From: Carbonactinospora thermoautotrophica | GTDB taxonomy: Bacteria; Actinomycetota; Actinomycetes; Streptomycetales; Carbonactinosporaceae | NCBI RefSeq assembly: GCF_001543895.1 | Contig: NZ_JYIJ01000015.1 | Span: 62,001-126,000, forward strand | Direction of reading: 5' to 3' | DNA length: 64,000 nt | Part shown: positions 1-64,000 of the stretch, piece by piece | How positions within the stretch are numbered: the first letter of the stretch is position 1 | How the letters are laid out: each line of letters begins with the position of its first letter | Position numbers and translations under genes: made by a program | Notes under the pieces: generated by a model | The model's database searches: none | What the model was told of the DNA's origin: nothing | The model's input: only the letters and a program-made list of their open reading frames with translations

Positions 1-405
1 ATGACGGCCAGCGCGTTCCTGTCCCTGTCGATCGACCCTCCGCTGGTGCTGCTCAGCGTGCGCGCCGGGTCGCGGATGCACGGCGTGCTGACCCGCCAAC
101 CGCACTGGGCCGCCTCGGTGCTCTCCGCGGGCCAGCAGCCGGTCGCGGCCCGGTTCGCCGTCTCGCAGCGCCCGACCGACCGGTTGCTGTTCGCCGACCT
201 CGCCCACCACCGCGGCCCGTACACGGGCGCGCTGATCCTGGACCACGCCCTGGCCGCGGTGGAGTGCCGCACCGAGCAGGTGGTCCCGGCCGGGGACCAC
301 ACCCTGGTCATCGGCCGGGTCCTGGCCGCGGAGCGGCGCAACCCGGACGCACCGGCGCTGCTCCGCTTCCGCAGCCGGTATCGGACCCTGCCGCCGCGGT
401 CCTAA
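1..405 (+). CDS. Flavin reductase-like domain protein, C-terminal part
   Basis: The 134 codons open at base 1 with no upstream sequence, so the ATG at base 1 is probably internal and the gene continues to the left. The opening MTASAF-S-S-DPPLVL pattern is the characteristic first strand and loop of flavin reductase-like FMN-binding split-barrel proteins, where MTASAF normally follows about 30 residues of N-terminal sequence. Such proteins reduce FMN/FAD with NAD(P)H or bind flavin for a partner monooxygenase. The stop (TAA, 403-405) overlaps the stop of the convergent yjdF-like gene. Family is likely; partner and substrate are unknown. Confidence 0.8.
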   Translation: MTASAFLSLSIDPPLVLLSVRAGSRMHGVLTRQPHWAASVLSAGQQPVAARFAVSQRPTDRLLFADLAHHRGPYTGALILDHALAAVECRTEQVVPAGDHTLVIGRVLAAERRNPDAPALLRFRSRYRTLPPRS

Positions 406-818
406 CGCCCCCGGTGGCGCGCCTTGGCTTTGGCGCGCGCGACCTCGCGCCGGTGCTCGGCTTGGGCTCGGCGCCGCTCGCGGCGCGACACCCGGGCTGC
501 CCGCTTGGCCGCCTCGTGCTGGGCCTTGAGTGCCTCCTGCGCGGCGGTGGTGAGCGGCCGGGCGGCCATTTCCCGGGCGGCCTCGCGCGCCAAGCGCTTG
601 GGGTTCACGGCACGCCGCCGCTGGTCGGGCACGGGCGGCGCGGTGAGCGCACGCTCCAGCAGGGGCAGGAAATCCCGGTGCACGAAGCGCAGCAGGTCGG
701 GCCCGGTCGGCTCGGATCCGAAGACGTACCGGGCCGCGCGCACGCCGTCCGGGCCGGCGACCTCCAGGACACCGACCCAGAACTGCCCGTCGAAGAACAC
801 CGTGAAGGTGCCCGACAT
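402..818 (-). CDS. yjdF: YjdF family protein (DUF2992)
   Basis: 138 aa. The N-terminal half has the family signature FFDGQFWVGV, then VFGSEP and a predicted alpha/beta core. The C-terminal half, from about residue 68, is very basic (NPKRLAREAAREM, then an Arg/Lys/Ala-rich helix ending KARHRGR), as in Bacillus YjdF. The function of YjdF is not established; in Firmicutes the gene is controlled by the yjdF RNA, which binds azaaromatic compounds. A good ribosome site, GGGAGGGA, sits just before the ATG at 818. The gene converges on the flavin reductase gene with overlapping stops and stands alone. Confidence 0.85.
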   Translation of the reverse strand: MSGTFTVFFDGQFWVGVLEVAGPDGVRAARYVFGSEPTGPDLLRFVHRDFLPLLERALTAPPVPDQRRRAVNPKRLAREAAREMAARPLTTAAQEALKAQHEAAKRAARVSRRERRRAQAEHRREVARAKAKARHRGR

Positions 819-958
819 CGTCCCTCCCGTCGATCTTCAGTTGTGATCTGGAAGGGACACGCCGGACACCCCGGGAGGGGGAGGTTACTGCGCACCCGGA
901 CGGGTACGGCCCGGACTACCAACCGGGACTGTGTTTTCGCGTGTCCGAACCGGAGATT

Positions 959-1906
959 TTAAGCCAGCGCCGGCTCGCCGAGCACCAGTTTTCTGGCCTC
1001 GGCGTCCAGCTCGGCCACGACGCCCAGCGGCATGGTCAGCTGCCGTCGGCCGTGCCCGAAGTCGAACCCGTTGACGATCGGCACGCCGAGCGGGCCGAGC
1101 CGGTCCAGCAGCACCTCCGACACGCCCTCGCCGCAGTCCACCCAGGTGCCGGCCACGATCGCCGCCACCCCGGCGAACCAGCCGGCGCGCAGCAGCTGGG
1201 TGAGCATGCGGTCGATTCGGTACGGGGCCTCGTTCACGTCCTCCAGCAGCACAATGGCGCCCTCGGCGGGGCGCAGCTCGGGCGCGCCGACGCACGCGGC
1301 GAGCAGTGCCAGGTTGCCGCCGACCAGCATCCCGGAAGCGCGGCCGGGAACCAGCACCTCGGCATGCGGGACGACGATTTCCCGGACGTCGCCCGGCGTG
1401 AACAGCGTCCTCGTCAGATGGGTGATCGACGCCTGGTCCAGCTGTCCGGTGCCGAGCGCGAACCCGGCCGGCATCGGCCCGAAGAGCGTCGCCAGCCCGA
1501 GATGGTGGTGGAAGGCGAGATGCAACGCGGTGATGTCGCTGGAGCCGAGGAACACCTTGGGCTCGGCCCCGGCCATGGCCGTCCAGTCCAGGTGGTCGAG
1601 CACGCGCATCGCGCCGTACCCGCCGCGGGCGCAGACGACCGCCCTGACCGAGTCGTCGAGCCAGGCCTTCTGCAGGTCGGCCGCGCGGTCCTCGTCGGTA
1701 CCGGCCAGGAACCCGCGCTGGTCGAGGGCGTGTTCCCCGAGCACGACCTCCAGGCCGAAGCGGCGTAGCGCCTCGCACCCTCGCTCGAGACGTCGCTCGT
1801 CGACCGGTCCGCTGGGCGCCACGACGGCGACCCGGTCGCCCCGGCGCAGGCGCGCCGGCCGCTGGAGGGACGCAACCACTCGAACCCCCTGTCTGCGCAC
1901 GGCCAT
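959..1906 (-). CDS. LD-carboxypeptidase, peptidase family S66
   Basis: Up to 315 aa. It resembles murein tetrapeptide LD-carboxypeptidases, which remove the terminal D-Ala from the peptide stem of peptidoglycan in the cytoplasm during cell wall recycling. The S66 triad is visible: Ser in GSSDIT (residue 123), Glu in LLEDVNEAPYR (222) and His in GFDFGHG (285). No signal peptide is seen. The start is uncertain: the ATG at 1906 lacks a ribosome site, while the in-frame GTG at 1879 (codon 10) is preceded by AGGGGG. MccF-type immunity proteins belong to the same family and cannot be excluded by sequence alone. Confidence 0.87.
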   Translation of the reverse strand: MAVRRQGVRVVASLQRPARLRRGDRVAVVAPSGPVDERRLERGCEALRRFGLEVVLGEHALDQRGFLAGTDEDRAADLQKAWLDDSVRAVVCARGGYGAMRVLDHLDWTAMAGAEPKVFLGSSDITALHLAFHHHLGLATLFGPMPAGFALGTGQLDQASITHLTRTLFTPGDVREIVVPHAEVLVPGRASGMLVGGNLALLAACVGAPELRPAEGAIVLLEDVNEAPYRIDRMLTQLLRAGWFAGVAAIVAGTWVDCGEGVSEVLLDRLGPLGVPIVNGFDFGHGRRQLTMPLGVVAELDAEARKLVLGEPALA

Positions 1907-1981
1907 CGGGTTCAGGCCGAACCGTACACAATGCGGGAGCTGTCGCAGTAGATAGTCGCAGTAGATACCTGCCCCGTGTCG

Positions 1982-2737
1982 TCAGGCGCCGGTCGCCACG
2001 GCGACCAGTTTGGGCAGCACGGCGCTGATCGGCTCCCGGATCACGGCATCGGCGATCACGTCGTAGGGGGTGGGCTCGGCGTTGATGACGACCAGGCGCG
2101 CGCCGTGGTCGACCGCCACCTGGCACAGGCTCGCGGCCGGCTGTACCTGCAGCGAGGTCCCGACCGCGAGGAACAGGTCGCACTCCCGGGCGGCCTGGTA
2201 GGCGGCCTCCAGCACCTCCGGGCGCAGCGCCTGCCCGAACGAGATCGTGGCGGCCTTCTGGATGCCGCCGCAGTGCAGGCACTCAGGGTCGGGCTCGCCG
2301 GCCTCCACCCGGGCGAGCACATCCCGCATGGGGGTACGCCGCCAGCAGGACAGGCACTCGACCCAGAAGATCGTGCCGTGCAGCTCGATCACCCGATCCG
2401 GCGAGGAGCCGGCCCGCTGGTGCAGCTCGTCGATGTTCTGGGTGACGATCGCGAGCAGCTTGCCGGCGCGTTCGAGGTCGACCAGCGCGTAGTGACCGGC
2501 GTTGGGCCGCGCGTGCCACGCGGGGTGATCGCGTCGGAACAGCCACGCCTGCTGGCGTACCCGCGGGTCGGCCAGGTACGCGTCGAGCGTGAAGAGCCGC
2601 TGGGCCTCCGGGTTCTGGGTCCACACCCCCTGCGGGCCGCGGAAGTCGGGGATCCCCGAGTCGGTGGAGATGCCCGCGCCGGTGAGCACTGTGATGGCGC
2701 GCGCCTTGCGCAGCCAGCCCTCGATGCGCTCGTGCAT
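1982..2737 (-). CDS. NAD-dependent protein deacylase, sirtuin (Sir2/CobB)
   Basis: 251 aa from the ATG at 2737. Sirtuins remove acyl groups from lysine using NAD+, giving nicotinamide and O-acyl-ADP-ribose. The Rossmann motif GAGIS (20-24), TQNID (99-103), catalytic His (120, in ELHG) and four zinc cysteines (128, 131, 153, 156) are all present. The absence of the Tyr/Arg pair typical of desuccinylases was not rigorously checked. A GTG at 2758 would add seven residues, but a -10-like TAGCCT ends seven bases before the ATG, which favours a nearly leaderless mRNA starting at 2737. It stands alone. Confidence 0.92.
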   Translation of the reverse strand: MHERIEGWLRKARAITVLTGAGISTDSGIPDFRGPQGVWTQNPEAQRLFTLDAYLADPRVRQQAWLFRRDHPAWHARPNAGHYALVDLERAGKLLAIVTQNIDELHQRAGSSPDRVIELHGTIFWVECLSCWRRTPMRDVLARVEAGEPDPECLHCGGIQKAATISFGQALRPEVLEAAYQAARECDLFLAVGTSLQVQPAASLCQVAVDHGARLVVINAEPTPYDVIADAVIREPISAVLPKLVAVATGA

Positions 2738-2744
2738 ATCTTGA

Positions 2745-2750
2745 AGGCTA
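2745..2750 (-). promoter_or_regulatory. -10-like element of the sirtuin gene
   Basis: TAGCCT on the minus strand fits TANNNT. Its distance places transcription start one base before the ATG at 2737, so the message would be essentially leaderless. No good -35 was found. Confidence 0.4.
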
Positions 2751-3020
2751 GTAGCCACGCCGGGAGCGGACTTCCCAGCCCGCGCGGCTGATCGCGCTGG
2801 GGGGCGCTCGCCCCCGGGTCCCGGCAGCGAGGCCGGTCTCTCGCGGATCCGTGGCCGCGACGCGGCCGACCGGGAGGCCCGCCGTTCTCAGCGGGACCGT
2901 TCTTGACAGATCTTGACAGAGCTGCCCGCGTGGGTGTCGGATCCGAAGAAAGCTCGACGGCGACCATCCGGCCCGGTCCGGGCGGTCCGGTCGGCACGGA
3001 GCGGGCGAGTCGAGGCAGGG

Positions 3021-3293
3021 TTGACACGATCACCGTTCGTCGGACGGGCGCTGGGGTGGGCCGGCGTGGCAGCGCACCTGGTGCTCCTGGTCCCGTACGC
3101 GTCCGCCGGGCTGGTCGCACCGCCGTGGGCGGTCGCCGGCCTGCTCCTGGTCTGGGCGGCGCTGCTCGTCTTAGCGTTGGTGCTCCTGCGCGGCCGGCGT
3201 CCGGTGCTGGCACTGGCGGCGCCGCTGTTGGCCGCCGCGATGTGGTTGCTCGTCCTGACCGCGGGTGACCTGCTGCTCGGCTGGACGGCCTGA
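3021..3293 (+). CDS. Small multi-pass membrane protein, unknown function
   Basis: About 90 aa from a TTG at 3021. Three hydrophobic segments are evident (GVAAHLVLLVPYASAGLVA; VAGLLLVWAALLVLALVLL; LALAAPLLAAAMWLLVLTAG), separated by short basic loops. The TTG at 3021 is preceded by GAGG at a fitting distance. An upstream in-frame TTG at 2913 would add 36 basic residues, but that start lies in a double TTGACA sequence rather than behind a ribosome site. I do not recognise a family. It diverges from the sirtuin gene and converges on the tiny membrane gene at 3452-3574. Confidence 0.6.
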   Translation: MTRSPFVGRALGWAGVAAHLVLLVPYASAGLVAPPWAVAGLLLVWAALLVLALVLLRGRRPVLALAAPLLAAAMWLLVLTAGDLLLGWTA

Positions 3294-3297
3294 TCCT

Positions 3298-3478
3298 CAG
3301 CTGAGGTCCGACTCCAGCGTTCGGTTCGCGGCGTCGGCGCCCACCCGGCCGTTCGGGATCGCCGACCGGCCCCGGCGGACGCGCTCTCCGCGGGGCGCCG
3401 GGCGGGGTGGTCGCAGGGTGCCGCCCGGCGCCGGGACCGTGTCGTCCTGACTCAGACCGGAGCCGCTCCCGTCCGGTC
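3298..3478 (-). other. Open frame that may be the shifted end of the small membrane gene
   Basis: On the minus strand, directly after and one frame off from the 40-aa gene at 3452-3574, an open frame of about 60 codons runs to a TGA at 3298-3300. Around 90% of its third positions are G or C, as in real genes here, yet it has no ATG, GTG or TTG start. It encodes a Gly/Ser/Pro/Arg-rich tail ending TLESDLS. It could be reached by a -1 shift near 3465-3478 or may be the separated end of a decayed gene. Confidence 0.35.
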
Positions 3479-3574
3479 ACCGGCCCGGTACCAGCCGATG
3501 GCGGCTCCGGTGACCACGAGACCGAGCAGGAACGCGACGTGCCGGCGAACCGATCGTGCGGCCTGCTGGCGCAT
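3452..3574 (-). CDS. 40-aa single-span membrane peptide
   Basis: A short gene encoding 40 residues: a basic N-terminus (MRQQAARSVRRH), one hydrophobic span (VAFLLGLVVTGAAIGW) and a short polar tail. The ribosome site GAGGGAG lies six bases before the ATG, which is better than for many larger genes here. No family is recognised. The neighbouring shifted frame (3298-3478) raises the possibility that the intact product is about 90 aa with a disordered cytoplasmic or extracellular tail. Confidence 0.55.
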   Translation of the reverse strand: MRQQAARSVRRHVAFLLGLVVTGAAIGWYRAGDRTGAAPV

Positions 3575-3703
3575 GGCAGCTCCCTCGTAGTGCCGCGGGG
3601 GTTACCGTTCCTAGCGAACCGCGTCCACGCGAACGGTGCTCAGCACCGGGGTTACGCGCGCGGTACCGCCGCCTGAACTTCCGCCCTGGGGCAGGATGGG
3701 ACC

Positions 3704-4465
3704 ATGGATCTTGGACTGCGCAATCGCGTGTACCTCGTCACGGGCGGCAGCCGGGGCCTCGGCCGGGCCGCCGCGCATGCGCTCGTCGACGAGGGTGCGA
3801 AGGTGGTGATCTCCGCCCGCGAGGAGGACGCGGTCGCCAAGGCGGCCGCTGAGCTCGGCGGCGCGGATCGGGCGGTCGGCATCGTCGCCGACAACGGCGA
3901 CCCGAGCGCGGCCGAGCGGCTGGTGGCCGCGGCGATCGCCCGGTACGGCCGGCTGGACGGCGCGCTGATCAGCGTGGGCGGGCCGCCACCCGGCGCCATC
4001 ACCGAGATCGACGACGAGGAGTGGCGGGAGGCGTTCGAGACCGTGTTCCTGGGTGCCCTGCGGATCGCGAGGGCGGTCGCCGAAGCCGTCGGCGAGGGCG
4101 GCTCCATCGCCTTCGTGCTCTCCTCCTCCGTCCGCCAGCCGATCCCCGGCCTCGCGGTCTCCAACGGTCTGCGCCCCGGCCTCGCCATGGCCGCCAAGAC
4201 GCTCGCCGACGAGCTCGGCCCCCGTGGCGTCCGGGTCAACGGCCTGCTGCCCGGCCGCATCGCGACCGACCGCACTCAGCAGCTCGACGAGGCGACCGGC
4301 GACCCGGCCAGGGCCCGCGCGGAGCGGAGCGCGCACATCCCGCTGCGCCGGTACGGCGAGCCGGAGGAGTTCGGCCGAGTGGCGGCGTTCCTCCTCTCCC
4401 CCGCCGCCTCCTTCGTGACCGGCGCGATGATCCCGGTCGACGGCGGTGAGATCCGGGCGCTTTAG
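3704..4465 (+). CDS. Atypical short-chain dehydrogenase/reductase
   Basis: 253 aa, the usual length for a classical SDR. The Rossmann cofactor motif TGGSRGLG (13-20), the Ser strand (VLSSS, 138-142) and the C-terminal PVDGGEIRAL segment are present. The active-site Lys is at 165 (AMAAKTLADE), but the Tyr expected four residues earlier is Ala161, so normal proton transfer is unlikely. This layout (SNGLRPGLAMAAKTLADELG) recurs in a subgroup annotated only as SDR oxidoreductase. It may bind NAD(P) without ordinary SDR catalysis, or use another residue. It stands alone. Confidence 0.85.
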   Translation: MDLGLRNRVYLVTGGSRGLGRAAAHALVDEGAKVVISAREEDAVAKAAAELGGADRAVGIVADNGDPSAAERLVAAAIARYGRLDGALISVGGPPPGAITEIDDEEWREAFETVFLGALRIARAVAEAVGEGGSIAFVLSSSVRQPIPGLAVSNGLRPGLAMAAKTLADELGPRGVRVNGLLPGRIATDRTQQLDEATGDPARARAERSAHIPLRRYGEPEEFGRVAAFLLSPAASFVTGAMIPVDGGEIRAL

Positions 4466-4556
4466 CGTCCGTCGGCTCTCCGGACGGCCTCGAGGCCGCG
4501 TGTCGCGCGGCCCGAGGTCGTCGCGGCATCGGGCGGTGGCGGTCGGCGCCCGGCGA

Positions 4557-6620
4557 TCAGGACCCGCGCTCCTCCGGCTGCCCCACGTGCACGTCCACGT
4601 CGATGGTCAGCTCGTCCACCGTGAACCCGGTGAAGTTCTCGATGCTGCTGATCACCCGGGAGCCGACGGCGCCGGTGACCGCGGAGATCACCGCACCGTA
4701 CTCGACGACGAGGTCGAGCTTGACCGCCACCGCGCCGTCCTTGACCTGGACCGTGACCCCAGGCACCTCCTCCGGCTCGCGGTCATCCGCCTGCGGCGCC
4801 CGGCCGACCCCGTACACGCCGGGCACCTGCCGGGCGGCCGCCGCCGCGATCTTGGCGATCACGGCGTCGCCGATGGACACGCGGAGCCGGTTCGCGTACT
4901 CCGCCGGTTGCTGGCTCTCCACCGGCCCGGTCAGCGGCGGCGAGACCGTCTCCGGCACGCCTTCTTCCGCGGCGGTCCCCTCGGAGCCGGCGGGTGGTGC
5001 GTCGTCCGCCCGCGCCTGGTCACGCGCGGCATCGGACGCCTCATCGGAGGTTGTACCAGCGTGGCCCGTCCCGGCCGTCTCGTCCCGCGAAACCTCGGTC
5101 ACCTCGGCGCCGGAGCGCGCTGCCGTCGGCTCGCCCGCGGCGTGCGCTGTGACGTCCGCTCCGCAGGCCGCCTCCGACTCCTCCTCAGGCGTTGACGACC
5201 TGGCCGGTTCCTCGGCCGCGGGCGTCCTGGACGCCTCCGGCGTACCTGACGGCTGCGCGGGGGGAGGCGTGCTGCCCGCCTCCGCGTCCGGCTGGGGCGG
5301 GTGCTCGCCGGACGCGACCGGTGTGGCCGTGACCTCGGCGGCCAGGTGCGGAACGGAGTTGGCCACGGGCGCGCCCGGTTGGGCCGGGCCCGCCGCGTCG
5401 GCCGGGTAGGGAGGTGGTGCCGGGTACGACTGGTACGGCTGACCGGACGCGGCGTACGGCTCGGTGTACGCCTCGGCCGGCTGGGCGGACGGCGGCGCCT
5501 GCTCGGACGGCGTTGGCGTGTCCTCCGGAGCCGCGCCGTCCACGGACGGCTGCTCCCCGTGCCCGTCGAACCGCGCGGCCTCCCCAGCCGGGCCAGGCCG
5601 GGCAGCCGGCTGGTCCACGTACGTTCCCGCCAGCCCGAAGGGGGCCGCTCGGTCACCCTGCTCCGGCGGCTCGGCGGGACTCGCCTGCCCGGCGAGCCCC
5701 GGCACGGCCTCATCCGCGGGACGGGTCGGCACGGCATCGGGCTGCCATGCCTGCTCGAAGTGCTCGGCCGCCGGGACCCCGCCGGCCGGCGTGGCCGAAC
5801 TCCCCTGGTAAGCCGCCGGCTGCTCGGCGTAGCCGCCCGCCGACGGAGCGTGGTCGGGTGCGGGCTCCGGGGCGGACCACTGCCCGGCATAGGCGCCGGC
5901 TGCCTCGGCGTAGGGGCCGGCCGGCTCGGCGGCCTCCTCCGCAGCGCCCGCGGGTTCCGGGTCCCCGGACCGGGAAGCGGGGTCGGGGTACGCAGCCGTG
6001 GGCTGTGCTGGGGGCAGGGGTGGTTCCAACGCGCCGAGGCCGACGGGTGCGGGCTGTGGGGGCTCCACGAAGCCAGGCCACCCAGGCTCGGAATGCCGCG
6101 GCTGGCCGAGGTCGGCCGGCGCCTCCGGGCCGGGCGGCTCACCCGAAGCGGGCTGGCCCGGCGCATGGCCGGGGTCGGCGCCCGGCCGCTGCTCAGCGGT
6201 CGCGCCGGAGGCTGGAGCCGCTGCGTGGACATCCTGGTGGACATCCTGGTGAGCCAGAGGCGCCGGGGGATGGTCGCCGGTGTGGGGGCCGGGTCGGTTC
6301 TCCGGCATCGCGTGTTCAACCACTGGGTGTTCTCCGCTGGTCGGTCGCGCCACCGCGTGGTGGTCGATCAAGGGCTGGGCTGTGGCGGGCTGACCGGATC
6401 GGGGAACGCCGTTCCCGGCACCGCCCGCGTCACCTGCGCCGCCGGAGGCGGACACCGGTCCGGGGATGCCGTATCCCGGCTGGGGCGCGATCGGGGTCCA
6501 GGGCGTGTGCCCGTCCACGGGCCACGCCGGGTGGTGGTCGTCACCCGCACCGGCCGCCCGCGGCGGGGCACCAGGCTGCGGCCAGGCTGCCGGCTGTGGC
6601 GCCACCACGTAGTCCGTCAT
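4557..6620 (-). CDS. Asp23/Gls24 family envelope protein with very long disordered N-terminus
   Basis: 687 aa from the ATG at 6620, which has GGAG five bases upstream; an earlier in-frame start at 6680 lacks this. Only the last ~115 residues form an Asp23 domain (EYANRLRVSIGDAVIAKIAA onward, ending in VDVDVHVGQ), a fold linked to envelope stress and membrane-associated scaffolds. The preceding ~560 residues are rich in Pro, Ala, Gly, Glu, Gln and Ser, with loose repeats such as AYAGQW, GGYAEQPAAY and AEAYTEPYA, and are predicted to be disordered. No signal peptide or membrane span is seen. Asp23 proteins are usually 100-200 aa, so the extension is unusual. It may tether the domain or act as a phase-separating linker; this is inference. 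Confidence 0.85.
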   Translation of the reverse strand: MTDYVVAPQPAAWPQPGAPPRAAGAGDDHHPAWPVDGHTPWTPIAPQPGYGIPGPVSASGGAGDAGGAGNGVPRSGQPATAQPLIDHHAVARPTSGEHPVVEHAMPENRPGPHTGDHPPAPLAHQDVHQDVHAAAPASGATAEQRPGADPGHAPGQPASGEPPGPEAPADLGQPRHSEPGWPGFVEPPQPAPVGLGALEPPLPPAQPTAAYPDPASRSGDPEPAGAAEEAAEPAGPYAEAAGAYAGQWSAPEPAPDHAPSAGGYAEQPAAYQGSSATPAGGVPAAEHFEQAWQPDAVPTRPADEAVPGLAGQASPAEPPEQGDRAAPFGLAGTYVDQPAARPGPAGEAARFDGHGEQPSVDGAAPEDTPTPSEQAPPSAQPAEAYTEPYAASGQPYQSYPAPPPYPADAAGPAQPGAPVANSVPHLAAEVTATPVASGEHPPQPDAEAGSTPPPAQPSGTPEASRTPAAEEPARSSTPEEESEAACGADVTAHAAGEPTAARSGAEVTEVSRDETAGTGHAGTTSDEASDAARDQARADDAPPAGSEGTAAEEGVPETVSPPLTGPVESQQPAEYANRLRVSIGDAVIAKIAAAAARQVPGVYGVGRAPQADDREPEEVPGVTVQVKDGAVAVKLDLVVEYGAVISAVTGAVGSRVISSIENFTGFTVDELTIDVDVHVGQPEERGS

Positions 6621-6987
6621 GCGCTCCGAGTCCCTTCGTGACGTGTGGTCGGTACGTACCAGACCGCCCACATGAGGCACGCGCGGATCCGCGCCGGCGG
6701 CCTACGGGTCCGCCCGGGTCCTACGGTGGCGGTGCCCGCCGGGGTGGCACCCCGGCGGCCGTCCGGCATGGCCGCCGACACTGAGGTCCGAATCTACGAG
6801 GATCTCTCGGCGAGAACCACCGTTACCATCGATCACATACCTGGTATTCCACCCCAAGACGGACAAGCCGCTCGGTGAAATTCGCGACATGAAAGCGTCC
6901 TCGCCCTGACCCGATCACCGCCGCGGATCGGTCCGCCAGGCACGCGACCCACGACCCCATGTTCCCGGTTGCCAACGGGCCGACGGC
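6621..6987. other. Intergenic region before the Asp23 gene
   Basis: About 370 bases between two leftward genes. I see no gene. The stretch around 6790-6890 is less GC-rich than the surroundings and could hold the Asp23 promoter: on the minus strand TTGTCC near 6862-6867 is followed by AT-richer sequence, but no convincing -10 pairs with it. Confidence 0.4.
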
Positions 6988-8928
6988 TCACCCCTGCGGA
7001 GCGACACCGGCGAACCCGGACTCCTCTGTCGTGCGTTCCGCCGCCGCGCCGGGAGTGGCGCCCTGACGCTCGAACTGGGTGCGGTACAGCTCCGCGTACA
7101 GCCCGCCGGCGGCCAGCAGCTCCTCGTGACGCCCGCGCTCGACGATGCGGCCACCGTCGACGACGAGGATCTGATCGGCTCCGCGCACGGTCGAGAGCCG
7201 GTGCGCGATCACGATCGCGGTACGCCCCTTCAGGGCCGTGGCGAGCGCACGCTGCACGGCGGCCTCGGACTCGGAGTCCAGGTGCGCGGTGGCCTCATCG
7301 AGCACGACCACGTCCGGCTCCTTGAGCAGCAAGCGGGCGAGCGCGAGCCGCTGCTTCTCCCCGCCGGATAGCCGGTAGCCGCGCTCCCCGACCACGGTGT
7401 CGAGCCCGTGAGGCAGCGACGCGACCAGGTCCCAGATCTGCGCCGCCTTGCAGGCAGCGACGAGCTGCTCTTCGGTGGCGTCCGGCCGGGCGTACCGCAG
7501 GTTCTCCCGGATCGTGTCGTGGAACATGTGCGCGTCCTGGGTCACCACGCCGACCTTGGCGTGCAGCGACTCCAGGGTGACGTCACGGACGTCGTACCCG
7601 CCCACACGCACCACCCCGCCGGTCGCGTCGTACAGCCGGGACACCAGGTGCGTGATCGTGGTCTTGCCGGCGCCGGACGGACCGACGAGCGCCACGAGCT
7701 GGCCGGGTTCGGCGCGGAACGAGATGTCGTGCAGCACCTGCTGGGAGGGGGCCACCTCCGGGTTGGCGACCGACTCCAGCGAGGCGAGGGACACCTCCTC
7801 GGCCGATGGGTAGCGGAAGTCCACGTGCTCGAACTCCACCGCCGCCGGGCCGGGCGGGAGCGCTACCGCGCCGGGCTTCTCGCGGATCATGGGTGGCAGG
7901 TCGAGCACCTCGAAGACGCGCTCGAAGCTGACCAGCGCGGCCATCACGTCCACCCGGACGTTGGACAGCGCGGTGAGCGGCCCGTACAACCGGCCGAGCA
8001 GCGTGGCCAGCGCGAGCAGCGTGCCCACGGACAGCGAGCCCGCGATCGCCAGGCGCCCGCCGATCAGGTACACGAGCGCGGTCGCGAGCGACGCGATCAG
8101 CGTGAGCGCGGTGAATAGGACCCGGTTGGACAGCGCGATCCGCACCCCGATGTCGCGTACCCGGCCGGCCTTGGCCGCGAACGCCGTGTCCTCCTCGCCG
8201 GGCCGTCCGTACAGCTTGGCGAGCAGCGCCCCGGCCACGTTGAACCGCTCGGCCATGACCGTGCTCATCTCGGCGTTGAGCTGCATGGACTCCCGTTGCA
8301 GCGCCTGGATGCGACGACCCACGAACTTGGCCGGGACGAGGAAGATCGGCGCCAGGGCGAGCACGGCGAGCGTGACCTGCCAGGACAGGTACAGCATGGC
8401 GCCGCCGACCAGCACCAGGCTGATCAGGTTGGAGACCACGTTGGAGAGCGTGGAGGTGAAGGCCTGCTGCGCGCCGATCACGTCGTTGTTGAGCCGGGAG
8501 ATGAGCGCCCCGGTCTGGGTGCGGGTGAAGAACGCGATCGGCATCCGCTGCACGTGCGCGAACACCCGGGTGCGCAGGACGTAGATCAGGCCCTCGCCGA
8601 TGCGCGCCGAAAAATACCGCTCAGCCAGGCTGGCCGCGGCGTCGAGCATCGCGATCACGGCCACGGCCAAGGCGAGCACGGTGACCACGCCGCCGTTCCC
8701 CCGCAGCACGCCTTGGTCGATGATCCGCCGCAGCAGCAGCGGCGGCAGCACCATGAAGACCGCGTGCAGGGTGACCAGGGCGACGAACAGCACGAGCTGA
8801 CCGGTGAAGGGCCGGGCGAAGCCGAGGATCCGGGAGATCGTTCCTGGGGTCAGCTTCCGGTCCTTGACCGACGGGTCCCGCACATACGAGCGCAGCGTCG
8901 TCCACGAAGGGCCGCTGCCGTTCATCAT
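6988..8928 (-). CDS. ABC exporter, fused permease and ATPase
   Basis: 646 aa half-transporter. Residues about 35-330 form the six-helix exporter membrane domain (MsbA/LmrA type). The nucleotide-binding domain follows with Walker A GPSGAGKTT, Q-loop VVTQDAHMF, signature LSGGEKQRLALARLL, Walker B DVVVLDEATAHLD and the H-loop AHRLST. It would act as a homodimer or pair with a partner, pumping a lipid, drug or peptide out of the cell; substrate is unknown. A 20-residue insertion (SAEEVSLASLESVANP) lies between the first beta strands of the ATPase domain. GGGAGG precedes tandem ATGs at 8928 and 8925. No partner gene is adjacent. Confidence 0.92.
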   Translation of the reverse strand: MMNGSGPSWTTLRSYVRDPSVKDRKLTPGTISRILGFARPFTGQLVLFVALVTLHAVFMVLPPLLLRRIIDQGVLRGNGGVVTVLALAVAVIAMLDAAASLAERYFSARIGEGLIYVLRTRVFAHVQRMPIAFFTRTQTGALISRLNNDVIGAQQAFTSTLSNVVSNLISLVLVGGAMLYLSWQVTLAVLALAPIFLVPAKFVGRRIQALQRESMQLNAEMSTVMAERFNVAGALLAKLYGRPGEEDTAFAAKAGRVRDIGVRIALSNRVLFTALTLIASLATALVYLIGGRLAIAGSLSVGTLLALATLLGRLYGPLTALSNVRVDVMAALVSFERVFEVLDLPPMIREKPGAVALPPGPAAVEFEHVDFRYPSAEEVSLASLESVANPEVAPSQQVLHDISFRAEPGQLVALVGPSGAGKTTITHLVSRLYDATGGVVRVGGYDVRDVTLESLHAKVGVVTQDAHMFHDTIRENLRYARPDATEEQLVAACKAAQIWDLVASLPHGLDTVVGERGYRLSGGEKQRLALARLLLKEPDVVVLDEATAHLDSESEAAVQRALATALKGRTAIVIAHRLSTVRGADQILVVDGGRIVERGRHEELLAAGGLYAELYRTQFERQGATPGAAAERTTEESGFAGVAPQG

Positions 8929-9512
8929 GAGCCGCCTCCCGGATCTCTCGCCGCTCCGGCCGCGATCGTCGCCACCGTCACAGCCAACTCAACAAGAGCG
9001 GACGGCCAGCCACTTCCCGCCGCGCCGTGGACCGTCCTGGCGGTTGTCCGGGCCGGCCTCCCGGATCGCTCTCCATGGTGACTCGCCCGGAAACAGGGCA
9101 GGGTCGTCCGGGCCGGCCCCACCTTCGATGTGCCGGTGAGCAGCGGGCGTGTTCCGGCGAGGAGCGAGTCCCGGTTTCCCGATCACTCTTTCCGCCTTGT
9201 TTCGCCCGGTCGCTGTTCGAGATCTTGGATCTGGATTGTGCGCGCCATGATCGAATGCGTGAGTGGCACGTCGCACCGCCTGGTCGTTGCGCGGCGTGGC
9301 CCGGCTGCTTTCGGTTCCTGTTTTCGGTTCCCGCGTTCGGCGGGTGAACCCCGGCGCTGTCTTGCTGTCTTCGCTGCCGGATCGGCGGCGACACCGGATC
9401 GGCGCCGCCGCGCCAGCCGGGCCCGCGCGGCCGAGTGCTGGCCCGGCCAGGAGGCTGTGGCCGCACCGCGGCCCCGATCCCGGCCGCTGCGACTGCGTGC
9501 CGAGAAACGGAG

Positions 9513-9538
9513 GGGCCCGAGGCGAACGCCTCGGGCCC
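9513..9538. terminator. Strong hairpin, possible terminator or attenuator
   Basis: An 11-bp perfect stem, GGGCCCGAGGC with GCCTCGGGCCC, closes a GAAC loop. There is no T-run. It is in the middle of a gene-free region, so which transcript it ends is unclear. On the plus strand a short open frame begins at a GTG at 9263 upstream, which would suit an attenuator layout, but no biosynthetic gene follows. Confidence 0.5.
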
Positions 9539-9842
9539 TGTCGCGAACTCGCGGCCACGGGGGAGAACCGCGTCTCGCTGTGGTGTATCCGCAGCTCCGG
9601 TGACTATCCGAATGACCGCTGACCGGGGCACGGGGGATTCACCCCGGCACGACTTAGTCACCCGAGGCTGCGTCAGCAGATTAACGCATCCGGCTGTCGG
9701 GTACGTAATCGACTGCCCGTTGAGTCCGGCACCAGGCGGTCGGGCGTACCGTGAAAACGGTCACATCAACCAAGATCGCGATCTTTGCCGCGATGATCAC
9801 ACCACCTCCCAGAAGACGCCGATTTCGGGGATCTCGAAATCC

Positions 9843-9912
9843 AGGAAGCCGGTAATACCCGGGCTTCCTTGACCGGCGATTACGAAACGCTCGCGTACCG
9901 GGTCCGCCCGGT
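9843..9912. terminator. Two hairpins after the acyl-CoA dehydrogenase pseudogene
   Basis: 9843-9869 pairs AGGAAGCC with GGCTTCCT, and 9897-9912 pairs ACCGGG with CCCGGT around TCCG. Both lie just beyond the leftward pseudogene's last codon and may once have ended the enoyl-CoA hydratase/dehydrogenase transcript. Confidence 0.4.
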
Positions 9913-9928
9913 GAGGCGAATCCGCCGG

Positions 9929-10809
9929 CTAGAACGCGGAAATCCCGGTGAGCTCCCGGCCGATGAGCAGTTTCTGAATCTGACGGTCCCCTCGTGCGGG
10001 GTGGCGACCCGGGCGTCGCGCAAATACTTCCCCGCCGGGAACTCGGTACTCGTAACCGCCGTGCACCTGAATGCAGTTGTTGGCCACCCGAACGGACGCC
10101 TCGGTGGCGAACAGCTTCGCCTTCGAAGCGGCCAGCGCGTACCGCTCGCCGCGTGCCTTCAGGTCCGCGGCGCGCCAGGTGAGCAGCCGGACCGCGGCCA
10201 CGTCCACGGCAGAGTCAGCGATCACTGCACGAGCTGGTGCGCGGCGATCGGCTCTGCTCCCGCTGCTTCGCGTACGCGACCATCGCGCGGCCTGCGCCAG
10301 GCCCACGCAGGACGCGGCGGTCGACATGCGGCCGTCGTCCAGCGCGGGCAACGCCACCTTGAGCCCGCGGCCCTCCGGGCCGAGCAGCGCCCCCGGCCCG
10401 ACCTCGACACAGGATCAGCTCGGCGATGGCGCGCAGGTCGGCGGGATTGCCATGATCCGGCTCGGTGAGGCCGAAGCAGCCGAGCCGGTGGCCATGACCG
10501 GCAGCCACTCTGCTTCTGCTCCGGCGTGCCCTAACGCTGGGTGGAGCTGGCCACCAGGCCCAGGTGCACCGAGACGATCGAGGGTCACCCCAGCCGAGTT
10601 CCTCGACGAACAGCACGTACGTGACGGGGTCGGCCCCACCGCCGCCGTACTCCTCCGGGATTCCCGATGAAGCCGGTCTGGCGCAGCCCGTCCAGGGCCT
10701 CGACCGGAAACCGCTCCTCGCGGTCGTTGCCCAACGCATGGGGCGCCACGACCGCGTCAACCCACTCGCGGACGGCCTTGCGGACCGCCTGGCTCAGGCT
10801 CAGGTCCAC
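9929..10809 (-). pseudogene. Decayed acyl-CoA dehydrogenase
   Basis: The remains span about 880 bases, against roughly 1,150 for an intact acyl-CoA dehydrogenase. Recognisable pieces occur in changing frames: the N-terminus (MDLSLSQAVRKAVREWVD), GIPEEYGGGGADPVTYVLFV, IVSVHLGLVASSTQR followed by an in-frame TAG, GCFGLTEPDHGNPAD, MSTAASCVGLAQAA, KAKLFATEASVRVANN, IQVHGGYEY and the classic C-terminus LLIGRELTGISAF. The middle beta-barrel region is largely deleted after TEPDHGNPAD. Several frameshifts plus a stop make function impossible as it stands. Its GTG start (10809) follows the intact enoyl-CoA hydratase stop by two bases, so the two were once an operon for acyl-CoA oxidation. Confidence 0.88.
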
Positions 10810-10811
10810 GG

Positions 10812-11639
10812 CTACTCCCCCAGTCCGGCCAGGTCACGGAGCCGCCGGATCTGGGCCGCGCGCTCCGCGGACCGCTGCTCGTCGTACGAGCGCCCGCCGG
10901 CACCCTGGAGCAGCGCCTTCAGCTCCACCACCGCGTCGCGCGGGGTCGCGAGGACGGCGGCCACGAGGTCCTGGGTGGCGGCGGCCAGCTCGGCCAGCGG
11001 CACGACGAGCGTGGCCAGGCCGAGCTGTTGCGCCTCCTTCGCGTCGATCCACCGGCCCGTGGCGCAGATCTCCAGCGCCCGGGCGTAGCCGACGCAGTCG
11101 ACCAGCGGCTTGGTGCCCCCGAGATCCGGCACGAGGCCGAGACTGGTCTCCCGCATGGCGAACCGCACGTCGTCGGCGACCACTCTCAGGTCGCAGGCGA
11201 GCGCGAGCTGGAAGCCAGCACCGACCGCGTGCCCGGCGACCGACGCGATCGAGACGAGGTCGGGCCGCCGCCACCAGGTGAACGCCTCCTGGTACGACTC
11301 CAGGGTGGCGTCCAGAGCGGCGTCGTCCTGGCGGGCGAGCGTGCCGATGAACTCCGGGGTGAGCCTGGACAGGTCCAGGCCCGCGGAGAACGACGGGCCC
11401 TCACCCCGCAGGACGACCACGCGCACCGTGCCCGGGAGAGCACGCCCGATCGCGGCGAGAGCCTGCCACGTCTCAGGCGTCTGCGCGTTGCGCCGCTCCG
11501 GGCGGGCGAGGGTCACGGTCGCGACCGCTCCCTCGACAGCGCAACGGACCCCGCCGGCGGCCAGCAGATCAGCCGGAACGCCCGGTGGTCCAGGCGCGTC
11601 ATCCGGGGCGGAGGCGGATGGTTCGAGCGTGCCTTCCAT
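10812..11639 (-). CDS. Enoyl-CoA hydratase/isomerase family protein
   Basis: 275 aa crotonase-fold protein. ATVTLARPERRNAQ, the oxyanion-hole segment (SFSAGLDLSRL) and AGHAVGAGFQLALACDLRV are diagnostic. The second catalytic acid position falls in the region SLGLVPDLGGTKPL, where Pro-Asp rather than Glu is seen, so hydratase against isomerase or hydrolase activity is not settled. A ~30-residue Pro/Ala-rich leader precedes the fold. AGGAG lies nine bases before the ATG. Its former operon partner, an acyl-CoA dehydrogenase just downstream, has decayed, so the gene may now serve another pathway or be on its way out. Confidence 0.87.
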   Translation of the reverse strand: MEGTLEPSASAPDDAPGPPGVPADLLAAGGVRCAVEGAVATVTLARPERRNAQTPETWQALAAIGRALPGTVRVVVLRGEGPSFSAGLDLSRLTPEFIGTLARQDDAALDATLESYQEAFTWWRRPDLVSIASVAGHAVGAGFQLALACDLRVVADDVRFAMRETSLGLVPDLGGTKPLVDCVGYARALEICATGRWIDAKEAQQLGLATLVVPLAELAAATQDLVAAVLATPRDAVVELKALLQGAGGRSYDEQRSAERAAQIRRLRDLAGLGE

Positions 11640-11743
11640 GTGCTTCTCTCCTGAGGCTGCATGCGTTGAGCACGCTCGACCTTAGCCACCCCGCCCCGGC
11701 GGCCGTCGGCTTGGCTGTCCGGTGCGCTCGGTACGAGTTCGGG

Positions 11744-11980
11744 TCAGCCCTTGTTCGTGGCGGTCTTCGTCTTGCCCTTGCCGCGGGTCGCGCCGCCGCG
11801 GCCGCGCAGCTGCACTCCGGACTCGGTCAGCATGCGGTGGACGAATCCGTACGACCGGCCGGTCTGCTGGGCCAAAGCGCGGATGCTCTGCCCTTGCTCG
11901 TACTTCTTCTTCAGGTCCGCGCTTAGTTTTTCCCGCGCGGCGCCGGTCACCCGGCTCCCCTTCTTCAGCGTCTCGGCCAC
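11744..11980 (-). CDS. Small helix-turn-helix DNA-binding protein
   Basis: 78 aa from the GTG at 11980. It has a basic N-terminus (AETLKKGSRVTGAAREKL), one HTH (YEQGQSIRALAQQTGRSYGFVHRML) and a basic Gly/Arg/Lys tail. Small proteins of this layout, starting near AETLKKGSRVTG, are widely conserved in actinomycetes; their role is not well defined. GAGGAGG five to eleven bases before the GTG fixes this start. Longer in-frame starts at 12007 and 12037 arise partly from a tandem repeat and lack a ribosome site. It stands alone with an AT-rich upstream region. Confidence 0.8.
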   Translation of the reverse strand: MAETLKKGSRVTGAAREKLSADLKKKYEQGQSIRALAQQTGRSYGFVHRMLTESGVQLRGRGGATRGKGKTKTATNKG

Positions 11981-11990
11981 TCGTGCCTCC

Positions 11991-12016
11991 TCATGGGAAG
12001 TGCTCATGGGAAGTGC
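11991..12016. repeat. Perfect tandem 13-bp repeat before the HTH gene
   Basis: TCATGGGAAGTGC occurs twice head to tail. On the minus strand each copy carries an ATG, and the second ATG runs into the GAGGAGG ribosome site of the GTG start at 11980. It may be a recent duplication or a paired protein site in the 5' leader. Confidence 0.75.
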
Positions 12017-12095
12017 GTTACCCTTTCCCATGATCACCCTTTCTTAGGCTTGTGGCCAGCACTTACACAAAGTTCTTGGTCTCTTTTTGGTCGCG

Positions 12096-12110
12096 GAAAA
12101 TCAGATTTTC
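12096..12110. promoter_or_regulatory. Perfect 15-bp dyad upstream of the HTH gene
   Basis: GAAAATC-A-GATTTTC is a perfect inverted repeat in the unusually AT-rich 12040-12240 intergenic stretch, about 115 bases upstream of the HTH start. It is a good candidate operator, perhaps for the HTH protein itself. A promoter likely lies in the same stretch; no gene is seen from 12038 to 12278. Confidence 0.5.
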
Positions 12111-12278
12111 GTCACACTAGCGGCCACGATTCCTATCAGTAATCTACCCACTACGCCCCGTCGTCAAAATAATCACCCGTACGGAGTACTGATCGTCTTG
12201 GCCTTGAGCACCCAGCGCTACGGCAAAGACACAATCGGTGTCGAGGCCCGGGCGAGCCCGGCGAGCGCCGAATAAGGC

Positions 12279-13835
12279 TCACCCGGATGCGTACTCGGCG
12301 CGAATGTGTGCCCGGCTCAGCTTTCCAGTGGGGGTACGCGGCAGCCGCTCGGCGAACCGCACCTCCCGCGGACACTTGTACCCCGCCAGCCGCTCCCGGC
12401 AGAACGCGGTCAGCTCGGCCGCCAGCTCCGCGCCGGGCGCCACGCCGGCCGCCGGCTCCACCACCGCGGTCACGCGCTGTCCCCACTCTGGGTCGGGCAG
12501 GCCGACGACCACCACGTCGCCGACTGCGGGGTGCTGCTGCAACACCCCCTCCACCTCGGCCGGGTAGATGTTGACGCCGCCGGAGATGATCAGGTCGGTA
12601 CGGCGGTCGAGCAGGTACAGGTAACCGTCCTCGTCCAGGTACCCGACGTCGCCCACGGTGAAGAAGTCACCCCGGTACGCCGCGGCGGTCTTGGCCGGGT
12701 CCTTGTGGTACTCGAAGCCGTCGCCGTTGCGCAGGTACACCGTGCCGGGCTTGCCCGGCGGCAGCTCGCGTCCGTCGTCGTCCAGGATCCGGACCTGCGC
12801 ACCCAGCCAGGCCCGGCCCACGGTCCCGGGGCGGGCCAGCCACTCCTCGGGGCGCACGAACGTGCCGCCGCCCTCGGTCGAGGAGTAGAACTCGTACAGC
12901 ACCGGCCCCCACCACTCGAGCATCCGGCGCTTGGTCTCCACCGGGCAGGGCGCGCCCGCGTGGAACACCTGGCGCAGTGAACCGGTGTCGTACGCCTTCC
13001 GCGTCTCCTCCGGCAGGGCGAGCAGCCGCTGGAACATGATCGGCACCATGAACGAGTCGGTGACCCGGTACCGCTGGATCAGCTCCAGCGCGCCCTCGGG
13101 CGTGAACCGGTCCATGACGACGACCAGGTGTCCCAGGTGCAGCGCCCAGCCCGCGTGCCGGGCCGGGGCGGAGTGGTACAGCGGGGAGACGACCAGGTGG
13201 ACACCGTCGCCGGGCGTGAGGCCGTACTGGGCGACGACGGTCGGCAACCGCCGGGCCAGGTCCGCCTCCGGCTCGCAGCCGGGCAGCCGCGGCCGTACCC
13301 CCTTGGGCCGCCCGGTGGTGCCGGAGGTGTACAGCATGGGCCGGCCGGCGAGACGGTCGGCCGGCGGGTCCGCCGGTTGCCCGGCCACCAGCTCGGTCAG
13401 GGGACGGAAGCCGGCCACCTCCGGGACGCCGAAGCAGCGGTCCGGCGGCAGCCCGGCGGCCGTGGCGGCGGCCCGGGCGGCGTCCGCGAACCGCGCGCTG
13501 GCGAGGAACACCCGGGCGTCGGAGTCGGTCAGGATGTAGGCGATCTCATCCGCGGTGAGGTGCCAGTTGATCGCGGTCAGGTACAGGCCGAGCTGGGCGG
13601 TGGCCAACTGCACGGCCAGGAAGTCGGTCCCGTTGGGCAGCAGGACCGCGACCACATCGCCCGGACGCAGCCCGAACGCGCGCAGCCCGCGGGAGAGCCG
13701 GTTGACGCGCTCGTAGAGCGCGCCGTACGTGGTTTCAGCCCCGTCCGGGCCGACCACCGCGACCCGCTTCGGATGCGCCCGGGCGATCTCCCAGAACCCG
13801 AGCGCGCCGTCGACCGTGTGTTCCCGAGCTGACAT
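12279..13835 (-). CDS. Acyl-CoA synthetase (AMP-forming), FadD-like
   Basis: 518 aa. ANL-family enzymes activate a carboxylic acid as acyl-AMP, then transfer it to CoA. The P-loop MLYTSGTTGRPKG, the A5 motif EFYSSTEGGG, the hinge region DRRTDLIISGGVNIYPAEVE and the C-terminal lysine in PRTPTGKLSR are intact. A short insert (RLPGCEPEADLARRLP) follows the P-loop. The start at 13835 (MSAREH) is preferred over 13844; neither has a strong ribosome site. The substrate is likely a fatty or related acid. Together with the nearby hydratase and the dehydrogenase remnant it suggests a fatty acid degradation locus, partly lost. Confidence 0.9.
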   Translation of the reverse strand: MSAREHTVDGALGFWEIARAHPKRVAVVGPDGAETTYGALYERVNRLSRGLRAFGLRPGDVVAVLLPNGTDFLAVQLATAQLGLYLTAINWHLTADEIAYILTDSDARVFLASARFADAARAAATAAGLPPDRCFGVPEVAGFRPLTELVAGQPADPPADRLAGRPMLYTSGTTGRPKGVRPRLPGCEPEADLARRLPTVVAQYGLTPGDGVHLVVSPLYHSAPARHAGWALHLGHLVVVMDRFTPEGALELIQRYRVTDSFMVPIMFQRLLALPEETRKAYDTGSLRQVFHAGAPCPVETKRRMLEWWGPVLYEFYSSTEGGGTFVRPEEWLARPGTVGRAWLGAQVRILDDDGRELPPGKPGTVYLRNGDGFEYHKDPAKTAAAYRGDFFTVGDVGYLDEDGYLYLLDRRTDLIISGGVNIYPAEVEGVLQQHPAVGDVVVVGLPDPEWGQRVTAVVEPAAGVAPGAELAAELTAFCRERLAGYKCPREVRFAERLPRTPTGKLSRAHIRAEYASG

Positions 13836-13884
13836 GCGCCGCATCGTACGCGGCCTCGCTCCCGCGGCCCGAGTGCGCTCCGTG

Positions 13885-13926
13885 CCGGCTGTGCGGGTCG
13901 GCGCATGCGCCGACCCGCACAGCCGG
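13885..13926. terminator. 42-base perfect palindrome between two leftward genes
   Basis: The stretch is a perfect inverted repeat with 21 paired bases per arm and no mismatch, centred on GCATGC at 13903-13908. It starts ten bases past the stop of the DJ-1/PfpI gene and precedes the acyl-CoA synthetase gene. It would form a very stable RNA hairpin, so transcription termination or mRNA protection is likely; a DNA-binding or cruciform role is possible too. Confidence 0.7.
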
Positions 13927-13935
13927 GTGATCCGA

Positions 13936-14499
13936 TCAGCTCACCGGGGCCTTGGAGCGCAGGATCCGGAGGAACTCCCGCATCCAGGCCGGGTGGTCCG
14001 GCCACGCCCGGGCGGAGACCATCAGGCCGTCGACGACCGCCTCGCCGTCGACGAACTCAGCACCGGCGGACCGGATGTCGGGCGCGCAGGCCGGGTACGC
14101 CGCGGTGCGCCGGCCCTTGAGGACGCCGGCGGCGAGGAGAGCCTGGCCGCCGTGGCACAGGTGCGCGACCGGCTTGTCCTGCTCGAAGAAGTGCCTGATG
14201 ATGCGCTGACAGTCGGGGTCGTTGCGGATGTACTCGGGCGCGCGTCCGCCGGGGACGACCAGCGCCACGTACTCCGTGGGGTCGACCTCGGCGAAGGACA
14301 GGTCGGCCGGCCAGGTGCGCCCGGGTTTCTCGGTGTAGGTGTCGAACCCCTCGGCGAAGTCGTGGACCACGAACTGGAGCCGCTTCTTGCTCGGTGCGGC
14401 GATGTGGACCTCGTACCCCTCCTCCAGCAGCCGCTGGTACGGGTACATGACCTCCAGGTCCTCAGCGGCGTCACCGGTGATCATGAGCACTTTGGGCAT
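13936..14499 (-). CDS. DJ-1/PfpI family protein
   Basis: 187 aa. The class I amidotransferase-like fold begins KVLMITGDAAEDLEVMYPYQ and carries the nucleophile elbow AHLCHGGQ (Cys with adjacent His), with ALVVPGGRAPEY as the usual Glu/Gly loop. Such proteins act as glyoxalase III/deglycase-like enzymes, chaperones or proteases; the actual role is unclear. The ATG at 14499 follows GAGGAGTGAGG. This ribosome site contains the stop of the small upstream reading frame at 14505-14751, suggesting they are co-transcribed. Confidence 0.9.
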   Translation of the reverse strand: MPKVLMITGDAAEDLEVMYPYQRLLEEGYEVHIAAPSKKRLQFVVHDFAEGFDTYTEKPGRTWPADLSFAEVDPTEYVALVVPGGRAPEYIRNDPDCQRIIRHFFEQDKPVAHLCHGGQALLAAGVLKGRRTAAYPACAPDIRSAGAEFVDGEAVVDGLMVSARAWPDHPAWMREFLRILRSKAPVS

Positions 14500-14504
14500 A
14501 CGCC

Positions 14505-14751
14505 TCACTCCTCGACGCTGAGGGCGGGAACAGTGTCGGTCTCATACTCGACCGGCAGGCCAAGCCCCACAACAGGTGAATGTTCCTCTAACAGGATAAG
14601 TTCTCGAAAGGCGTACAGATCGGCTACTGGCCATTCATCGTTCCGGGCGGCGTGGGCGCGGGAAGCCGCCTCGCGCAGCTCGGCGACCTGCGGACAGGCC
14701 GCTCCGCAGGGCGAGGCCGTCGGCCGGGCGCTCCAGCTCCCGTGCTGACAC
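14505..14751 (-). pseudogene. Small gene with a frameshift, upstream of the DJ-1 gene
   Basis: Starting at a GTG (14751), one frame encodes SARELERPADGLALRSGLSA; a second frame then continues QVAELREAASRAHAARNDEW, later ELILLEEHSPVVGLGLPVEY, and stops at 14505-14507. The two join smoothly near 14685-14690 if one base is removed or two added, so it looks like one ~80-aa gene with an indel, either real or a sequencing error. The second half has lower GC at third positions than its neighbours. I know no family for it. The stop lies within the ribosome site of the DJ-1 gene. Confidence 0.4.
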
Positions 14752-14801
14752 GGCCGCCGCGATGCGGCGGCGAACTGGCGGATAGCCGGGGGATCTTGAG
14801 G

Positions 14802-14824
14802 CTTTCCGACGTGTCGTCGGAAAG
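14802..14824. promoter_or_regulatory. Perfect operator dyad for the TetR gene
   Basis: CTTTCCGAC and GTCGGAAAG form a perfect 9-bp inverted repeat around GTGTC, ending 16 bases before the TetR ATG. Position and symmetry fit an autoregulatory TetR operator. It may also affect the leftward DJ-1 transcript, whose upstream frame begins at 14751. Confidence 0.75.
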
Positions 14825-14840
14825 AGTTATCGTGAGGGAC

Positions 14841-15416
14841 ATGCCGCGGATCACCGCGCCGACCCTGGCGCAACACCGTTCCCGGCAGCTTCACGCCCTG
14901 TTGGAGGCTGCGCGGGAGATCGTGCGCGAGGCCGGCCCGCAGGCGCTCACGCTGGCCGCGCTCGCCCGCCGGGTGGGACTGTCGCGGCCCAGCCTCTACG
15001 AGTACTTCCCGTCCCGCGACGACCTGGTCGTCGCGCTCCTGGCCGAGGAGGTGCCGGCGTGGGCGGACCGGCTGCGGGCCGCGCTGGCCGCATACGGCAC
15101 GCTGGAGGAGCAGGTCGCCGCCTTCGTCCGCGCCGAGCTGGAGCTGATGCGCGAGCAGGCCATGGCCGTCGCCCTGACCGAGCACGCGCTCACCCCCCGC
15201 GAGCGCGTGCGGCGCGAGCACGCGCGGTTGCTGCGGCCGCTGGTCGACGCGCTGGCCGCCGTCGGCGTCCCGGAGCCGGAGCTGCGTGCCGAACTCGTCG
15301 AGGGGGTGGTGACCGCGGCCGGCCACCGCCTGTACGCCGGGGCCGACCCGGAGACGGTCATCGCCGCCGCCGTCGCGCAGGCCGTGCACGGGATCGGCGG
15401 GTGGGCCCGGGGGTGA
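14841..15416 (+). CDS. TetR family transcriptional regulator
   Basis: 191 aa. The N-terminal HTH is typical: [20 protein letters not shown], then [20 protein letters not shown]. The rest is an all-helical ligand-binding and dimer domain of unknown ligand. The ATG at 14841 follows GAGGGAC; an open frame continues upstream to 14652 but crosses the operator and lacks family similarity. The perfect dyad at 14802-14824 is the likely self-operator. Likely targets are itself and perhaps the divergent DJ-1 pair. Confidence 0.9.
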
Positions 15417-15543
15417 GAACCACCGGCGGACAGCCGCCAGCTGGCGGGCCACGTCCTGCGATGCGCGGGGGACGTGCCGCCGAGGAGACGTTCCTCATGA
15501 CGCGAGCCCGGCCGGGTCCCCGACGACCTGCCGTGGCGGTACG

Positions 15544-15565
15544 GGGTGGCGGTTGCCGCCCACCC
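15544..15565 (-). terminator. Hairpin after the ABC-F gene
   Basis: GGGTGGCGG pairs with CCGCCCACCC (one bulged base) around TTG, about 18 bases past the leftward ABC-F stop. No T-run. Confidence 0.4.
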
Positions 15566-15582
15566 GGGTGGGGAACCGCCGG

Positions 15583-17175
15583 TCAGGCCAGGGCGACCAG
15601 ATCGGCGTACTCGTCACTCCACAGGTCCTCGACCCCGTCGGGCAACAGGATGATCCGCTCGGGGTTGAGCGCCTCCACGGCGCCCTCGTCGTGGGTGACC
15701 AGCACGATGGCGCCGGTGTAGGTGCGCAGCGCCGCCAGGACCTCCTCCCGACTGGCCGGGTCGAGGTTGTTGGTGGGCTCGTCCAGCAGCAGCACGTTGG
15801 CGCTGGAGACCACGAGGGTGGCGAGCGCGAGCCGGGTCTTCTCCCCGCCGGACAGCACGCCGGCGGGCTTGTCCACGTCGTCGCCGGAGAACAGGAACGA
15901 ACCCAGGATCTTGCGCACCTCGACCTCGGGCAGGTCGGGGGCTGCCGACCGCATGTTCTCCAGCACCGTCCGCGCGGTGTCGAGCGTCTCGTGCTCCTGC
16001 GCGTAGTACCCGAGCTTCAGCCCGTGCCCGCGGACGACCTCGCCGGTGTCCGGCTGCTCCAGCCCGGCGAGGATGCGCAGCAGGGTGGTCTTGCCGGCGC
16101 CGTTCAGGCCCAGCACCACGACCCGGGAGCCGCGGTCGATGGCGAGGTCGACGTCGGTGAAGACCTCCAGCGATCCGTACGACTTCGACAGCCCGGTCGC
16201 CGTGAGCGGGGTCTTGCCGCAAGGCGCCGGCTCGGGGAAGCGGATCCGGGCCACCTTGTCGCGCTGGCCGACCTCCTCCAGGCCGGCCAGCAGCCGCTCG
16301 GCGCGCCGCTCCATGTTCTGGGCGGCCTTGGCCTTCGTAGCCTTGTACCGCATGCGGTCGGCCTGGGCCTTGAGGACGGCCGCCTGCTTCTCCGCGTTGG
16401 CGCGCTCCCGCCGGCGGCGCCGCTCGTCGGCCTCGCGCTGGGCCAGGTACTGCTTCCAGCCCATGTTGTACACGTCCAGCGCGGCCCGGTTGGCGTCCAG
16501 GTGGAAGACCCGGTTGACGCAGTGCTCGATCAGCCCCACGTCGTGGCTGATCACGATGAACCCGCCCTGGTAGGACTTGAGGAACTCGCGCAGCCAGACG
16601 ATCGAGTCCACGTCCAGGTGGTTGGTGGGCTCATCCAGCAGCAGGGTCTGCGCGCCAGAGAACAGGATGCGGGCCAGCTCGACGCGCCGCCGCTGGCCGC
16701 CGGACAGGGTGCCGAGCGGCTGGTTGAGCACCCGGTCGGGCAGGCCGAGGCTGGACGCGATCGACGCGGCCTCGGCCTCGGCCGCGTAGCCGCCTCTCGC
16801 CTGGAACTCCGTTTCCAGGCGCGCGTACCGGCGCATGGCGCGCTCGCGGGCCGGGCCGAGCCCCATCTGCGCCTCGGCCTCGCGCATACCGCGGATGATC
16901 GTGTCCAGGCCCCGCGCGGACAGGATCCGGTCGCGGGCCAGCACCTCCAGATCGCCGGTGCGCGGGTCCTGTGGCAGGTACCCCACATCGCCGGACCGGG
17001 TGATCGTGCCGGCCGCGGGCAGCAGCTCCCCGGCCAGCGCCCTGGTGAGGGTGGTCTTGCCCGCGCCGTTACGGCCCACGAGGCCGACGCGGTCCCCAGG
17101 GGCGACGCGAAAGCTGGCGTTCTCCAGCAGGATGCGCGAACCAGCGCGCAGTTCGATGTCCAATGCGGTGATCAT
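15583..17175 (-). CDS. ABC-F family ATPase
   Basis: 530 aa with two nucleotide-binding domains and no membrane part. Walker A motifs are GRNGAGKTT and GLNGAGKTT; signatures are [15 protein letters not shown] and [15 protein letters not shown]; Walker B segments end DEPTNHLD and DEPTNNLD. A basic linker (about residues 240-300) would reach into the ribosome. ABC-F proteins bind the E site and act in translation or antibiotic resistance. The ATG at 17175 ([12 protein letters not shown]) fits the family better than the ATG at 17193. It diverges from the metallopeptidase gene. Confidence 0.92.
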
Positions 17176-17403
17176 GAGAAGCGAACGCTCCAAGGCAGAT
17201 GGATCGGCGGTCGGTACGGGATGGCGGAAGCCGGCCTAGATCGGAGGCGTTCGCATGGGGTTCAGTCTACGAGACGAGGCCGCCGCGACCGCGCGTGTGC
17301 TCGCTCATGGCGCGCCGGGGACAATGCGTCTCAGTCGGCGGCCAGCCGGGTGAGCGGTCGGGTGGGCCGCAGGCGCGTGTCCCACGGACGGAGGTGGCAG
17401 GAG

Positions 17404-18294
17404 ATGCGCTTCGACGAGGACGCCGAACTCGACTCCTCACAGGTCGAGGACGTCGGCGGCTCGGGCGGCTTCCCCGGTGGGGGCATCGCGATCGGCGGCG
17501 GCGCGATCGGGATCATCGGGCTGATCCTCGTGCTGTTGTTCGGGGGCGGGATCGACCTCTCGTCGCTGGAGTCCGGCGGGCAGCAGCCCGCGCAGCCGGG
17601 GTCCGACCTCGCGGCCGAGTGCCGAAGCGGCGCGGACGCGAACGCCAACCAGAAGTGCCGGATCGTCGCGGACGTGAACAGCATCCAGGCGTTCTGGTCT
17701 GGTGAGTTCGCGCGGCGCGGCGGCCGGTACACGCGGGCCAAGACGACGCTGTTCACCGGCTCGGTCGACACCGGCTGCGGCTTCGCGAGCTCAGCGGTGG
17801 GCCCCTTCTACTGCCCGGCGGACCGGCACGTGTACCTGGACCTCGGGTTCTTCCAGGACCTGCGGGCGCGGTTCGGCGCCCGGGGCGGTCCCTTCGCCGA
17901 GGCGTACGTGCTGGCGCACGAGTACGGCCACCACGTGCAGAACCTGGTCGGGATCATGGACCAGGTCGGGGCCGACCGGCAGGGCCCGCAGAGCGCGGCG
18001 GTACGGCTGGAGCTGCAGGCGGACTGCCTGGCCGGGGTGTGGGCGCACCACGCGACCCAGACCACGGACGAGAACGGCCGACCGTTCCTGGCGCGGCTGA
18101 CCGACGAGGACATCGCCGCGGCGGTGGACGCGGCCGGTGCCGTGGGCGACGACCGGATCCAGCAGAAGGCGCAGGGACAGGTCAACCCGGAGACGTGGAC
18201 GCACGGGTCGGCCGCGCAGCGGATGCGCTGGTTCAAGATCGGCTACCGGAGCGGCGACCTGAACCAGTGCGACACGTTCTCCGCAGCTCTCTGA
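17404..18294 (+). CDS. Neutral zinc metallopeptidase, YpfJ type
   Basis: 296 aa. Residues about 22-49 form a Gly-rich membrane anchor ([22 protein letters not shown]), with the catalytic domain probably outside. The zinc site is HEYGH (172-176) with a third ligand Glu near 204 (ELQADCLAG). Four cysteines (73, 85, 125, 137) could form disulfides. The peptidase substrate is unknown. The ATG at 17404 has GGAGG nine bases upstream. The frame stays open far upstream to 15553, but that part is antisense to the ABC-F gene and is not coding. Confidence 0.9.
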
Positions 18295-18574
18295 CATCCG
18301 AAGGCGGGACGGCCAAGGGCCAGGGCAACCCCGACCGCCCCGCCGCGTCGCGCGGAAGGCTGCCCATCCAAGCCGCCCGGGGCGGCCTGCGCAGGAAGCC
18401 TGGGCGCCTCGGGCTGTCGAACAGTTCCTGCCTGAACGAGGGGGAGGGAGAACGAGCAAGAACCTGTGCAGCGATGTGCGCGACTACCCTTTAACCTGCA
18501 ATTACGCGCACGCCGTGTCAACGGTTGTTTTCGAACTGTGTCCTGTCGGGGTGTGCCGGCCGGGCTGCACGACC

Positions 18575-19360
18575 TCAGCCGCCGGTTCCCACGTTCTGAG
18601 TGATCCAGTTCCGGTAGGCGGTCGCGTCCGTGTAGATCATGGGCGACATCCCGCAGTACAGGTAGGTGCCCCGGCTGGCGACGCCGACCAGCAGCCAGCC
18701 GCCTGCCGCCCGCTGCAGCGCCGGACCGCCCGAGTCACCGAAGCAGATGCCCTCCGAACCGTTCCGGTTGTCCACGCACAGGTCCTGCTCCTGCAGCCCG
18801 ACGACCAGCGTCTCGCACGCCGGAGGCGCGGCGACGAGCGTGTCCAGCTGCTTGAGCATCCGGGGCGGGGTGCCACAGCCCAGGTACGGGCACTCCAGCC
18901 CCCAGCCGAGCAAGCGCACCGCGGTCCCCCGCGCGGGCGAGGAGCCGGCGATCTCGACCGCTCGTGCGGAGACCGGCGCGTCGAGCCGCAGCAGCGAGAT
19001 GTCGTTGGAGCTGACCAGGTACCGCTCGAACTGCGGGTGGAGGATCACCCGGACGACCGACCGCAACTCCCCGCCCGTGGTCCGGTCGTTGCTCCCCACC
19101 CGGACACGGATCTGATCAGGGGACATGGTGTCCACGCAGTGCGCCGCGCTCACCACCCACTGCGGCGTGATGAGCGACCCTCCGCAAAAGTGCGAGCCGT
19201 CGAGCCGCTGCAACGACGCCATGAACGGGTAGGACTCGGTGGCGGCCTTCCCGCCTGCGATGAGCGGCCGCGGATCGGTCTCGGCCGCGACACCGGCCAA
19301 ACTGGTGAAAGCCAGCGCGACGGCGGCGGCGCCGGCGAGGAGGGCCCTGGTCAGTCGCAT
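18575..19360 (-). CDS. Secreted trypsin-like serine protease (S1A)
   Basis: 261 aa from the ATG at 19360; GGGAGGC is just upstream. A signal peptide ends near AAVALAFTSLAGVAAE, followed by a short propeptide and the IAGG activation site (about residue 35). The triad is His74 (AAHC), Asp120 (NDISLL) and Ser210 (GDSGGP). Disulfide cysteines of the chymotrypsin fold are present. The specificity-pocket residue, six before Ser, is Gly204 in SEGICFGDSGGP, so classical trypsin specificity (Asp) is not supported. It stands alone as a single transcription unit. Confidence 0.92.
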   Translation of the reverse strand: MRLTRALLAGAAAVALAFTSLAGVAAETDPRPLIAGGKAATESYPFMASLQRLDGSHFCGGSLITPQWVVSAAHCVDTMSPDQIRVRVGSNDRTTGGELRSVVRVILHPQFERYLVSSNDISLLRLDAPVSARAVEIAGSSPARGTAVRLLGWGLECPYLGCGTPPRMLKQLDTLVAAPPACETLVVGLQEQDLCVDNRNGSEGICFGDSGGPALQRAAGGWLLVGVASRGTYLYCGMSPMIYTDATAYRNWITQNVGTGG

Positions 19361-19791
19361 CACGCCTCCCTGACAGCTACCTGGGTAAAAGAAATGTAAT
19401 GGGGCGTACCCGGCATACCCCTACAAATGATGTCGAATCAATACCCAGTGCTGGGGACACGCGCTGGCGCGCCTCGGCGGCTCGCCCCATCCGCCTGACC
19501 CGAAGGAACGAGCCGGGCGGAGGCCGCGCTGAACGGTTCCGCTGAGTGTCTGCTGAATGCCCTGGGAACCGGCGACCCCGCCTCCGGCGATGCCGTCCGC
19601 GAGCGGTGATCCGACAGCCTCCCGGCGCTCACCACCGGTTGCCGGACCGGTACCGCTCTGTTCGATCTCGCTGACAGCGCTCCGGGAAGACGGCACCGGT
19701 ATTACCAGAAGACTTGGCGAGAGCTCCTCAACCAACGTCCGGCGCACGCTACGAAAACACAGTCCACCACAGTTCAACAGGGCGTCAGACG
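19361..19791. other. Intergenic region with the protease promoter
   Basis: Just before the protease gene, on the minus strand, TTGATT (19436-19441) and TATGCC (19412-19417) are 18 bases apart and could be -35 and -10. The rest, to 19791, is GC-rich; a leftward open frame at 19421-19777 has no ribosome site or known pattern and I do not call it a gene. Confidence 0.4.
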
Positions 19792-20490
19792 TTACTCCGG
19801 CGCTTCGCCAGCGGCCCGTGGGTCGGTGACGCGGATGCGCACGGCACGGAAGAGCGCTGGCGTGCTCCGCAGCACGGCCAGTCGGGGCTCGGGCACGGGG
19901 AGGAAGCGGGCAACCGCGAGCGTGAAGACCGGACGCAGCCGTGGCTCCTCCCGCAGCGCGTCCACCGCCCGCCGGTCGCCGCCCAGCACGACCGCCGCCA
20001 GCCGGCCCAGGTGGGGTTCCAGCACACGGACCGCGTCCTCGGCCGCCGCCTTCAGCGCTTCCCGCGCCTGCCCCTCGCGCCGGCGCGCGAACCGTTGCTG
20101 CGACCAGCCGCCCGCCCTGTGGCGGCCGTGCACGAGCCGCGTCCCCACCTTGGACGCCACCAGCCGGGTGCCCTCGAACACCCCGGCCGCGTGTGCCCCG
20201 GCACGGACCAACAGCACACCGACCACCCGGTCTCGCAGCGCGTGCTCGGCGAGCGCGTCCGAGACCAACCCGGCGTGCTCCCCCAGCCCGTCCCGCAGCG
20301 GCGGGAACGGGACCTCGGCCTCGGCCACCGCCCCGTCGGCGCCCTCGAACCGCACCGCCTCGGGCCCGGCGACCGTCCGCACCACCTGATGGCGTTCGGC
20401 GAACCCCTCCAGCCAGCGCGCCACGCGCTCAGGCGGCACCTCGACCCAGCGCCCGCCGCCGGCTGCGGGCTGTACCCGGACCCTGTTCAT
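19792..20490 (-). CDS. acVLRF1 family peptidyl-tRNA hydrolase
   Basis: 232 aa. It matches the actinobacterial VLRF1-type release factor family, relatives of eRF1/Vms1 that cut peptidyl-tRNA on stalled ribosomes or large subunits. The key loop is visible: HRAGGWSQQRFARRREGQ, where the Gln after the Gly-Trp-Ser plays the role of the GGQ glutamine. An N-terminal part (1-80) contains PPERVARWLEGFAERH. The C-terminal third (ALREEPRLRPVFTLAVARFLPVPEP) resembles other family members. GATGAGGA immediately precedes the ATG. It lies downstream of the suf operon, separated by a hairpin. Confidence 0.85.
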   Translation of the reverse strand: MNRVRVQPAAGGGRWVEVPPERVARWLEGFAERHQVVRTVAGPEAVRFEGADGAVAEAEVPFPPLRDGLGEHAGLVSDALAEHALRDRVVGVLLVRAGAHAAGVFEGTRLVASKVGTRLVHGRHRAGGWSQQRFARRREGQAREALKAAAEDAVRVLEPHLGRLAAVVLGGDRRAVDALREEPRLRPVFTLAVARFLPVPEPRLAVLRSTPALFRAVRIRVTDPRAAGEAPE

Positions 20491-20502
20491 TCCTCATCCG
20501 TG

Positions 20503-20542
20503 ACGATCGTGGGCTGCGCACGATCGCACAGCCCACGATTGT
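20503..20542 (-). terminator. Terminator hairpin of the suf operon
   Basis: ATCGTGGGCTG pairs with CAGCCCACGAT, extended to 13 of 14 matches, around a 12-base loop that itself includes CGATCG. It lies 36 bases past the last suf gene and before acVLRF1. No T-run, as usual for actinomycetes. Confidence 0.7.
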
Positions 20543-20577
20543 TCGCTTCCCCCGGCCGTCGCCGGCCGCCTGACGCC

Positions 20578-20910
20578 TCAGACGTTGAACCCGAGCGCTC
20601 GCAGCTGCTCGCGACCCTCATCGGTGATCTTGTCCGGACCCCACGGCGGCATCCAGACCCAGTTGATCCGGAAGTCCGACACCAAGCCCTCCAGGGCGGT
20701 CCGGGTCTGGTCCTCGATCACATCGGTGAGGGGGCAGGCCGCGCTGGTGAGCGTCATGTCGATGGTGGCGACGTTGTTCTGGTCGACGCTCACCCCGTAG
20801 ACGAGGCCCAAATCGACCACGTTGATACCGAGCTCCGGGTCGACCACGTCCTTCAGGGCCTCGGTGACGTCCTCCACCGTGGCGAGCCGGGTGGACGCTT
20901 CGTCGGTCAT
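20578..20910 (-). CDS. sufT: Metal-sulfur cluster assembly factor, SufT/PaaD-like (MIP18 family)
   Basis: 110 aa DUF59-domain protein. VVDPELGINVVDLGLVYGV and the conserved Cys in TLTSAACPLTDVIEDQ define the family, which helps deliver or mature iron-sulfur clusters. The C-terminal VWMPPWGPDKITDEGREQL is typical. The ATG at 20910 overlaps the sufU stop (ATGA) and follows GGGAGG inside sufU; an apparent longer start at 20982 lies within sufU and is not used. It is the last gene of the suf operon. Confidence 0.92.
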   Translation of the reverse strand: MTDEASTRLATVEDVTEALKDVVDPELGINVVDLGLVYGVSVDQNNVATIDMTLTSAACPLTDVIEDQTRTALEGLVSDFRINWVWMPPWGPDKITDEGREQLRALGFNV

Positions 20911-21359
20911 CGCATTACCTCCCTGGCGGCCATCGCCTGCACGGTGGCGTCCTTCCACGCCATCCAGCTGAGCAGCGCGCACTTGACACGGGCCGGGTAC
21001 TTGGACACCCCGGCGAACGCGACCGCGTCCTCCAGCACGTCCTCGTCCGGCTTGGTCTGTCCCTTGGACTGCATCAGCGCGAGGAACTCGTCGCTGACCG
21101 TCATCGCCTCGTCCACGGTCTTGCCGATGACGAGATCGGTCATGATCGACGCGCTGGCCTGCGATATCGAGCAGCCGATCGAGTCATACGAGACGTCCTT
21201 GATCCGATCGCCGTCGAGCAGCACCCGCAGCGTCACCTCGTCCCCGCAGGTGGGGTTGACGTGGTGCACCTCGGCGTCGTACGGCTCCCTCAGCCCCTTG
21301 TTGTGGGGGTTGCGGTAGTGGTCCAGGATGATCTCCTGGTACATCGAGTCAAGCTGCAT
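20907..21359 (-). CDS. sufU: Fe-S cluster assembly protein SufU
   Basis: 150 aa. SufU takes persulfide sulfur from SufS by zinc-ligand exchange. The zinc ligands are in place: Cys38 and Asp40 (NPTCGD), Cys63 (GCSIS) and Cys127 (VKCALL). The ATG overlaps the sufS stop by one base (TGATG), which shows translational coupling. The 20-residue insertion around GQTKPDEDVLEDAVAF is usual for this SufU/IscU-like type. Confidence 0.95.
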   Translation of the reverse strand: MQLDSMYQEIILDHYRNPHNKGLREPYDAEVHHVNPTCGDEVTLRVLLDGDRIKDVSYDSIGCSISQASASIMTDLVIGKTVDEAMTVSDEFLALMQSKGQTKPDEDVLEDAVAFAGVSKYPARVKCALLSWMAWKDATVQAMAAREVMR

Positions 21360-22618
21360 CAGCCGAAGAACCTCTTCACGTGCTCAATTCCGGCGACCAG
21401 CGCGTCCACGTCCGCGGGTGAGTTGTAGATGTAGAACGAGGCGCGGGTCGTGGCCGGGATCCCGTACCGCAGGCACACCGGGCGGGCGCAGTGGTGGCCG
21501 ACCCGGACCGCGATGCCCTGGTCGTCGAGCACCTGCCCCACGTCGTGGGGGTGGATGTCGCCGAGCGTGAAGGAGATCGCCGCGCCTCGATCGTCGGCGG
21601 TGTACGGGCCGATGATCCGCAAACCCTCGATCGACTGCAGCGCCTCCAGCGCGTACCTGGTGATCGCGTGCTCGTGGGCTTGGACGTTCTCCATGCCGAT
21701 CTCGGAGAGGTAGTCCACGGCCGCGCCGAGGCCGACGGCCTGCGCGATCGGGGGCGTGCCCGCCTCGTACTTGTGCGGCACCGCCGCGTACGTGGAGGAG
21801 GTCATGGTGACGGTCTCGATCATCTCACCGCCGCCCAGGAACGGAGGCAGCTCTTCGAGCACCTGCTTGCGGCCCCACAGCACGCCGATACCGGTCGGCC
21901 CGCACATCTTGTGGCCGGTGAACGCCACGAAGTCCGCGCCGAGCGCGGCCACGTCCAGCGGCATGTGCGGCGCGGCCTGCGAGGCGTCCACGACGACCAT
22001 GGCTCCGACCTCGTGGGCCCGGCGGACGATCACGTCGATCGGGTTGACCGTGCCGAGGATGTTCGACACGTACACGATCGACACGACCTTGGTGCGCTCG
22101 GTGATGACCTCGTCGATGCGCGACAGGTCGAGCCGGCCCTCCTCGGTGAGACCGAACCACTTGAGCGTCGCGCCGACCCGCTGACAGAGCAGCTGCCACG
22201 GCACGATGTTCGAGTGGTGCTCCATCTCGGTGATGACGACCTCGTCACCGGCGCGCACCCGGTACGGCTCGTCCGCCCAGGCGAGCAGGTTCGACACCAG
22301 GTTGAGGGCCTCGGACGAGTTCTTGGTGAAGATCACCTCGTCGCGGCTGGGCGCCTTGATGAACGCGGCGACCTTGTCGCGCGCCCCCTCGTACAGGGCC
22401 GTGGCCTCCTCCGCGAGCACGTGGATACCGCGGTGGACGTTGGCGTTGTGCCGCTCGTAGTACGCGCTGAGCGCGTCGAGCACCTGGCGCGGCTTCTGCG
22501 AGGTGGCCGCGTTGTCCAGGTACACGAGCGGCTTGTCGCCGTGGACGAGCCGGTCCAGGATCGGGAAGTCCTTACGGATCTTCTCGACGTCGAGCAGCCC
22601 AAGGAGCTGCGTGGACAT
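21359..22618 (-). CDS. sufS: Cysteine desulfurase SufS
   Basis: 419 aa PLP enzyme, class V aminotransferase fold. It removes sulfur from cysteine to give alanine and an enzyme persulfide. PLP lysine is K237 (TGHKMCGPTG) and the persulfide cysteine C377 lies in the short loop VGHHCARP, marking group II (SufS) desulfurases. The N-terminal KIRKDFPIL and YLDNAATSQKP are standard. The start lies two bases after the sufC stop. Confidence 0.96.
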   Translation of the reverse strand: MSTQLLGLLDVEKIRKDFPILDRLVHGDKPLVYLDNAATSQKPRQVLDALSAYYERHNANVHRGIHVLAEEATALYEGARDKVAAFIKAPSRDEVIFTKNSSEALNLVSNLLAWADEPYRVRAGDEVVITEMEHHSNIVPWQLLCQRVGATLKWFGLTEEGRLDLSRIDEVITERTKVVSIVYVSNILGTVNPIDVIVRRAHEVGAMVVVDASQAAPHMPLDVAALGADFVAFTGHKMCGPTGIGVLWGRKQVLEELPPFLGGGEMIETVTMTSSTYAAVPHKYEAGTPPIAQAVGLGAAVDYLSEIGMENVQAHEHAITRYALEALQSIEGLRIIGPYTADDRGAAISFTLGDIHPHDVGQVLDDQGIAVRVGHHCARPVCLRYGIPATTRASFYIYNSPADVDALVAGIEHVKRFFG

Positions 22619-22620
22619 CG

Positions 22621-23379
22621 CTACACACCCGCCTTCAGGAAGCGCTCGTAACCCTCGGCCTCCAACAGCTCGGCGAGCTCCGGGCCGCCTTCCTCGACGA
22701 CGCGGCCGCCCACGAAGACGTGCACGAAGTCCGGCTTCACGTACCGCAGGATCCGGGTGTAGTGGGTGATCAGCAGCACGCCCACCTCCCCGGCCTCCCG
22801 GATGCGGTTGATGCCCTCGGACACCACCTTGAGCGCGTCGATGTCCAGGCCGGAGTCGGTCTCGTCGAGGATCGCGATCTTGGGCTTGAGTAGCTCGAGC
22901 TGCAGGATCTCGTGCCGCTTCTTCTCACCGCCGGAGAAGCCCTCGTTGACGTTGCGCTCGGCGAAGGAGGGATCCATGCCAAGGCGCTCCATGGCCTCGC
23001 GGACCTCCTTCACCCAGGCGCGCAGCTTCGGCGCCTCGCCCCGGATCGCGGTGGCGGCGGTCCGCAGGAAGTTCGAGACGGACACGCCCGGCACCTCGAC
23101 CGGGTACTGCATGGCCAGGAACAGCCCGGCCCGGGCCCGCTCGTCGACGCCCATCGCGAGGACGTCCTCGCCGTCGAGCGTGACCGTGCCCGAAGTGACC
23201 GTGTACTTGGGGTGGCCGGCGATCGAGTACGCGAGCGTGGACTTTCCGGAGCCGTTGGGACCCATGATCGCGTGGGTCTCTCCCTGCTTCACGGTCAGGT
23301 CGACGCCGCGCAGAATCTCCCGGGGGCCGTTCTCAGCCTCGACGGAGACGTGCAGGTCGCGGATCTCAAGGGTGGCCAT
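22621..23379 (-). CDS. sufC: Fe-S assembly ATPase SufC
   Basis: 252 aa soluble ABC ATPase that joins SufB and SufD to form the SufBC2D scaffold. Walker A GPNGSGKST, signature FSGGEKKRHEILQLELL and Walker B KIAILDETDSGLDID are clear; the SufC-type variation after the signature is as expected. The gene lies between the Rieske ferredoxin gene (7 bases) and sufS (2 bases). Confidence 0.96.
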   Translation of the reverse strand: MATLEIRDLHVSVEAENGPREILRGVDLTVKQGETHAIMGPNGSGKSTLAYSIAGHPKYTVTSGTVTLDGEDVLAMGVDERARAGLFLAMQYPVEVPGVSVSNFLRTAATAIRGEAPKLRAWVKEVREAMERLGMDPSFAERNVNEGFSGGEKKRHEILQLELLKPKIAILDETDSGLDIDALKVVSEGINRIREAGEVGVLLITHYTRILRYVKPDFVHVFVGGRVVEEGGPELAELLEAEGYERFLKAGV

Positions 23380-23386
23380 CTGGGTC

Positions 23387-23722
23387 TCAGGACTCCTGCT
23401 CGTTCACGGCGACGTACACAGTCGCGTCTGCGCCGTCGCCCTCGATCTTCACGGGATAGACGGGGACCGGCTGGGTAGCCGGGAGGCCGGTCGGCTTGCC
23501 AGTGCGCAGGTCGAAGCGGGAACCGTGCAGCCAGCACTCGATCGTGCCGTCTTCGACCTCGCCCTCGCTCAGCGCGACGTTGGCGTGGCTGCACACGTCG
23601 TGGATCGCATAAACCTCGCCCTCGCTGCGGACGATGGCGACGGGCTTGCCGGCCAGCTCACAGTGGACGGCGCCTCCCTCCGGCACGTCGGCCAGCGGAC
23701 ACGCCTTCACGTACTCGGTCAT
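23387..23722 (-). CDS. Rieske-type ferredoxin in the suf operon
   Basis: 111 aa. The Rieske [2Fe-2S] motifs are CSH (in DVCSHANVAL) and CWLH (in IECWLHGSRFD), the soluble bacterial ferredoxin form without disulfide cysteines. It resembles ferredoxin subunits of non-heme iron oxygenases and probably donates electrons during cluster assembly; this role is inferred from its place between sufD and sufC, common in actinomycetes. Its ATG overlaps the end of sufD... in transcription order sufD ends at 23719 and this gene starts at 23722, an ATGA overlap. Confidence 0.93.
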   Translation of the reverse strand: MTEYVKACPLADVPEGGAVHCELAGKPVAIVRSEGEVYAIHDVCSHANVALSEGEVEDGTIECWLHGSRFDLRTGKPTGLPATQPVPVYPVKIEGDGADATVYVAVNEQES

Positions 23723-24984
23723 GCTCCGCCCCCTTCGTCCGCGTACGTCGCCCCCAGCGTCCGACCCAGCTGGGCCTCGACCTCGGCCAGCAGCCGCTCC
23801 TCGATCTCGGGGATCCCGATCTGGTGGATGACCTCGGCGAAGAAGCCGCGCACCACGAGCCGGCGCGCCTCGTCGGCGGGGATGCCGCGGCTCATCAGGT
23901 AGAACAGCTGCTCATCGTCGAACCGCCCGGTCGCGCTCGCGTGGCCGGCGCCGACGACCTCGCCGGTCTCGATCTCCAGGTTCGGCACCGAGTCGGCCCG
24001 GGCGCCGTCGGTCAGCACGAGGTTACGGTTCAACTCGTAGGTGTCGGTGCCCTCGGCGTTATGCCGGATCAGCACGTCGCTGACCCACACCGCGTGCGCG
24101 CCATCGCCCTGCAGCGCGCCCTTGTAGGTGACCCGGCTGCGGCAGTGCGGCGCACTGTGGTCGACGAACAACCGCTGCTCCAGGTGCTGGCCGGCGTCGG
24201 CGAAGTACAGGCCGAGCAGCTCGGCGTCCGCGCCCGGCCCGTCGAACGCCACCTGCGGGAACGTCCGGACCAGGTCGCCGCCGAAGGTCACCAGCACGGA
24301 CTTGAACCTGGCGTCCCGGCCGACCCGGACCTGGTGGTGCGACAGGTGCACGGCGTCATCGGCCCACTCCTGCAGGGTCACCACGGTGAGTCTGGCGCCC
24401 GGGCCGACCGCGAACTCCACGTTGTCGGCGTACGTCGCCGAGCCGGAGCAGTCGATGATGACGACGGCCTCGGCCAGTTCCTTGACGTCGACGAGCAGGT
24501 GGCCGAAGGCGGTGCCGCCCATGCCGCGCAGGCGTACCGTGACCGGCCGGTCCAGCCGCGCCTCGCGCGGCACGGTGATCACCGTGGCCTTCTCGAACGC
24601 GCAGTACGCCTGGGCCGCGACCCGGTCGGTCGGCTTGGCAACCGAGCCGACGCGGGCGTCGTCGCGGCCCACGGTCTCGACGGTCACCGGCTGCGGCGCG
24701 TCCACCTCGACGGCGACGCTCCCGTCCGCCGACGCGCTGCCGTCGTGCAGCCCGCGCAGTCGCGCCAGCGGCGTGAACCGCCACTCCTCCTCCCGACCGG
24801 TCGGCACCGGGAAGTCGGCCACGTCGTACGAGGCCAGCCGGTGCGCCTTGGTCTCCGCCGGCTGCTGGCCTCCATGGCTGTGCTCACGCACGACGATGCT
24901 GGCACCGGTCCCCTCCGCGGGCCGTGCCACCTCGACGGCCGCCACCGGGACGGCCGCCTGCTCGGGAAACTTGCTCTCCGCCAT
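23719..24984 (-). CDS. sufD: Fe-S cluster scaffold subunit SufD
   Basis: 421 aa. The C-terminal half has the SufBD beta-helix core (VTLQEWADDAVHLSHHQVRV; YFADAGQHLEQRLFVDHSAPH) and ends with the SufC-binding helices (QLFYLMSRGIPADEARRLVV). The N-terminal ~100 residues are variable and helical. It lacks the redox cysteine arrangement of SufB. Three bases separate it from sufB upstream; its stop overlaps the ferredoxin start. Confidence 0.95.
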   Translation of the reverse strand: MAESKFPEQAAVPVAAVEVARPAEGTGASIVVREHSHGGQQPAETKAHRLASYDVADFPVPTGREEEWRFTPLARLRGLHDGSASADGSVAVEVDAPQPVTVETVGRDDARVGSVAKPTDRVAAQAYCAFEKATVITVPREARLDRPVTVRLRGMGGTAFGHLLVDVKELAEAVVIIDCSGSATYADNVEFAVGPGARLTVVTLQEWADDAVHLSHHQVRVGRDARFKSVLVTFGGDLVRTFPQVAFDGPGADAELLGLYFADAGQHLEQRLFVDHSAPHCRSRVTYKGALQGDGAHAVWVSDVLIRHNAEGTDTYELNRNLVLTDGARADSVPNLEIETGEVVGAGHASATGRFDDEQLFYLMSRGIPADEARRLVVRGFFAEVIHQIGIPEIEERLLAEVEAQLGRTLGATYADEGGGA

Positions 24985-24987
24985 GGA

Positions 24988-26400
24988 TCAGCCCACAGCC
25001 CCTTCCATCTGCAGCTCGATCAGCCGGTTCAGCTCCAGCGCGTACTCCATCGGCAGCTCACGGGCGATGGGCTCGATGAAGCCACGCACGATCATGGCCA
25101 TGGCCTCGTCCTCGGTGAGGCCGCGGCTCATCAGGTAGAAGATCTGATCCTCGCTGACCTTGGACACGGTGGCCTCGTGGCCCATGGACACGTCGTCCTC
25201 GCGGACGTCCACGTACGGGTACGTGTCGGACCGGCTGATCGTATCCACGAGCAGCGCGTCGCACTTCACCGTGGACTTGGCATGGCGCGCACCGTCCAGG
25301 ACCTGGACCAGACCGCGGTAGGAGGTACGGCCGCCACCGCGCGCCACCGACTTGGAGATGATCGTCGAGGAGGTGTGCGGGGCGACGTGCACCATCTTGG
25401 CGCCCGCGTCCTGGTGCTGGCCGGGGCCGGCGAACGCGATCGACAGGGTCTCGCCCTTGGCGTACGGGCCGAGCAACCACACCGCCGGATACTTCATGGT
25501 GACCTTGGAGCCGAGGTTGCCGTCGACCCACTCCATGGTCGCGCCCTCGTGCGCGACGGCCCGCTTGGTCACCAGGTTGTACACGTTGGTCGACCAGTTC
25601 TGGATGGTCGTGTACCGGCAGCGGGCGTTCTTCTTGACGATGATCTCGACCACCGCGGAGTGCAGCGAGTCGCTCTTGTAGATCGGCGCGGTGCAGCCCT
25701 CGACGTAGTGCACGTACGCACCCTCGTCGACGATGATCAGCGTCCGCTCGAACTGGCCCATGTTCTCGGTGTTGATCCGGAAGTAGGCCTGCAGCGGGAT
25801 CTCGACGTGCACGCCCGGCGGGACGTAGATGAACGAACCACCCGACCACACCGCGGTGTTCAGCGCGGCGAACTTGTTGTCGCCCGGCGGGATGACGGTG
25901 CCGAAGTACTCCTTGAACAGGTCCTCGTGCTCCTTCAGCGCGGTGTCGGTGTCCAGGAAGATCACGCCCTGGGCCTCGAGGTCCTCGCGGATCTTGTGGT
26001 ACACGACCTCGGACTCGTACTGGGCGGCGACACCCGCGATCAGCCGCTGCTTCTCGGCCTCGGGGATGCCCAGTCGGTCGTAGGTGCGCCGGATCTCCTC
26101 GGGCAGCTCGTCCCAGCTCGTCGCCTGCTTCTCCGTCGAGCGGACGAAGTACTTGATCTTGTCGAAGTCGATGTCCGACAGGTCCGCGCCCCACGTGGGC
26201 AGGGGCTTCTTCTGGAACAGCCGCAGGCCCTTGAGCCGGAGGTTCAGCATCCACTCGGGCTCGTTCTTCTTGGCCGAGATGTCGCGGACGACTTCCTCGT
26301 CCAGGCCGCGTCGGGCCAAGGCGCCCGCGAGGTCGGGATCGGCCCAGCCGTACTCGTAACGGCCCAGACCCTCCAGCTCGGGGTGAGCGGTCGTGGTCAT
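24988..26400 (-). CDS. sufB: Fe-S cluster scaffold subunit SufB
   Basis: 470 aa, the usual length, without an intein (SufB is an intein site in some actinomycetes). The conserved segments [29 protein letters not shown] (cluster cysteine), [11 protein letters not shown] and [15 protein letters not shown] are intact, and the C-terminal [11 protein letters not shown] binds SufC. It is the first structural gene after sufR, with a three-base gap. Confidence 0.97.
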
Positions 26401-26403
26401 GTC

Positions 26404-27255
26404 TTAAGTCCTCCCGAATGCCGGGGTGGGGTTGTTGGCTGTGTCGGTCGGGATCTTCACCGGACGTGGGGGTCCGGGCTCGTTCGACTCGCGCGAGCCC
26501 TGCCGTCCGAGCGAAACCGGGGATGTCGGGGAGGCAGCCTTGTCGGCCACGGCCGGAACGTACGTCGTGCACACCCCGTCCCCGTGCGCGATGGTGGCCA
26601 GGCGCTGCACATGCGTACCGAGCAGTCGGGCGAAGACCTCGGTCTCCGCCTCGCACAGCTGCGGGAACCGCTCTGCGACATGCGCCACCGGGCAGTGGTG
26701 CTGGCACACCTGCGCGCCGCCGGTCGCCGGGGCGGTGCGCGCCGTGGCGACGTACCCGTCCGCGGTGAGCGCCCGGGCGAGCACCTTCGGACGCTCGGCC
26801 AGCGGGGCGCGCTCGAGCAGCGGGCGGTACTTGCGCTCCAGCTCGTCCAGACGGCTCTCGGCGAAGCGCCGGACCGCGCCCTCGCCGGCGATCCGGGCGA
26901 GGAACCGCAGCGCTTCGATGGCCAGCTCGTCGTAGGCCTGGTAGAAGACGCCGCGACCGGCATCGGTCAACGCGAAGACCCGCGCCGGACGCCCCCGGCC
27001 ACGGTGGCCGTGCACCCGCTGCCCACGCGCCTCGACCAGGCCCTCCGCGAGCAGCGCGTCGAGGTGCTTGCGGACCGCCGCCGGGGTCAGGTCCAAAAGC
27101 TCCGCGAGCGCGGCCGCGGTGGAGGGCCCATTCTCCAGGATCGCGCGGGCGACACGGTGCCGCGTGCCATGCTGTCCGTCGACCGGGTGCGCGTCGACAG
27201 GGTCCATCACCAGGGGAACAGGACCCGGCTTCTGCCGCTCACGCACGTTTTTCAC
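26404..27255 (-). CDS. sufR: Iron-sulfur-sensing repressor SufR
   Basis: 283 aa from the GTG at 27255. The N-terminal winged helix (residues about 30-100: RVARAILENGPSTAAALAEL, LTPAAVRKHLDALLAEGLVE) is DeoR/ArsR-like. Cysteines 184, 188 and 201 (CQHHC, later QLCEAE), with 229 as a fourth, match the [4Fe-4S] site of SufR, which represses suf when clusters are sufficient. The last ~50 residues are Pro/Ser-rich and probably disordered. Start choice: -35/-10 elements place transcription start at this GTG; an ATG at 27288 would lie inside the promoter. It heads the suf operon. Confidence 0.9.
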   Translation of the reverse strand: MKNVRERQKPGPVPLVMDPVDAHPVDGQHGTRHRVARAILENGPSTAAALAELLDLTPAAVRKHLDALLAEGLVEARGQRVHGHRGRGRPARVFALTDAGRGVFYQAYDELAIEALRFLARIAGEGAVRRFAESRLDELERKYRPLLERAPLAERPKVLARALTADGYVATARTAPATGGAQVCQHHCPVAHVAERFPQLCEAETEVFARLLGTHVQRLATIAHGDGVCTTYVPAVADKAASPTSPVSLGRQGSRESNEPGPPRPVKIPTDTANNPTPAFGRT

Positions 27256-27290
27256 AACGCCATTGTCACGTAATTCATGCCGACCCACAA
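27252..27290 (-). promoter_or_regulatory. suf promoter with dyad over the start codon
   Basis: On the minus strand TTGTGG (27285-27290), a 17-base spacer and GACAAT (27262-27267) place +1 at the G of the GTG start (27255), that is, a leaderless mRNA. A dyad, TCACAACGCCATTGTCA (27252-27268; ACAA-5-TTGT perfect), covers the -10 and the start codon, where bound SufR would block RNA polymerase. Confidence 0.6.
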
Positions 27291-27320
27291 ACCCCCTTCT
27301 CCACGAGCTACGTGGCCTTC

Positions 27321-27339
27321 GTCACTTAGGGTCACCTAA
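27321..27339. promoter_or_regulatory. Iron-box-like site upstream of suf
   Basis: The plus strand reads GTCACTTAGGGTCACCTAA. It matches the actinobacterial IdeR/DmdR consensus TTAGGTTAGGCTCACCTAA at 14 of 19 positions, including all of the right half, and contains the dyad TTAGG-GTCA-CCTAA. It is 66-84 bases upstream of the proposed suf start and 180 bases from the divergent ABC gene. A second dyad, CCACG-5-CGTGG, lies at 27301-27315. Confidence 0.5.
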
Positions 27340-27503
27340 CTTCTCGCCGTGCCGCAGCCGCTCGGCGTCCGGGCACCCGTTCTTCCCGTCGCCTGGTCCC
27401 CCAGGAGCTCCTGACAGCGTTGTCAAAAGCCCCAAGAGGGAGCCGGGTCCTGGCCGGGCGAGTTCCGGGCGGGGGGCGTGCGGCAGAGCGGGGGATGGAA
27501 ACC

Positions 27504-27509
27504 TAGACT
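27504..27509 (+). promoter_or_regulatory. -10-like element of the ABC-2 operon
   Basis: TAGACT lies seven bases before the GTG at 27517, so transcription would begin about one base before the start codon. No ribosome site precedes the GTG, which agrees with a leaderless message. The -35 is weak. Confidence 0.45.
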
Positions 27510-27516
27510 TCGGAAC

Positions 27517-28452
27517 GTGATCGAAGCAGCGGTCGAGGTCGTGGACCTGGTCAAACGGTACGGCAGTGGCCCCGGCGGGGTCACCGCCGTCGACGGGCTC
27601 TCGCTCACCGTGAAGCGGGGCACCGTGACCGCGGTGCTCGGGCCGAACGGCGCGGGCAAGACCACCACGATCGAGACCTGCGAGGGGTACCGGCGGCCGG
27701 ACTCCGGCACGGTCCGGGTGCTCGGGCTCGACCCGATCCGGGACCGCGCCGCGTTGAAACCGCGGGTCGGCGTGATGCTCCAGTCCGGCGGGGTGTACCC
27801 GACTGCGCAGGCCGCGGAGATGCTGCGCCACGTCGCCCGCCTGCACGCGCACCCGCTCGATCCGGAGATGCTGCTCGAACGGCTGGGGCTGCAGAGCGTG
27901 CGCCGCACGCCGTTCCGGCGACTGTCCGGCGGGCAGCAGCAGCGCCTGGCGCTCGCGATGGCCATCGTGGGCCGGCCCGAGCTGGTGTTCCTCGACGAGC
28001 CCACCGCCGGCCTCGACCCGCAGGCCCGCCGCGCCACCTGGGAGCTGATCGAGCAGCTACGCGCCGATGGCGTCACCGTGGTGCTCGCCACTCACTACAT
28101 GGACGAGGCCGAGCGGCTCGCCGACGAGGTGTTCATCGTCGACCACGGCAAGGTCATCGCCGCCGGCTCCCCGGCCGAGCTCACCGCGAGGGGAGCCGAG
28201 AACACCCTCACCTTCTCCGGCCCGCCCGGCCTGTACCTGGACAGCCTGGCCAAGGCGCTGCCCGAGGACGCGAAGGTGCGCGAGACCTCGCCCGGTTGCT
28301 ACCGGGTCGAGGGCACGGTGAACCCGCAGTTGCTGGCGACCGTCACCTCCTGGTGCGCCGCACACGGCGTCATGCCCGAGGGCTTGGCCGTGGCGCGCCG
28401 CACCTTGGAGGATGTCTTCCTGGAACTCACCGGCCGAAGGTTGCGCTCGTGA
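27517..28452 (+). CDS. ABC-2 type transporter, ATP-binding subunit
   Basis: 311 aa. Walker A GPNGAGKTTT, Q-loop GVMLQSGGVYPT, signature LSGGQQQRLALAMAIV, Walker B LVFLDEPTAGLDP and H-loop ATHYMDEAE are present; a ~90-residue C-terminal extension is typical of DrrA-like exporters. With the permease below it forms an exporter for a drug, lipid or cell wall component; the substrate is unknown. The start at 27517 is chosen from the -10 position and the family N-terminus (EVVDLVKRYG). The GTGA junction couples it to the permease gene. Confidence 0.92.
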   Translation: MIEAAVEVVDLVKRYGSGPGGVTAVDGLSLTVKRGTVTAVLGPNGAGKTTTIETCEGYRRPDSGTVRVLGLDPIRDRAALKPRVGVMLQSGGVYPTAQAAEMLRHVARLHAHPLDPEMLLERLGLQSVRRTPFRRLSGGQQQRLALAMAIVGRPELVFLDEPTAGLDPQARRATWELIEQLRADGVTVVLATHYMDEAERLADEVFIVDHGKVIAAGSPAELTARGAENTLTFSGPPGLYLDSLAKALPEDAKVRETSPGCYRVEGTVNPQLLATVTSWCAAHGVMPEGLAVARRTLEDVFLELTGRRLRS

Positions 28453-29216
28453 CGAACCGGCTGTTCGCCCCGGACCCCGGGGCCGCCCCGCTCCCCCGCA
28501 TGATCGCCGCGCAGACCGCGCTGGAGGCCCGGCTGCTGATGCGCAACGGCGAGCAGGTCCTGCTGACGGTGGTGATCCCGACCGGGATCCTCGCGCTGTT
28601 CAGCCTCCTGCCGATCCTCGACCTCGGCCAGGGCAGGCGCGTGGACTTCCTCACCCCGGGCGTGATCGCGCTGGCTGTCCTGTCCACCGCGTTCACCAGC
28701 CAGGCGATCGCGACCGGGTTCGAACGCCGGTACGGGGTGCTCAAGCGCCTGGCCGCGACCCCGCTCCCCCGCTGGGGGCTGCTCGTCGCGAAGACCGCGA
28801 CGGTGCTGCTCGTCGAGCTCGGCCAGATCGCGCTGCTCTCCGCGGTCGCGTTCGCCCTGGGCTGGTCCCCCCACGGGTCCCCGTTCGCGGTCCTCGCCCT
28901 GCTCATCGCGGGCACGGCCGCGTTCTCCGGCCTCGCCCTGCTCATGGCCGGCACGCTGCGCGCCGAGATGACGTTGGCCGCCGCGAACCTGGTGTTCCTG
29001 ATGCTGCTCGTCGGCGGCGGGGTGATCGTGCCGCTGGACAAGTTCCCCGAGCCGGCCCGAGCCGTGCTCGGTCTGCTGCCGATCTCGGCCCTGTCCGACG
29101 GGCTGCGCGACGTCCTTCAACACGGTGCCGGCCTGCCAGTCGGCGACCTGGGGATCCTCCTCGTCTGGGCGGTGCTCGCCGGTGGCGCGGCGGCCGCCAC
29201 GTTCCGCTGGGAATGA
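28449..29216 (+). CDS. ABC-2 type transporter, permease subunit
   Basis: 255 aa with six predicted membrane helices, from VLLTVVIPTGILALFSLLPI to WAVLAGGAAAATFRW. The ABC-2 family pattern is shown by FERRYGVLKRLAATPLPRW after the second helix and the PLDKFPEPARAVLGLLPISAL segment before the last. The GTG at 28449 overlaps the ATPase stop by four bases. Reading further upstream in this frame only overlaps the ATPase gene. Confidence 0.92.
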   Translation: MTNRLFAPDPGAAPLPRMIAAQTALEARLLMRNGEQVLLTVVIPTGILALFSLLPILDLGQGRRVDFLTPGVIALAVLSTAFTSQAIATGFERRYGVLKRLAATPLPRWGLLVAKTATVLLVELGQIALLSAVAFALGWSPHGSPFAVLALLIAGTAAFSGLALLMAGTLRAEMTLAAANLVFLMLLVGGGVIVPLDKFPEPARAVLGLLPISALSDGLRDVLQHGAGLPVGDLGILLVWAVLAGGAAAATFRWE

Positions 29217-29291
29217 GTCGCCGCTCCGCCTCACCCGCCGGCCACCACAGCTTTCCACGGGCGTGGGAAATGGACGACGGACGAGAACCGG

Positions 29292-30821
29292 TCAGTCGGC
29301 GAGAAACCGCGCGAACAGGTTCTGGGTCGCGCCCCGGACGCGGGGGTCGACGAAACCACGGTGGCTCAGCCCTTTGGTCCAGCCGAAGGTGCCCGCGGCG
29401 AACACCCAAGCGCCGCTCTCCGCCTGGTACAGGGAGGTGTGCTGCAGCCGCTTACGGCCGCGCTCGTCCAGGTACGGGGACTCGGCGAGCAGCACGGACT
29501 CGCGTGCGGCGGGCAGGGCGTAGCGCGGCATCCGCTGGTCGGCCTCGACCTCGACGAGCTTGTCGATCCGGTCCCCGTCGCGTGCCCCGATGCCGGCCCA
29601 GAACCAGTGGTCGGCGTCGCGGATCACGAGCGGGTACCGGCCGGATACCTTGCTCACGCACTGGACGCCCACGAGCTCCTGCTCGGGCCGGCCGACCCGC
29701 CGCCATTGGTGGGTGCGGGTCCGCGAGTCCGGGTCACGGTACTCCTTGTAGCAGGCCATCGTCCGGTGCGGCCGCCCGTCGCGGGAGCACTCGAAGCGGA
29801 TCCGCCAGTACACGTTGGCGGCGGACAGGAACGCCAGGTGGGTGCCGCCCGCGACGGCCAGTTCGGCGACCGCCCGCATGTTGTCCGACCAGTATTCGTC
29901 GCGGCCGGAGAACACGATCGCCCGGTACCGACGCGGATCCACCCGCCCGGCATGCAGGTCGACGCTGGAGGCGTATGTGAGATCGTAGCCCAGCTCCTCG
30001 GCCCACGCGATGAAGTCCAGGTCGTCCTGGAAGCGCGTGGGCCAGCCGTTGGCCGCGTACGGGCGGTCGAACGACACCTTGACCGCGCGGCGGGTGCCCA
30101 GGGCGCAGCCCCCGGCGGTGAACCCATGGCACAGGCTCTTGCCCTTGACCGTGCCGCGCGGGTAGTCGTTGTACGCCTGGTAGGTGGAGAACGGCAGCAC
30201 GCACAGCAGGTCCGCCCGGCGCAACTCGTCCCGCACCACGAACGGCGCCACGGTCTGGTACCCCTGTTCGTTGGTGAACACGGCCAGGTACACGCCGCTC
30301 ACCCAGGTTTCCGGGATCTCCAGCCGCCAGTCGGCCTCCCAGTCGCAGGTGACCAGCCCGGTGTACCGCTCGACCGCGCAGGCCGGCTGGGTCCGGCCGG
30401 CCAGATGGACGCTCTCGGTCATCAGCCGGCCACCGGCCCCCCGGTAGTACCCCAACCGGTACACGGCGATCCGATACGGCTGGGGCGGGTTCACGCTGAC
30501 GTGGAAAGCGATGCTCTCCCCGGCGGCGACGCTGGTGGCGGACACGTACGCCTTGACCTGCCCGATGACGTCGTCGCTGACCAGCTTGTCCCGCCCGCTG
30601 TACGGACGGCGGTAGGCGTTCGTGCCGGGTGCGGCGTTCTCCTTGCGGATCAGCCCCGGGTCACCCGGCTCGACCCGCAGCGGGCCGCGCAGATGGGAGA
30701 GGTCGGGAACGGGCTCGGGTCGGGACGCCGGATCGGGGAGGGGTCCACGGGTCGGATCGTTCAGACCGATCCTGCGCAGCGCCGCTCTGGCCACCCGGCC
30801 GACGAATCCGGTCTGGCTCAA
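29292..30821 (-). CDS. N,N-dimethylformamidase beta-subunit-like protein
   Basis: 509 aa from a TTG at 30821, with GGAGGGG seven to eight bases upstream. The C-terminal ~330 residues match the catalytic large-subunit domain family of N,N-dimethylformamidase (GYQTVAPFVVRDELRRADLL; FSGRDEYWSDNMR; LSAANVYWRIRFE), a glutamine amidotransferase-like fold with iron in the founding enzyme. The N-terminal region has an Ig-like strand set (VKAYVSATSVAAGESIAFHV). No DmfA small-subunit gene is adjacent and no signal peptide is seen, so true DMF hydrolysis is not implied. Many actinomycete homologues have no known function. Confidence 0.8.
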   Translation of the reverse strand: MSQTGFVGRVARAALRRIGLNDPTRGPLPDPASRPEPVPDLSHLRGPLRVEPGDPGLIRKENAAPGTNAYRRPYSGRDKLVSDDVIGQVKAYVSATSVAAGESIAFHVSVNPPQPYRIAVYRLGYYRGAGGRLMTESVHLAGRTQPACAVERYTGLVTCDWEADWRLEIPETWVSGVYLAVFTNEQGYQTVAPFVVRDELRRADLLCVLPFSTYQAYNDYPRGTVKGKSLCHGFTAGGCALGTRRAVKVSFDRPYAANGWPTRFQDDLDFIAWAEELGYDLTYASSVDLHAGRVDPRRYRAIVFSGRDEYWSDNMRAVAELAVAGGTHLAFLSAANVYWRIRFECSRDGRPHRTMACYKEYRDPDSRTRTHQWRRVGRPEQELVGVQCVSKVSGRYPLVIRDADHWFWAGIGARDGDRIDKLVEVEADQRMPRYALPAARESVLLAESPYLDERGRKRLQHTSLYQAESGAWVFAAGTFGWTKGLSHRGFVDPRVRGATQNLFARFLAD

Positions 30822-31154
30822 CCCCGCTCCCCTCCGCAGATCCCCTCGAATCGTACGGGAGGACCGTGGGCTGGATCACATCCGCGTGGCTGAGCGGCCT
30901 TCAGTCCTGCCCGCGATCCTCCGGAAGCCGGGGTGAGCGTTGCCGGAGCGTGGGCCCGGCGGATACCGCCGGCCTGGTCACGGCCGGTGTGGTGATCACG
31001 GAGGGTCACGCGGTAACTCGACAGCAGCCGCGGCATGCAGCCCCCTTGCCCGCGCCGGGATCACCGTCGCGACCAGCCCGGGCGGTTCCGCGGACGCCCG
31101 CTTCGGGTTTGGTCACGTGATCGAACGCGCCGGATCCCACGGCGCCCGGCTGCC

Positions 31155-31184
31155 CTGTCAACCGCTGTCAGCCGTTGTCAGCCG
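31155..31184. repeat. Three tandem 10-base repeats upstream of ctaA
   Basis: CTGTCAACCG, CTGTCAGCCG and TTGTCAGCCG follow one another, one helical turn apart, so a protein could bind three sites on the same DNA face. They lie 150-180 bases before ctaA. Confidence 0.6.
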
Positions 31185-31320
31185 GCGGACGGCCGAGCAC
31201 TGGCTCGCGCAGATCGAGCCGGGTTCGCCCACCGCGCACCCGCGCATCAGACGAACCGTGTTCCCGCGGGATCCCGCGATCCGGGCCATACCTGGCGTCG
31301 GGCGCGGGGGTCGGGCCACC

Positions 31321-31326
31321 TACGAT
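31321..31326 (+). promoter_or_regulatory. -10 element of ctaA
   Basis: TACGAT fits TANNNT and sits seven bases before the ATG at 31334, placing transcription start next to the start codon. No ribosome site precedes that ATG, in line with a leaderless message. Confidence 0.5.
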
Positions 31327-31333
31327 GGGCAGC

Positions 31334-32305
31334 ATGTCATCCCCCAGCCTGATGGCCAGGATCCGCACCTGGGCGCCGAGCGACCGGACTGTCCGCCTCG
31401 CCTGCCTGGCGGTGCTGGTCATGAACGTCGTCATCGTGGTGACCGGCGGCGCGGTCCGGCTCACCGGGTCGGGCCTGGGCTGCCCGACCTGGCCGACCTG
31501 CACGGGCAGCAGCCTGGTCGCGACCCCGGAGATGGGGATACACGGGGCGATCGAGTTCGGCAACCGGACCCTGACCGGTGTGCTGTCCGTGGTCGTGGGC
31601 TGGGCGATCATCACGACCATGCGACAGCGGCCCCGGCGCGCGGCGCTGGTGCGACTCGCCTGGGCGCAGCTCGCCGGCGTCGCCGCCCAGGCCCTGCTGG
31701 GCGGGGTCACCGTGCTCACCGGGCTGGCGCCGCTCACCGTGGCCGGGCATTTCCTGCTGTCGATGGCCCTGATCGCCGGGGCGACCGCGCTGTGGGTCCG
31801 CAGCGGCGAGACCGACGAGCCGGCCCGGCCACTGGTGCGCCGCGAGCTGCGCGCGCTCGGCACCCTGCTGGTCGTCGTGGTCGGCGTCGCGGTGGCGCTG
31901 GGCACGGTGGTGACCGGCAGCGGCCCGCATTCCGGCGACCCCGACGTCACGCACCGGTTCCCGATCTCCCCGGCCGCGGCCGCCCAGCTGCACGCGGACG
32001 CGGCGTTCCTCACGGTGGGGCTCTCGGTGGCGCTGTGGTTCGCGCTGCGCGCCACCGACGCCCCCGCGAGCGTCCGGGTCCGCACCCGCGACCTGATCCT
32101 GGTCGAGCTGGCCCAGGGACTGATCGGGTACGTGCAGTACTTCACCCACCTGCCGATCCTGCTGGTGGGCATCCACATGCTCGGCTCCTGCCTGGTCTGG
32201 GTCGCGGCGCTGCGCCTGTACCTCGGGATGCGGGAACGCCCCCGGTCGGCCCAGGCGCTCAAGCCGGTGGCGGCCGAACGCCAGCAGGCGGCCAACGCCG
32301 CCTGA
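31334..32305 (+). CDS. ctaA: Heme A synthase CtaA
   Basis: 323 aa, eight membrane helices. CtaA oxidises the C8 methyl of heme O to the formyl group of heme A for cytochrome aa3 oxidase. The heme-binding and functional residues are visible: the loop cysteine pair in GLGCPTWPTC, His in HGAIEFGNR, GHFLLS, QLHADAAF and GIHMLGS. A later ATG than the one at 31325 is chosen because of the -10 position. ctaB, the preceding step, lies 2.7 kb downstream on the other strand. Confidence 0.94.
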   Translation: MSSPSLMARIRTWAPSDRTVRLACLAVLVMNVVIVVTGGAVRLTGSGLGCPTWPTCTGSSLVATPEMGIHGAIEFGNRTLTGVLSVVVGWAIITTMRQRPRRAALVRLAWAQLAGVAAQALLGGVTVLTGLAPLTVAGHFLLSMALIAGATALWVRSGETDEPARPLVRRELRALGTLLVVVVGVAVALGTVVTGSGPHSGDPDVTHRFPISPAAAAQLHADAAFLTVGLSVALWFALRATDAPASVRVRTRDLILVELAQGLIGYVQYFTHLPILLVGIHMLGSCLVWVAALRLYLGMRERPRSAQALKPVAAERQQAANAA

Positions 32306-32348
32306 CCGGCCGGGGTCGAGCGCACGAGACGAATCTTGGAGGCGCGAC

Positions 32349-33080
32349 ATGGCAGACGCCTCAGCACCTGACACAGCGGTTAGCGCAGCGCTCGACGACC
32401 TCGACCCCTTCGCCCTGCTCGACGTCGAGAGCGCCCGGGTCGATCGGTTCTTCTCCGCGCTCCGTGGTGACGGCTGGTCCCGACCCACCCGCTGCGCCGG
32501 CTGGACCGTACGGGACCTGCTCGGTCACCTCGCCGCCGTGGAAGAGTACGACCTGGCCTGCCTGGACGACCGGCTGGATGAGCTGTTCACCCGGGCGCAG
32601 GCGGCCGAGGTGGAGGAGCTGGACGACTTCAACGCCTGGGGCGTGCGGGAACGCGCTCACCTGCCCGCCGCCGACCTGCTGGACCGGTGGCGCGCCGACA
32701 ACGCGGAGTTCCGCCGGCGCATGCGGGAACGCGGCCGGGGCGGCACCCTGACCACCTCGGTCGGCCCCTACCCGGTGGGTCTGCAGGCGTTCCACCTGGC
32801 CTGCGAGTACGCCACCCACGCCGACGACCTGGACGCGCCGGTCAGGCCGGAGGAGGAGCCGGGCCGCACCCGCTGGCGAGCCCGGTTCACGCGTTTCGCG
32901 CTGCGGGAGAACGAGTGCCCGGTCAGCGTCACCCCCGCCGGGATGGAGAACATCGTCCGCTGCGGCGACGAGGTGTTCGTGCTCACCGACGCGGAGCTGG
33001 TGGCGGCCGGCGTACGGCGGCTGCCGGCGGCGCACCCGCTGCCCCCGCACGTCCGGGACGCGCTGACCTGCCTGGCCTGA
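32349..33080 (+). CDS. Maleylpyruvate isomerase family, mycothiol-dependent enzyme
   Basis: 243 aa. The N-terminal DinB-like four-helix domain (MDMPI_N) includes LRGDGWSRPTRCAGWTVRDL and the metal-site His in LLGHLAAVEEYD, with further ligands likely in FHLACEYATHADDL. Members use mycothiol as cofactor or substrate in isomerisation or S-transfer. The small C-terminal domain (about 170-243) is typical. GGAGG lies well placed before the ATG. It follows ctaA by 43 bases and may share its transcript; the substrate is unknown. Confidence 0.87.
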   Translation: MADASAPDTAVSAALDDLDPFALLDVESARVDRFFSALRGDGWSRPTRCAGWTVRDLLGHLAAVEEYDLACLDDRLDELFTRAQAAEVEELDDFNAWGVRERAHLPAADLLDRWRADNAEFRRRMRERGRGGTLTTSVGPYPVGLQAFHLACEYATHADDLDAPVRPEEEPGRTRWRARFTRFALRENECPVSVTPAGMENIVRCGDEVFVLTDAELVAAGVRRLPAAHPLPPHVRDALTCLA

Positions 33081-33083
33081 GGG

Positions 33084-33426
33084 CAGGGCGGCGCACCGGC
33101 TGACACCGCCGGCTTGACGGCCAGCTCGGCGAAGGGGCGTCCACGGCGGTGCCCGGCTCGTACGACCGTGGGACTGACCGGCACGCCCCGCGCCGCGAGA
33201 TCACGCAGGTACTCGGTGCCGCCCTCCAGCGCCGCGGTCGGGTTGCGCGGCAGCCTGGCCGCCCCGGCCGTGCACGCCCAGTCCGGGAACTCCTCCCGGT
33301 GCGCGGTGGAGTCCCAGGTGTCGCACACGACCTCGCCCGCCAGGCCCCGGTCGGTCAAGACCTGGCGAGAGAAGTCGATCTCGTTGTCGCGTCTGGGTCG
33401 GCGGTGACGTAGGCGACCCGGCTCAC
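33084..33426 (-). pseudogene. Truncated ATP-grasp protein remnant
   Basis: A GTG start (33426) opens SRVAYVTADPD, the usual N-terminus of a family of actinomycete ATP-grasp proteins, then the frame shifts once to DNEIDFSRQVLTDRGLAGEV and later TAHREEFPDWACTAGAARLP, EYLRDLAARGVPVSPTVV, and jumps to AVKPAVSAGA. Intact homologues are ~280 aa, with a central domain between the last two pieces; only about 110 codons remain, with at least two internal deletions. The start overlaps the stop of the membrane gene upstream (GTGA), so it was once co-translated with it. Confidence 0.8.
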
Positions 33427-34124
33427 GCGGCGGCCCTGGGGTTGGCCGGCCCGCCGAGCTGCATGCCGGCCATGCGCTTCCACTCGTAGGGTCCGGTGCG
33501 CATCCGGCCGACCAGCTCAGCCGGGAACTTCTCGTGCACGGTCATGCCGGCCAGCTCGGCCGCGCGCGCGGCCTGCTCGGGCGTGGCGAGGAACTGGTCG
33601 CCGAACTCGCCGTCCCGGCCGACCAGCACGATCCGGGTGCCGCCCCGGGCGACGTGCTCGATCACGCCCTCCACGGAAGCGTCACCGCCGACCGCGTGCC
33701 GCGCCCCGAAGGCCTGGATCTCCCGGGCGGCCCGTACAGTGGCGCGGTTCAGCTCACCCGGCTCGCGCCGCAACCGGCGGCCCAGCTCGATCAGGGCGAC
33801 GCAGGTGAGCACCAGGCCGAGCACCGCCACCGGGACGCTGACCAGCGGGCCGGCGGCCAAGTCAGCGAGGCCGGCCACGCCGACCGGCGCCCACCAGGCG
33901 GGGGCCGGCAGACGGCCCGCGTCCTCGGGCAGAGTGAGCCCGCCGGGACGCACCTCCTGCCAGGTGTACAGGGCGGTGGCGATGAGCGTGGCGGCGGTGC
34001 CCACGGCCAGCAGCGCCACGGGGGCGGTCGGGTCCGCGGCGTCCCGCGCCGCGTACGCCCAGGGCAGGCCGGCGGCGAACGCGAGCACGGCGACGGCGGA
34101 GAGCAGGCGGACGATCGGTCGCAT
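33423..34124 (-). CDS. Membrane protein of unknown function
   Basis: 233 aa. Two N-terminal helices (LLSAVAVLAFAAGLPWAYAA; APVALLAVGTAATLIATALY) and two more (about 78-115: VGVAGLADLAAGPLVSVPVA, VLGLVLTCVALIEL) are followed by a ~115-residue soluble domain with TRIVLVGRDGEFGDQFLATP and TGPYEWKRMAGMQ. I do not recognise a family. TAATCT ends six bases before the ATG, giving exact leaderless spacing. Downstream is the ATP-grasp remnant, formerly its translational partner. Confidence 0.7.
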   Translation of the reverse strand: MRPIVRLLSAVAVLAFAAGLPWAYAARDAADPTAPVALLAVGTAATLIATALYTWQEVRPGGLTLPEDAGRLPAPAWWAPVGVAGLADLAAGPLVSVPVAVLGLVLTCVALIELGRRLRREPGELNRATVRAAREIQAFGARHAVGGDASVEGVIEHVARGGTRIVLVGRDGEFGDQFLATPEQAARAAELAGMTVHEKFPAELVGRMRTGPYEWKRMAGMQLGGPANPRAAA

Positions 34125-34130
34125 AGTTGA

Positions 34131-34136
34131 AGATTA
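34131..34136 (-). promoter_or_regulatory. -10 element giving a leaderless message
   Basis: TAATCT on the minus strand is six bases from the ATG at 34124, so +1 coincides with its A. The ATG has no ribosome site. The matching -35 is weak. Confidence 0.5.
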
Positions 34137-34238
34137 CCGACCGGTCAGGCCGGGCCTGGTATCGGGTTCCTCCGGCGCTTCCGCCACGCCTGCGCAAATC
34201 CGACTGTCGCGAGGCCGGCGCTACGCCGGGCGCACCGG

Positions 34239-34526
34239 TCAGGGCGCGTCGCCGCTGTCGCCGCGCTCCAGGTGGCGCCGGATCGCCTTCACGTCCTCCG
34301 CGATCTCGCGCAGCAGATCCACGGCTGACCGCTTGTCCGCTTCCGCCGGCCTCATCGCCTTCTTCCGGCGCTCCCGCTCCTGCTCGACGGCCTGACGTGG
34401 CCACAAGAGAACGTTGTCGGGCTGTAGCCGAGCACCCAGTCGGCCGGAGAGCTGCCGCATGCGCCGGGGTGAGATGCCAAGGATCTCGGCGGCTTCCGCG
34501 GTTGTGATCCAGTCTCGCGCGGTCAT
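34239..34526 (-). CDS. Excisionase-like helix-turn-helix protein
   Basis: 95 aa. An N-terminal MerR/excisionase-type HTH (WITTAEAAEILGISPRRMRQ) is followed by ARLQPDNVLLWPRQAVEQE, the usual wing with a Trp, then a charged helix (VDLLREIAEDVKAIRRHLER) that may dimerise as a coiled coil. Such proteins bind DNA in mobile elements or act as small regulators; no integrase is nearby. TATGGT eight bases before the ATG suggests an almost leaderless message. It is divergent from the Cys-rich frame at 34631. Confidence 0.72.
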   Translation of the reverse strand: MTARDWITTAEAAEILGISPRRMRQLSGRLGARLQPDNVLLWPRQAVEQERERRKKAMRPAEADKRSAVDLLREIAEDVKAIRRHLERGDSGDAP

Positions 34527-34586
34527 CGTCGCGGACCATACCCGGCATCTCGTTGACCACCGCTGAGCGACGCCGTAAGGTCTATT

Positions 34587-34605
34587 AGGCGGGAAATCAT
34601 CGCCT
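34587..34605. promoter_or_regulatory. Dyad between the HTH gene and the Cys-rich frame
   Basis: AGGCG-9-CGCCT lies midway between the divergent starts at 34526 and 34631, so it may be a shared operator. Confidence 0.3.
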
Positions 34606-34630
34606 GTACTACCTGAAATGAGGGGAGGTA

Positions 34631-34879
34631 GTCACGGACAACCAGGGACCCAACCTGATCACCCCAGAGGCCACGTTCCTCGGGCATGCGCTGTTCGTAC
34701 GCGAGTCGCCGGGCGGGTCGCGGTGCTACGCGTGCCCCACTTGCCGAAGTCACTTCTGCGACCGACTGCCCGAGACGGTGTGCCCTGGTCAGTACGTCGC
34801 GCATCCGGATGTGTGCGTGTGCGTCCGGTGCGACCCGTTCGGCGTCGGTGGTGAAAGGAGGTGGCGGCCTTACGGCTGA
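34631..34879 (+). CDS. Cys-rich small protein, start codon unclear
   Basis: The frame encodes about 82 residues. It starts TDNQGPNLITPEATFLGHAL, carries the cluster RCYACPTCRSHFC, then ETVCPG and VCVCVRCDPF, so nine cysteines that suit one or two zinc sites. Codon bias is good and a strong ribosome site (GGGGAGG, 34622-34628) precedes it, but no ATG, GTG or TTG follows in frame; ACG at 34634 is best spaced. Either a rare start is used, or the ATG was lost. A terminator follows at 34926-34954. The family is unknown; such proteins occur in conjugative elements. Confidence 0.45.
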   Translation, partial: VTDNQGPNLITPEATFLGHALFVRESPGGSRCYACPTCRSHFCDRLPETVCPGQYVAHPDVCVCVRCDPFGVGGERRWRPYG

Positions 34880-34925
34880 GGGCTTGCTCTGACATCTCTC
34901 CCTGAACGCAACGCATCCATACGAA

Positions 34926-34954
34926 ACCCCCGGTAGCGCACTCCTACCGGGGGT
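34926..34954. terminator. Intrinsic terminator, probably bidirectional
   Basis: ACCCCCGGTAG pairs perfectly with CTACCGGGGGT around a 7-base loop, and on the plus strand TTTTT follows. It would end the Cys-rich gene's transcript and, on the minus strand, the ctaB transcript. One of the few classical Rho-independent terminators in the window. Confidence 0.88.
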
Positions 34955-34993
34955 TTTTCGTTCCGCTCGGCGCGCGGTTCCCGACGCCGGGGT

Positions 34994-35953
34994 TCAGCCG
35001 AACAGCAACGGGTCGACGGCGACGGCGGCGAAGAGGAGCGTCAGGTAGGTGATGGAGAAGTGGAACAGCCGCATCGGCTTGAGCGCCGCCCCGTGCAGTC
35101 CGGCCTTGGCGCGCTGCCACAGCCGGTGTGCCTCGACCAGGAAGACCGCGCCGAGCACGCCCGCCGCCACCGGGTACAGCCAGCCGGTCTGCGCGACCGG
35201 CCACAGCAGCAGGGACACGGCGACCATGACCCAGCTGTAGAGCAGGGTCTGCCGGGCCACCACCCGGTCGCCCGCCACCACCGGCAGCATCGGCACGCCC
35301 GCCCTGGCGTAGTCCTCCTTGAACCGCTGCGACAACGGCCAGTAGTGCGGGGGGGTCCAGAAGAAGATGACCGCGAACAGCACCCAGGGCGCCCAGCTCA
35401 GCGAGTCGGTGACCGCCGCCCAGCCGATGAGCACCGGCATGGAGCCAGCGGCGCCGCCCCACACGATGTTCTGCGGGGTCCGGCGCTTGAGCCCCAGGGT
35501 GTACACGAAGACGTAGAACAGGATCGCCGCCAGCGTCAGCGCCGCCGACAGCAGGTTGACCGTGACCGCCATCAGGGTGACGGAGACCACGCCCAGCGTG
35601 ACCCCCAGGACCAGTGCCTCCCGGGGGCTCACCTCACCGGTCGCGGTGGGGCGCCGCGAGGTGCGGTTCATGAGCCGGTCGATGTCGCGGTCGACGTAGC
35701 AGTTGAGCGTGTTCGCGCTGGCGGCGGCGAGCGTGCCGCCGACGAGGGTGGCCAGCACCAGCCAAAGATCCGGCAGCCCGCCGGCGGCGAGGATCATCGT
35801 CGGCACGGTGGTAACGAGCAGCAGCTCGATGATGCGCAGCTTCGCCAGCACCACGTACGCGCGAAGGGTCGCCCCTAGGGTGCGCCGAGGACGCCGGGGA
35901 GGCCGGGGACTCGACGTCATGAGCCCGACGGCGCGGGGGTCGACGGTGGTCAC
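34994..35953 (-). CDS. ctaB: Protoheme IX farnesyltransferase CtaB
   Basis: 319 aa, UbiA superfamily with about nine membrane helices. It adds the farnesyl group to heme B to make heme O. The prenyl-diphosphate/Mg2+ motif NxxxDxxxD is N84-D88-D92 (NCYVDRDID), and the second acidic loop is near [16 protein letters not shown]. The GTG at 35953 follows GAGGT at good spacing. It is divergent from tkt, a common actinomycete arrangement, and works with ctaA at 31334. Confidence 0.95.
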
Positions 35954-36128
35954 TTACACCTCAGATGGTCACGGCGGCTGCGCGCGGCCCCCGAGGGGGT
36001 GTGCGCACGCGGACTACTTCGCCAATGTAGCTTGCCCGGGAACCGATCTGTGATCGGGGGTCCGGTTCCGGCGGTTCCGCGTCTCATCCTGCGGGAAGCG
36101 AAGACGGTAGGGCGGGGGTTGTGCTGGG

Positions 36129-36134
36129 TAGGCT
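36129..36134 (+). promoter_or_regulatory. -10-like element before tkt
   Basis: TAGGCT lies in GGGTAGGCTCG about 60 bases before the tkt start, a normal leader length. The -35 is poor. It would drive the tkt-tal-pgi-zwf-opcA-pgl operon. Confidence 0.35.
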
Positions 36135-36192
36135 CGACCACGGCGAGCTTGATCTGTCAGCCCGAGGATTCGCGGAAGGAGCCGTACGCAGG

Positions 36193-38292
36193 GTGAGCAC
36201 CGAGCAGATGCACCCCGCACTGGAGTGGACTGACCTGGACAAGCGAGCCGTGGACACGATCCGTGTGCTCGCCATGGACGCGGTGGAGAACGCCGGCAAC
36301 GGCCACCCGGGCACGGCGATGAGCCTGGCGCCCGCGGCTTACGTGCTGTGGCAGCGGCTCCTCCGCCACGATCCTGCCGATCCTGGCTGGCCCGGCCGTG
36401 ACCGGTTCGTGCTGTCCGCGGGCCACACCTCCTTGACCCTGTACATCCAGCTGTACTACTCCGGTTACGGACTCGAGCTGGACGACCTCAAGGCGTTCCG
36501 CAAGTGGGGCAGCCGCACGCCGGGCCACCCTGAGTACGGGCACACGGTCGGCGTGGAGACCACGACGGGCCCGCTCGGGCAGGGCATCGCGAACGCCGTG
36601 GGCATGGCGATGGCGGCGCGCTACGAGCGCGGCCTGTTCGACCCGGACACGCCCGCGGGGGAGAGCGTCTTCGACCACCACATCTGGGTCTTCTGCTCCG
36701 ACGGCGACATCCAGGAGGGCATCTCCCACGAGGCCGCCGCGCTCGCCGGTCACCAGAGGCTCGGCAACCTGATCGTCCTGTACGACGACAACCACATCTC
36801 CATCGAGGGCAACACCGCCGTCCACATGAGCGAGGACGTGCTCAAGCGGTTCGAGGCGTACGGGTGGCACACCCAGCGCGTCGAGGACGGCGAGGACGTC
36901 GGAGCCCTGTTCGAGGCGTTCAGCCGGGCGCGCGAGGTGACCGACCGGCCGTCGATCATCGCGGTCCGCACGATCATCGCCTGGCCCGCCCCGAACGCCC
37001 AGAACACCGGCAAGGCGCACGGCGCCGCGCTCGGCGCGGCGGAGGTCGCGGCCACCAAGCGGATCCTGGGCTTCGACCCCAACCAGACGTTCCAGGTCGA
37101 GGAACAGGTCATCAAGCACGTGCGCAAGGTCGCCGACCGGGGCCGGAAGCTGCACGAGGAGTGGAACAAGCGGTTCGCCGAGTGGCGGAAGGCCAACCCG
37201 GAGCGGGCCGCTGAGTACGACCGGATCGCCCGGCGCGAGCTGCCCGAGGGCTGGGAGAAGGCGGTGCCGGTGTTCCCGGGGGGCAAGGACATGGCCACCC
37301 GCAAGGCGTCCGGCCAGGTACTGGCCGCGCTCGGCAAGGTGATCCCCGAGCTGTGGGGCGGATCCGCGGACCTGGCCGAGTCGAACAACACCACGATCGA
37401 GGGGGCGAAGTCCTTCCTGCCCAAGGACAACCCGCTCCCGGACGCGGACCCCTACGGCCGCACGCTGCACTGGGGCATCCGCGAGCACGCGATGGGCGCG
37501 ACCATGAACGGCATCGCGCTGCACGGCGGCACGCGGGTCTACGGCGGCACCTTCCTGGTGTTCTCCGACTACATGCGGCCCGCCGTCCGGCTGGCCGCGA
37601 TGATGAAGCTGCCGGTCACGTACGTGTGGACGCACGACTCGATCGGCCTGGGCGAGGACGGCCCGACCCACCAGCCGGTGGAGCACCTGGCGACGCTGCG
37701 GGCGATCCCGGACCTCGCCGTGGTCCGGCCGGCGGACGCCAACGAGACCGCGGTCGCGTGGAAGACGATCCTGAAGCGCCCGGTTCGCCCCCACGGCCTG
37801 TGCCTGACCCGCCAGAACGTGCCCACCCTCGACCGGGAGAAATACGCCCCGGCCGACGGCGTGGCCCGCGGCGCGTACGTCCTGGCGGAGTCCTCGGCCC
37901 CCGTCCCGCAGGTGATCCTGATCGCCACCGGCTCGGAGGTCCACCTCGCGGTCGAGGCGCGCGAGCGGCTGGAGACCGAGGGTGTCCCGACCCGCGTGGT
38001 CTCGATGCCGTGCGTGGAGTGGTTCCGGGAGCAGGACCGCTCCTACCAGGACCACGTGCTGCCGCCGGAGGTCCTGGCCCGCGTGTCGGTCGAGGCCGGC
38101 GTGGCGCAGGGCTGGCGGGAGATCGTCGGCCCGTACGGCGAGATCATCAGCCTGGAGCACTTCGGCGCGTCCGCCGATTACAAGACCCTGTTCAAGGAGT
38201 TCGGGTTCACGGTCGACCACGTCGTGTCCGCCGCGCACCGCACGATCGAGGCGGTGGAGCGGGCGAACCACCGCGAAGCGGCGGGCCGGTGA
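36193..38292 (+). CDS. tkt: Transketolase
   Basis: 699 aa from the GTG at 36193. TPP enzyme that moves two-carbon units between sugar phosphates in the pentose phosphate pathway. It has [11 protein letters not shown], the TPP/Mg motif ([11 protein letters not shown] through NHIS), and ETGVEEQ-region equivalents [20 protein letters not shown] with catalytic residues. The C-terminal domain includes [16 protein letters not shown]. The frame is open to 36121, but the extra residues do not match the family. GGAAGGAG precedes the start by 11 bases. Confidence 0.95.
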
Positions 38293-38324
38293 CCTGACAA
38301 GCGACTCCGAAAGGGATGACTTCC

Positions 38325-39434
38325 ATGAGCGACAACCTGCGTCGGCTCAGCGAGCAGGGCGTGGCGATCTGGCTCGATGACCTGAGCCGTGACCGCCTCG
38401 CCACGGGGAACCTGGAGACGTTGGTCCGAGACAAGCATGTGGTCGGTGTCACCTCGAACCCGACCATCTTCCAGAAGGCGATCAGCTCCAGCGACCGGTA
38501 CCGGGAGCAGATCCACGGCCTGGCCATCCGCGGCGCGAGCATCGACGAGGCGCTGCGCATGGTCACCACCTACGACGTGCGCTGGGCCTGTGACGTGCTG
38601 CGGCCGGTGTACGAGGCGAGCGGGCACCGGGACGGGCGGGTGTCCATCGAGGTGGACCCGCGCCTGGCGCACGACACCGAGAAGACCGTCGCCGAGGCCC
38701 GCCAGCTGTGGTGGCTGGTGGACCGGCCCAACCTGTTCATCAAGATCCCGGCGACCAGGGCGGGCCTGCCGGCGATCACGCAGGCGCTCAGCGAGGGCAT
38801 CAGCGTGAACGTCACGTTGATCTTCTCGCTGCAGCGCTACGCCGAGGTGATGGAGGCGTTCCTGCAGGGCCTGGAGAAGGCCCGCGAGAACGGCCTGGAC
38901 CTCGCCGGCATCGCGAGCGTGGCGTCGTTCTTCGTCAGCCGGGTGGACACTGAGGTGGACAAGCGGCTGGACAAAATCGGCACGGACGAGGCGCGGGCGC
39001 TGCGCGGCAAGGCGGCCATCGCGAACGCGCGCCTGGCCTACCAGGCGTACGAGAAGGTCTTCTCGTCGGAGCGCTGGTCGCGGCTGGAAGCGGCCGGCGC
39101 CCGCCCGCAGCGGCCGCTGTGGGCGTCCACCGGCGTGAAAGACCCGGCGTACCGCGACACGCGGTACGTGGAGGAGCTGGTCACCTCCGGGGTCGTGAAC
39201 ACGATGCCGGAGAGCACCCTGGAGGCGGTCGCCGACCACGGGGAGATCACCGGCGACACGGTCCGCCCGAACTATGCGGACGCCCGCCAGGTGCTCGGTG
39301 ACCTCGCCAGGATCGGGATCGACTACGACGACGTGGTGCGGGTCCTGGAGGAGGAGGGCGTGGAGAAGTTCGTCTCCTCCTGGAACGACCTCATCGCATC
39401 GATGAAGAGCGAGCTGGAGCGGCTGGCCGAGTAA
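38325..39434 (+). CDS. tal: Transaldolase
   Basis: 369 aa, the longer actinobacterial/cyanobacterial-type transaldolase. It transfers a dihydroxyacetone unit between sugar phosphates. The Schiff-base Lys is in [29 protein letters not shown] and [13 protein letters not shown] are family motifs. AAAGGGA lies eight bases before the ATG at 38325; an ATG at 38316 overlaps that ribosome site. It is 32 bases after tkt. Confidence 0.95.
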
Positions 39435-39456
39435 GCCGACCAAGGGGGCATCGTAG

Positions 39457-41103
39457 GTGAGTGAGACCGTCTCCGCCGGCGGGGTGTCCGTCGAGGTACG
39501 TGGCACGCTGTGCCAGGCGGCCCGCGATGTGATCGAACGGGCCGCGGCCGACCGCGTCCCGAGCCGGCTGGTGTCCAAGGACCCCACGATCTGGGGGCCG
39601 GAGGCCGAACCCGAGGCGAAGATCCGGCTGGGCTGGGTGGATCTGCCCGCGACCTCGCGTGAGCTGCTGCCCCGCCTGGCTGAGCTGCGGGACCGGATCC
39701 GGGACGCCGGGCTCGACCACGTGGTGCTCGCCGGCATGGGCGGCTCCTCGCTGGCGCCCGAGGTGATCACACGCGGACTGACGGTGCTCGACACCACCGA
39801 CCCGCACCAGGTGGCGCGGACGCTGGGCGACCGGATCGACCGCACGGTCGTGGTGGTGGCGAGCAAGAGCGGCAGCACCATCGAGACCGACAGCCACCGG
39901 CGCGCCTACGAGCAGGCTTTCCGCGACGCCGGGTTCTCCGCGGCGGAGATCCGGCGGCGGGTCGTGGTCGTCACCGACCCCGGCTCCCCGCTGGAGGCGT
40001 ACGCGACCGGGGCCGGGTACGAGGTCGTGCTCGCCGACCCGAACGTGGGCGGCCGGTACTCGGCGCTGTCCGCGTTCGGCCTGGTGCCGAGCGCGCTGGC
40101 CGGCGCGGACGTGACCGAGCTGCTGGACGCCGCGGCCGAGCTGGCCCCGACGCTGGCGCTGGTCGACGACAACCCGGGCCTGCTGCTGGGCGCGGCGCTC
40201 GGCGGGGCGGGCCGGGACGTCGACGGAGCCGGCCAGGACAAGGTGGTGATCGCGGACAACGGCTCGGGCCTCCTCGGGTTCGGCGACTGGGCCGAGCAAC
40301 TGATCGCCGAGTCGACCGGCAAGGAAGGCCGGGGCCTGCTGCCCGTGGTGGTGGAGGACACCTCCGCACCGGGGTTCGCGGGCGCAGGCCCCGACGCCCA
40401 CCTGGTGACGCTGGGGGCGGCCGCGCCCGGCGACGGCACCACGGTGGCCGGGCCGCTCGGCGCCCAGTTCCTGCTCTGGGAGTACGCGACCGCGGTCGCC
40501 GGCTGGGTTCTCGGGATCAACCCGTTCGACCAGCCGAACGTGCAGGAGTCCAAGGACAACACCAAGGCGCTGCTGGAGCGGGCCGGGGACGGGCCGCTGC
40601 CAGAGGGCGAGCCGGTGTTCGTCGACGACGCGGTCGCGGTGTACGCGGACCCCCTCGACGGCGTCGACCCGCTCGGCGGGGCGCGTGACCTGCGCGGCGC
40701 GCTCGAGGCGCTGCTGCAGGCCGTGCCCGACCGGGGTTACCTGGCGGTCATGGCGTACCTGGACCGGTACGGCGAGTCGGCCGTGGCCGGCGTGCGCCCG
40801 GCGCTGGCCCGGCGCTTGGCGGGGCGGCAGGTCACGTTCGGGTGGGGGCCGCGCTTCCTGCACTCGACCGGCCAGTACCACAAGGGCGGTCCACAGCGCG
40901 GCGCGTTCCTCCAGATCACCGGCGCCGTCGCCACCGACCTGCCGGTGCCCGGCAAGCCGTACACGTTCGGGCGGCTGCAGCTGGCCCAGGCGCTCGGTGA
41001 CCTGGGCGCGCTGCGGTCGCGCCGCCGTCCGGTGGTGCGCCTGCACCTGCGTGACCGCACCGCCGGTGTCCAGCAGCTACTCAGCGTGATAGCGGAAGGC
41101 TGA
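39457..41103 (+). CDS. pgi: Glucose-6-phosphate isomerase
   Basis: 548 aa. Interconverts glucose 6-phosphate and fructose 6-phosphate. SIS-domain motifs are VVVASKSGSTIET and VLAGMGGSSLAPEV; the C-terminal half has FLLWEYATAVAGWVLGINPF and QYHKGGPQRGAFLQ. It belongs to the type found in tal-pgi-zwf clusters of actinomycetes, somewhat unlike E. coli Pgi. The GTG at 39457 follows AGGGGG. Next to zwf it lets fructose 6-phosphate recycle into the oxidative pathway. Confidence 0.93.
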   Translation: MSETVSAGGVSVEVRGTLCQAARDVIERAAADRVPSRLVSKDPTIWGPEAEPEAKIRLGWVDLPATSRELLPRLAELRDRIRDAGLDHVVLAGMGGSSLAPEVITRGLTVLDTTDPHQVARTLGDRIDRTVVVVASKSGSTIETDSHRRAYEQAFRDAGFSAAEIRRRVVVVTDPGSPLEAYATGAGYEVVLADPNVGGRYSALSAFGLVPSALAGADVTELLDAAAELAPTLALVDDNPGLLLGAALGGAGRDVDGAGQDKVVIADNGSGLLGFGDWAEQLIAESTGKEGRGLLPVVVEDTSAPGFAGAGPDAHLVTLGAAAPGDGTTVAGPLGAQFLLWEYATAVAGWVLGINPFDQPNVQESKDNTKALLERAGDGPLPEGEPVFVDDAVAVYADPLDGVDPLGGARDLRGALEALLQAVPDRGYLAVMAYLDRYGESAVAGVRPALARRLAGRQVTFGWGPRFLHSTGQYHKGGPQRGAFLQITGAVATDLPVPGKPYTFGRLQLAQALGDLGALRSRRRPVVRLHLRDRTAGVQQLLSVIAEG

Positions 41104-41112
41104 CGGCTGACG

Positions 41113-42708
41113 ATGAGTGAGGCGCGGTCAAGAGCGCCGGAGCGGGGCGAAACCGGACCCGCCACGGTCCTGGACGAGCCGGTCCTGCTGAGCGACAACC
41201 CGCTGCGGCACCCCGGCGACCGGCGGTTGCCCCGGATCGCGGGCCCCTGCGGCCTGGTGATCTTCGGCGTCACCGGTGACCTGTCCCGTAAGAAGCTGAT
41301 GCCGGCCATCTACGACCTGGCGAACCGGGGGCTGCTGCCCCCGGGCTTCGCCCTGGTGGGGTTCGCCCGCCGGGAGTGGAGCCACTCGGACTTCACCCAG
41401 GTCATCCACGGCTCGGTCAAGGAGCACGCGCGCACTCCGTTCCGCGAGGAGGTGTGGCAGCAGCTCGCGGAGGGCTTCCGGTTCGTGCCCGGTGACTTCG
41501 ACGACGACGGGGCGTTCGAGAACCTGCGCAAGACCCTGGAGGAACTGAGCGCCGTCCGGGGCACCGGCGGCAACTACGCCTTCTACCTGTCCATCCCGCC
41601 GCGGTTCTTCCCGCAGGTCGTGCAGCAGCTGAAGAAGCACGGCCTGGCCGAGGCCCCGGGGCGTTCCTGGCGGCGCGTGGTCGTGGAGAAGCCGTTCGGC
41701 CACAACCTGGAGAGCGCCCGGGAGCTGAACCGGATCCTCGACGAGGTCTTCCCGCCCAGCGCGGTCTTCCGCATCGACCACTACCTGGGCAAGGAGACCG
41801 TACAGAACATCCTGGCGCTGCGGTTCGCCAACGAGCTGTTCGAGCCGATCTGGAACCGCTCGTACGTGGACCACGTCCAGATCACGATGGCCGAGGACAT
41901 CGGCATCGACGGGCGGGCCGGCTACTACGACGGCATCGGCGCGGCGCGGGACGTGATCCAGAACCACCTGCTCCAGCTGCTCGCGCTCACCGCCATGGAG
42001 GAGCCGGTCTCCTTCGACGCCGACTCCCTGGTCGCGGAGAAGATCAAGGTGCTGTCCGCGGTCACGCTGCCGAAGGACCTGGCCCGGCACACCGCCCGCG
42101 GCCAGTACACGCGCGGCTGGCAGGGCGGCGTGGAGGTGCCCGGGTACCTGGAGGAGGAGGGCATCCCGCCGGACTCCCGCACCGAGACGTACGCGGCGAT
42201 CCGCCTGGAGATCGACACGCGCCGGTGGGCGGGCGTGCCCTGGTACCTGCGGACCGGCAAGCGGCTCGGCCGGCGGGTCACCGAGGTGGCGGTGGTCTTC
42301 CAGCGCGCCCCCCACCTGCCGTTCAGCAAGACCGCCACCACGGAGCTGGGCCAGAACGCGCTCGTCATCCGCATCCAGCCGGACGAGGGCGTGACCGTGC
42401 GGTTCGGGTCCAAGGTGCCCGGCACCTCGATGGAGGTCCGGGACGTCACCATGGACTTCGCGTACGGCGAGTCGTTCACCGAGTCCTCGCCCGAGGCGTA
42501 CGAGCGGCTGCTGCTGGACATGCTGCTCGGCGACCCGCCGCTGTTCCCCCGCCACGAAGAGGTGGAGCTGTCCTGGAAGATCCTCGACCCGATCGAGGAG
42601 TTCTGGGCCGAGCACGGCGCACCCGACCCGTATGTGGCCGGTACCTGGGGTCCGGCCTCGGCGGACGCGATGCTGGCGCGCGACGGACGGAGCTGGCGCA
42701 GGCCATGA
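41113..42708 (+). CDS. zwf: Glucose-6-phosphate 1-dehydrogenase
   Basis: 531 aa. Oxidises glucose 6-phosphate to 6-phosphogluconolactone with NADP+. The cofactor motif GVTGDLSRKKLMP and active-site RIDHYLGKETVQN are intact, as is VVEKPFGHNLESA. A variable 45-residue N-terminal leader is typical of actinomycete Zwf. The stop overlaps the opcA ATG (ATGA). OpcA, coded next, is its usual activator/assembly factor. Confidence 0.96.
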   Translation: MSEARSRAPERGETGPATVLDEPVLLSDNPLRHPGDRRLPRIAGPCGLVIFGVTGDLSRKKLMPAIYDLANRGLLPPGFALVGFARREWSHSDFTQVIHGSVKEHARTPFREEVWQQLAEGFRFVPGDFDDDGAFENLRKTLEELSAVRGTGGNYAFYLSIPPRFFPQVVQQLKKHGLAEAPGRSWRRVVVEKPFGHNLESARELNRILDEVFPPSAVFRIDHYLGKETVQNILALRFANELFEPIWNRSYVDHVQITMAEDIGIDGRAGYYDGIGAARDVIQNHLLQLLALTAMEEPVSFDADSLVAEKIKVLSAVTLPKDLARHTARGQYTRGWQGGVEVPGYLEEEGIPPDSRTETYAAIRLEIDTRRWAGVPWYLRTGKRLGRRVTEVAVVFQRAPHLPFSKTATTELGQNALVIRIQPDEGVTVRFGSKVPGTSMEVRDVTMDFAYGESFTESSPEAYERLLLDMLLGDPPLFPRHEEVELSWKILDPIEEFWAEHGAPDPYVAGTWGPASADAMLARDGRSWRRP

Positions 42709-43628
42709 TCATCGACCTCACCGACACCACCTCGGGCAAGATCAACCAAGCCCTGGTCGACGCCCGCAAGCGGGCGGGCAGCCCGGCCATCGGCATGGTG
42801 CTCACGCTCGTGATCGTCACCGACGAGACCGGCCACTACGACGCGCTGAAGGCGGCCACCCAGTGCGCCCGGGAGCACCCCTCCCGCATCATCTCGGTCA
42901 TCCGCCGGCCCGGCCGTGAGGAGCCGCGCCTGGACGCCGAGGTGCGGGTGGGCGGCGAGAGCGGCCCGGGTGAGACGATCGTACTGCGCCTGTACGGGCC
43001 GCTCGCCATGCACGCGGAGTCGGTCGTGCTGCCCCTGTTGCTCCCCGACACCCCGGTCGTCACCTGGTGGCCAGCCAACGCGCCGGAGGTCCCGGCCGAG
43101 GACCCGCTCGGCGCGCTGTCCCAACGCCGGGTCACCGACGCGGCGGCCAGCCCGGAGCCGCTGGTGGAGCTGGGCAAGCGGGCACGGGGCTACCGCCCGG
43201 GCGACACCGACCTGGCCTGGACGCGCCTCACCCCGTGGCGAAGCCTGCTCGCGGCCGCGCTGGACCAGCCGCACGGGCGCATCACCGGCGCGAGGGTGGA
43301 GGCCGAACGGGACAACCCGAGCGCGGAGCTGCTGGCGCTGTGGCTGGCGGACCGGCTCGGCGTGACCTGCGAGCGCCGGGTGAGCGACGGTCCGGGTATC
43401 ACCGAGGCCCGGCTGGTCACCGAGCTCGGCGACATCGTCGTGAGCCGTCCCGACGGGCGGCTCGCGGTGCTCTCGGTGCCCGGCCAGCCGGACCGGCCGG
43501 TGGCGCTCAAGCGGCGGCGGCTGCCCGAGCTCGTCGCCGAGGAGCTGCGCCGCCTCGACCCGGACGAGGTCTACGCGACGGCGCTGCGCCGGATGCCGAA
43601 CCCATTCGTGGAGGCGAGCCTCAGGTGA
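42705..43628 (+). CDS. opcA: Glucose-6-phosphate dehydrogenase assembly protein OpcA
   Basis: 307 aa from the ATG at 42705. OpcA binds and allosterically activates G6P dehydrogenase in actinomycetes and cyanobacteria. Family segments are LPLLLPDTPVVTWWPANAPE and LAWTRLTPWRSLLAAALDQP. The frame is open upstream to 42225 inside zwf, but that part is not coding in this frame. The four-base overlap with zwf supports matched synthesis. Confidence 0.95.
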   Translation: MIIDLTDTTSGKINQALVDARKRAGSPAIGMVLTLVIVTDETGHYDALKAATQCAREHPSRIISVIRRPGREEPRLDAEVRVGGESGPGETIVLRLYGPLAMHAESVVLPLLLPDTPVVTWWPANAPEVPAEDPLGALSQRRVTDAAASPEPLVELGKRARGYRPGDTDLAWTRLTPWRSLLAAALDQPHGRITGARVEAERDNPSAELLALWLADRLGVTCERRVSDGPGITEARLVTELGDIVVSRPDGRLAVLSVPGQPDRPVALKRRRLPELVAEELRRLDPDEVYATALRRMPNPFVEASLR

Positions 43629-43668
43629 AAACGACCTGTCGTCCCGCGATCGACGAGGAGGAGATCGC

Positions 43669-44448
43669 ATGACGACGCCCACGGTGCTCGTGCATCGCGA
43701 CGCGGACCTGCTCGCCCAGGCCATCGCGGCCCGGCTGGTGACGCGCCTGGTCGACGTCCAGACAGCACGCGGCAGCGCCTCACTGGTACTGACCGGCGGC
43801 GGGATCGGCATCAAGACGCTGGCGGCCCTGGCCGCCTCCCCCGCCCGGGACGCCGTGGACTGGCGGCGGCTCGACATCTGGTGGGGTGACGAGCGGTTCC
43901 TGCCGTCCGGGCACCCGGACCGCAACGAGACCCAGGCCCGCCAGGCGCTGCTGGACGAGGTGGACCTGGACCCGGCGCGGGTCCACCCGATGCCGGCGTC
44001 GGACGGCCCGGACGGCGACAACCCGGAGGCGGCGGCCGACCGGTACGCCGCCGAGCTGGCCCGCGCGGCCCGCCCGGAGGACCACGGCCCGGTGCCCGCG
44101 TTCGACGTGCTGCTGCTCGGCATGGGCCCGGACGCGCACGTGGCCTCGCTGTTCCCGGAGATGCCCGCCCTGTACGACACGCGGCCGGTGGTGGCCGTGC
44201 GCGGCGCCCCCAAGCCCCCGCCGACCCGGATCTCCCTCACGCTGCCCGCCATCCAGGCCGCGAAGGAGGTCTGGTTGATCGTGGCCGGCGCGGAGAAGGC
44301 CCCGGCCGTGCGGCTCGCGCTGTCCGGGGCAGGAGCGGTCCAGGTCCCGGCCGCCGGCGCGGTGGGCCGCGTCCGCACGCTGTGGCTGCTCGACCGGGCC
44401 GCCGCCCGGGAGATCCCAAGCGGGCTGACCCGGATCGCGTCGCCCTGA
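43669..44448 (+). CDS. pgl: 6-Phosphogluconolactonase
   Basis: 259 aa, DevB-type. Hydrolyses the lactone made by Zwf. Recognised by VLTGGGIGIKTLAALA, DIWWGDERFLPSGHPDRNE, LLLGMGPDAHVASLFPE (active-site His) and RISLTLPAIQAAKEVW. GAGGAGGAGATCGC precedes the ATG. It ends the operon; a terminator hairpin lies at 44670-44699. Confidence 0.94.
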   Translation: MTTPTVLVHRDADLLAQAIAARLVTRLVDVQTARGSASLVLTGGGIGIKTLAALAASPARDAVDWRRLDIWWGDERFLPSGHPDRNETQARQALLDEVDLDPARVHPMPASDGPDGDNPEAAADRYAAELARAARPEDHGPVPAFDVLLLGMGPDAHVASLFPEMPALYDTRPVVAVRGAPKPPPTRISLTLPAIQAAKEVWLIVAGAEKAPAVRLALSGAGAVQVPAAGAVGRVRTLWLLDRAAAREIPSGLTRIASP

Positions 44449-44748
44449 CCGCGGGGTGGCGGCGGCCCCGCGGGAGGCAGACCCTGGCCGCGCTCGACCG
44501 CTTGGAGCGGGCGGCCGACGCCCCGGCCCCGGCCGGCTGGTGGCGGCGGCTCATGGTGCGTACCCGGCTCCCGGGTGGTCGCCGCTGATTTTCCGCCGAT
44601 CGGGCGTGGGCTCGCTTCGTGGCGGGGCCGCCCCGGCACTGGGACACGACCGGAGCCGCTGGACGACGAAGGGCGACTGGCCGTGGAGCCAGTCGCCCTG
44701 ATGCCCGTGCGGTCGTCCGGCCGTTCAGGAGCGACCGGACCGCCATGG
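44449..44748. other. 300-base convergent intergenic region
   Basis: An open frame from a GTG at 44382 (inside pgl) to 44588 ends RQTLAALDRLERAADAPAPA and then GWWRRLMVRTRLPGGRR; the tail has good codon bias but no plausible ribosome site, so a ~60-aa gene is possible and unproven. The terminator at 44670-44699 fills the rest. Confidence 0.35.
44670..44699. terminator. Terminator between convergent pgl and rbpA
   Basis: AGGGCGACTGGC pairs perfectly with GCCAGTCGCCCT over a six-base loop (CGTGGA). No T-run on either side. Its place between converging operons suits a two-way terminator. Confidence 0.75.
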
Positions 44749-45096
44749 TCAGAACCTGCCGAGCTGACCCGCCCGCAGCTTGGCCAGGGCCTCCGCGAGG
44801 ATGGCCTCGCCCTCCTCCGGGGTACGGCGCTCGCGGACGTACGCGAGATGCGTCTTGTACGGCTCGGTCTTCGGCGGCGCGGGCGGCTCGTCCCGGTTCC
44901 GGCTGGCGGGCCATCCGCACCGCGGGCAGTCCCAGGTGTCCGGCAGCTGCGCATCGGCCGCGAAGCTGGGCCGGGTCTCGTGACCCTTCGCACACCAGTA
45001 CGAGACACGGATGCGTGGAGCCGCCTCGCCGCGCTCGGCCTCACCCATCGGGCCGGCGCCGACCCGAGTGCCCCGAATGGCGTTGCCTCCAGACAC
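44749..45096 (-). CDS. rbpA: RNA polymerase-binding protein RbpA
   Basis: 115 aa from the GTG at 45096, which has AAGGAG eight bases upstream. RbpA binds principal sigma factor and RNA polymerase beta' and helps open the promoter. The core has YWCAKGHE and WDCPRCGWPA (zinc ligands) and the basic linker plus sigma-interaction domain ends in TPEEGEAILAEALAKLR. It follows secG by 114 bases with a hairpin between, so it may have its own promoter. Confidence 0.95.
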   Translation of the reverse strand: MSGGNAIRGTRVGAGPMGEAERGEAAPRIRVSYWCAKGHETRPSFAADAQLPDTWDCPRCGWPASRNRDEPPAPPKTEPYKTHLAYVRERRTPEEGEAILAEALAKLRAGQLGRF

Positions 45097-45167
45097 GGAT
45101 GACTCCTTGCGTGGTGGTACGGAATGCGCGTTAGCGCGGGGATGAATCAGTGTACGTGGAGGGATCA

Positions 45168-45196
45168 CGGGAGCCTGGTCGGACGTCCGGCTCCCG
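45168..45196 (-). terminator. Hairpin after secG
   Basis: CGGGAGCC pairs with GGCTCCCG; the loop contains a further GGAC/GTCC pair. It lies about 15 bases beyond the secG stop. It could end or reduce transcription into rbpA. Confidence 0.5.
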
Positions 45197-45210
45197 CGTG
45201 GCGGGGGAAG

Positions 45211-45444
45211 CTACTGCTGCTTCATCAACAGGCCGAGAGCCACGATACAGGCCAGCCAGATGATTCCGGTGCCGATGGTGAGCCGGTCCAGGTTCCGCTC
45301 CACGACCGAGGAGCCACCCAGCGACGAGGAGATGCCGCCGCCGAAGAGGTCGGAGAGACCGCCGCCTTTGCCCTTGTGGAGCAGGACCAGCAGCACCAGC
45401 AGCGCGCTGGTGACCATGAGGAGGATCGAGAACGCGATGATCAC
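45211..45444 (-). CDS. secG: Preprotein translocase subunit SecG
   Basis: 77 aa, two membrane helices (IAFSILLMVTSALLVLLVLL; IGTGIIWLACIVALGLL) around the conserved loop HKGKGGGLSDLFGGG. SecG assists SecYEG in protein export. The position after tpiA is usual for actinomycetes. Confidence 0.95.
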   Translation of the reverse strand: MIIAFSILLMVTSALLVLLVLLHKGKGGGLSDLFGGGISSSLGGSSVVERNLDRLTIGTGIIWLACIVALGLLMKQQ

Positions 45445-45527
45445 GGCCAGCTCTTCCTTGACGAAGGGGGTCCGGGCGCGTCACGTGCCCGGACCCCGAC
45501 AGCCTACGACGATCGTCCGGAAATCTC

Positions 45528-46334
45528 CTAGCCCGCTTGCTCCCGGTAGCGGCAGATTTTCACGAACTCCTCCGCGTCCAGGCTGGCGCCGCCGACCAGC
45601 GCGCCGTCCACGTCGGACTGGGCCATGATCCCGGCGACGTTGTCCGCCTTGACCGAGCCGCCGTACAGGATCCGCACCTGGTCGGCCAGGTCGCCGGAGT
45701 ACAGGTCGGCGAGCCGGCTCCGGATCGCCGCGCACACCTCCTGCGCGTCCTCCGGCGTGGCCACCTCACCGGTGCCGATCGCCCACACCGGCTCGTACGC
45801 GACCACGAGCTGGCGTGCCTGGTCGGCGTCGACGCCCTGGAGCGCCCCGGCCAGCTGGCCGAGCGTGTGCTCCACGTGCCGGCCGGCCTTGCGGACCTCC
45901 AGCGGCTCACCCACGCACAGGATCGGGATGAGCTGGTGCCGGAACGCCGCCTTGACCTTGGCGTTGACCAGAGCGTCGTCCTCGTGGTGGTACTGGCGCC
46001 GCTCGGAGTGGCCGACGATCACGTACGTGCAGCCGAGCTTGGCCAGCATCGCGCCGGAGACCTCGCCGGTGTAGGCCCCCTTGTCGTGCGCGGACAGGTC
46101 CTGCGCACCGTACTTGATGCGCAGCTTGTCCCCGTCCACCAGCGTCTGCACGCTGCGGATGTCGGTGAAGGGCGGGAGCACCGCCACCTCGACGGCCTGG
46201 TAGTCCTCGTCGGTGAGCGAGAAGGCGAGCTTCTGGACGAGCGCGATCGCCTCGAGGTGGTTGAGGTTCATCTTCCAGTTGCCGGCCATGAGCGGCTGGC
46301 GCGCGGGCTTCGACGTCGACTTCGGTGCAGCCAT
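45528..46334 (-). CDS. tpiA: Triosephosphate isomerase
   Basis: 268 aa. Interconverts glyceraldehyde 3-phosphate and dihydroxyacetone phosphate. Catalytic Lys (GNWKMN), His (VGHSERRQ) and Glu ([11 protein letters not shown]) are all present, plus the phosphate loop [10 protein letters not shown] 13-residue basic N-terminal addition precedes the fold. Six bases separate it from pgk. Confidence 0.96.
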
Positions 46335-46340
46335 CGGTGT

Positions 46341-47528
46341 TCAGCCCTCCAATGCTTCCAGGCCGGGCAGCCGCTTGCCCTCCAGGTACTCCAGGCTCGC
46401 GCCACCGCCGGTCGAGATGTGACCGAACGCGTCCTCGGCGAAGCCCAGCTGACGCACGGCCGCGGCGGAGTCACCGCCACCGACGACGGTGAAGGCCCCG
46501 GAGTCGACGAGCGCCCGGGCGAGGGCCCGGGTTCCGCCCGCGAAGGCTTCCATCTCGAACACGCCCATCGGGCCGTTCCAGAACACGGTCTTCGCGCCGG
46601 CCAGCTTGCTCGCGAACAGCTTCGCCGACTCCGGCCCGATGTCCAGGCCCATCCGGTCGGCCGGGATCTTGTCGACCGGGTACACGTCGTGCTCGGCGTC
46701 GGCCTTGAACTCGGCGGCCGCGACCACGTCCACCGGCAGCACGATCTCCACGCCGCGCTTCTCGGCGTCGGCGAGGAAACCCCGGACGGTGTCCAACTGC
46801 TCGGCCTCCAGCAGGGACTTGCCGACCTCGCGCCCCTGCGCCTTGAGGAAGGTGTACGCCATGCCGCCGCCGATCACGAGCCGGTCGACGACCTTGAGCA
46901 GGTTCTCGATGACGCCGAGCTTGTCCGACACCTTGGCGCCGCCGAGCACCACCACGTACGGCCGCTCCGGGTTCTCGGTGAGCTTCTTCAGGACCTCGAC
47001 CTCCTTCAGGACGAGGCCCCCGGCCGCGTGTGGCAGCCGCTGCGGCACGTCGTACACGCTGGCGTGCTTGCGGTGCACCGCGCCGAAGCCGTCGCCGACG
47101 TACAGGTCGGCCAGCGCCGCCAGGGCGTCGGCGAACGTGCCGCGCTCGGCGTCATCCTTGCTGGTCTCCCGCGGGTCGAAGCGCAGGTTCTCCAGCAGGG
47201 CGACGTCCCCGTCGCGCAGCCCCGCCACGGTGGCACGGGCGCTCTCCCCGACCGTGTCGGTCGCGAACGCCACCTCCCGGCCGAGCAGCTCACCCAGCCG
47301 CCGCGCGACCGGCTGGAGGGAGAACTCCGGCGCGGGAGCGCCCTTCGGCCGGCCGAGGTGGGCGCACACGATCACCTTCGCGCCGCGCTCGGCCAGCGCC
47401 CGGATGGTGGGCAGGCTGGCCCGGATGCGGCCGTCGTCGGTGATCCGCCCACCGTCCAGCGGCACGTTGAGGTCCGCCCGGACCAGCACCCGCTTGCCGG
47501 CGACCTCAAGGTCGTCGATGGTCTTCAT
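46341..47528 (-). CDS. pgk: Phosphoglycerate kinase
   Basis: 395 aa from the ATG at 47528. Makes ATP and 3-phosphoglycerate from 1,3-bisphosphoglycerate. Motifs: [36 protein letters not shown] and the nucleotide loop [14 protein letters not shown]. The frame stays open to 47606 over a hairpin, but the ATG with GAGGATC upstream fits the family N-terminus. Confidence 0.96.
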
Positions 47529-47575
47529 GCTGTTGCGATCCTCACTGTCCCCACGGACGGTGCCATTGCATGCGT

Positions 47576-47609
47576 CGGGTGTGCGCACCGTTGACGGCGC
47601 GCACACCCG
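47576..47609 (-). terminator. Hairpin between gap and pgk
   Basis: An 11-bp perfect stem, CGGGTGTGCGC with GCGCACACCCG, begins 13 bases past the gap stop in transcription order. It may partly stop transcription or set an RNA end, giving more gap than pgk message. Confidence 0.6.
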
Positions 47610-47622
47610 GTGAGAGATGTCC

Positions 47623-49047
<1,425 letters not shown>

Positions 49048-50028
49048 CTACGGGGCGACTATCTCTGAGGTGAGGCTCGCCTCGGTGCCGGGGATGCCGA
49101 GTTCGGCGGCGCGCTTGTCGGCCATCGCGAGCAGGCGGCGGATGCGGCCGGCGATGGCGTCCTTGGTGAGCGGCGGCTCCGCCAGCTGGCCCAACTCCTC
49201 CAGGCTGGCCTGCTTGTGCTCCAGGCGCAGCCGGCCGGCGGCGGCCAGGTGCGGAGGCACGTCGTCGCCGAGGATCTCCAGGGCGCGCTGCACCCGGGCC
49301 CCGGCGGCCACCGCGGCGCGGGCTGAGCGGCGCAGGTTGGCGTCGTCGAAGTTGGCGAGCCGGTTGGCGGTGGCGCGGACCTCGCGGCGCATCCGGCGCT
49401 CCTCCCAGGCGAGCACGCTCTCGTGCGCGCCGAGCCGGGTCAGCAGGGCGCCGATCGCGTCGCCGTCGCGGACCACCACGCGGTCCACGCCGCGTACCTC
49501 CCGGGCCTTGGCCTGGATGCCGAGCCGCCGGGCGGCCCCGACCAGGGCGAGCGCCGCCTCCGGGCCGGGGCAGGTGATCTCCAGGGAGGAGGACCGGCCC
49601 GGCTCGGTCAGCGACCCGTGGGCGAGGAACGCACCGCGCCAAGCCGCCTCGGCGTCGCAGGTGCCGCCGGAGACGACCTGCGGCGGCAGGCCGCGGATCG
49701 GCCGCCCCCGCCCGTCCAGCAGGCCGGTCTGGTGGGCCAGGCTCTCGCCCTCCCTGGCCACCCGCACCACGTACCGAGTGCCCTTGCGGATGCCGCTGGG
49801 GGCGAGGATCGCGATGTCGGAGGTGTGGCCGTAGATCTCGGCGATGTCCCGGCGCAGCCGTCGGGCCGCGGCGCCGGTGTCGAGCTCCGCCTCGACCACG
49901 ATCCGGCCTCCCACGATGTGCAGGCCACCGGCGAACCGCAGGATGGCGGAAACCTCAGCCTTACGGCAGCACGTCTTGGTGATCGGCAGCCGGGCCAGCT
50001 CGTCCTTCACCGCCGCCGTCATCGCCAT
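49048..50028 (-). CDS. whiA: Sporulation/cell division regulator WhiA
   Basis: 326 aa. WhiA combines an N-terminal LAGLIDADG-like domain with a C-terminal HTH (EEPLTK-type: [20 protein letters not shown]) that binds DNA and, with WhiB, controls sporulation septation in Streptomyces. [20 protein letters not shown] is the family start. The ATG at 50028 follows AAGGAACTGAG, in the end of yvcK. WhiA occurs also in non-sporulating species, so its presence does not prove sporulation. Confidence 0.95.
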
Positions 50029-50032
50029 CGAC

Positions 50033-51010
50033 TCAGTTCCTTCCCTGCCCGAAACCACACTGTGCGAAGATCTCGTCGTACGCCTTGGCCAGCCGCATCG
50101 GGTCGTGGCGCGGTGAGCCGTCGTCCATCGCGACCGGCGCGAGCACCAGCTCGGCCCCCAGGTCCGCCGCGGCGCGCGCCAGCCCGGCCCGGTCCTTCAC
50201 CACGCCCACATCGGCCAGGACAATGTCGATCCGTAGCTCCGGGGCGTGGGCGCGCAGCACCTCCAGGTGCTTCTGCGGTGAGAATCCTTCGGTCTCCCCG
50301 GGCTGCGGGGCGAGGTTCAGCGCCACCACACGACGCGCCGAGGTCTCCAGCAGCGCCCGGGCCAGCTCGGGTACCAGCAGGTGCGGGATGACGCTGGTGA
50401 ACCAGGAGCCCGGGCCGAGGACCACCCACTCGGCGTCCCGCACGGCGGCCACCGCCTCCGGCACCGCGGGCGGGTTCTCCGGGAGCAACCGGATGCTGAG
50501 CACCGTGCCGCGCGTGGTCGCCACCTGGGCCTGGCCACGTACCAGGGTGATCTCGTCCGGCCGCGCCGGGTCCACGCCGCGCACGCTGGCCTCGATGTCG
50601 AGAGGCACCCCCGCCATGGGCAGCACCCGGCCGCGCACGCCGAGCAGCCGACCGACCCATTCCAGCGCGGTGACCTGATCGCGGAGCAGCTCCCACAGGG
50701 CGACGATCAGCAGGTTGCCGACCGCGTGACCGTGCAACGGGCCGCTGCTGGCGAACCGGTGCTGAACCACGCGCGCCCAGGTCTGGCCCCACTCGTCGTC
50801 CCCGCACAGCGCTGCGAGCGCCTTGCGCAGGTCGCCCGGGGGCAGCACGCCGAACTCGGCGCGCAGCCTCCCCGAGGACCCGCCGTCGTCGGCGACGGTC
50901 ACGATCGCGGTCAAGTCTTCGGTGAGCCGGCGCAGAGCCGACAGGGACGCGGCGAGCCCGTGCCCGCCGCCCAATGCAGCTACTCGAGGTGTCACGAACC
51001 GGCCTCTCAC
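50033..51010 (-). CDS. yvcK: Gluconeogenesis factor YvcK (CofD-like)
   Basis: 325 aa. Residues [20 protein letters not shown] and [13 protein letters not shown] define the family, which binds UDP-GlcNAc and affects central carbon flux and cell wall synthesis. The GTG at 51010 overlaps the rapZ stop (GTGA), and four bases separate its stop from the whiA ATG. It is always found beside rapZ and whiA. Confidence 0.94.
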
Positions 51011-51894
51011 TCCCGCCCCAGGTCCCGATGCACCACGGTGGTCTCGATCCCGTCGCCCGCCAGCCGGCTGGCCAGTTCGCAGGCCATGGCCACACTGCGG
51101 TGCTTGCCGCCGGTGCAGCCCACCGCGATGGTCACGTACCGCTTCCCCTCCCGCAGATACCCCTCGGCGACCAGCTTCATGAGCTCGACGTACCGGTCGA
51201 GGAACTCCTTGGCCCCCGCCTGCCGCAGCACGTACTCGCTGACCTCGCGGTCCAGGCCGGTGCGCGGGCGCAGGTCGGGCACCCAGTGCGGGTTGGGCAG
51301 GAACCGGCAGTCCACCACCAGGTCGGCGTCGACCGGCAGGCCGTACTTGTACCCGAACGACATCACGGTCACCCGCAGCCCGAGCTTCTCCTCGACGGAG
51401 AAGTAGGCGTCGAGCTTGGCGCGCAGCTCGTGAACGTTGAGCGCCGAGGTGTCGATGACCAGGTCGGCCTCGCCGCGCAGGTCACGCAGCAGCTCCCGCT
51501 CCCGGGCGATGCCGTCCACGATGCGCCCCCCGTCGCCCTGCAGGGGGTGCGGCCGGCGCACGCTCTCGAACCGGCGGACCAGCACCTCCTCGCTGGCCTC
51601 CAGGAACACGATCCGCGGGCGCACGCCACCGGTCTGGAGCGTGGCCAGCGCGTCGCGCAGGTGGTCGAAGAACGACCGGCTGCGCACGTCGACGACGACC
51701 GCGATCTTCGGCACCGCCCCCTGGGAGCGCGCTCCCAGATCGACCATGGTCGGGATGAGGTTGGGCGGCAGGTTGTCCACGACGTACCAGCCCAGATCCT
51801 CCAGGCACTTGGCCGCGGTGCTTCTTCCGGCGCCGGACATGCCCGAGATGATGACCAGCTCCGGCCAGCTCGCGCCAGACGTCGGCGTGTTCAC
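51007..51894 (-). CDS. rapZ: RNase adapter / nucleotide-binding protein RapZ
   Basis: 295 aa. Walker A is GMSGAGRST (18-26). The C-terminal domain has [20 protein letters not shown] and [11 protein letters not shown], the phosphate-binding loop thought to sense GlcN6P in E. coli; the actinomycete role is less clear. The GTG start overlaps the uvrC stop (GTGA), and its stop overlaps yvcK. Confidence 0.95.
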
Positions 51895-53930
51895 GACACT
51901 TCCCTTCCGTCCTCGAGGATCTCACCGGTCGCCGTGTTGACGGCGAACGCGGCCCCCGCCCGCGCGTCGCGTGGCCCAGGAACCGGGGCGGCCAGCGCCG
52001 CGGCCACCGCCGCGGCCGTCTTCGGCCCGATGCCCGGCACCTGGGCGATCTGCTCGGGCGTGGCGGCCGCGAGCTTCTTCACCGAGCCGAAGTGCTTGAT
52101 CAACGCCTGCTTGCGAGCCTCCCCCAGGCCCGGCACGTTGTCCAGCACGCTCTCGCGCAGCGCCCTCGACCGCTTCTGCCGGTGGAAGGAGATCGCGAAC
52201 CGGTGCGCCTCGTCGCGGACCCGCTGGAGCAGGTACAGGCCCTCGGAGGTGCGCGGCAGGATCACCGGGTCCTCCTGACCCGGCAGCCAGACCTCCTCCA
52301 GCCGCTTGGCCAGCCCGCACAGCGCCACCTCGTCGATGCCCAGCTCCTCCAGCGCCCGCTGGGCGGCGGCCACCTGTGCCGGGCCGCCGTCGACCACGAC
52401 GAGGTTCGGCGGGTAGGCGAACTTGCGCGGCTTCCCCGTCTGCGGGTCGATCGCCGAGGGGCGCGTCCCCTCGCCGCCGTCCGCGGGCTCGTCGAAGCGG
52501 TCCAGTTCACCGATCCGCTCCCGTTCCTCCAGGTACCGCCGGAACCGCCGGCTGATCACCTCGTAGATCGAGGCCGCGTCGTCCTGGCCCTCGACCGCCC
52601 GGATCGTGAACCGCCGGTACTCGCCCTTGCGCGCCAGCCCGTCCTCGAACACCACCATCGAGGCGACCACGTTCGTGCCCTGCAGGTTGGACACGTCGAA
52701 GCACTCGATGCGCAGCGGCGCGGTGTCCAGGCCCAGGGCGTCTTGGATCTCCTGCAGCGCGCGGCTGCGGGTGGTCAGGTCCGAGGCGCGCTTGGTCTTG
52801 TGCAGCTTCAGGGCCTGCTCGGCGTTCTTGGCCACGGTCTCCAGCAGGGCGCGCTTGTCGCCGCGCCGCGGCACCCGCAGGTCGACCCGGGCACCCCGCA
52901 GGCCGGACAGCCAGTCGGTGAGCGCACGCGGGTCGGGCGGAAGCGCGGGCACCAGGATCTCGCGCGGCACGGCGTCGCCGCTCGCGCTGTCGGACAGCGG
53001 GCCGTACAGCTGCTGGAGGAAGTGCTCGACCAGCCCGCCGGCGTCGATGTCCTCGACCTTGTCCACCACCCAGCCGCGCTGGCCGCGCACCCGGCCGCCG
53101 CGCACGTAGAACACCTGGACGGCGGCCTCCAGCTGGTCCTCGGCGAGCGCGATCACGTCGGCGTCGGTGGCGTCGCCGAGCACGACCGCGTTGCGCTCCA
53201 GCGCCTTGCGCAGCGCCTGGACGTCGTCGCGCAACCGGGCCGCCCGCTCGAACTCCAGATTGGCGGCGGCGTCCCGCATCTGCTGCTCCAGGCGCCGGAT
53301 GTAGGTGGCGGTGTTGCCCGCCATGAAGTTGCAGAAGTCCTCGACGATACGCCGGTGCTCCTCGGCGGACACCCGGCCCACGCAGGGGGCGGAGCACTTG
53401 TCGATGTACCCCAGCAGGCACGGCCGCCCCTGCTGCCGGGCCCGCCGGAAGACGCCTGTCGAGCAGGTCCGGGCCGGGAACACCCGCAGCAGCAGGTCCA
53501 GGGTCTCGCGGATCGCCCACGCGTGCGCGTACGGGCCGAAGTACCGCACGCCCCGCTTGCGCGGCCCGCGCATCACCATCAGGCGCGGGTACTCCTCGTT
53601 CAGCGTGACCGCGAGGCTCGGGTAGCTCTTGTCGTCCCGGTACTTGACGTTGAACCGGGGGTTGAACTCCTTGATCCAGGAGTACTCCAGCTGCAGCGCC
53701 TCGACCTCGTTGGCGACGACGGTCCACTCCACGCCCGCCGCGGTGGTGACCATCGCCTGGGTGCGCGGGTGCAGGCTGGCGACATCGGTGAAGTAGGAGT
53801 TCAGACGCGAGCGCAGGCTCTTCGCCTTGCCCACGTAGATCACCCTGCCGTGCTCGTCCCGGAACTTGTACACGCCCGGCGAGTCCGGAACCGAGCCCGG
53901 CGCGGGACGGTATGTTGCCGGGTCTGCCAC
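51891..53930 (-). CDS. uvrC: Excinuclease ABC subunit C
   Basis: 679 aa. It cuts both sides of a DNA lesion marked by UvrA/UvrB. Domains in order: GIY-YIG nuclease (about 14-95, [20 protein letters not shown]), a Cys-containing linker ([17 protein letters not shown]), UVR/UvrB-binding (about 200-240), RNase H-like nuclease ([28 protein letters not shown]) and helix-hairpin-helix (about 580-645). No LexA-type box was seen upstream. It starts the uvrC-rapZ-yvcK-whiA string. Confidence 0.96.
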
Positions 53931-54275
53931 GCCTCCACCCTAATGATTCCTCCGTCACGTGGCAGGCGTCGGCTTCTCGCTTCACCTGTGCGGGTCGCCG
54001 GCGCCGGTGCAGGGCGCGATCCCGGACCGTCACGGCGGGAGCTCCGGCGGGTCCCAGCGGTTTCCCCGGTGCCGGCCGCGGGAGAAGACCAGCCGCAGCC
54101 AGGCGATCGCCGGGCTCCGCCCTTTCGCGCCTGCGCGTGCCCGGCCCCCGGCAGCCGGGTCGCATCGCCGTCGCGCACCGCCGGATCGGTGATCCCGTGA
54201 TCACCCGGCATAATGGGCGAACAGCCCGATTCACCTGTTCGGGGGAACTGACGGGGTCGGGGGAGGTCGTCCACG
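53931..54275. other. Divergent region between uvrC and the S1 protease
   Basis: About 345 bases, no gene recognised. The right end holds the protease promoter and operator (54188-54214). The rest is GC-rich with no good frame. Confidence 0.4.
54188..54214 (+). promoter_or_regulatory. Operator dyad and -10 of the S1 protease gene
   Basis: GGTGATC-CCGT-GATCACC (54188-54205) is a perfect 7-bp dyad that would cover the -35 region of a promoter whose -10 is CATAAT (54209-54214), 61 bases before the TTG start. A repressor site is plausible. Confidence 0.5.
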
Positions 54276-55343
54276 TTGAAGACCTGGGCGTCGATGCTGC
54301 TGGCCCTGGTCCTGGCCGTCACCGGCGCCACCATGGTGGGGGCCGGCGCCCTGAGGCTGCTGGGCTCGCGGACCACGGCGCCGGGAACGGTGAGCGAGAC
54401 GCCACCGGTGAGCGAGACGCCACCGGGACGGACGTTCTCGCCGGACGAGACCGAGCGGTCGCTGGACTACTGGTCGCCGGAGCGCCTCCAGGAGACCGAC
54501 GCCGACGCGGGCGACCCCGGGTTCTGGGCGGGGCGCCCGCTCGACGAGCGGCCGCCCGAGCCGGTCACCCCGACGGCGGTGCAGCGCCCGTACGAGAGCC
54601 GGCCCGAGGCGATCATCGGACGGCTGTTCTTCGTGGACGACAAGGGCCGCCGCGGCAGCTGTTCGGCCACCGTGGTCGACAGCCCCACCCGCAACATGGT
54701 CTGGACGGCCGGGCACTGCGTGCACGGCGGGCGCGGTGGCACGTGGTTTCGCGACATGGTGTTCATCCCGGCCTACAACTCCGGCGGTGACCTGCGCGAC
54801 CAGCGCGCCTTCGCCCCGTACGGCAAGTGGGCGGTCGAGTTCGCCGGCACCAGCAACATGTGGATCAAGTACGGCGCGCACAAGGAGAACTCGGCGTACA
54901 GCTGGGACTATGGCGCCTTCACGGTCGCACCCAACCGCGCGGGGCAGCGCCTGCAGGACGTCCTCGGCGCCGGGGCGCGCATCTACTTCAACCCGCCGCG
55001 CGACCTGCTGGTCAGCTCGTTCGGGTACCCGGCGGGCGCCCCGTACCGGGGTGACACCCTGTACCGCTGCGACTCCCGCGTCTCCAACTACCGCCCGCGC
55101 GGCAGCGTAGCCGGACAGGATCTGAACGGTCCCCCGATGTTCTGGATCGGGTGTGGCATGACCAGCGGATCCTCCGGCGGCGGCTGGTTCGCCAACATCG
55201 GCGGCCAGGTGTACCTGGTCAGCAACACGTCGATGGGCTGGCACGACGCGGGCGTCCAGGCCGGCCCCTACCTCGATCAAGGCGCCCGCGAGGTGTTCGA
55301 GAAGCTGGTGCGCACGAGCGAGCACGTCAGGTCCCCGGCGTAG
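54276..55343 (+). CDS. Secreted or anchored trypsin-like peptidase (S1B/glutamyl endopeptidase-like)
   Basis: 355 aa from a TTG at 54276, with GGGGGAGG ten bases upstream. An N-terminal hydrophobic segment (SMLLALVLAVTGATMVGAGA) is a signal peptide or anchor. The triad is His147 (TAGHCV), Asp211 (WDYGAF) and Ser300 (SGSSGGGW). Residues about 51-110 form an acidic propeptide-like region. Specificity cannot be read. A six-residue tandem repeat, VSETPP, lies just after the membrane segment. It is unlinked to neighbours. Confidence 0.88.
   Translation: MKTWASMLLALVLAVTGATMVGAGALRLLGSRTTAPGTVSETPPVSETPPGRTFSPDETERSLDYWSPERLQETDADAGDPGFWAGRPLDERPPEPVTPTAVQRPYESRPEAIIGRLFFVDDKGRRGSCSATVVDSPTRNMVWTAGHCVHGGRGGTWFRDMVFIPAYNSGGDLRDQRAFAPYGKWAVEFAGTSNMWIKYGAHKENSAYSWDYGAFTVAPNRAGQRLQDVLGAGARIYFNPPRDLLVSSFGYPAGAPYRGDTLYRCDSRVSNYRPRGSVAGQDLNGPPMFWIGCGMTSGSSGGGWFANIGGQVYLVSNTSMGWHDAGVQAGPYLDQGAREVFEKLVRTSEHVRSPA
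54389..54424. repeat. 18-base tandem repeat inside the S1 protease gene
   Basis: GGTGAGCGAGACGCCACC occurs twice in tandem and encodes the repeated VSETPP in the linker. It is a likely site of repeat-number change that keeps the frame. Confidence 0.85.
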
Positions 55344-55481
55344 CCGCACTGGCCCGGACAGGCGCGGGGGCCGCCAGGTGATCCGGCCGGAACGCCGTGC
55401 GGATCACGGTCGCGGGTCCCGCATGCCCGCCGCGCGGGGAATCCCTTCAGCGACTCCGGACCCCGGGGGCTCGGGAACCTC

Positions 55482-55976
55482 TCACGCCGGCGCGATCGAG
55501 TCACCTTCGACCCGGATGTTCACCTTGTCCAGCGGCAGGTTCGCCGGGCCCTGCTGGACGGACCCGTCGCTGGCGCTGAACACGCTGCCGTGGCAGGGGC
55601 ACGTGATGCGGCCGCCCGACACCTGGCTCACCAAGCAGCCCCGGTGCGGGCACACGGCGCTGAACGCGCGGAAGTCACCCGCGGTGGGCTGGGTGACGAC
55701 GATCTTCCGCGCGGCGATGACCATGCCCCCGCCGACCGGGATCTGGGAAGTCTTGGCGAGCGCCTGCCCCTGGGCACCGCCGCCGGGCTGGCCGCTGCCC
55801 TGGTCGCTCGCGCCGCCGGTCTCCTGCTGGTTCCCGACGCTCTGGTCGTTGTCGGACGAGCACCCCGCGACGACGCCGACCACGCCCACCGCGCCCACCG
55901 CGCAGCACCGCCACAGCACGGACCGGCGGTCGATGGCGTTCGCCTGCTCCGGGGTCGGGACGGGCTCGCTCACCAT
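55482..55976 (-). CDS. Rieske 2Fe-2S protein, Tat-type lipoprotein
   Basis: 164 aa from the ATG at 55976, behind GAGGAGG. The leader has twin arginines (DRRSVLWRCC) and a hydrophobic stretch ending in the lipobox VVAGC, so it is probably exported folded by Tat and lipid-anchored outside. After a Ser/Gly/Gln-rich linker the Rieske domain carries CPHRGC and CPCHGS, with the two extra cysteines forming the usual disulfide. Similar proteins are annotated QcrA-like or ubiquinol-cytochrome c reductase Fe-S, but no bc1 genes are near. Redox partner unknown. Confidence 0.9.
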   Translation of the reverse strand: MVSEPVPTPEQANAIDRRSVLWRCCAVGAVGVVGVVAGCSSDNDQSVGNQQETGGASDQGSGQPGGGAQGQALAKTSQIPVGGGMVIAARKIVVTQPTAGDFRAFSAVCPHRGCLVSQVSGGRITCPCHGSVFSASDGSVQQGPANLPLDKVNIRVEGDSIAPA

Positions 55977-56245
55977 GATCCTCCTCGTCGTCGGGGCTGA
56001 CGCCCTCATCACCCGAGAACCTCCGGTTCAGCAGTTTCCCCCAACGGTCAGGACCCCAACCAAGGGGACCCGATCGGCGTACGTCGCCGCGGCGCGGGAA
56101 GCGGGCTCCCGGGGTCCGGGCATGCAGATCGCGCACCCGCGGCTGCCAGGCGCTTCACCGCTACGGGTTCACCGGTGACGAACAGGTCGGCGCCGGAGAT
56201 CAGGGGCCGACTTCCGCCGGAACCCGGCGCTGTGGACCGACTGAC

Positions 56246-59107
56246 TCATGCCGACACCTCCTCCTCCAGCCGGTCGGCGAGGATCTCCCGCAGGAACCGC
56301 CCGGTGTGGCTCTGCGGCACCAGGGCGACCTCCTCGGGCGTGCCCTGCGCCACCACCGTACCGCCGCCGCTGCCGCCCTCCGGGCCCATGTCGATGATCC
56401 AGTCGGCCGCCTTGATCACATCGAGGTTGTGCTCGATGACGATGACCGTGTTGCCCTTGTCGACCAGGCTCTGCAGCACCTGGAGCAGCTTGCGGATGTC
56501 CTCGAAGTGCAGGCCAGTGGTGGGCTCGTCCAACACGTACACGGTCCGGCCGGTCGAGCGCTTCTGCAGCTCGGCGGCGAGCTTGACCCGCTGCGCCTCC
56601 CCGCCGGACAGGGTGGGCGCGGGCTGGCCGAGCCGCACGTACCCCAGGCCCACGTCGACCAGGGTCTTCAGGTGCCGGGCGATCGCCGGCACGGCGGCGA
56701 AGAAGTCGAGCGCCTCCTCGATCGGCATGTCGAGGACCTCGGCGATCGTCTTGCCCTTGTAGTGGACCTCCAGGGTCTCCCGGTTGTACCGGGCGCCGTG
56801 GCACACCTCGCAGGGCACGTACACGTCCGGGAGGAACTGCATCTCGATGCGGATCGTGCCGTCCCCGGCGCACGCCTCGCACCGGCCGCCCTTGACGTTG
56901 AACGAGAACCGGCCCGGCAGGTAGCCGCGGACCTTGGCCTCGGGCGCGGACGCGAACAGCTTGCGGATGTGGTCGAACACCCCGGTGTAGGTGGCCGGGT
57001 TGGACCGGGGGGTGCGGCCGATCGGCGACTGGTCGACGTGCACGACCTTGTCGACGTGCTCGATGCCGGTGATCTTCCGGTGCTTGCCCGGCACCTCGCG
57101 CGCCCCGTACAGCTCGCGCGCCAGGTGCGCGTACAGGATGTCGTTGACCAGCGTCGACTTGCCCGACCCGGACACGCCGGTCACCGCGCAGAACACGCCC
57201 AGCGGGAACGACACGGTGATGTTCTTGAGGTTGTGCTCCCGCGCCCCGTGCACGGTGAGCGCCTTGCCGTTGGACTTGCGGCGCTGCTGCGGCACCGGGA
57301 TGGTCTTGCGACCGGCCAGGTACGCGCCGGTGATCGAGTGCTCGTTGGCGAGCAGCCCCTCCAGCGGCCCGGAGTGGACGATCTGGCCGCCGTGCTCGCC
57401 CGCGCCCGGGCCGATGTCGACGATCCAGTCGGCGGTGCGGATGGTGTCCTCGTCGTGCTCGACGACGATCAGCGTGTTGCCCAGGTCCCGCAGCCGCACC
57501 AAGGTCTCGATGAGCCGGTGGTTGTCCCGCTGGTGCAGGCCGATCGACGGCTCGTCCAGCACGTACAGCACGCCGACCAGGCCGGAGCCGATCTGGGTGG
57601 CGAGCCGGATCCGCTGTGCCTCCCCGCCGGCCAGGGTCGCCGCCGCCCGGTCCAGCGACAGGTAGTCCAGGCCCACGTCGACCAGGAAGCCGAGCCGGGC
57701 GTTGACCTCCTTGAGGATCCGCTCGGCGATGTGCCGCTCCCGCTCGGTGAGTGACAGGTTCTTGAGGAAGTCCGCGCACTCCCCGATCGACATGGCCGAG
57801 ACCTCGGCGATCGACTTGCCGCCGACGGTGACCGCGAGGGAGATCGGCTTGAGCCGCGCGCCCTTGCAGGTCGGGCACGGCACCTGGCGCATGTACCCCT
57901 CGAACCGCTCCCGGCTCGTGTCGGACTCCGCCTCCGAGTGACGGCGCTCGATGTAGGGGATCGCGCCCTCGAACTTGGTGTAGTACCGCCGCTCCCGGCC
58001 GTACCGGTTGTGGTAGCGCACCTGGATCTGCTCGTCGTACCCGTGCAGCAGCACCTTCTTCGCCTTGGCCGGCAGCCGGCTCCACGGCACGTCGGTGCGG
58101 AAGCCGAGGGTCTCCGCGAGCGCCTCGATCAACCGGGTGAAGTACTCCCCGGCGTGCCCGCCCGACCAGGGCGCGATCGCCCCCTCCTCCAGGGTCTTGT
58201 CCGGGTCGGGGACGACCAGTTCGGGGTCCACCTCCATGCGGGTGCCGAGCCCGGTGCAGTCCGGGCAGGCGCCGTAGGGGGAGTTGAACGAGAACGACCG
58301 CGGCTCCAGCTCCTCGAACGACAGGTCGTCGTACAGGCAGGCCAGATGCTCGGAGAACATCCGCTCCCGGTGCGGGTCGTCCTCGGGCAGGTCCACGAAG
58401 TCGAGCAGGACGATCCCTCCGGCCAGGCGCAGCGCGGTCTCGATCGAGTCGGTGAGCCGCTGCCGGGCGGACCGCTTGACCGTGAGCCGGTCGACGACCA
58501 CCTCGATCGTGTGCTTCTCGTACTTCTTCAGCGTCGGCGGCTCGGTCAGCGGGTACACCACCCCGTCGACACGGACCCGGCTGTACCCCTTGGCCTGCAG
58601 CTCACGGAACAGGTCGGCGTACTCGCCCTTGCGGCCGCGCACCACGGGCGCGAGCACCTGGAAACGGGTGCCCTCCTCCAGCTCCAGCACCCGGTCGACG
58701 ATCTGCTGCGGGGTCTGCCGGGCGATCGGCCGCCCGCATTCGGGGCAGTGCGGCCGCCCGATGCGGGCGTAGAGCAGCCGCAGGTAGTCGTACACCTCGG
58801 TGATGGTGCCCACCGTGGACCGGGGGTTGCGCGAGGATGCCTTCTGATCGATCGACACCGCCGGGGACAGGCCCTCGATGAAGTCCACGTCCGGCTTGTC
58901 CATCTGGCCGAGGAACTGCCGGGCGTACGCCGACAGCGACTCGACGTACCGACGCTGCCCCTCGGCGAAGATGGTGTCGAAGGCGAGGCTGGACTTGCCG
59001 GACCCGGACAGGCCGGTGAACACGATCAGGCTGTCCCGCGGCAGGTCCAGCGAGACGTCCTTGAGGTTGTGCTCACGCGCGCCACGGACGATGAGTCGGT
59101 CGGCCAC
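56246..59107 (-). CDS. uvrA: Excinuclease ABC subunit A
   Basis: 953 aa from the GTG at 59107 ([15 protein letters not shown]). DNA damage-recognition ATPase with two ABC modules: Walker [11 protein letters not shown] and [11 protein letters not shown]; signatures [16 protein letters not shown] and [16 protein letters not shown]. Zinc fingers are CPECG-type ([17 protein letters not shown] region and [10 protein letters not shown] with CEVCHG). GAGGGA precedes the GTG. The frame is open to 59188 over a tandem repeat and is not used. uvrB is not in the window. Confidence 0.96.
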
Positions 59108-59593
59108 GGAATCAGTCCCTCGAATGCTGCGGCTTCCTGGATACAGACGAGATACAGACGACTGGATACATGACGACGCAGTCGCCATGGTAGGCCCCGA
59201 TCACGACACTTCGGCACGGACGGATTCGGATCACCCCTGGCAAGATTGAGAACCACCGGCACTTCACTCCCCGGGAGAACCCGTGAGTTCCGGCGCCGGG
59301 CGACACGACTCGCGGAGGCACGTGCGCATGGTCACCACCGCCACGCTCGAGGGGATCGAGGCCGCACCCGGCCGGACGAGTTCGCGCGGCGGGCGCTGGA
59401 ACTGTCGGGTACTTCGCCGGACCGCCCGGTGCCGACGACCCCGAGCGCGGCGAGGCTTGGGGGCCCGTCGTTCCCGGCCGGAGCGGGCGCTGCTCGCCTG
59501 GCTGATCGGGCACTCGAATGGGAAAGGGCCGGGTATCGAACCTCAGAGGTCGCTACCCAAGCCGCCCACGTGGATTCTTGAGGAGGCTTCGCC
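59108..59593. other. Region between uvrA and the hydrolase gene
   Basis: Next to uvrA, a tandem repeat lies at 59140-59161. From 59246 a rightward open frame runs to a TGA at 59579-59581, 12 bases before the hydrolase ATG; it includes DEFARRALELSGT and AARLADRALEWERAGYRTSE, but codon bias is poor and it has no clear ribosome site. It may be a decayed or spurious frame. Confidence 0.35.
59140..59161. repeat. Tandem 11-base repeat upstream of uvrA
   Basis: GATACAGACGA occurs twice without gap, followed by a looser copy (GGATACATGACGACG). It lies 33-54 bases upstream of the uvrA start, in the position of promoter or leader. It does not look like an actinomycete LexA box. Confidence 0.7.
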
Positions 59594-60247
59594 ATGACAT
59601 ACCACGGCAATGTGCAGGTCGGGGGCCCGCCGGACGTCCGGGAGTTGACCGACCTGGTGATCACCAAGATCGCGGTCGGCCCGTACGACAACAACGCGTA
59701 CCTGCTGCGTTGCCGGGACACCGGCGAGCAGTTGCTGATCGACGCGGCCAACGAGCCCGACACCTTGCTCAAGTTGATCAACGGCGAACTGGCCCGGGTG
59801 GTGACCACGCACCGGCACGCCGACCACTGGCAGGCGCTGGAGGCCGTCGTCTCCGCGACGGGGGCGCGCACGGCCGCCGGCCGGTACGACGCCGAGGCGA
59901 TCCCGGTGCCGACCGACGAGCTCATCGACGACGGCGACGAGATCCGGGTGGGCCGTTGCGTGCTGCGCGCGATCCACCTGGTCGGACACACGCCCGGCAG
60001 CATCGCGCTGCTGTACGACGACCCCAAGGGCCACCCGCACCTGTTCACCGGCGACTGCCTGTTCCCCGGCGGGGTGGGCAACACGTTCGGCAGCCGGGAG
60101 AACTTCGAGCGGCTGTTCTCCGACGTGAAGACCAAACTGTTCGACCAGCTCCCCGACGAGACCTGGGTCTACCCCGGCCACGGCCGCGACACCACCCTCG
60201 GCGCCGAACGCCCCCACCTGCCGGAGTGGCAGGCTCGTGGCTGGTGA
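59594..60247 (+). CDS. Metallo-beta-lactamase-fold hydrolase, glyoxalase II-like
   Basis: 217 aa. The metal motif is THRHADHW (THxHxDH with Arg in place of the usual second His-preceding residue), then the GHTPGSIAL and FTGDCLFPGG segments and the C-terminal YPGHGRDTT. It likely hydrolyses a thioester, by analogy to hydroxyacylglutathione/mycothiol hydrolases; the substrate is unknown. GAGGAGG lies before the ATG. Confidence 0.92.
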   Translation: MTYHGNVQVGGPPDVRELTDLVITKIAVGPYDNNAYLLRCRDTGEQLLIDAANEPDTLLKLINGELARVVTTHRHADHWQALEAVVSATGARTAAGRYDAEAIPVPTDELIDDGDEIRVGRCVLRAIHLVGHTPGSIALLYDDPKGHPHLFTGDCLFPGGVGNTFGSRENFERLFSDVKTKLFDQLPDETWVYPGHGRDTTLGAERPHLPEWQARGW

Positions 60248-60320
60248 GGCGCCGCCAGCGCTCCCAGCGGTCCCGTCAGGACGGCTGACCACCCGACTCG
60301 TGACTGGACAGGATGGAAGC

Positions 60321-60731
60321 ATGCGCATGCCACCGCACCTGCACATCGCGGTGCTGGAACCGGAGATCGCCATCTGCCACCTGCCACCGGACGCCGAGCC
60401 ACCGCGCCCGGTCCCCGGCACCGTCATCCACTCGGTCACGGTCACGCCTGAGGAGATCTCGGTCGTCTGCGAGGCCGCCCACGCCCCCGCCGGGGCCCGC
60501 GTCGAACGTGGCTGGCGCGCCCTGAGGATCAAGGGTCCGATCGACTTCAGCCTCGTGGGCGTCCTCAACTCGATCCTCGACCCGCTGGTCAAGGCACAGG
60601 TCCCGGTCTTCGCCATCTCCACCTTCGAAACCGACTATGTCCTGGTCCGCGGCGCCGACCTGCGCGCCGCGCTGACCGCCCTGCGCATCACCGAACACAC
60701 GATCGAACCTACGCCGGCCAGCCCCGACTGA
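60321..60731 (+). CDS. ACT domain-containing protein
   Basis: 136 aa. The fold of two ACT-like repeats is suggested by EEISVVCEAAHAP, GPIDFSLVGVLNSILDPLVK, VPVFAISTFETDYVLV and DLRAALTALRITEH. These small proteins probably bind an amino acid or other small ligand; function is unknown. ATGs at 60321 and 60327 are both possible; GGAAGC precedes the first. It follows the hydrolase by 73 bases and may share its transcript. Confidence 0.85.
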   Translation: MRMPPHLHIAVLEPEIAICHLPPDAEPPRPVPGTVIHSVTVTPEEISVVCEAAHAPAGARVERGWRALRIKGPIDFSLVGVLNSILDPLVKAQVPVFAISTFETDYVLVRGADLRAALTALRITEHTIEPTPASPD

Positions 60732-60982
60732 CCGGCGCCCCACATCGCGAAGCCGCGGCGAGTATGCCTGGGGATTCCGCCTCACCCGAGGACCCCAGAC
60801 GGTTGAAGACCGTGGTCTTCTCACCCGTTCCGGCCGCGCGGGAACGGTGCTCAGGTGAACGTCTCGCCGCGGCGCACAGGGTACTCGACGGCGTCACCGC
60901 CCGAGGCACCCGACGGGGTTCGCTCCGCCTGGGGGAGTCCGACACGTCCCGGTGTGCGGTACCCCCGAGTCGATACGGGAAA

Positions 60983-61007
60983 GGGCCGCGCACCGGGTAC
61001 GCGGCCC
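60983..61007 (-). terminator. Terminator of the small alpha/beta protein gene
   Basis: GGGCCGCG pairs with CGCGGCCC over nine bases, 19 bases past the leftward stop, and TTT follows on the minus strand. It may also serve the rightward ACT gene. Confidence 0.65.
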
Positions 61008-61026
61008 CTCCGCGAACGTCTCAGCC

Positions 61027-61317
61027 CTATTCGTGGCGGATGACCTCCAAGTTCACGTACCGCGTCGGCCGGGAGCACAGCTGGCTCATACGCTCGGCTA
61101 TCTGCTTCGTCTCCAGCAGGTCACTGTTGCGCATGGCGGTGTTGTAGTCCGGGAACTCCACGATCTCCACGAAGTGGTTGGGGTTGTCCCGGTCCTGACA
61201 CTGCATCAAGTCGGTCGTGGTGCGTTTCCCCTGCGTGGCCCGCAGCCACTCGTCGAACAGGCGGTTCACCTCGCCGTACCGCATGGTCTCGTAATCCACG
61301 AGCTGGATGAACGTCAT
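61027..61317 (-). CDS. Small ferredoxin-fold protein, unknown function
   Basis: 96 aa from the ATG at 61317, seven bases after GGAGG. The pattern TFIQLVDYETMRYGEVNRLF, FVEIVEFPDYNTAMRNSDL and RYVNLEVIRH suggests a dimeric alpha-beta barrel like antibiotic-biosynthesis monooxygenases or Dabb proteins, but the heme or substrate residues are not evident. I do not assign a role. It is a single-gene unit with its own terminator. Confidence 0.8.
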   Translation of the reverse strand: MTFIQLVDYETMRYGEVNRLFDEWLRATQGKRTTTDLMQCQDRDNPNHFVEIVEFPDYNTAMRNSDLLETKQIAERMSQLCSRPTRYVNLEVIRHE

Positions 61318-61404
61318 GGTGTCCACCTCCCATCGCGCGCGTGGGAGACACCACAATACGAAGTCAACGCCTGGTCCCGGCCGTCGCGCAAGAGCTGGGC
61401 CGGG

Positions 61405-62412
61405 CTACTCCGCGATGACCTCCTCCTCGTGCGGGATCTCCACCTCGCGAATGCGCTCGGGGTGGCGCTTGGCGGCGATCAGGCTGGTGATCGTGGTGAC
61501 GGCGAGGGTGCCGATGATTACCGCGAGGGAAACCGTGATCGTGATGTGCGGCACCGGGACTGGGCCGATCTTGTCGACGCCGCTGCCGTGCAGGGCCTCG
61601 AAGATGAGCTTCACGCCGATGAAACCGAGGATCGCCGACAGCCCGGTGCTCAGGTAGATGAGCCGGCTGAGCAGGCCGCCGATCAGGAAGTACAGCTGGC
61701 GCAGCCCCATCAACGCGAAGGCGTTCGCGGTGAAGACCAGGAACGGCTCCTTGGTGAGACCGAAGATCGCCGGGATCGAGTCGAGCGCGAACAGCAGGTC
61801 GGTGGTGCCGATGGCCACCATGACGACGAGCATCGGGGTGACGTGCCACTTGCCGTCGATCTTCGTGGTCATGCGATGGCCGACGTAGTGGTCGGTGACG
61901 GGTAGCACGCGGCGCATCCAGCGCAGCAGGACGTTCTCCTCGAACTCCTCCTCTTCTCCGCCGTGCCGCAACAGTTTGATCGCGGTGTAGATGAGGAACG
62001 CGCCGAACAGGTAGAAGACCCAGCTGAACTGGCTGATCACCGCGGCGCCCACCGCGATGAACACCCCGCGCATGATGAGCGCCAGCAGGATGCCGATGAG
62101 CAGAACCCGGTGCTGGTGGATGGCGGGCACCGCGAACCGGGCCATGATGATCACGAAGACGAAGAGGTTGTCGATGCTCAGGCTGTACTCGGTGAGATAA
62201 CCGGCGAAGAACTCGCCCCCGCGTACCGGTCCGGCCAGCGCGAAGACGCCGATGCCGAACAGGATCGCCAGCACGACGTAGAAGACGACCCAGAGTCCAG
62301 CTTCCTTGATCGAGATCTCGTGCGGTTTGCGGTCGACGATGAACAGGTCGATCGCCAGCAGGACCAGCAGACCGCCGATCGTGAGAGCCCAGACCCAAAA
62401 GGGCACGTTCAT
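61405..62412 (-). CDS. TerC family integral membrane protein, likely Mn2+ exporter
   Basis: 335 aa with eight or nine membrane helices. The acidic membrane motifs of TerC/Alx proteins are SLSIDNLFVF and LFALDSIPA, in which the Asp residues bind metal. A cytoplasmic loop with EEEEFEEN follows the third or fourth helix, and the C-terminus is charged. TerC proteins export or handle Mn2+; this is strongly supported by the Mn2+-type riboswitch in the leader. GGAGG lies eight bases before the ATG. Confidence 0.93.
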   Translation of the reverse strand: MNVPFWVWALTIGGLLVLLAIDLFIVDRKPHEISIKEAGLWVVFYVVLAILFGIGVFALAGPVRGGEFFAGYLTEYSLSIDNLFVFVIIMARFAVPAIHQHRVLLIGILLALIMRGVFIAVGAAVISQFSWVFYLFGAFLIYTAIKLLRHGGEEEEFEENVLLRWMRRVLPVTDHYVGHRMTTKIDGKWHVTPMLVVMVAIGTTDLLFALDSIPAIFGLTKEPFLVFTANAFALMGLRQLYFLIGGLLSRLIYLSTGLSAILGFIGVKLIFEALHGSGVDKIGPVPVPHITITVSLAVIIGTLAVTTITSLIAAKRHPERIREVEIPHEEEVIAE

Positions 62413-62425
62413 CAGGCAATCCTCC

Positions 62426-62453
62426 GGTAGGTACGAGGGCAGGCTCGACTACC
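62426..62453 (-). promoter_or_regulatory. Expression-platform hairpin before terC
   Basis: Between the riboswitch and the ribosome site (GGAGG, 62421-62425) the RNA can pair GGTAG with CTACC and CGAG with CTCG. It touches the ribosome site and starts where the riboswitch P1 ends, so it could switch with metal binding to control translation. Confidence 0.5.
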
Positions 62454-62582
62454 AGAGGTCTCTTCCGTCCGTTCCATACCACTGGTACGCGATACGGAAT
62501 CGGACCGGCGGCCCCGGGTGTCACTCACTCACATGAACACCGTGCTGACGAAACCGCCGCGAAGGAGTACTCCCCTCTATCC
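62452..62582 (-). ncRNA. yybP-ykoY (manganese) riboswitch
   Basis: In the terC leader the minus strand carries GGGGAGTA (62568-62575), the hallmark 5' loop of the yybP-ykoY class, with the P1 stem AGAGG (62574-62578) paired to CCTCT (62454-62458) inside GAGACCTCT. Between lie CGTCAGCAC, a GGCGG/CCGCC arm and a long hairpin GTCCG...CGGAC. This class senses Mn2+ and commonly controls TerC-family genes. Confidence 0.85.
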
Positions 62583-62636
62583 GAGCGCTCAGTCTAACGG
62601 ACACCGTTGAACGGACACTGCCGGGCCCGCCGCGCC

Positions 62637-63671
62637 CTACGCGCGCCGCCGCTCCTCGAGAGCCGAGTTGCCGGTGAGCCAGCCACGCCGCGCGGCCTGC
62701 CAACCGAGCTGCACCCGGGTGTCGACGCCGGCCAGCGTCATGAGGTCACGTACCCGGCGTTGCACGGTACGCAGGCTCAAGCCCAGCTGGCGGGCGATGA
62801 CGTGGTCGGTGAGCCCGGCCAGCAGCAGCGAGAGCAGTTGGGTGTCCAGAGCGGACAGCGACTCCCCGCCCTCGCCGCGCGGGCCCGGTATGCCCGGCCG
62901 GGTGCGCAACGGCGCGGCCCGCAGCCACAGCAGGTCGAACAGCGAGACCAGGACGTCCAGCAGCCCGCAGCGACGGATCAGCAGGAAGCTGCGCTCGCGC
63001 CCGGGCACCGGGTCGCCATCGCCGCTCTCCCCGGACAGCAGCGGCACGAGCGCCACCTGCCGGTCCAGGATGGCCAGGTCCGCAGGCACCGGCCCGGTGC
63101 GCGCCTCGCCCCCGGCGTCGGTGAACGCCGTGATCCGCTCCAGCACGTTCGGCGTGTCCAGCGCATCTCGCGCGTACAGGGCGCGGCGGGCCACCCCGCC
63201 CTGGAGCAAACGGAACGCGCCGTTCCTCGGGTCACCGAACAACGGCGTGTCCGTGCTCTTCACGAATACCAACACCTCACGGCGCACATCGTGCTGGAGC
63301 TGGGTGAACCGCTGCGCCACCGCGTCGTCGCCGACGATGATCTCGACGAGCTCGTTCGCCGCCAGGTCCCGGGTGGCCGACCGGTACTCCTCGAGCAGCC
63401 GGCTCCCGGCGATCCGGGCCTCCTGCAGCTCCGCGTACCTGCGCGCGACGAGCGCCTCCACGGCGAGGTCCGGCCGCGCGGCCACGACCGGCCCGTCCCC
63501 GGCCGCCCGAGTGACGAGCCCCTTGGCCGCCAGCCCGGCCAGCGCCTCGGCCACCTGTTCCTCGGGCATGCCGAGGCTCTTGCCGAGATCCGTCGCGTCG
63601 GCCCATCGCTCCCGCAGCAGAGCTAGGTAGACGCGTTCCTCGTCCTGAGTTACTCCAACCGCCTCAAGCAT
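62637..63671 (-). CDS. TrmB/LuxR-type hybrid transcriptional regulator
   Basis: 344 aa from the ATG at 63671 (MLEAVGVTQDEERVYLALL). An N-terminal winged helix of TrmB type (about 1-65) is followed by a ~200-residue middle domain (VEIIVGDDAVAQRFTQLQHD; STDTPLFGD) and a C-terminal LuxR HTH (about 275-330: LDTQLLSLLLAGLTDHVIAR, LGLSLRTVQRRVRDLM). Such regulators occur beside secondary-metabolite and lantipeptide genes; the signal is unknown. An ATG at 63692 would add seven residues, but GGGGG precedes the one at 63671. No obvious target gene is adjacent. Confidence 0.87.
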   Translation of the reverse strand: MLEAVGVTQDEERVYLALLRERWADATDLGKSLGMPEEQVAEALAGLAAKGLVTRAAGDGPVVAARPDLAVEALVARRYAELQEARIAGSRLLEEYRSATRDLAANELVEIIVGDDAVAQRFTQLQHDVRREVLVFVKSTDTPLFGDPRNGAFRLLQGGVARRALYARDALDTPNVLERITAFTDAGGEARTGPVPADLAILDRQVALVPLLSGESGDGDPVPGRERSFLLIRRCGLLDVLVSLFDLLWLRAAPLRTRPGIPGPRGEGGESLSALDTQLLSLLLAGLTDHVIARQLGLSLRTVQRRVRDLMTLAGVDTRVQLGWQAARRGWLTGNSALEERRRA

Positions 63672-63812
63672 CCGCAGCACCCCCGTGATCATTTATGGCA
63701 CAGATGCATACAGGCGGTACACGGATCACCACAAGTTGACGCCAATGAGGCGGTCCAACTGATGGAAGATATTCCTTTTTGTTCGTTTTATTACTATTTC
63801 GAACACTGCATG

Positions 63813-64000
63813 TCAGTCATGGTGGACGGCCTCGACGTTGTTGCCGTCCGGGTCGTACACGAACGCCGCGTAGTACCGCGGGGAGTACTCAGCCCGGATC
63901 CCTGGCGGGAGCTTGGGCTCCCCCGGCCGCGACGGCCGCGGTGTAGAAGGCGTCCACCTGCTCCCGGCCACGAACGCGATGTGCGCGCCGCGCGTCACCG
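63813..64000 (-). CDS. VOC family (glyoxalase-like) protein, C-terminal part with two frame changes
   Basis: The gene runs off the right edge. The end is a typical VOC domain: RGAHIAFVAG, then GEPKLPPGIRAEYSPRYYAA and FVYDPDGNNVEAVHHD. Between them (63899-63960) the correct sequence, EQVDAFYTAAVAAGG, is in another frame: a G run one base short and another one base long shift the frame out and back. The reading frame stays open, but 17-18 residues would be wrong. This is either a sequencing/assembly error at G runs or a true pair of compensating indels. Confidence 0.75.
   Translation of the reverse strand, partial: VTRGAHIAFVAGSRWTPSTPRPSRPGEPKLPPGIRAEYSPRYYAAFVYDPDGNNVEAVHHD

Follow-up and report, generated by a model that had tools for sequence, protein, structure and literature searches.

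The window analysed here, a stretch of 64,000 nucleotides from Carbonactinospora thermoautotrophica (C15:62001-126000 of a 5.13 Mb assembly), carries a gene for a small cysteine-rich protein, called the Cys gene below, which has a strong ribosome site and no standard start codon. With a probability of roughly 0.6 we read it as a lineage-specific gene of mobile elements that is weakly translated from near-cognate codons and probably restrained by IF3. Two paralogues are located in the same genome on the contigs C13 and C17. The features of the window copy are collected in Table 1.

The Cys frame opens after an in-frame TGA (34619-34621) with the codons GGG GAG GTA GTC ACG GAC and stays open to its stop codon. 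ATG, GTG and TTG are absent from the first 48 codons and the first canonical codon, a GTG at 34778, lies 3’ of the CPTC motif. An earlier note on this DNA had described GGGGAGG in place in front of a frame lacking all three canonical starts, and for the part before the cysteine core this was borne out. Its count of nine cysteines has to be corrected to eight. Six of them (C34-x2-C37, C50 and C61-x-C63-x2-C66) are invariant across the window protein and its paralogues, as are the histidines H18 and H57. These residues suggest a metal site, and the small protein probably binds zinc. The ACG, which the note had named as the best-placed start, follows GGAGG at a spacing of 5 nt; this choice is favored by the spacing and by exclusion of the alternatives.

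Table 1. Features of the Cys gene region, numbered from the first nucleotide of the window
Feature	Position	Strand	Details
Excisionase/MerR-like helix-turn-helix (HTH) regulator gene	34239..34526	-	95 aa, ATG start; divergent from Cys gene
Possible promoter of Cys gene, TTGACC-17 nt-TAAGGT	34553..34581	+	by eye, below scan threshold
Inverted repeat ACTACCT/AGGTAGT	34608..34632	+	arms 34608-34614 and 34626-34632; RNA hairpin or DNA operator
Shine-Dalgarno site GGGGAGG	34622..34628	+	read from sequence
Cys-rich small protein gene	34634..34879	+	81 aa, near-cognate ACG (34634-34636) to TGA (34877-34879)
3’ motif CCCTGAAC...AACGCATCC	34900..34918	+	between stop and terminator; pattern search
Intrinsic terminator	34924..34958	+	10-bp stem (34927-34936/34944-34953) followed by T5

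The start-less pattern is not rare by itself. We applied a strict rule demanding a ribosome site, a near-cognate codon at a distance of 4–8 nt, 75–160 open codons and no canonical start upstream or within the first 30 codons. Scanning 155 kb of the genome, which contain 587 GGAGG sites, we found the pattern at five places, the window’s included. The case for a gene therefore rests on comparison.

A search with the window protein alone detected the two further copies with E-values of 6.3e-37 and 7.8e-25. The proteins of C13 and C17 are 67% and 51% identical to that of the window and the alignment is gapped in frame only. An HMM of the three proteins revealed no fourth copy in the genome, the next best match having an E-value of 0.84. 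Gene order is kept in all three cassettes: a divergent HTH gene is followed by the Cys gene, the 3’ motif and a terminator-like hairpin. The pattern of the 3’ motif has three genomic matches, one in each cassette (two on the forward and one on the reverse strand), and none when the pattern is reversed as a control. A third gene, convergent to the Cys gene, accompanies just the C13 and C17 copies (L007:5451-5741 and L008:5367-5684), and these two loci also share a block of 318 bp at 74% identity. The third gene has no Pfam match and its best PDB match, 2’-deoxynucleoside 5’-phosphate N-hydrolase 1, is very weak (E 0.76); together with a motif it hints at a nucleoside deoxyribosyltransferase-like fold.

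In all three copies of the Cys gene a strong ribosome site is followed at normal distance by a near-cognate codon (5, 8 and 6 nt from GGAGG in the window, C13 and C17), and no canonical start is found there. In C13 the ribosome site is followed after 8 nt by ATC GCC AGC TTC AAC GGC GAC, in C17 after 6 nt by ATC GCA AGC TTC AAC GGC GAT. Starting with the ATC, seven successive codons of C13 and C17 are identical or synonymous, reading IASFNGD in both. In the 15 nt before the ATC only 3 positions are identical without gaps, and a gapped alignment matches mainly GGAGGT. ATC is thus the near-cognate codon in two of the three copies. The ACG of the window sits in a leader that is not homologous to the leaders of C13 and C17, since 741 and 988 of 1000 shuffles aligned equally well. 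As the leaders are unrelated, the ACG is not homologous to the ATC of the paralogues. The earlier note had asked whether ACG replaced ATG. The paralogues, with their ATC in an unrelated leader, give no such picture, and nothing in the sequences supports a derivation of ACG from either ATC or ATG. A frame of five codons in the window leader (ATC GCC TGT ACT ACC TGA, 34599-34616) looks like the opening codons of C13; it was left as chance because it lies in another frame than that of C13 and because the leaders align no better than shuffles.

Canonical codons are present further upstream in frame in both paralogues, an ATG 5 codons before the ATC in C13 and a TTG 12 codons before it in C17, the latter near the presumed transcript start. 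The paralogues might therefore start there, perhaps on nearly leaderless transcripts, and the window copy, with its unrelated 5’ region, would have lost its start and would not be made. We consider this unlikely. The sequence preceding the ATC is not conserved between the paralogues, and with a start at the upstream codons the ribosome site would come to lie within or behind it (the ATG of C13 overlaps the site), which is the kind of misannotation reported for sigR in PMC5472188. Moreover, the window protein has kept all six invariant cysteines and its unique changes show the synonymous excess described below. Another explanation concerns the window alone: ACG is one base away from ATG at a well-spaced position, so the true codon at 34634 could be ATG, with ACG reflecting a sequencing or assembly error or a single-base difference between strains. 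Window and genome are one assembly, which therefore provides no independent check of the ACG. However, the paralogues show no canonical codon at normal distance either, having ATC instead, and we regard a hidden ATG as improbable, even more so than a start lost in the window.

Selection on the frame was assessed in pairwise comparisons of the three copies. Only frame +0 lacks stops in both sequences of every pair. It also has the lowest pN/pS (0.46, 0.56 and 0.58) with a synonymous excess at p 0.0013, 0.0043 and 0.0088, values that come from pairs which are not independent of each other. In a single pair an antisense frame comes to p 0.044, yet holds 6 stops. Judged just by codon position, a clear departure from evenness was seen only in the pair of window and C13 (p 0.008), with p 0.20 and 0.07 in the other two. 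When changes unique to one copy were compared with an assumed synonymous share of 25%, 14 of the 32 window-unique changes were synonymous (p 0.016) and, within the core, 13 of 24 (p 0.0021). No significant enrichment was found for changes unique to C13 (8/24, p 0.23) or C17 (15/50, p 0.25), and those of C17 look close to neutral. The window frame has thus evolved as a protein-coding sequence and is not obviously decaying. Taken with the conserved cassette in three copies, selection on the frame bears out the earlier argument for a gene, and as judged from these comparisons the Cys frame of the window is very probably real. The suggestion that it could be a remnant is upheld in one respect: the C13 and C17 copies are found in mobile-element settings, and in the window the core of HTH and Cys gene stands without the third gene and without flanking repeats. 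The protein itself, with its invariant cysteines and synonymous excess, does not look like a decaying one.

Conservation extends beyond the frame, as the 3’ motif lies outside it and a terminator-like hairpin occupies the corresponding position in C13 and C17. The terminator that had been noted after the Cys gene was confirmed in the window, with the stem and T-stretch given in Table 1. Of the 14 pairs of the consensus hairpin, 5 are kept through a two-sided change in at least one copy; at 7, one of the three copies has a broken or gapped pair. With an unfavourable covariation term (+0.56), conservation of the hairpin lends the predicted terminator modest support. One could suppose that a regulatory RNA or DNA element is the conserved unit and the open frame a by-product, open frames being common in this G+C-rich DNA. 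This is very improbable, as the excess of synonymous changes falls in the only frame without stops, the gap is in frame only and six cysteines are invariant. Rfam searches at gathering thresholds and tRNA searches of the loci L001, L007 and L008 also gave no match.

Upstream of the Cys gene a scan of the window region found no promoter. The possible promoter in Table 1 was recognized by eye, and -10-like words similar to the window’s were read in C13 (TAGGAT) and C17 (TAGGCT). The dyad that the earlier note had seen between the two divergent genes is present. As RNA it would fold over the ribosome site and the ACG. The 41-nt core has a z-score of -1.88, with 9 of 200 shuffles folding as well; for the whole leader of 73 nt the z-score is -1.10 (28 of 200). 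A hairpin that would hide the ribosome site speaks against our preferred reading of a weakly translated gene. In the window it may act as a second brake on translation, or the repeat may be a DNA operator.

The divergent HTH gene had been proposed as a regulatory partner of the Cys gene, and its conservation in all three cassettes is in keeping with this. The window HTH protein is 42% (C13) and 55% (C17) identical to its counterparts over ranges including some leading residues of uncertain translation. It matches Pfam HTH_17 with an E-value of 6.6e-5 and 23.5 bits, below the curated cutoff of 27 bits. It also matches phrog_66 (‘excisionase and transcriptional regulator’, E 1.4e-4) and, equally well, phrog_57 (‘terminase small subunit’, E 1.6e-4). 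For the excisionase family TIGR01764 the three copies scored 14.4, 14.2 and 22.4 bits, all under the cutoff of 28.8. A profile search for the HTH protein detected 3 places in this genome and none in 59 other genomes (E 1e-5). Used as bait, it led to three distant loci in metagenome genomes of Anaerolineae/Chloroflexi and one viral locus, with short matches only. The arrangement resembles excisionase/MerR-like HTH modules of integrated elements, in which a small HTH_17-type protein likewise stands beside small element genes. It differs from them in that the HTH scores stay under curated cutoffs and the partner Cys protein is without a match in Pfam and NCBIfam. By reading, a canonical codon is found where conservation of the HTH proteins begins (ATG, GTG and GTG in the three copies), and the third gene of C17 starts with ATG after AAGGAG. 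Compared with these, the Cys gene alone lacks a canonical start within the cassettes.

The surroundings of the C17 copy are those of an island. The copy adjoins an HNH protein. At a distance of about 8 kb, at one island end, lies a large serine recombinase whose domains Resolvase, Recombinase and Zn_ribbon_recom all score above cutoff. Complementary half-sites GAGTGTGCGTGTCGTCACA at 643296 and 652972 apparently form the boundaries of the island. A 42-bp palindrome of the GAGTGTGCGTGTCGTCACA word is found uninterrupted at C17 625852-625893 and in a shorter form at 658281. A further element end, cut off, was observed at the start of contig C13 (L056 58). The HNH gene of the island contains two tandem copies of 120 nt, which are 83% alike (L008:8295-8534).

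For the C13 copy the setting is an islet flanked by perfect direct repeats of 58 bp, 2297 bp apart (L007:3423-3480 and 5720-5777), one of which is located at the 5’ end of a gene named metG-like by reading. Close to the HTH gene of this islet, 13 TGGAACTT words, 11 of them exact, occur in both orientations within 270 bp (L007 4273-4540), and the whole 11-kb locus has 17 such words with at most one mismatch compared with 2.3 expected. The array is iteron-like and may be a site of replication or partition; when C13 is aligned with C17, the latter lacks an equivalent for most of it.

Reading of the ORF lists revealed no recombinase around the C13 copy, including its islet, or around the window copy. 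The window has the core of HTH and Cys gene only, and no long direct repeats were found nearby. At third codon positions, G+C amounts to 0.80 in the Cys gene and 0.84 in the HTH gene. For ctaA, ctaB and tkt, genes named by reading, it is 0.93–0.96, and lower values are what one expects of imported DNA. Altogether, the cassette appears to belong to mobile elements, with settings of this kind seen for the C13 and C17 copies.

All confirmed members of the Cys family lie in one assembly. No homologue was confirmed in 98 genomes of relatives or in 293 genomes of the order, 394 of the class and 396 of the phylum, the latter three sets overlapping and including the genome itself; further genomes of the organism's own family did not appear among the relatives searched. 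A scan of genome contigs with two short peptide patterns matched 45 stretches, none of which was confirmed, and neither a pattern scan of viral contigs nor a search of plasmids and phages with the C13 protein yielded a confirmed homologue. In the viral loci L052 and L053 the matching frame is interrupted by stops and runs antisense to a gene named capsid-like by reading, and both were rejected. Weak genome matches were obtained at L004 (E 0.0024), L013 (0.0064), L014 (0.0098), L049 (5.4e-5) and L050 (9.3e-4). On re-scoring no match was left at L004, L014, L050 and L012, and of the two that still matched, L013 contains a stop. L049 keeps the C-x2-C spacing (CSLC) and its match ends there, without the C-terminal cysteines; its E-value is for one genome of the 396 searched. 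Neither was accepted, though the weak candidate L049 may be a homologue.

The three proteins had no match in Pfam, NCBIfam or PADLOC, and one PHROG was matched at E 0.017 by the C13 copy only. Weak PDB matches to 2i13 ‘Aart’ (E 5.1e-4, no stretch passing alone) and SCO3027 (E 0.59) were set aside. With a pLDDT of 48.5, the structure predicted by AlphaFold for the Cys protein is too poor to support zinc binding. From its place beside an excisionase-like gene on elements, a role of the protein in maintenance or excision of the element may be guessed. Among the open-access matches listed, which were judged by title and start of abstract, we found nothing on the Cys family, which has no name to search by, or on non-canonical starts in mobile-element cassettes.

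A precedent for the proposed start is infC. PMC5472188 reports that infC of Streptomyces starts with ATC, that IF3 represses such starts and that it was shown to repress the GTC start of sigR as well. The infC gene of our genome reads AAGGAGG-CCCC-ATC-AGC. GGAGG-N4-ATC was present in all 25 infC loci read, our own and those of 24 relatives, with 26 genomes matched. Nine of the 25 have no canonical in-frame codon upstream, and 16 have one at 9–56 codons before the EPRIN motif. The Cys gene shares with infC the layout of GGAGG, few nucleotides and a near-cognate ATC. It differs in that infC is a housekeeping gene with an autoregulated AUC/AUU start in a closed feedback loop with IF3, whereas the Cys gene is lineage-specific, has copies on mobile elements and an ACG in the window, and is not known to take part in IF3 feedback.

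With sigR of Streptomyces it shares, by inference, the bacterial order, and further an extended ribosome site, a low set-point of expression (predicted for the Cys gene) and, as with the ATG of C13, a canonical codon that overlaps the ribosome site and would be chosen in annotation. A difference is that sigR encodes a sigma factor with an antisigma partner, while the partner of the Cys gene would be the divergent HTH gene. In our genome two SigR-like genes score above the family cutoff, and one of them (L061) has GAGGAGGTGGGTCAGGTC at its 5’ end (about 1482-1494, reverse complement), which is compatible with the GTC start known for sigR of Streptomyces.

By exclusion of other codons and by analogy with infC we infer initiation at ACG in the window and at ATC in the paralogues. 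The HTH protein would probably control the promoter region between the two divergent genes. The mRNA would be bound through its strong Shine-Dalgarno site, and fMet-tRNA, which pairs poorly with ACG or AUC, would initiate with low efficiency. IF3 would reject most of these complexes so that little protein is made, and more would be made when IF3 is limiting. Control by IF3 is suggested here by the established behavior of near-cognate start codons.

According to PMC5472188, few non-canonical starts of bacteria have been characterized by experiment and start prediction assumes ATG, GTG and TTG. Comparison of paralogues, as used here, can reveal genes that are missed by such rules. More tentatively, and with clearly less confidence than we place in weak near-cognate translation itself, the three copies may represent a family of mobile elements with start-codon fidelity in its control, in which translation from AUC or ACG only would report the IF3 activity of the host. 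The amount of Cys protein would then rise as initiation fidelity falls, and mobile DNA would share the IF3 switch of its host. The three copies (ATC, ATC and ACG) form a directly testable set of starts for control by IF3. They would add a further case of non-canonical starts in this order besides infC and sigR, located on mobile DNA.
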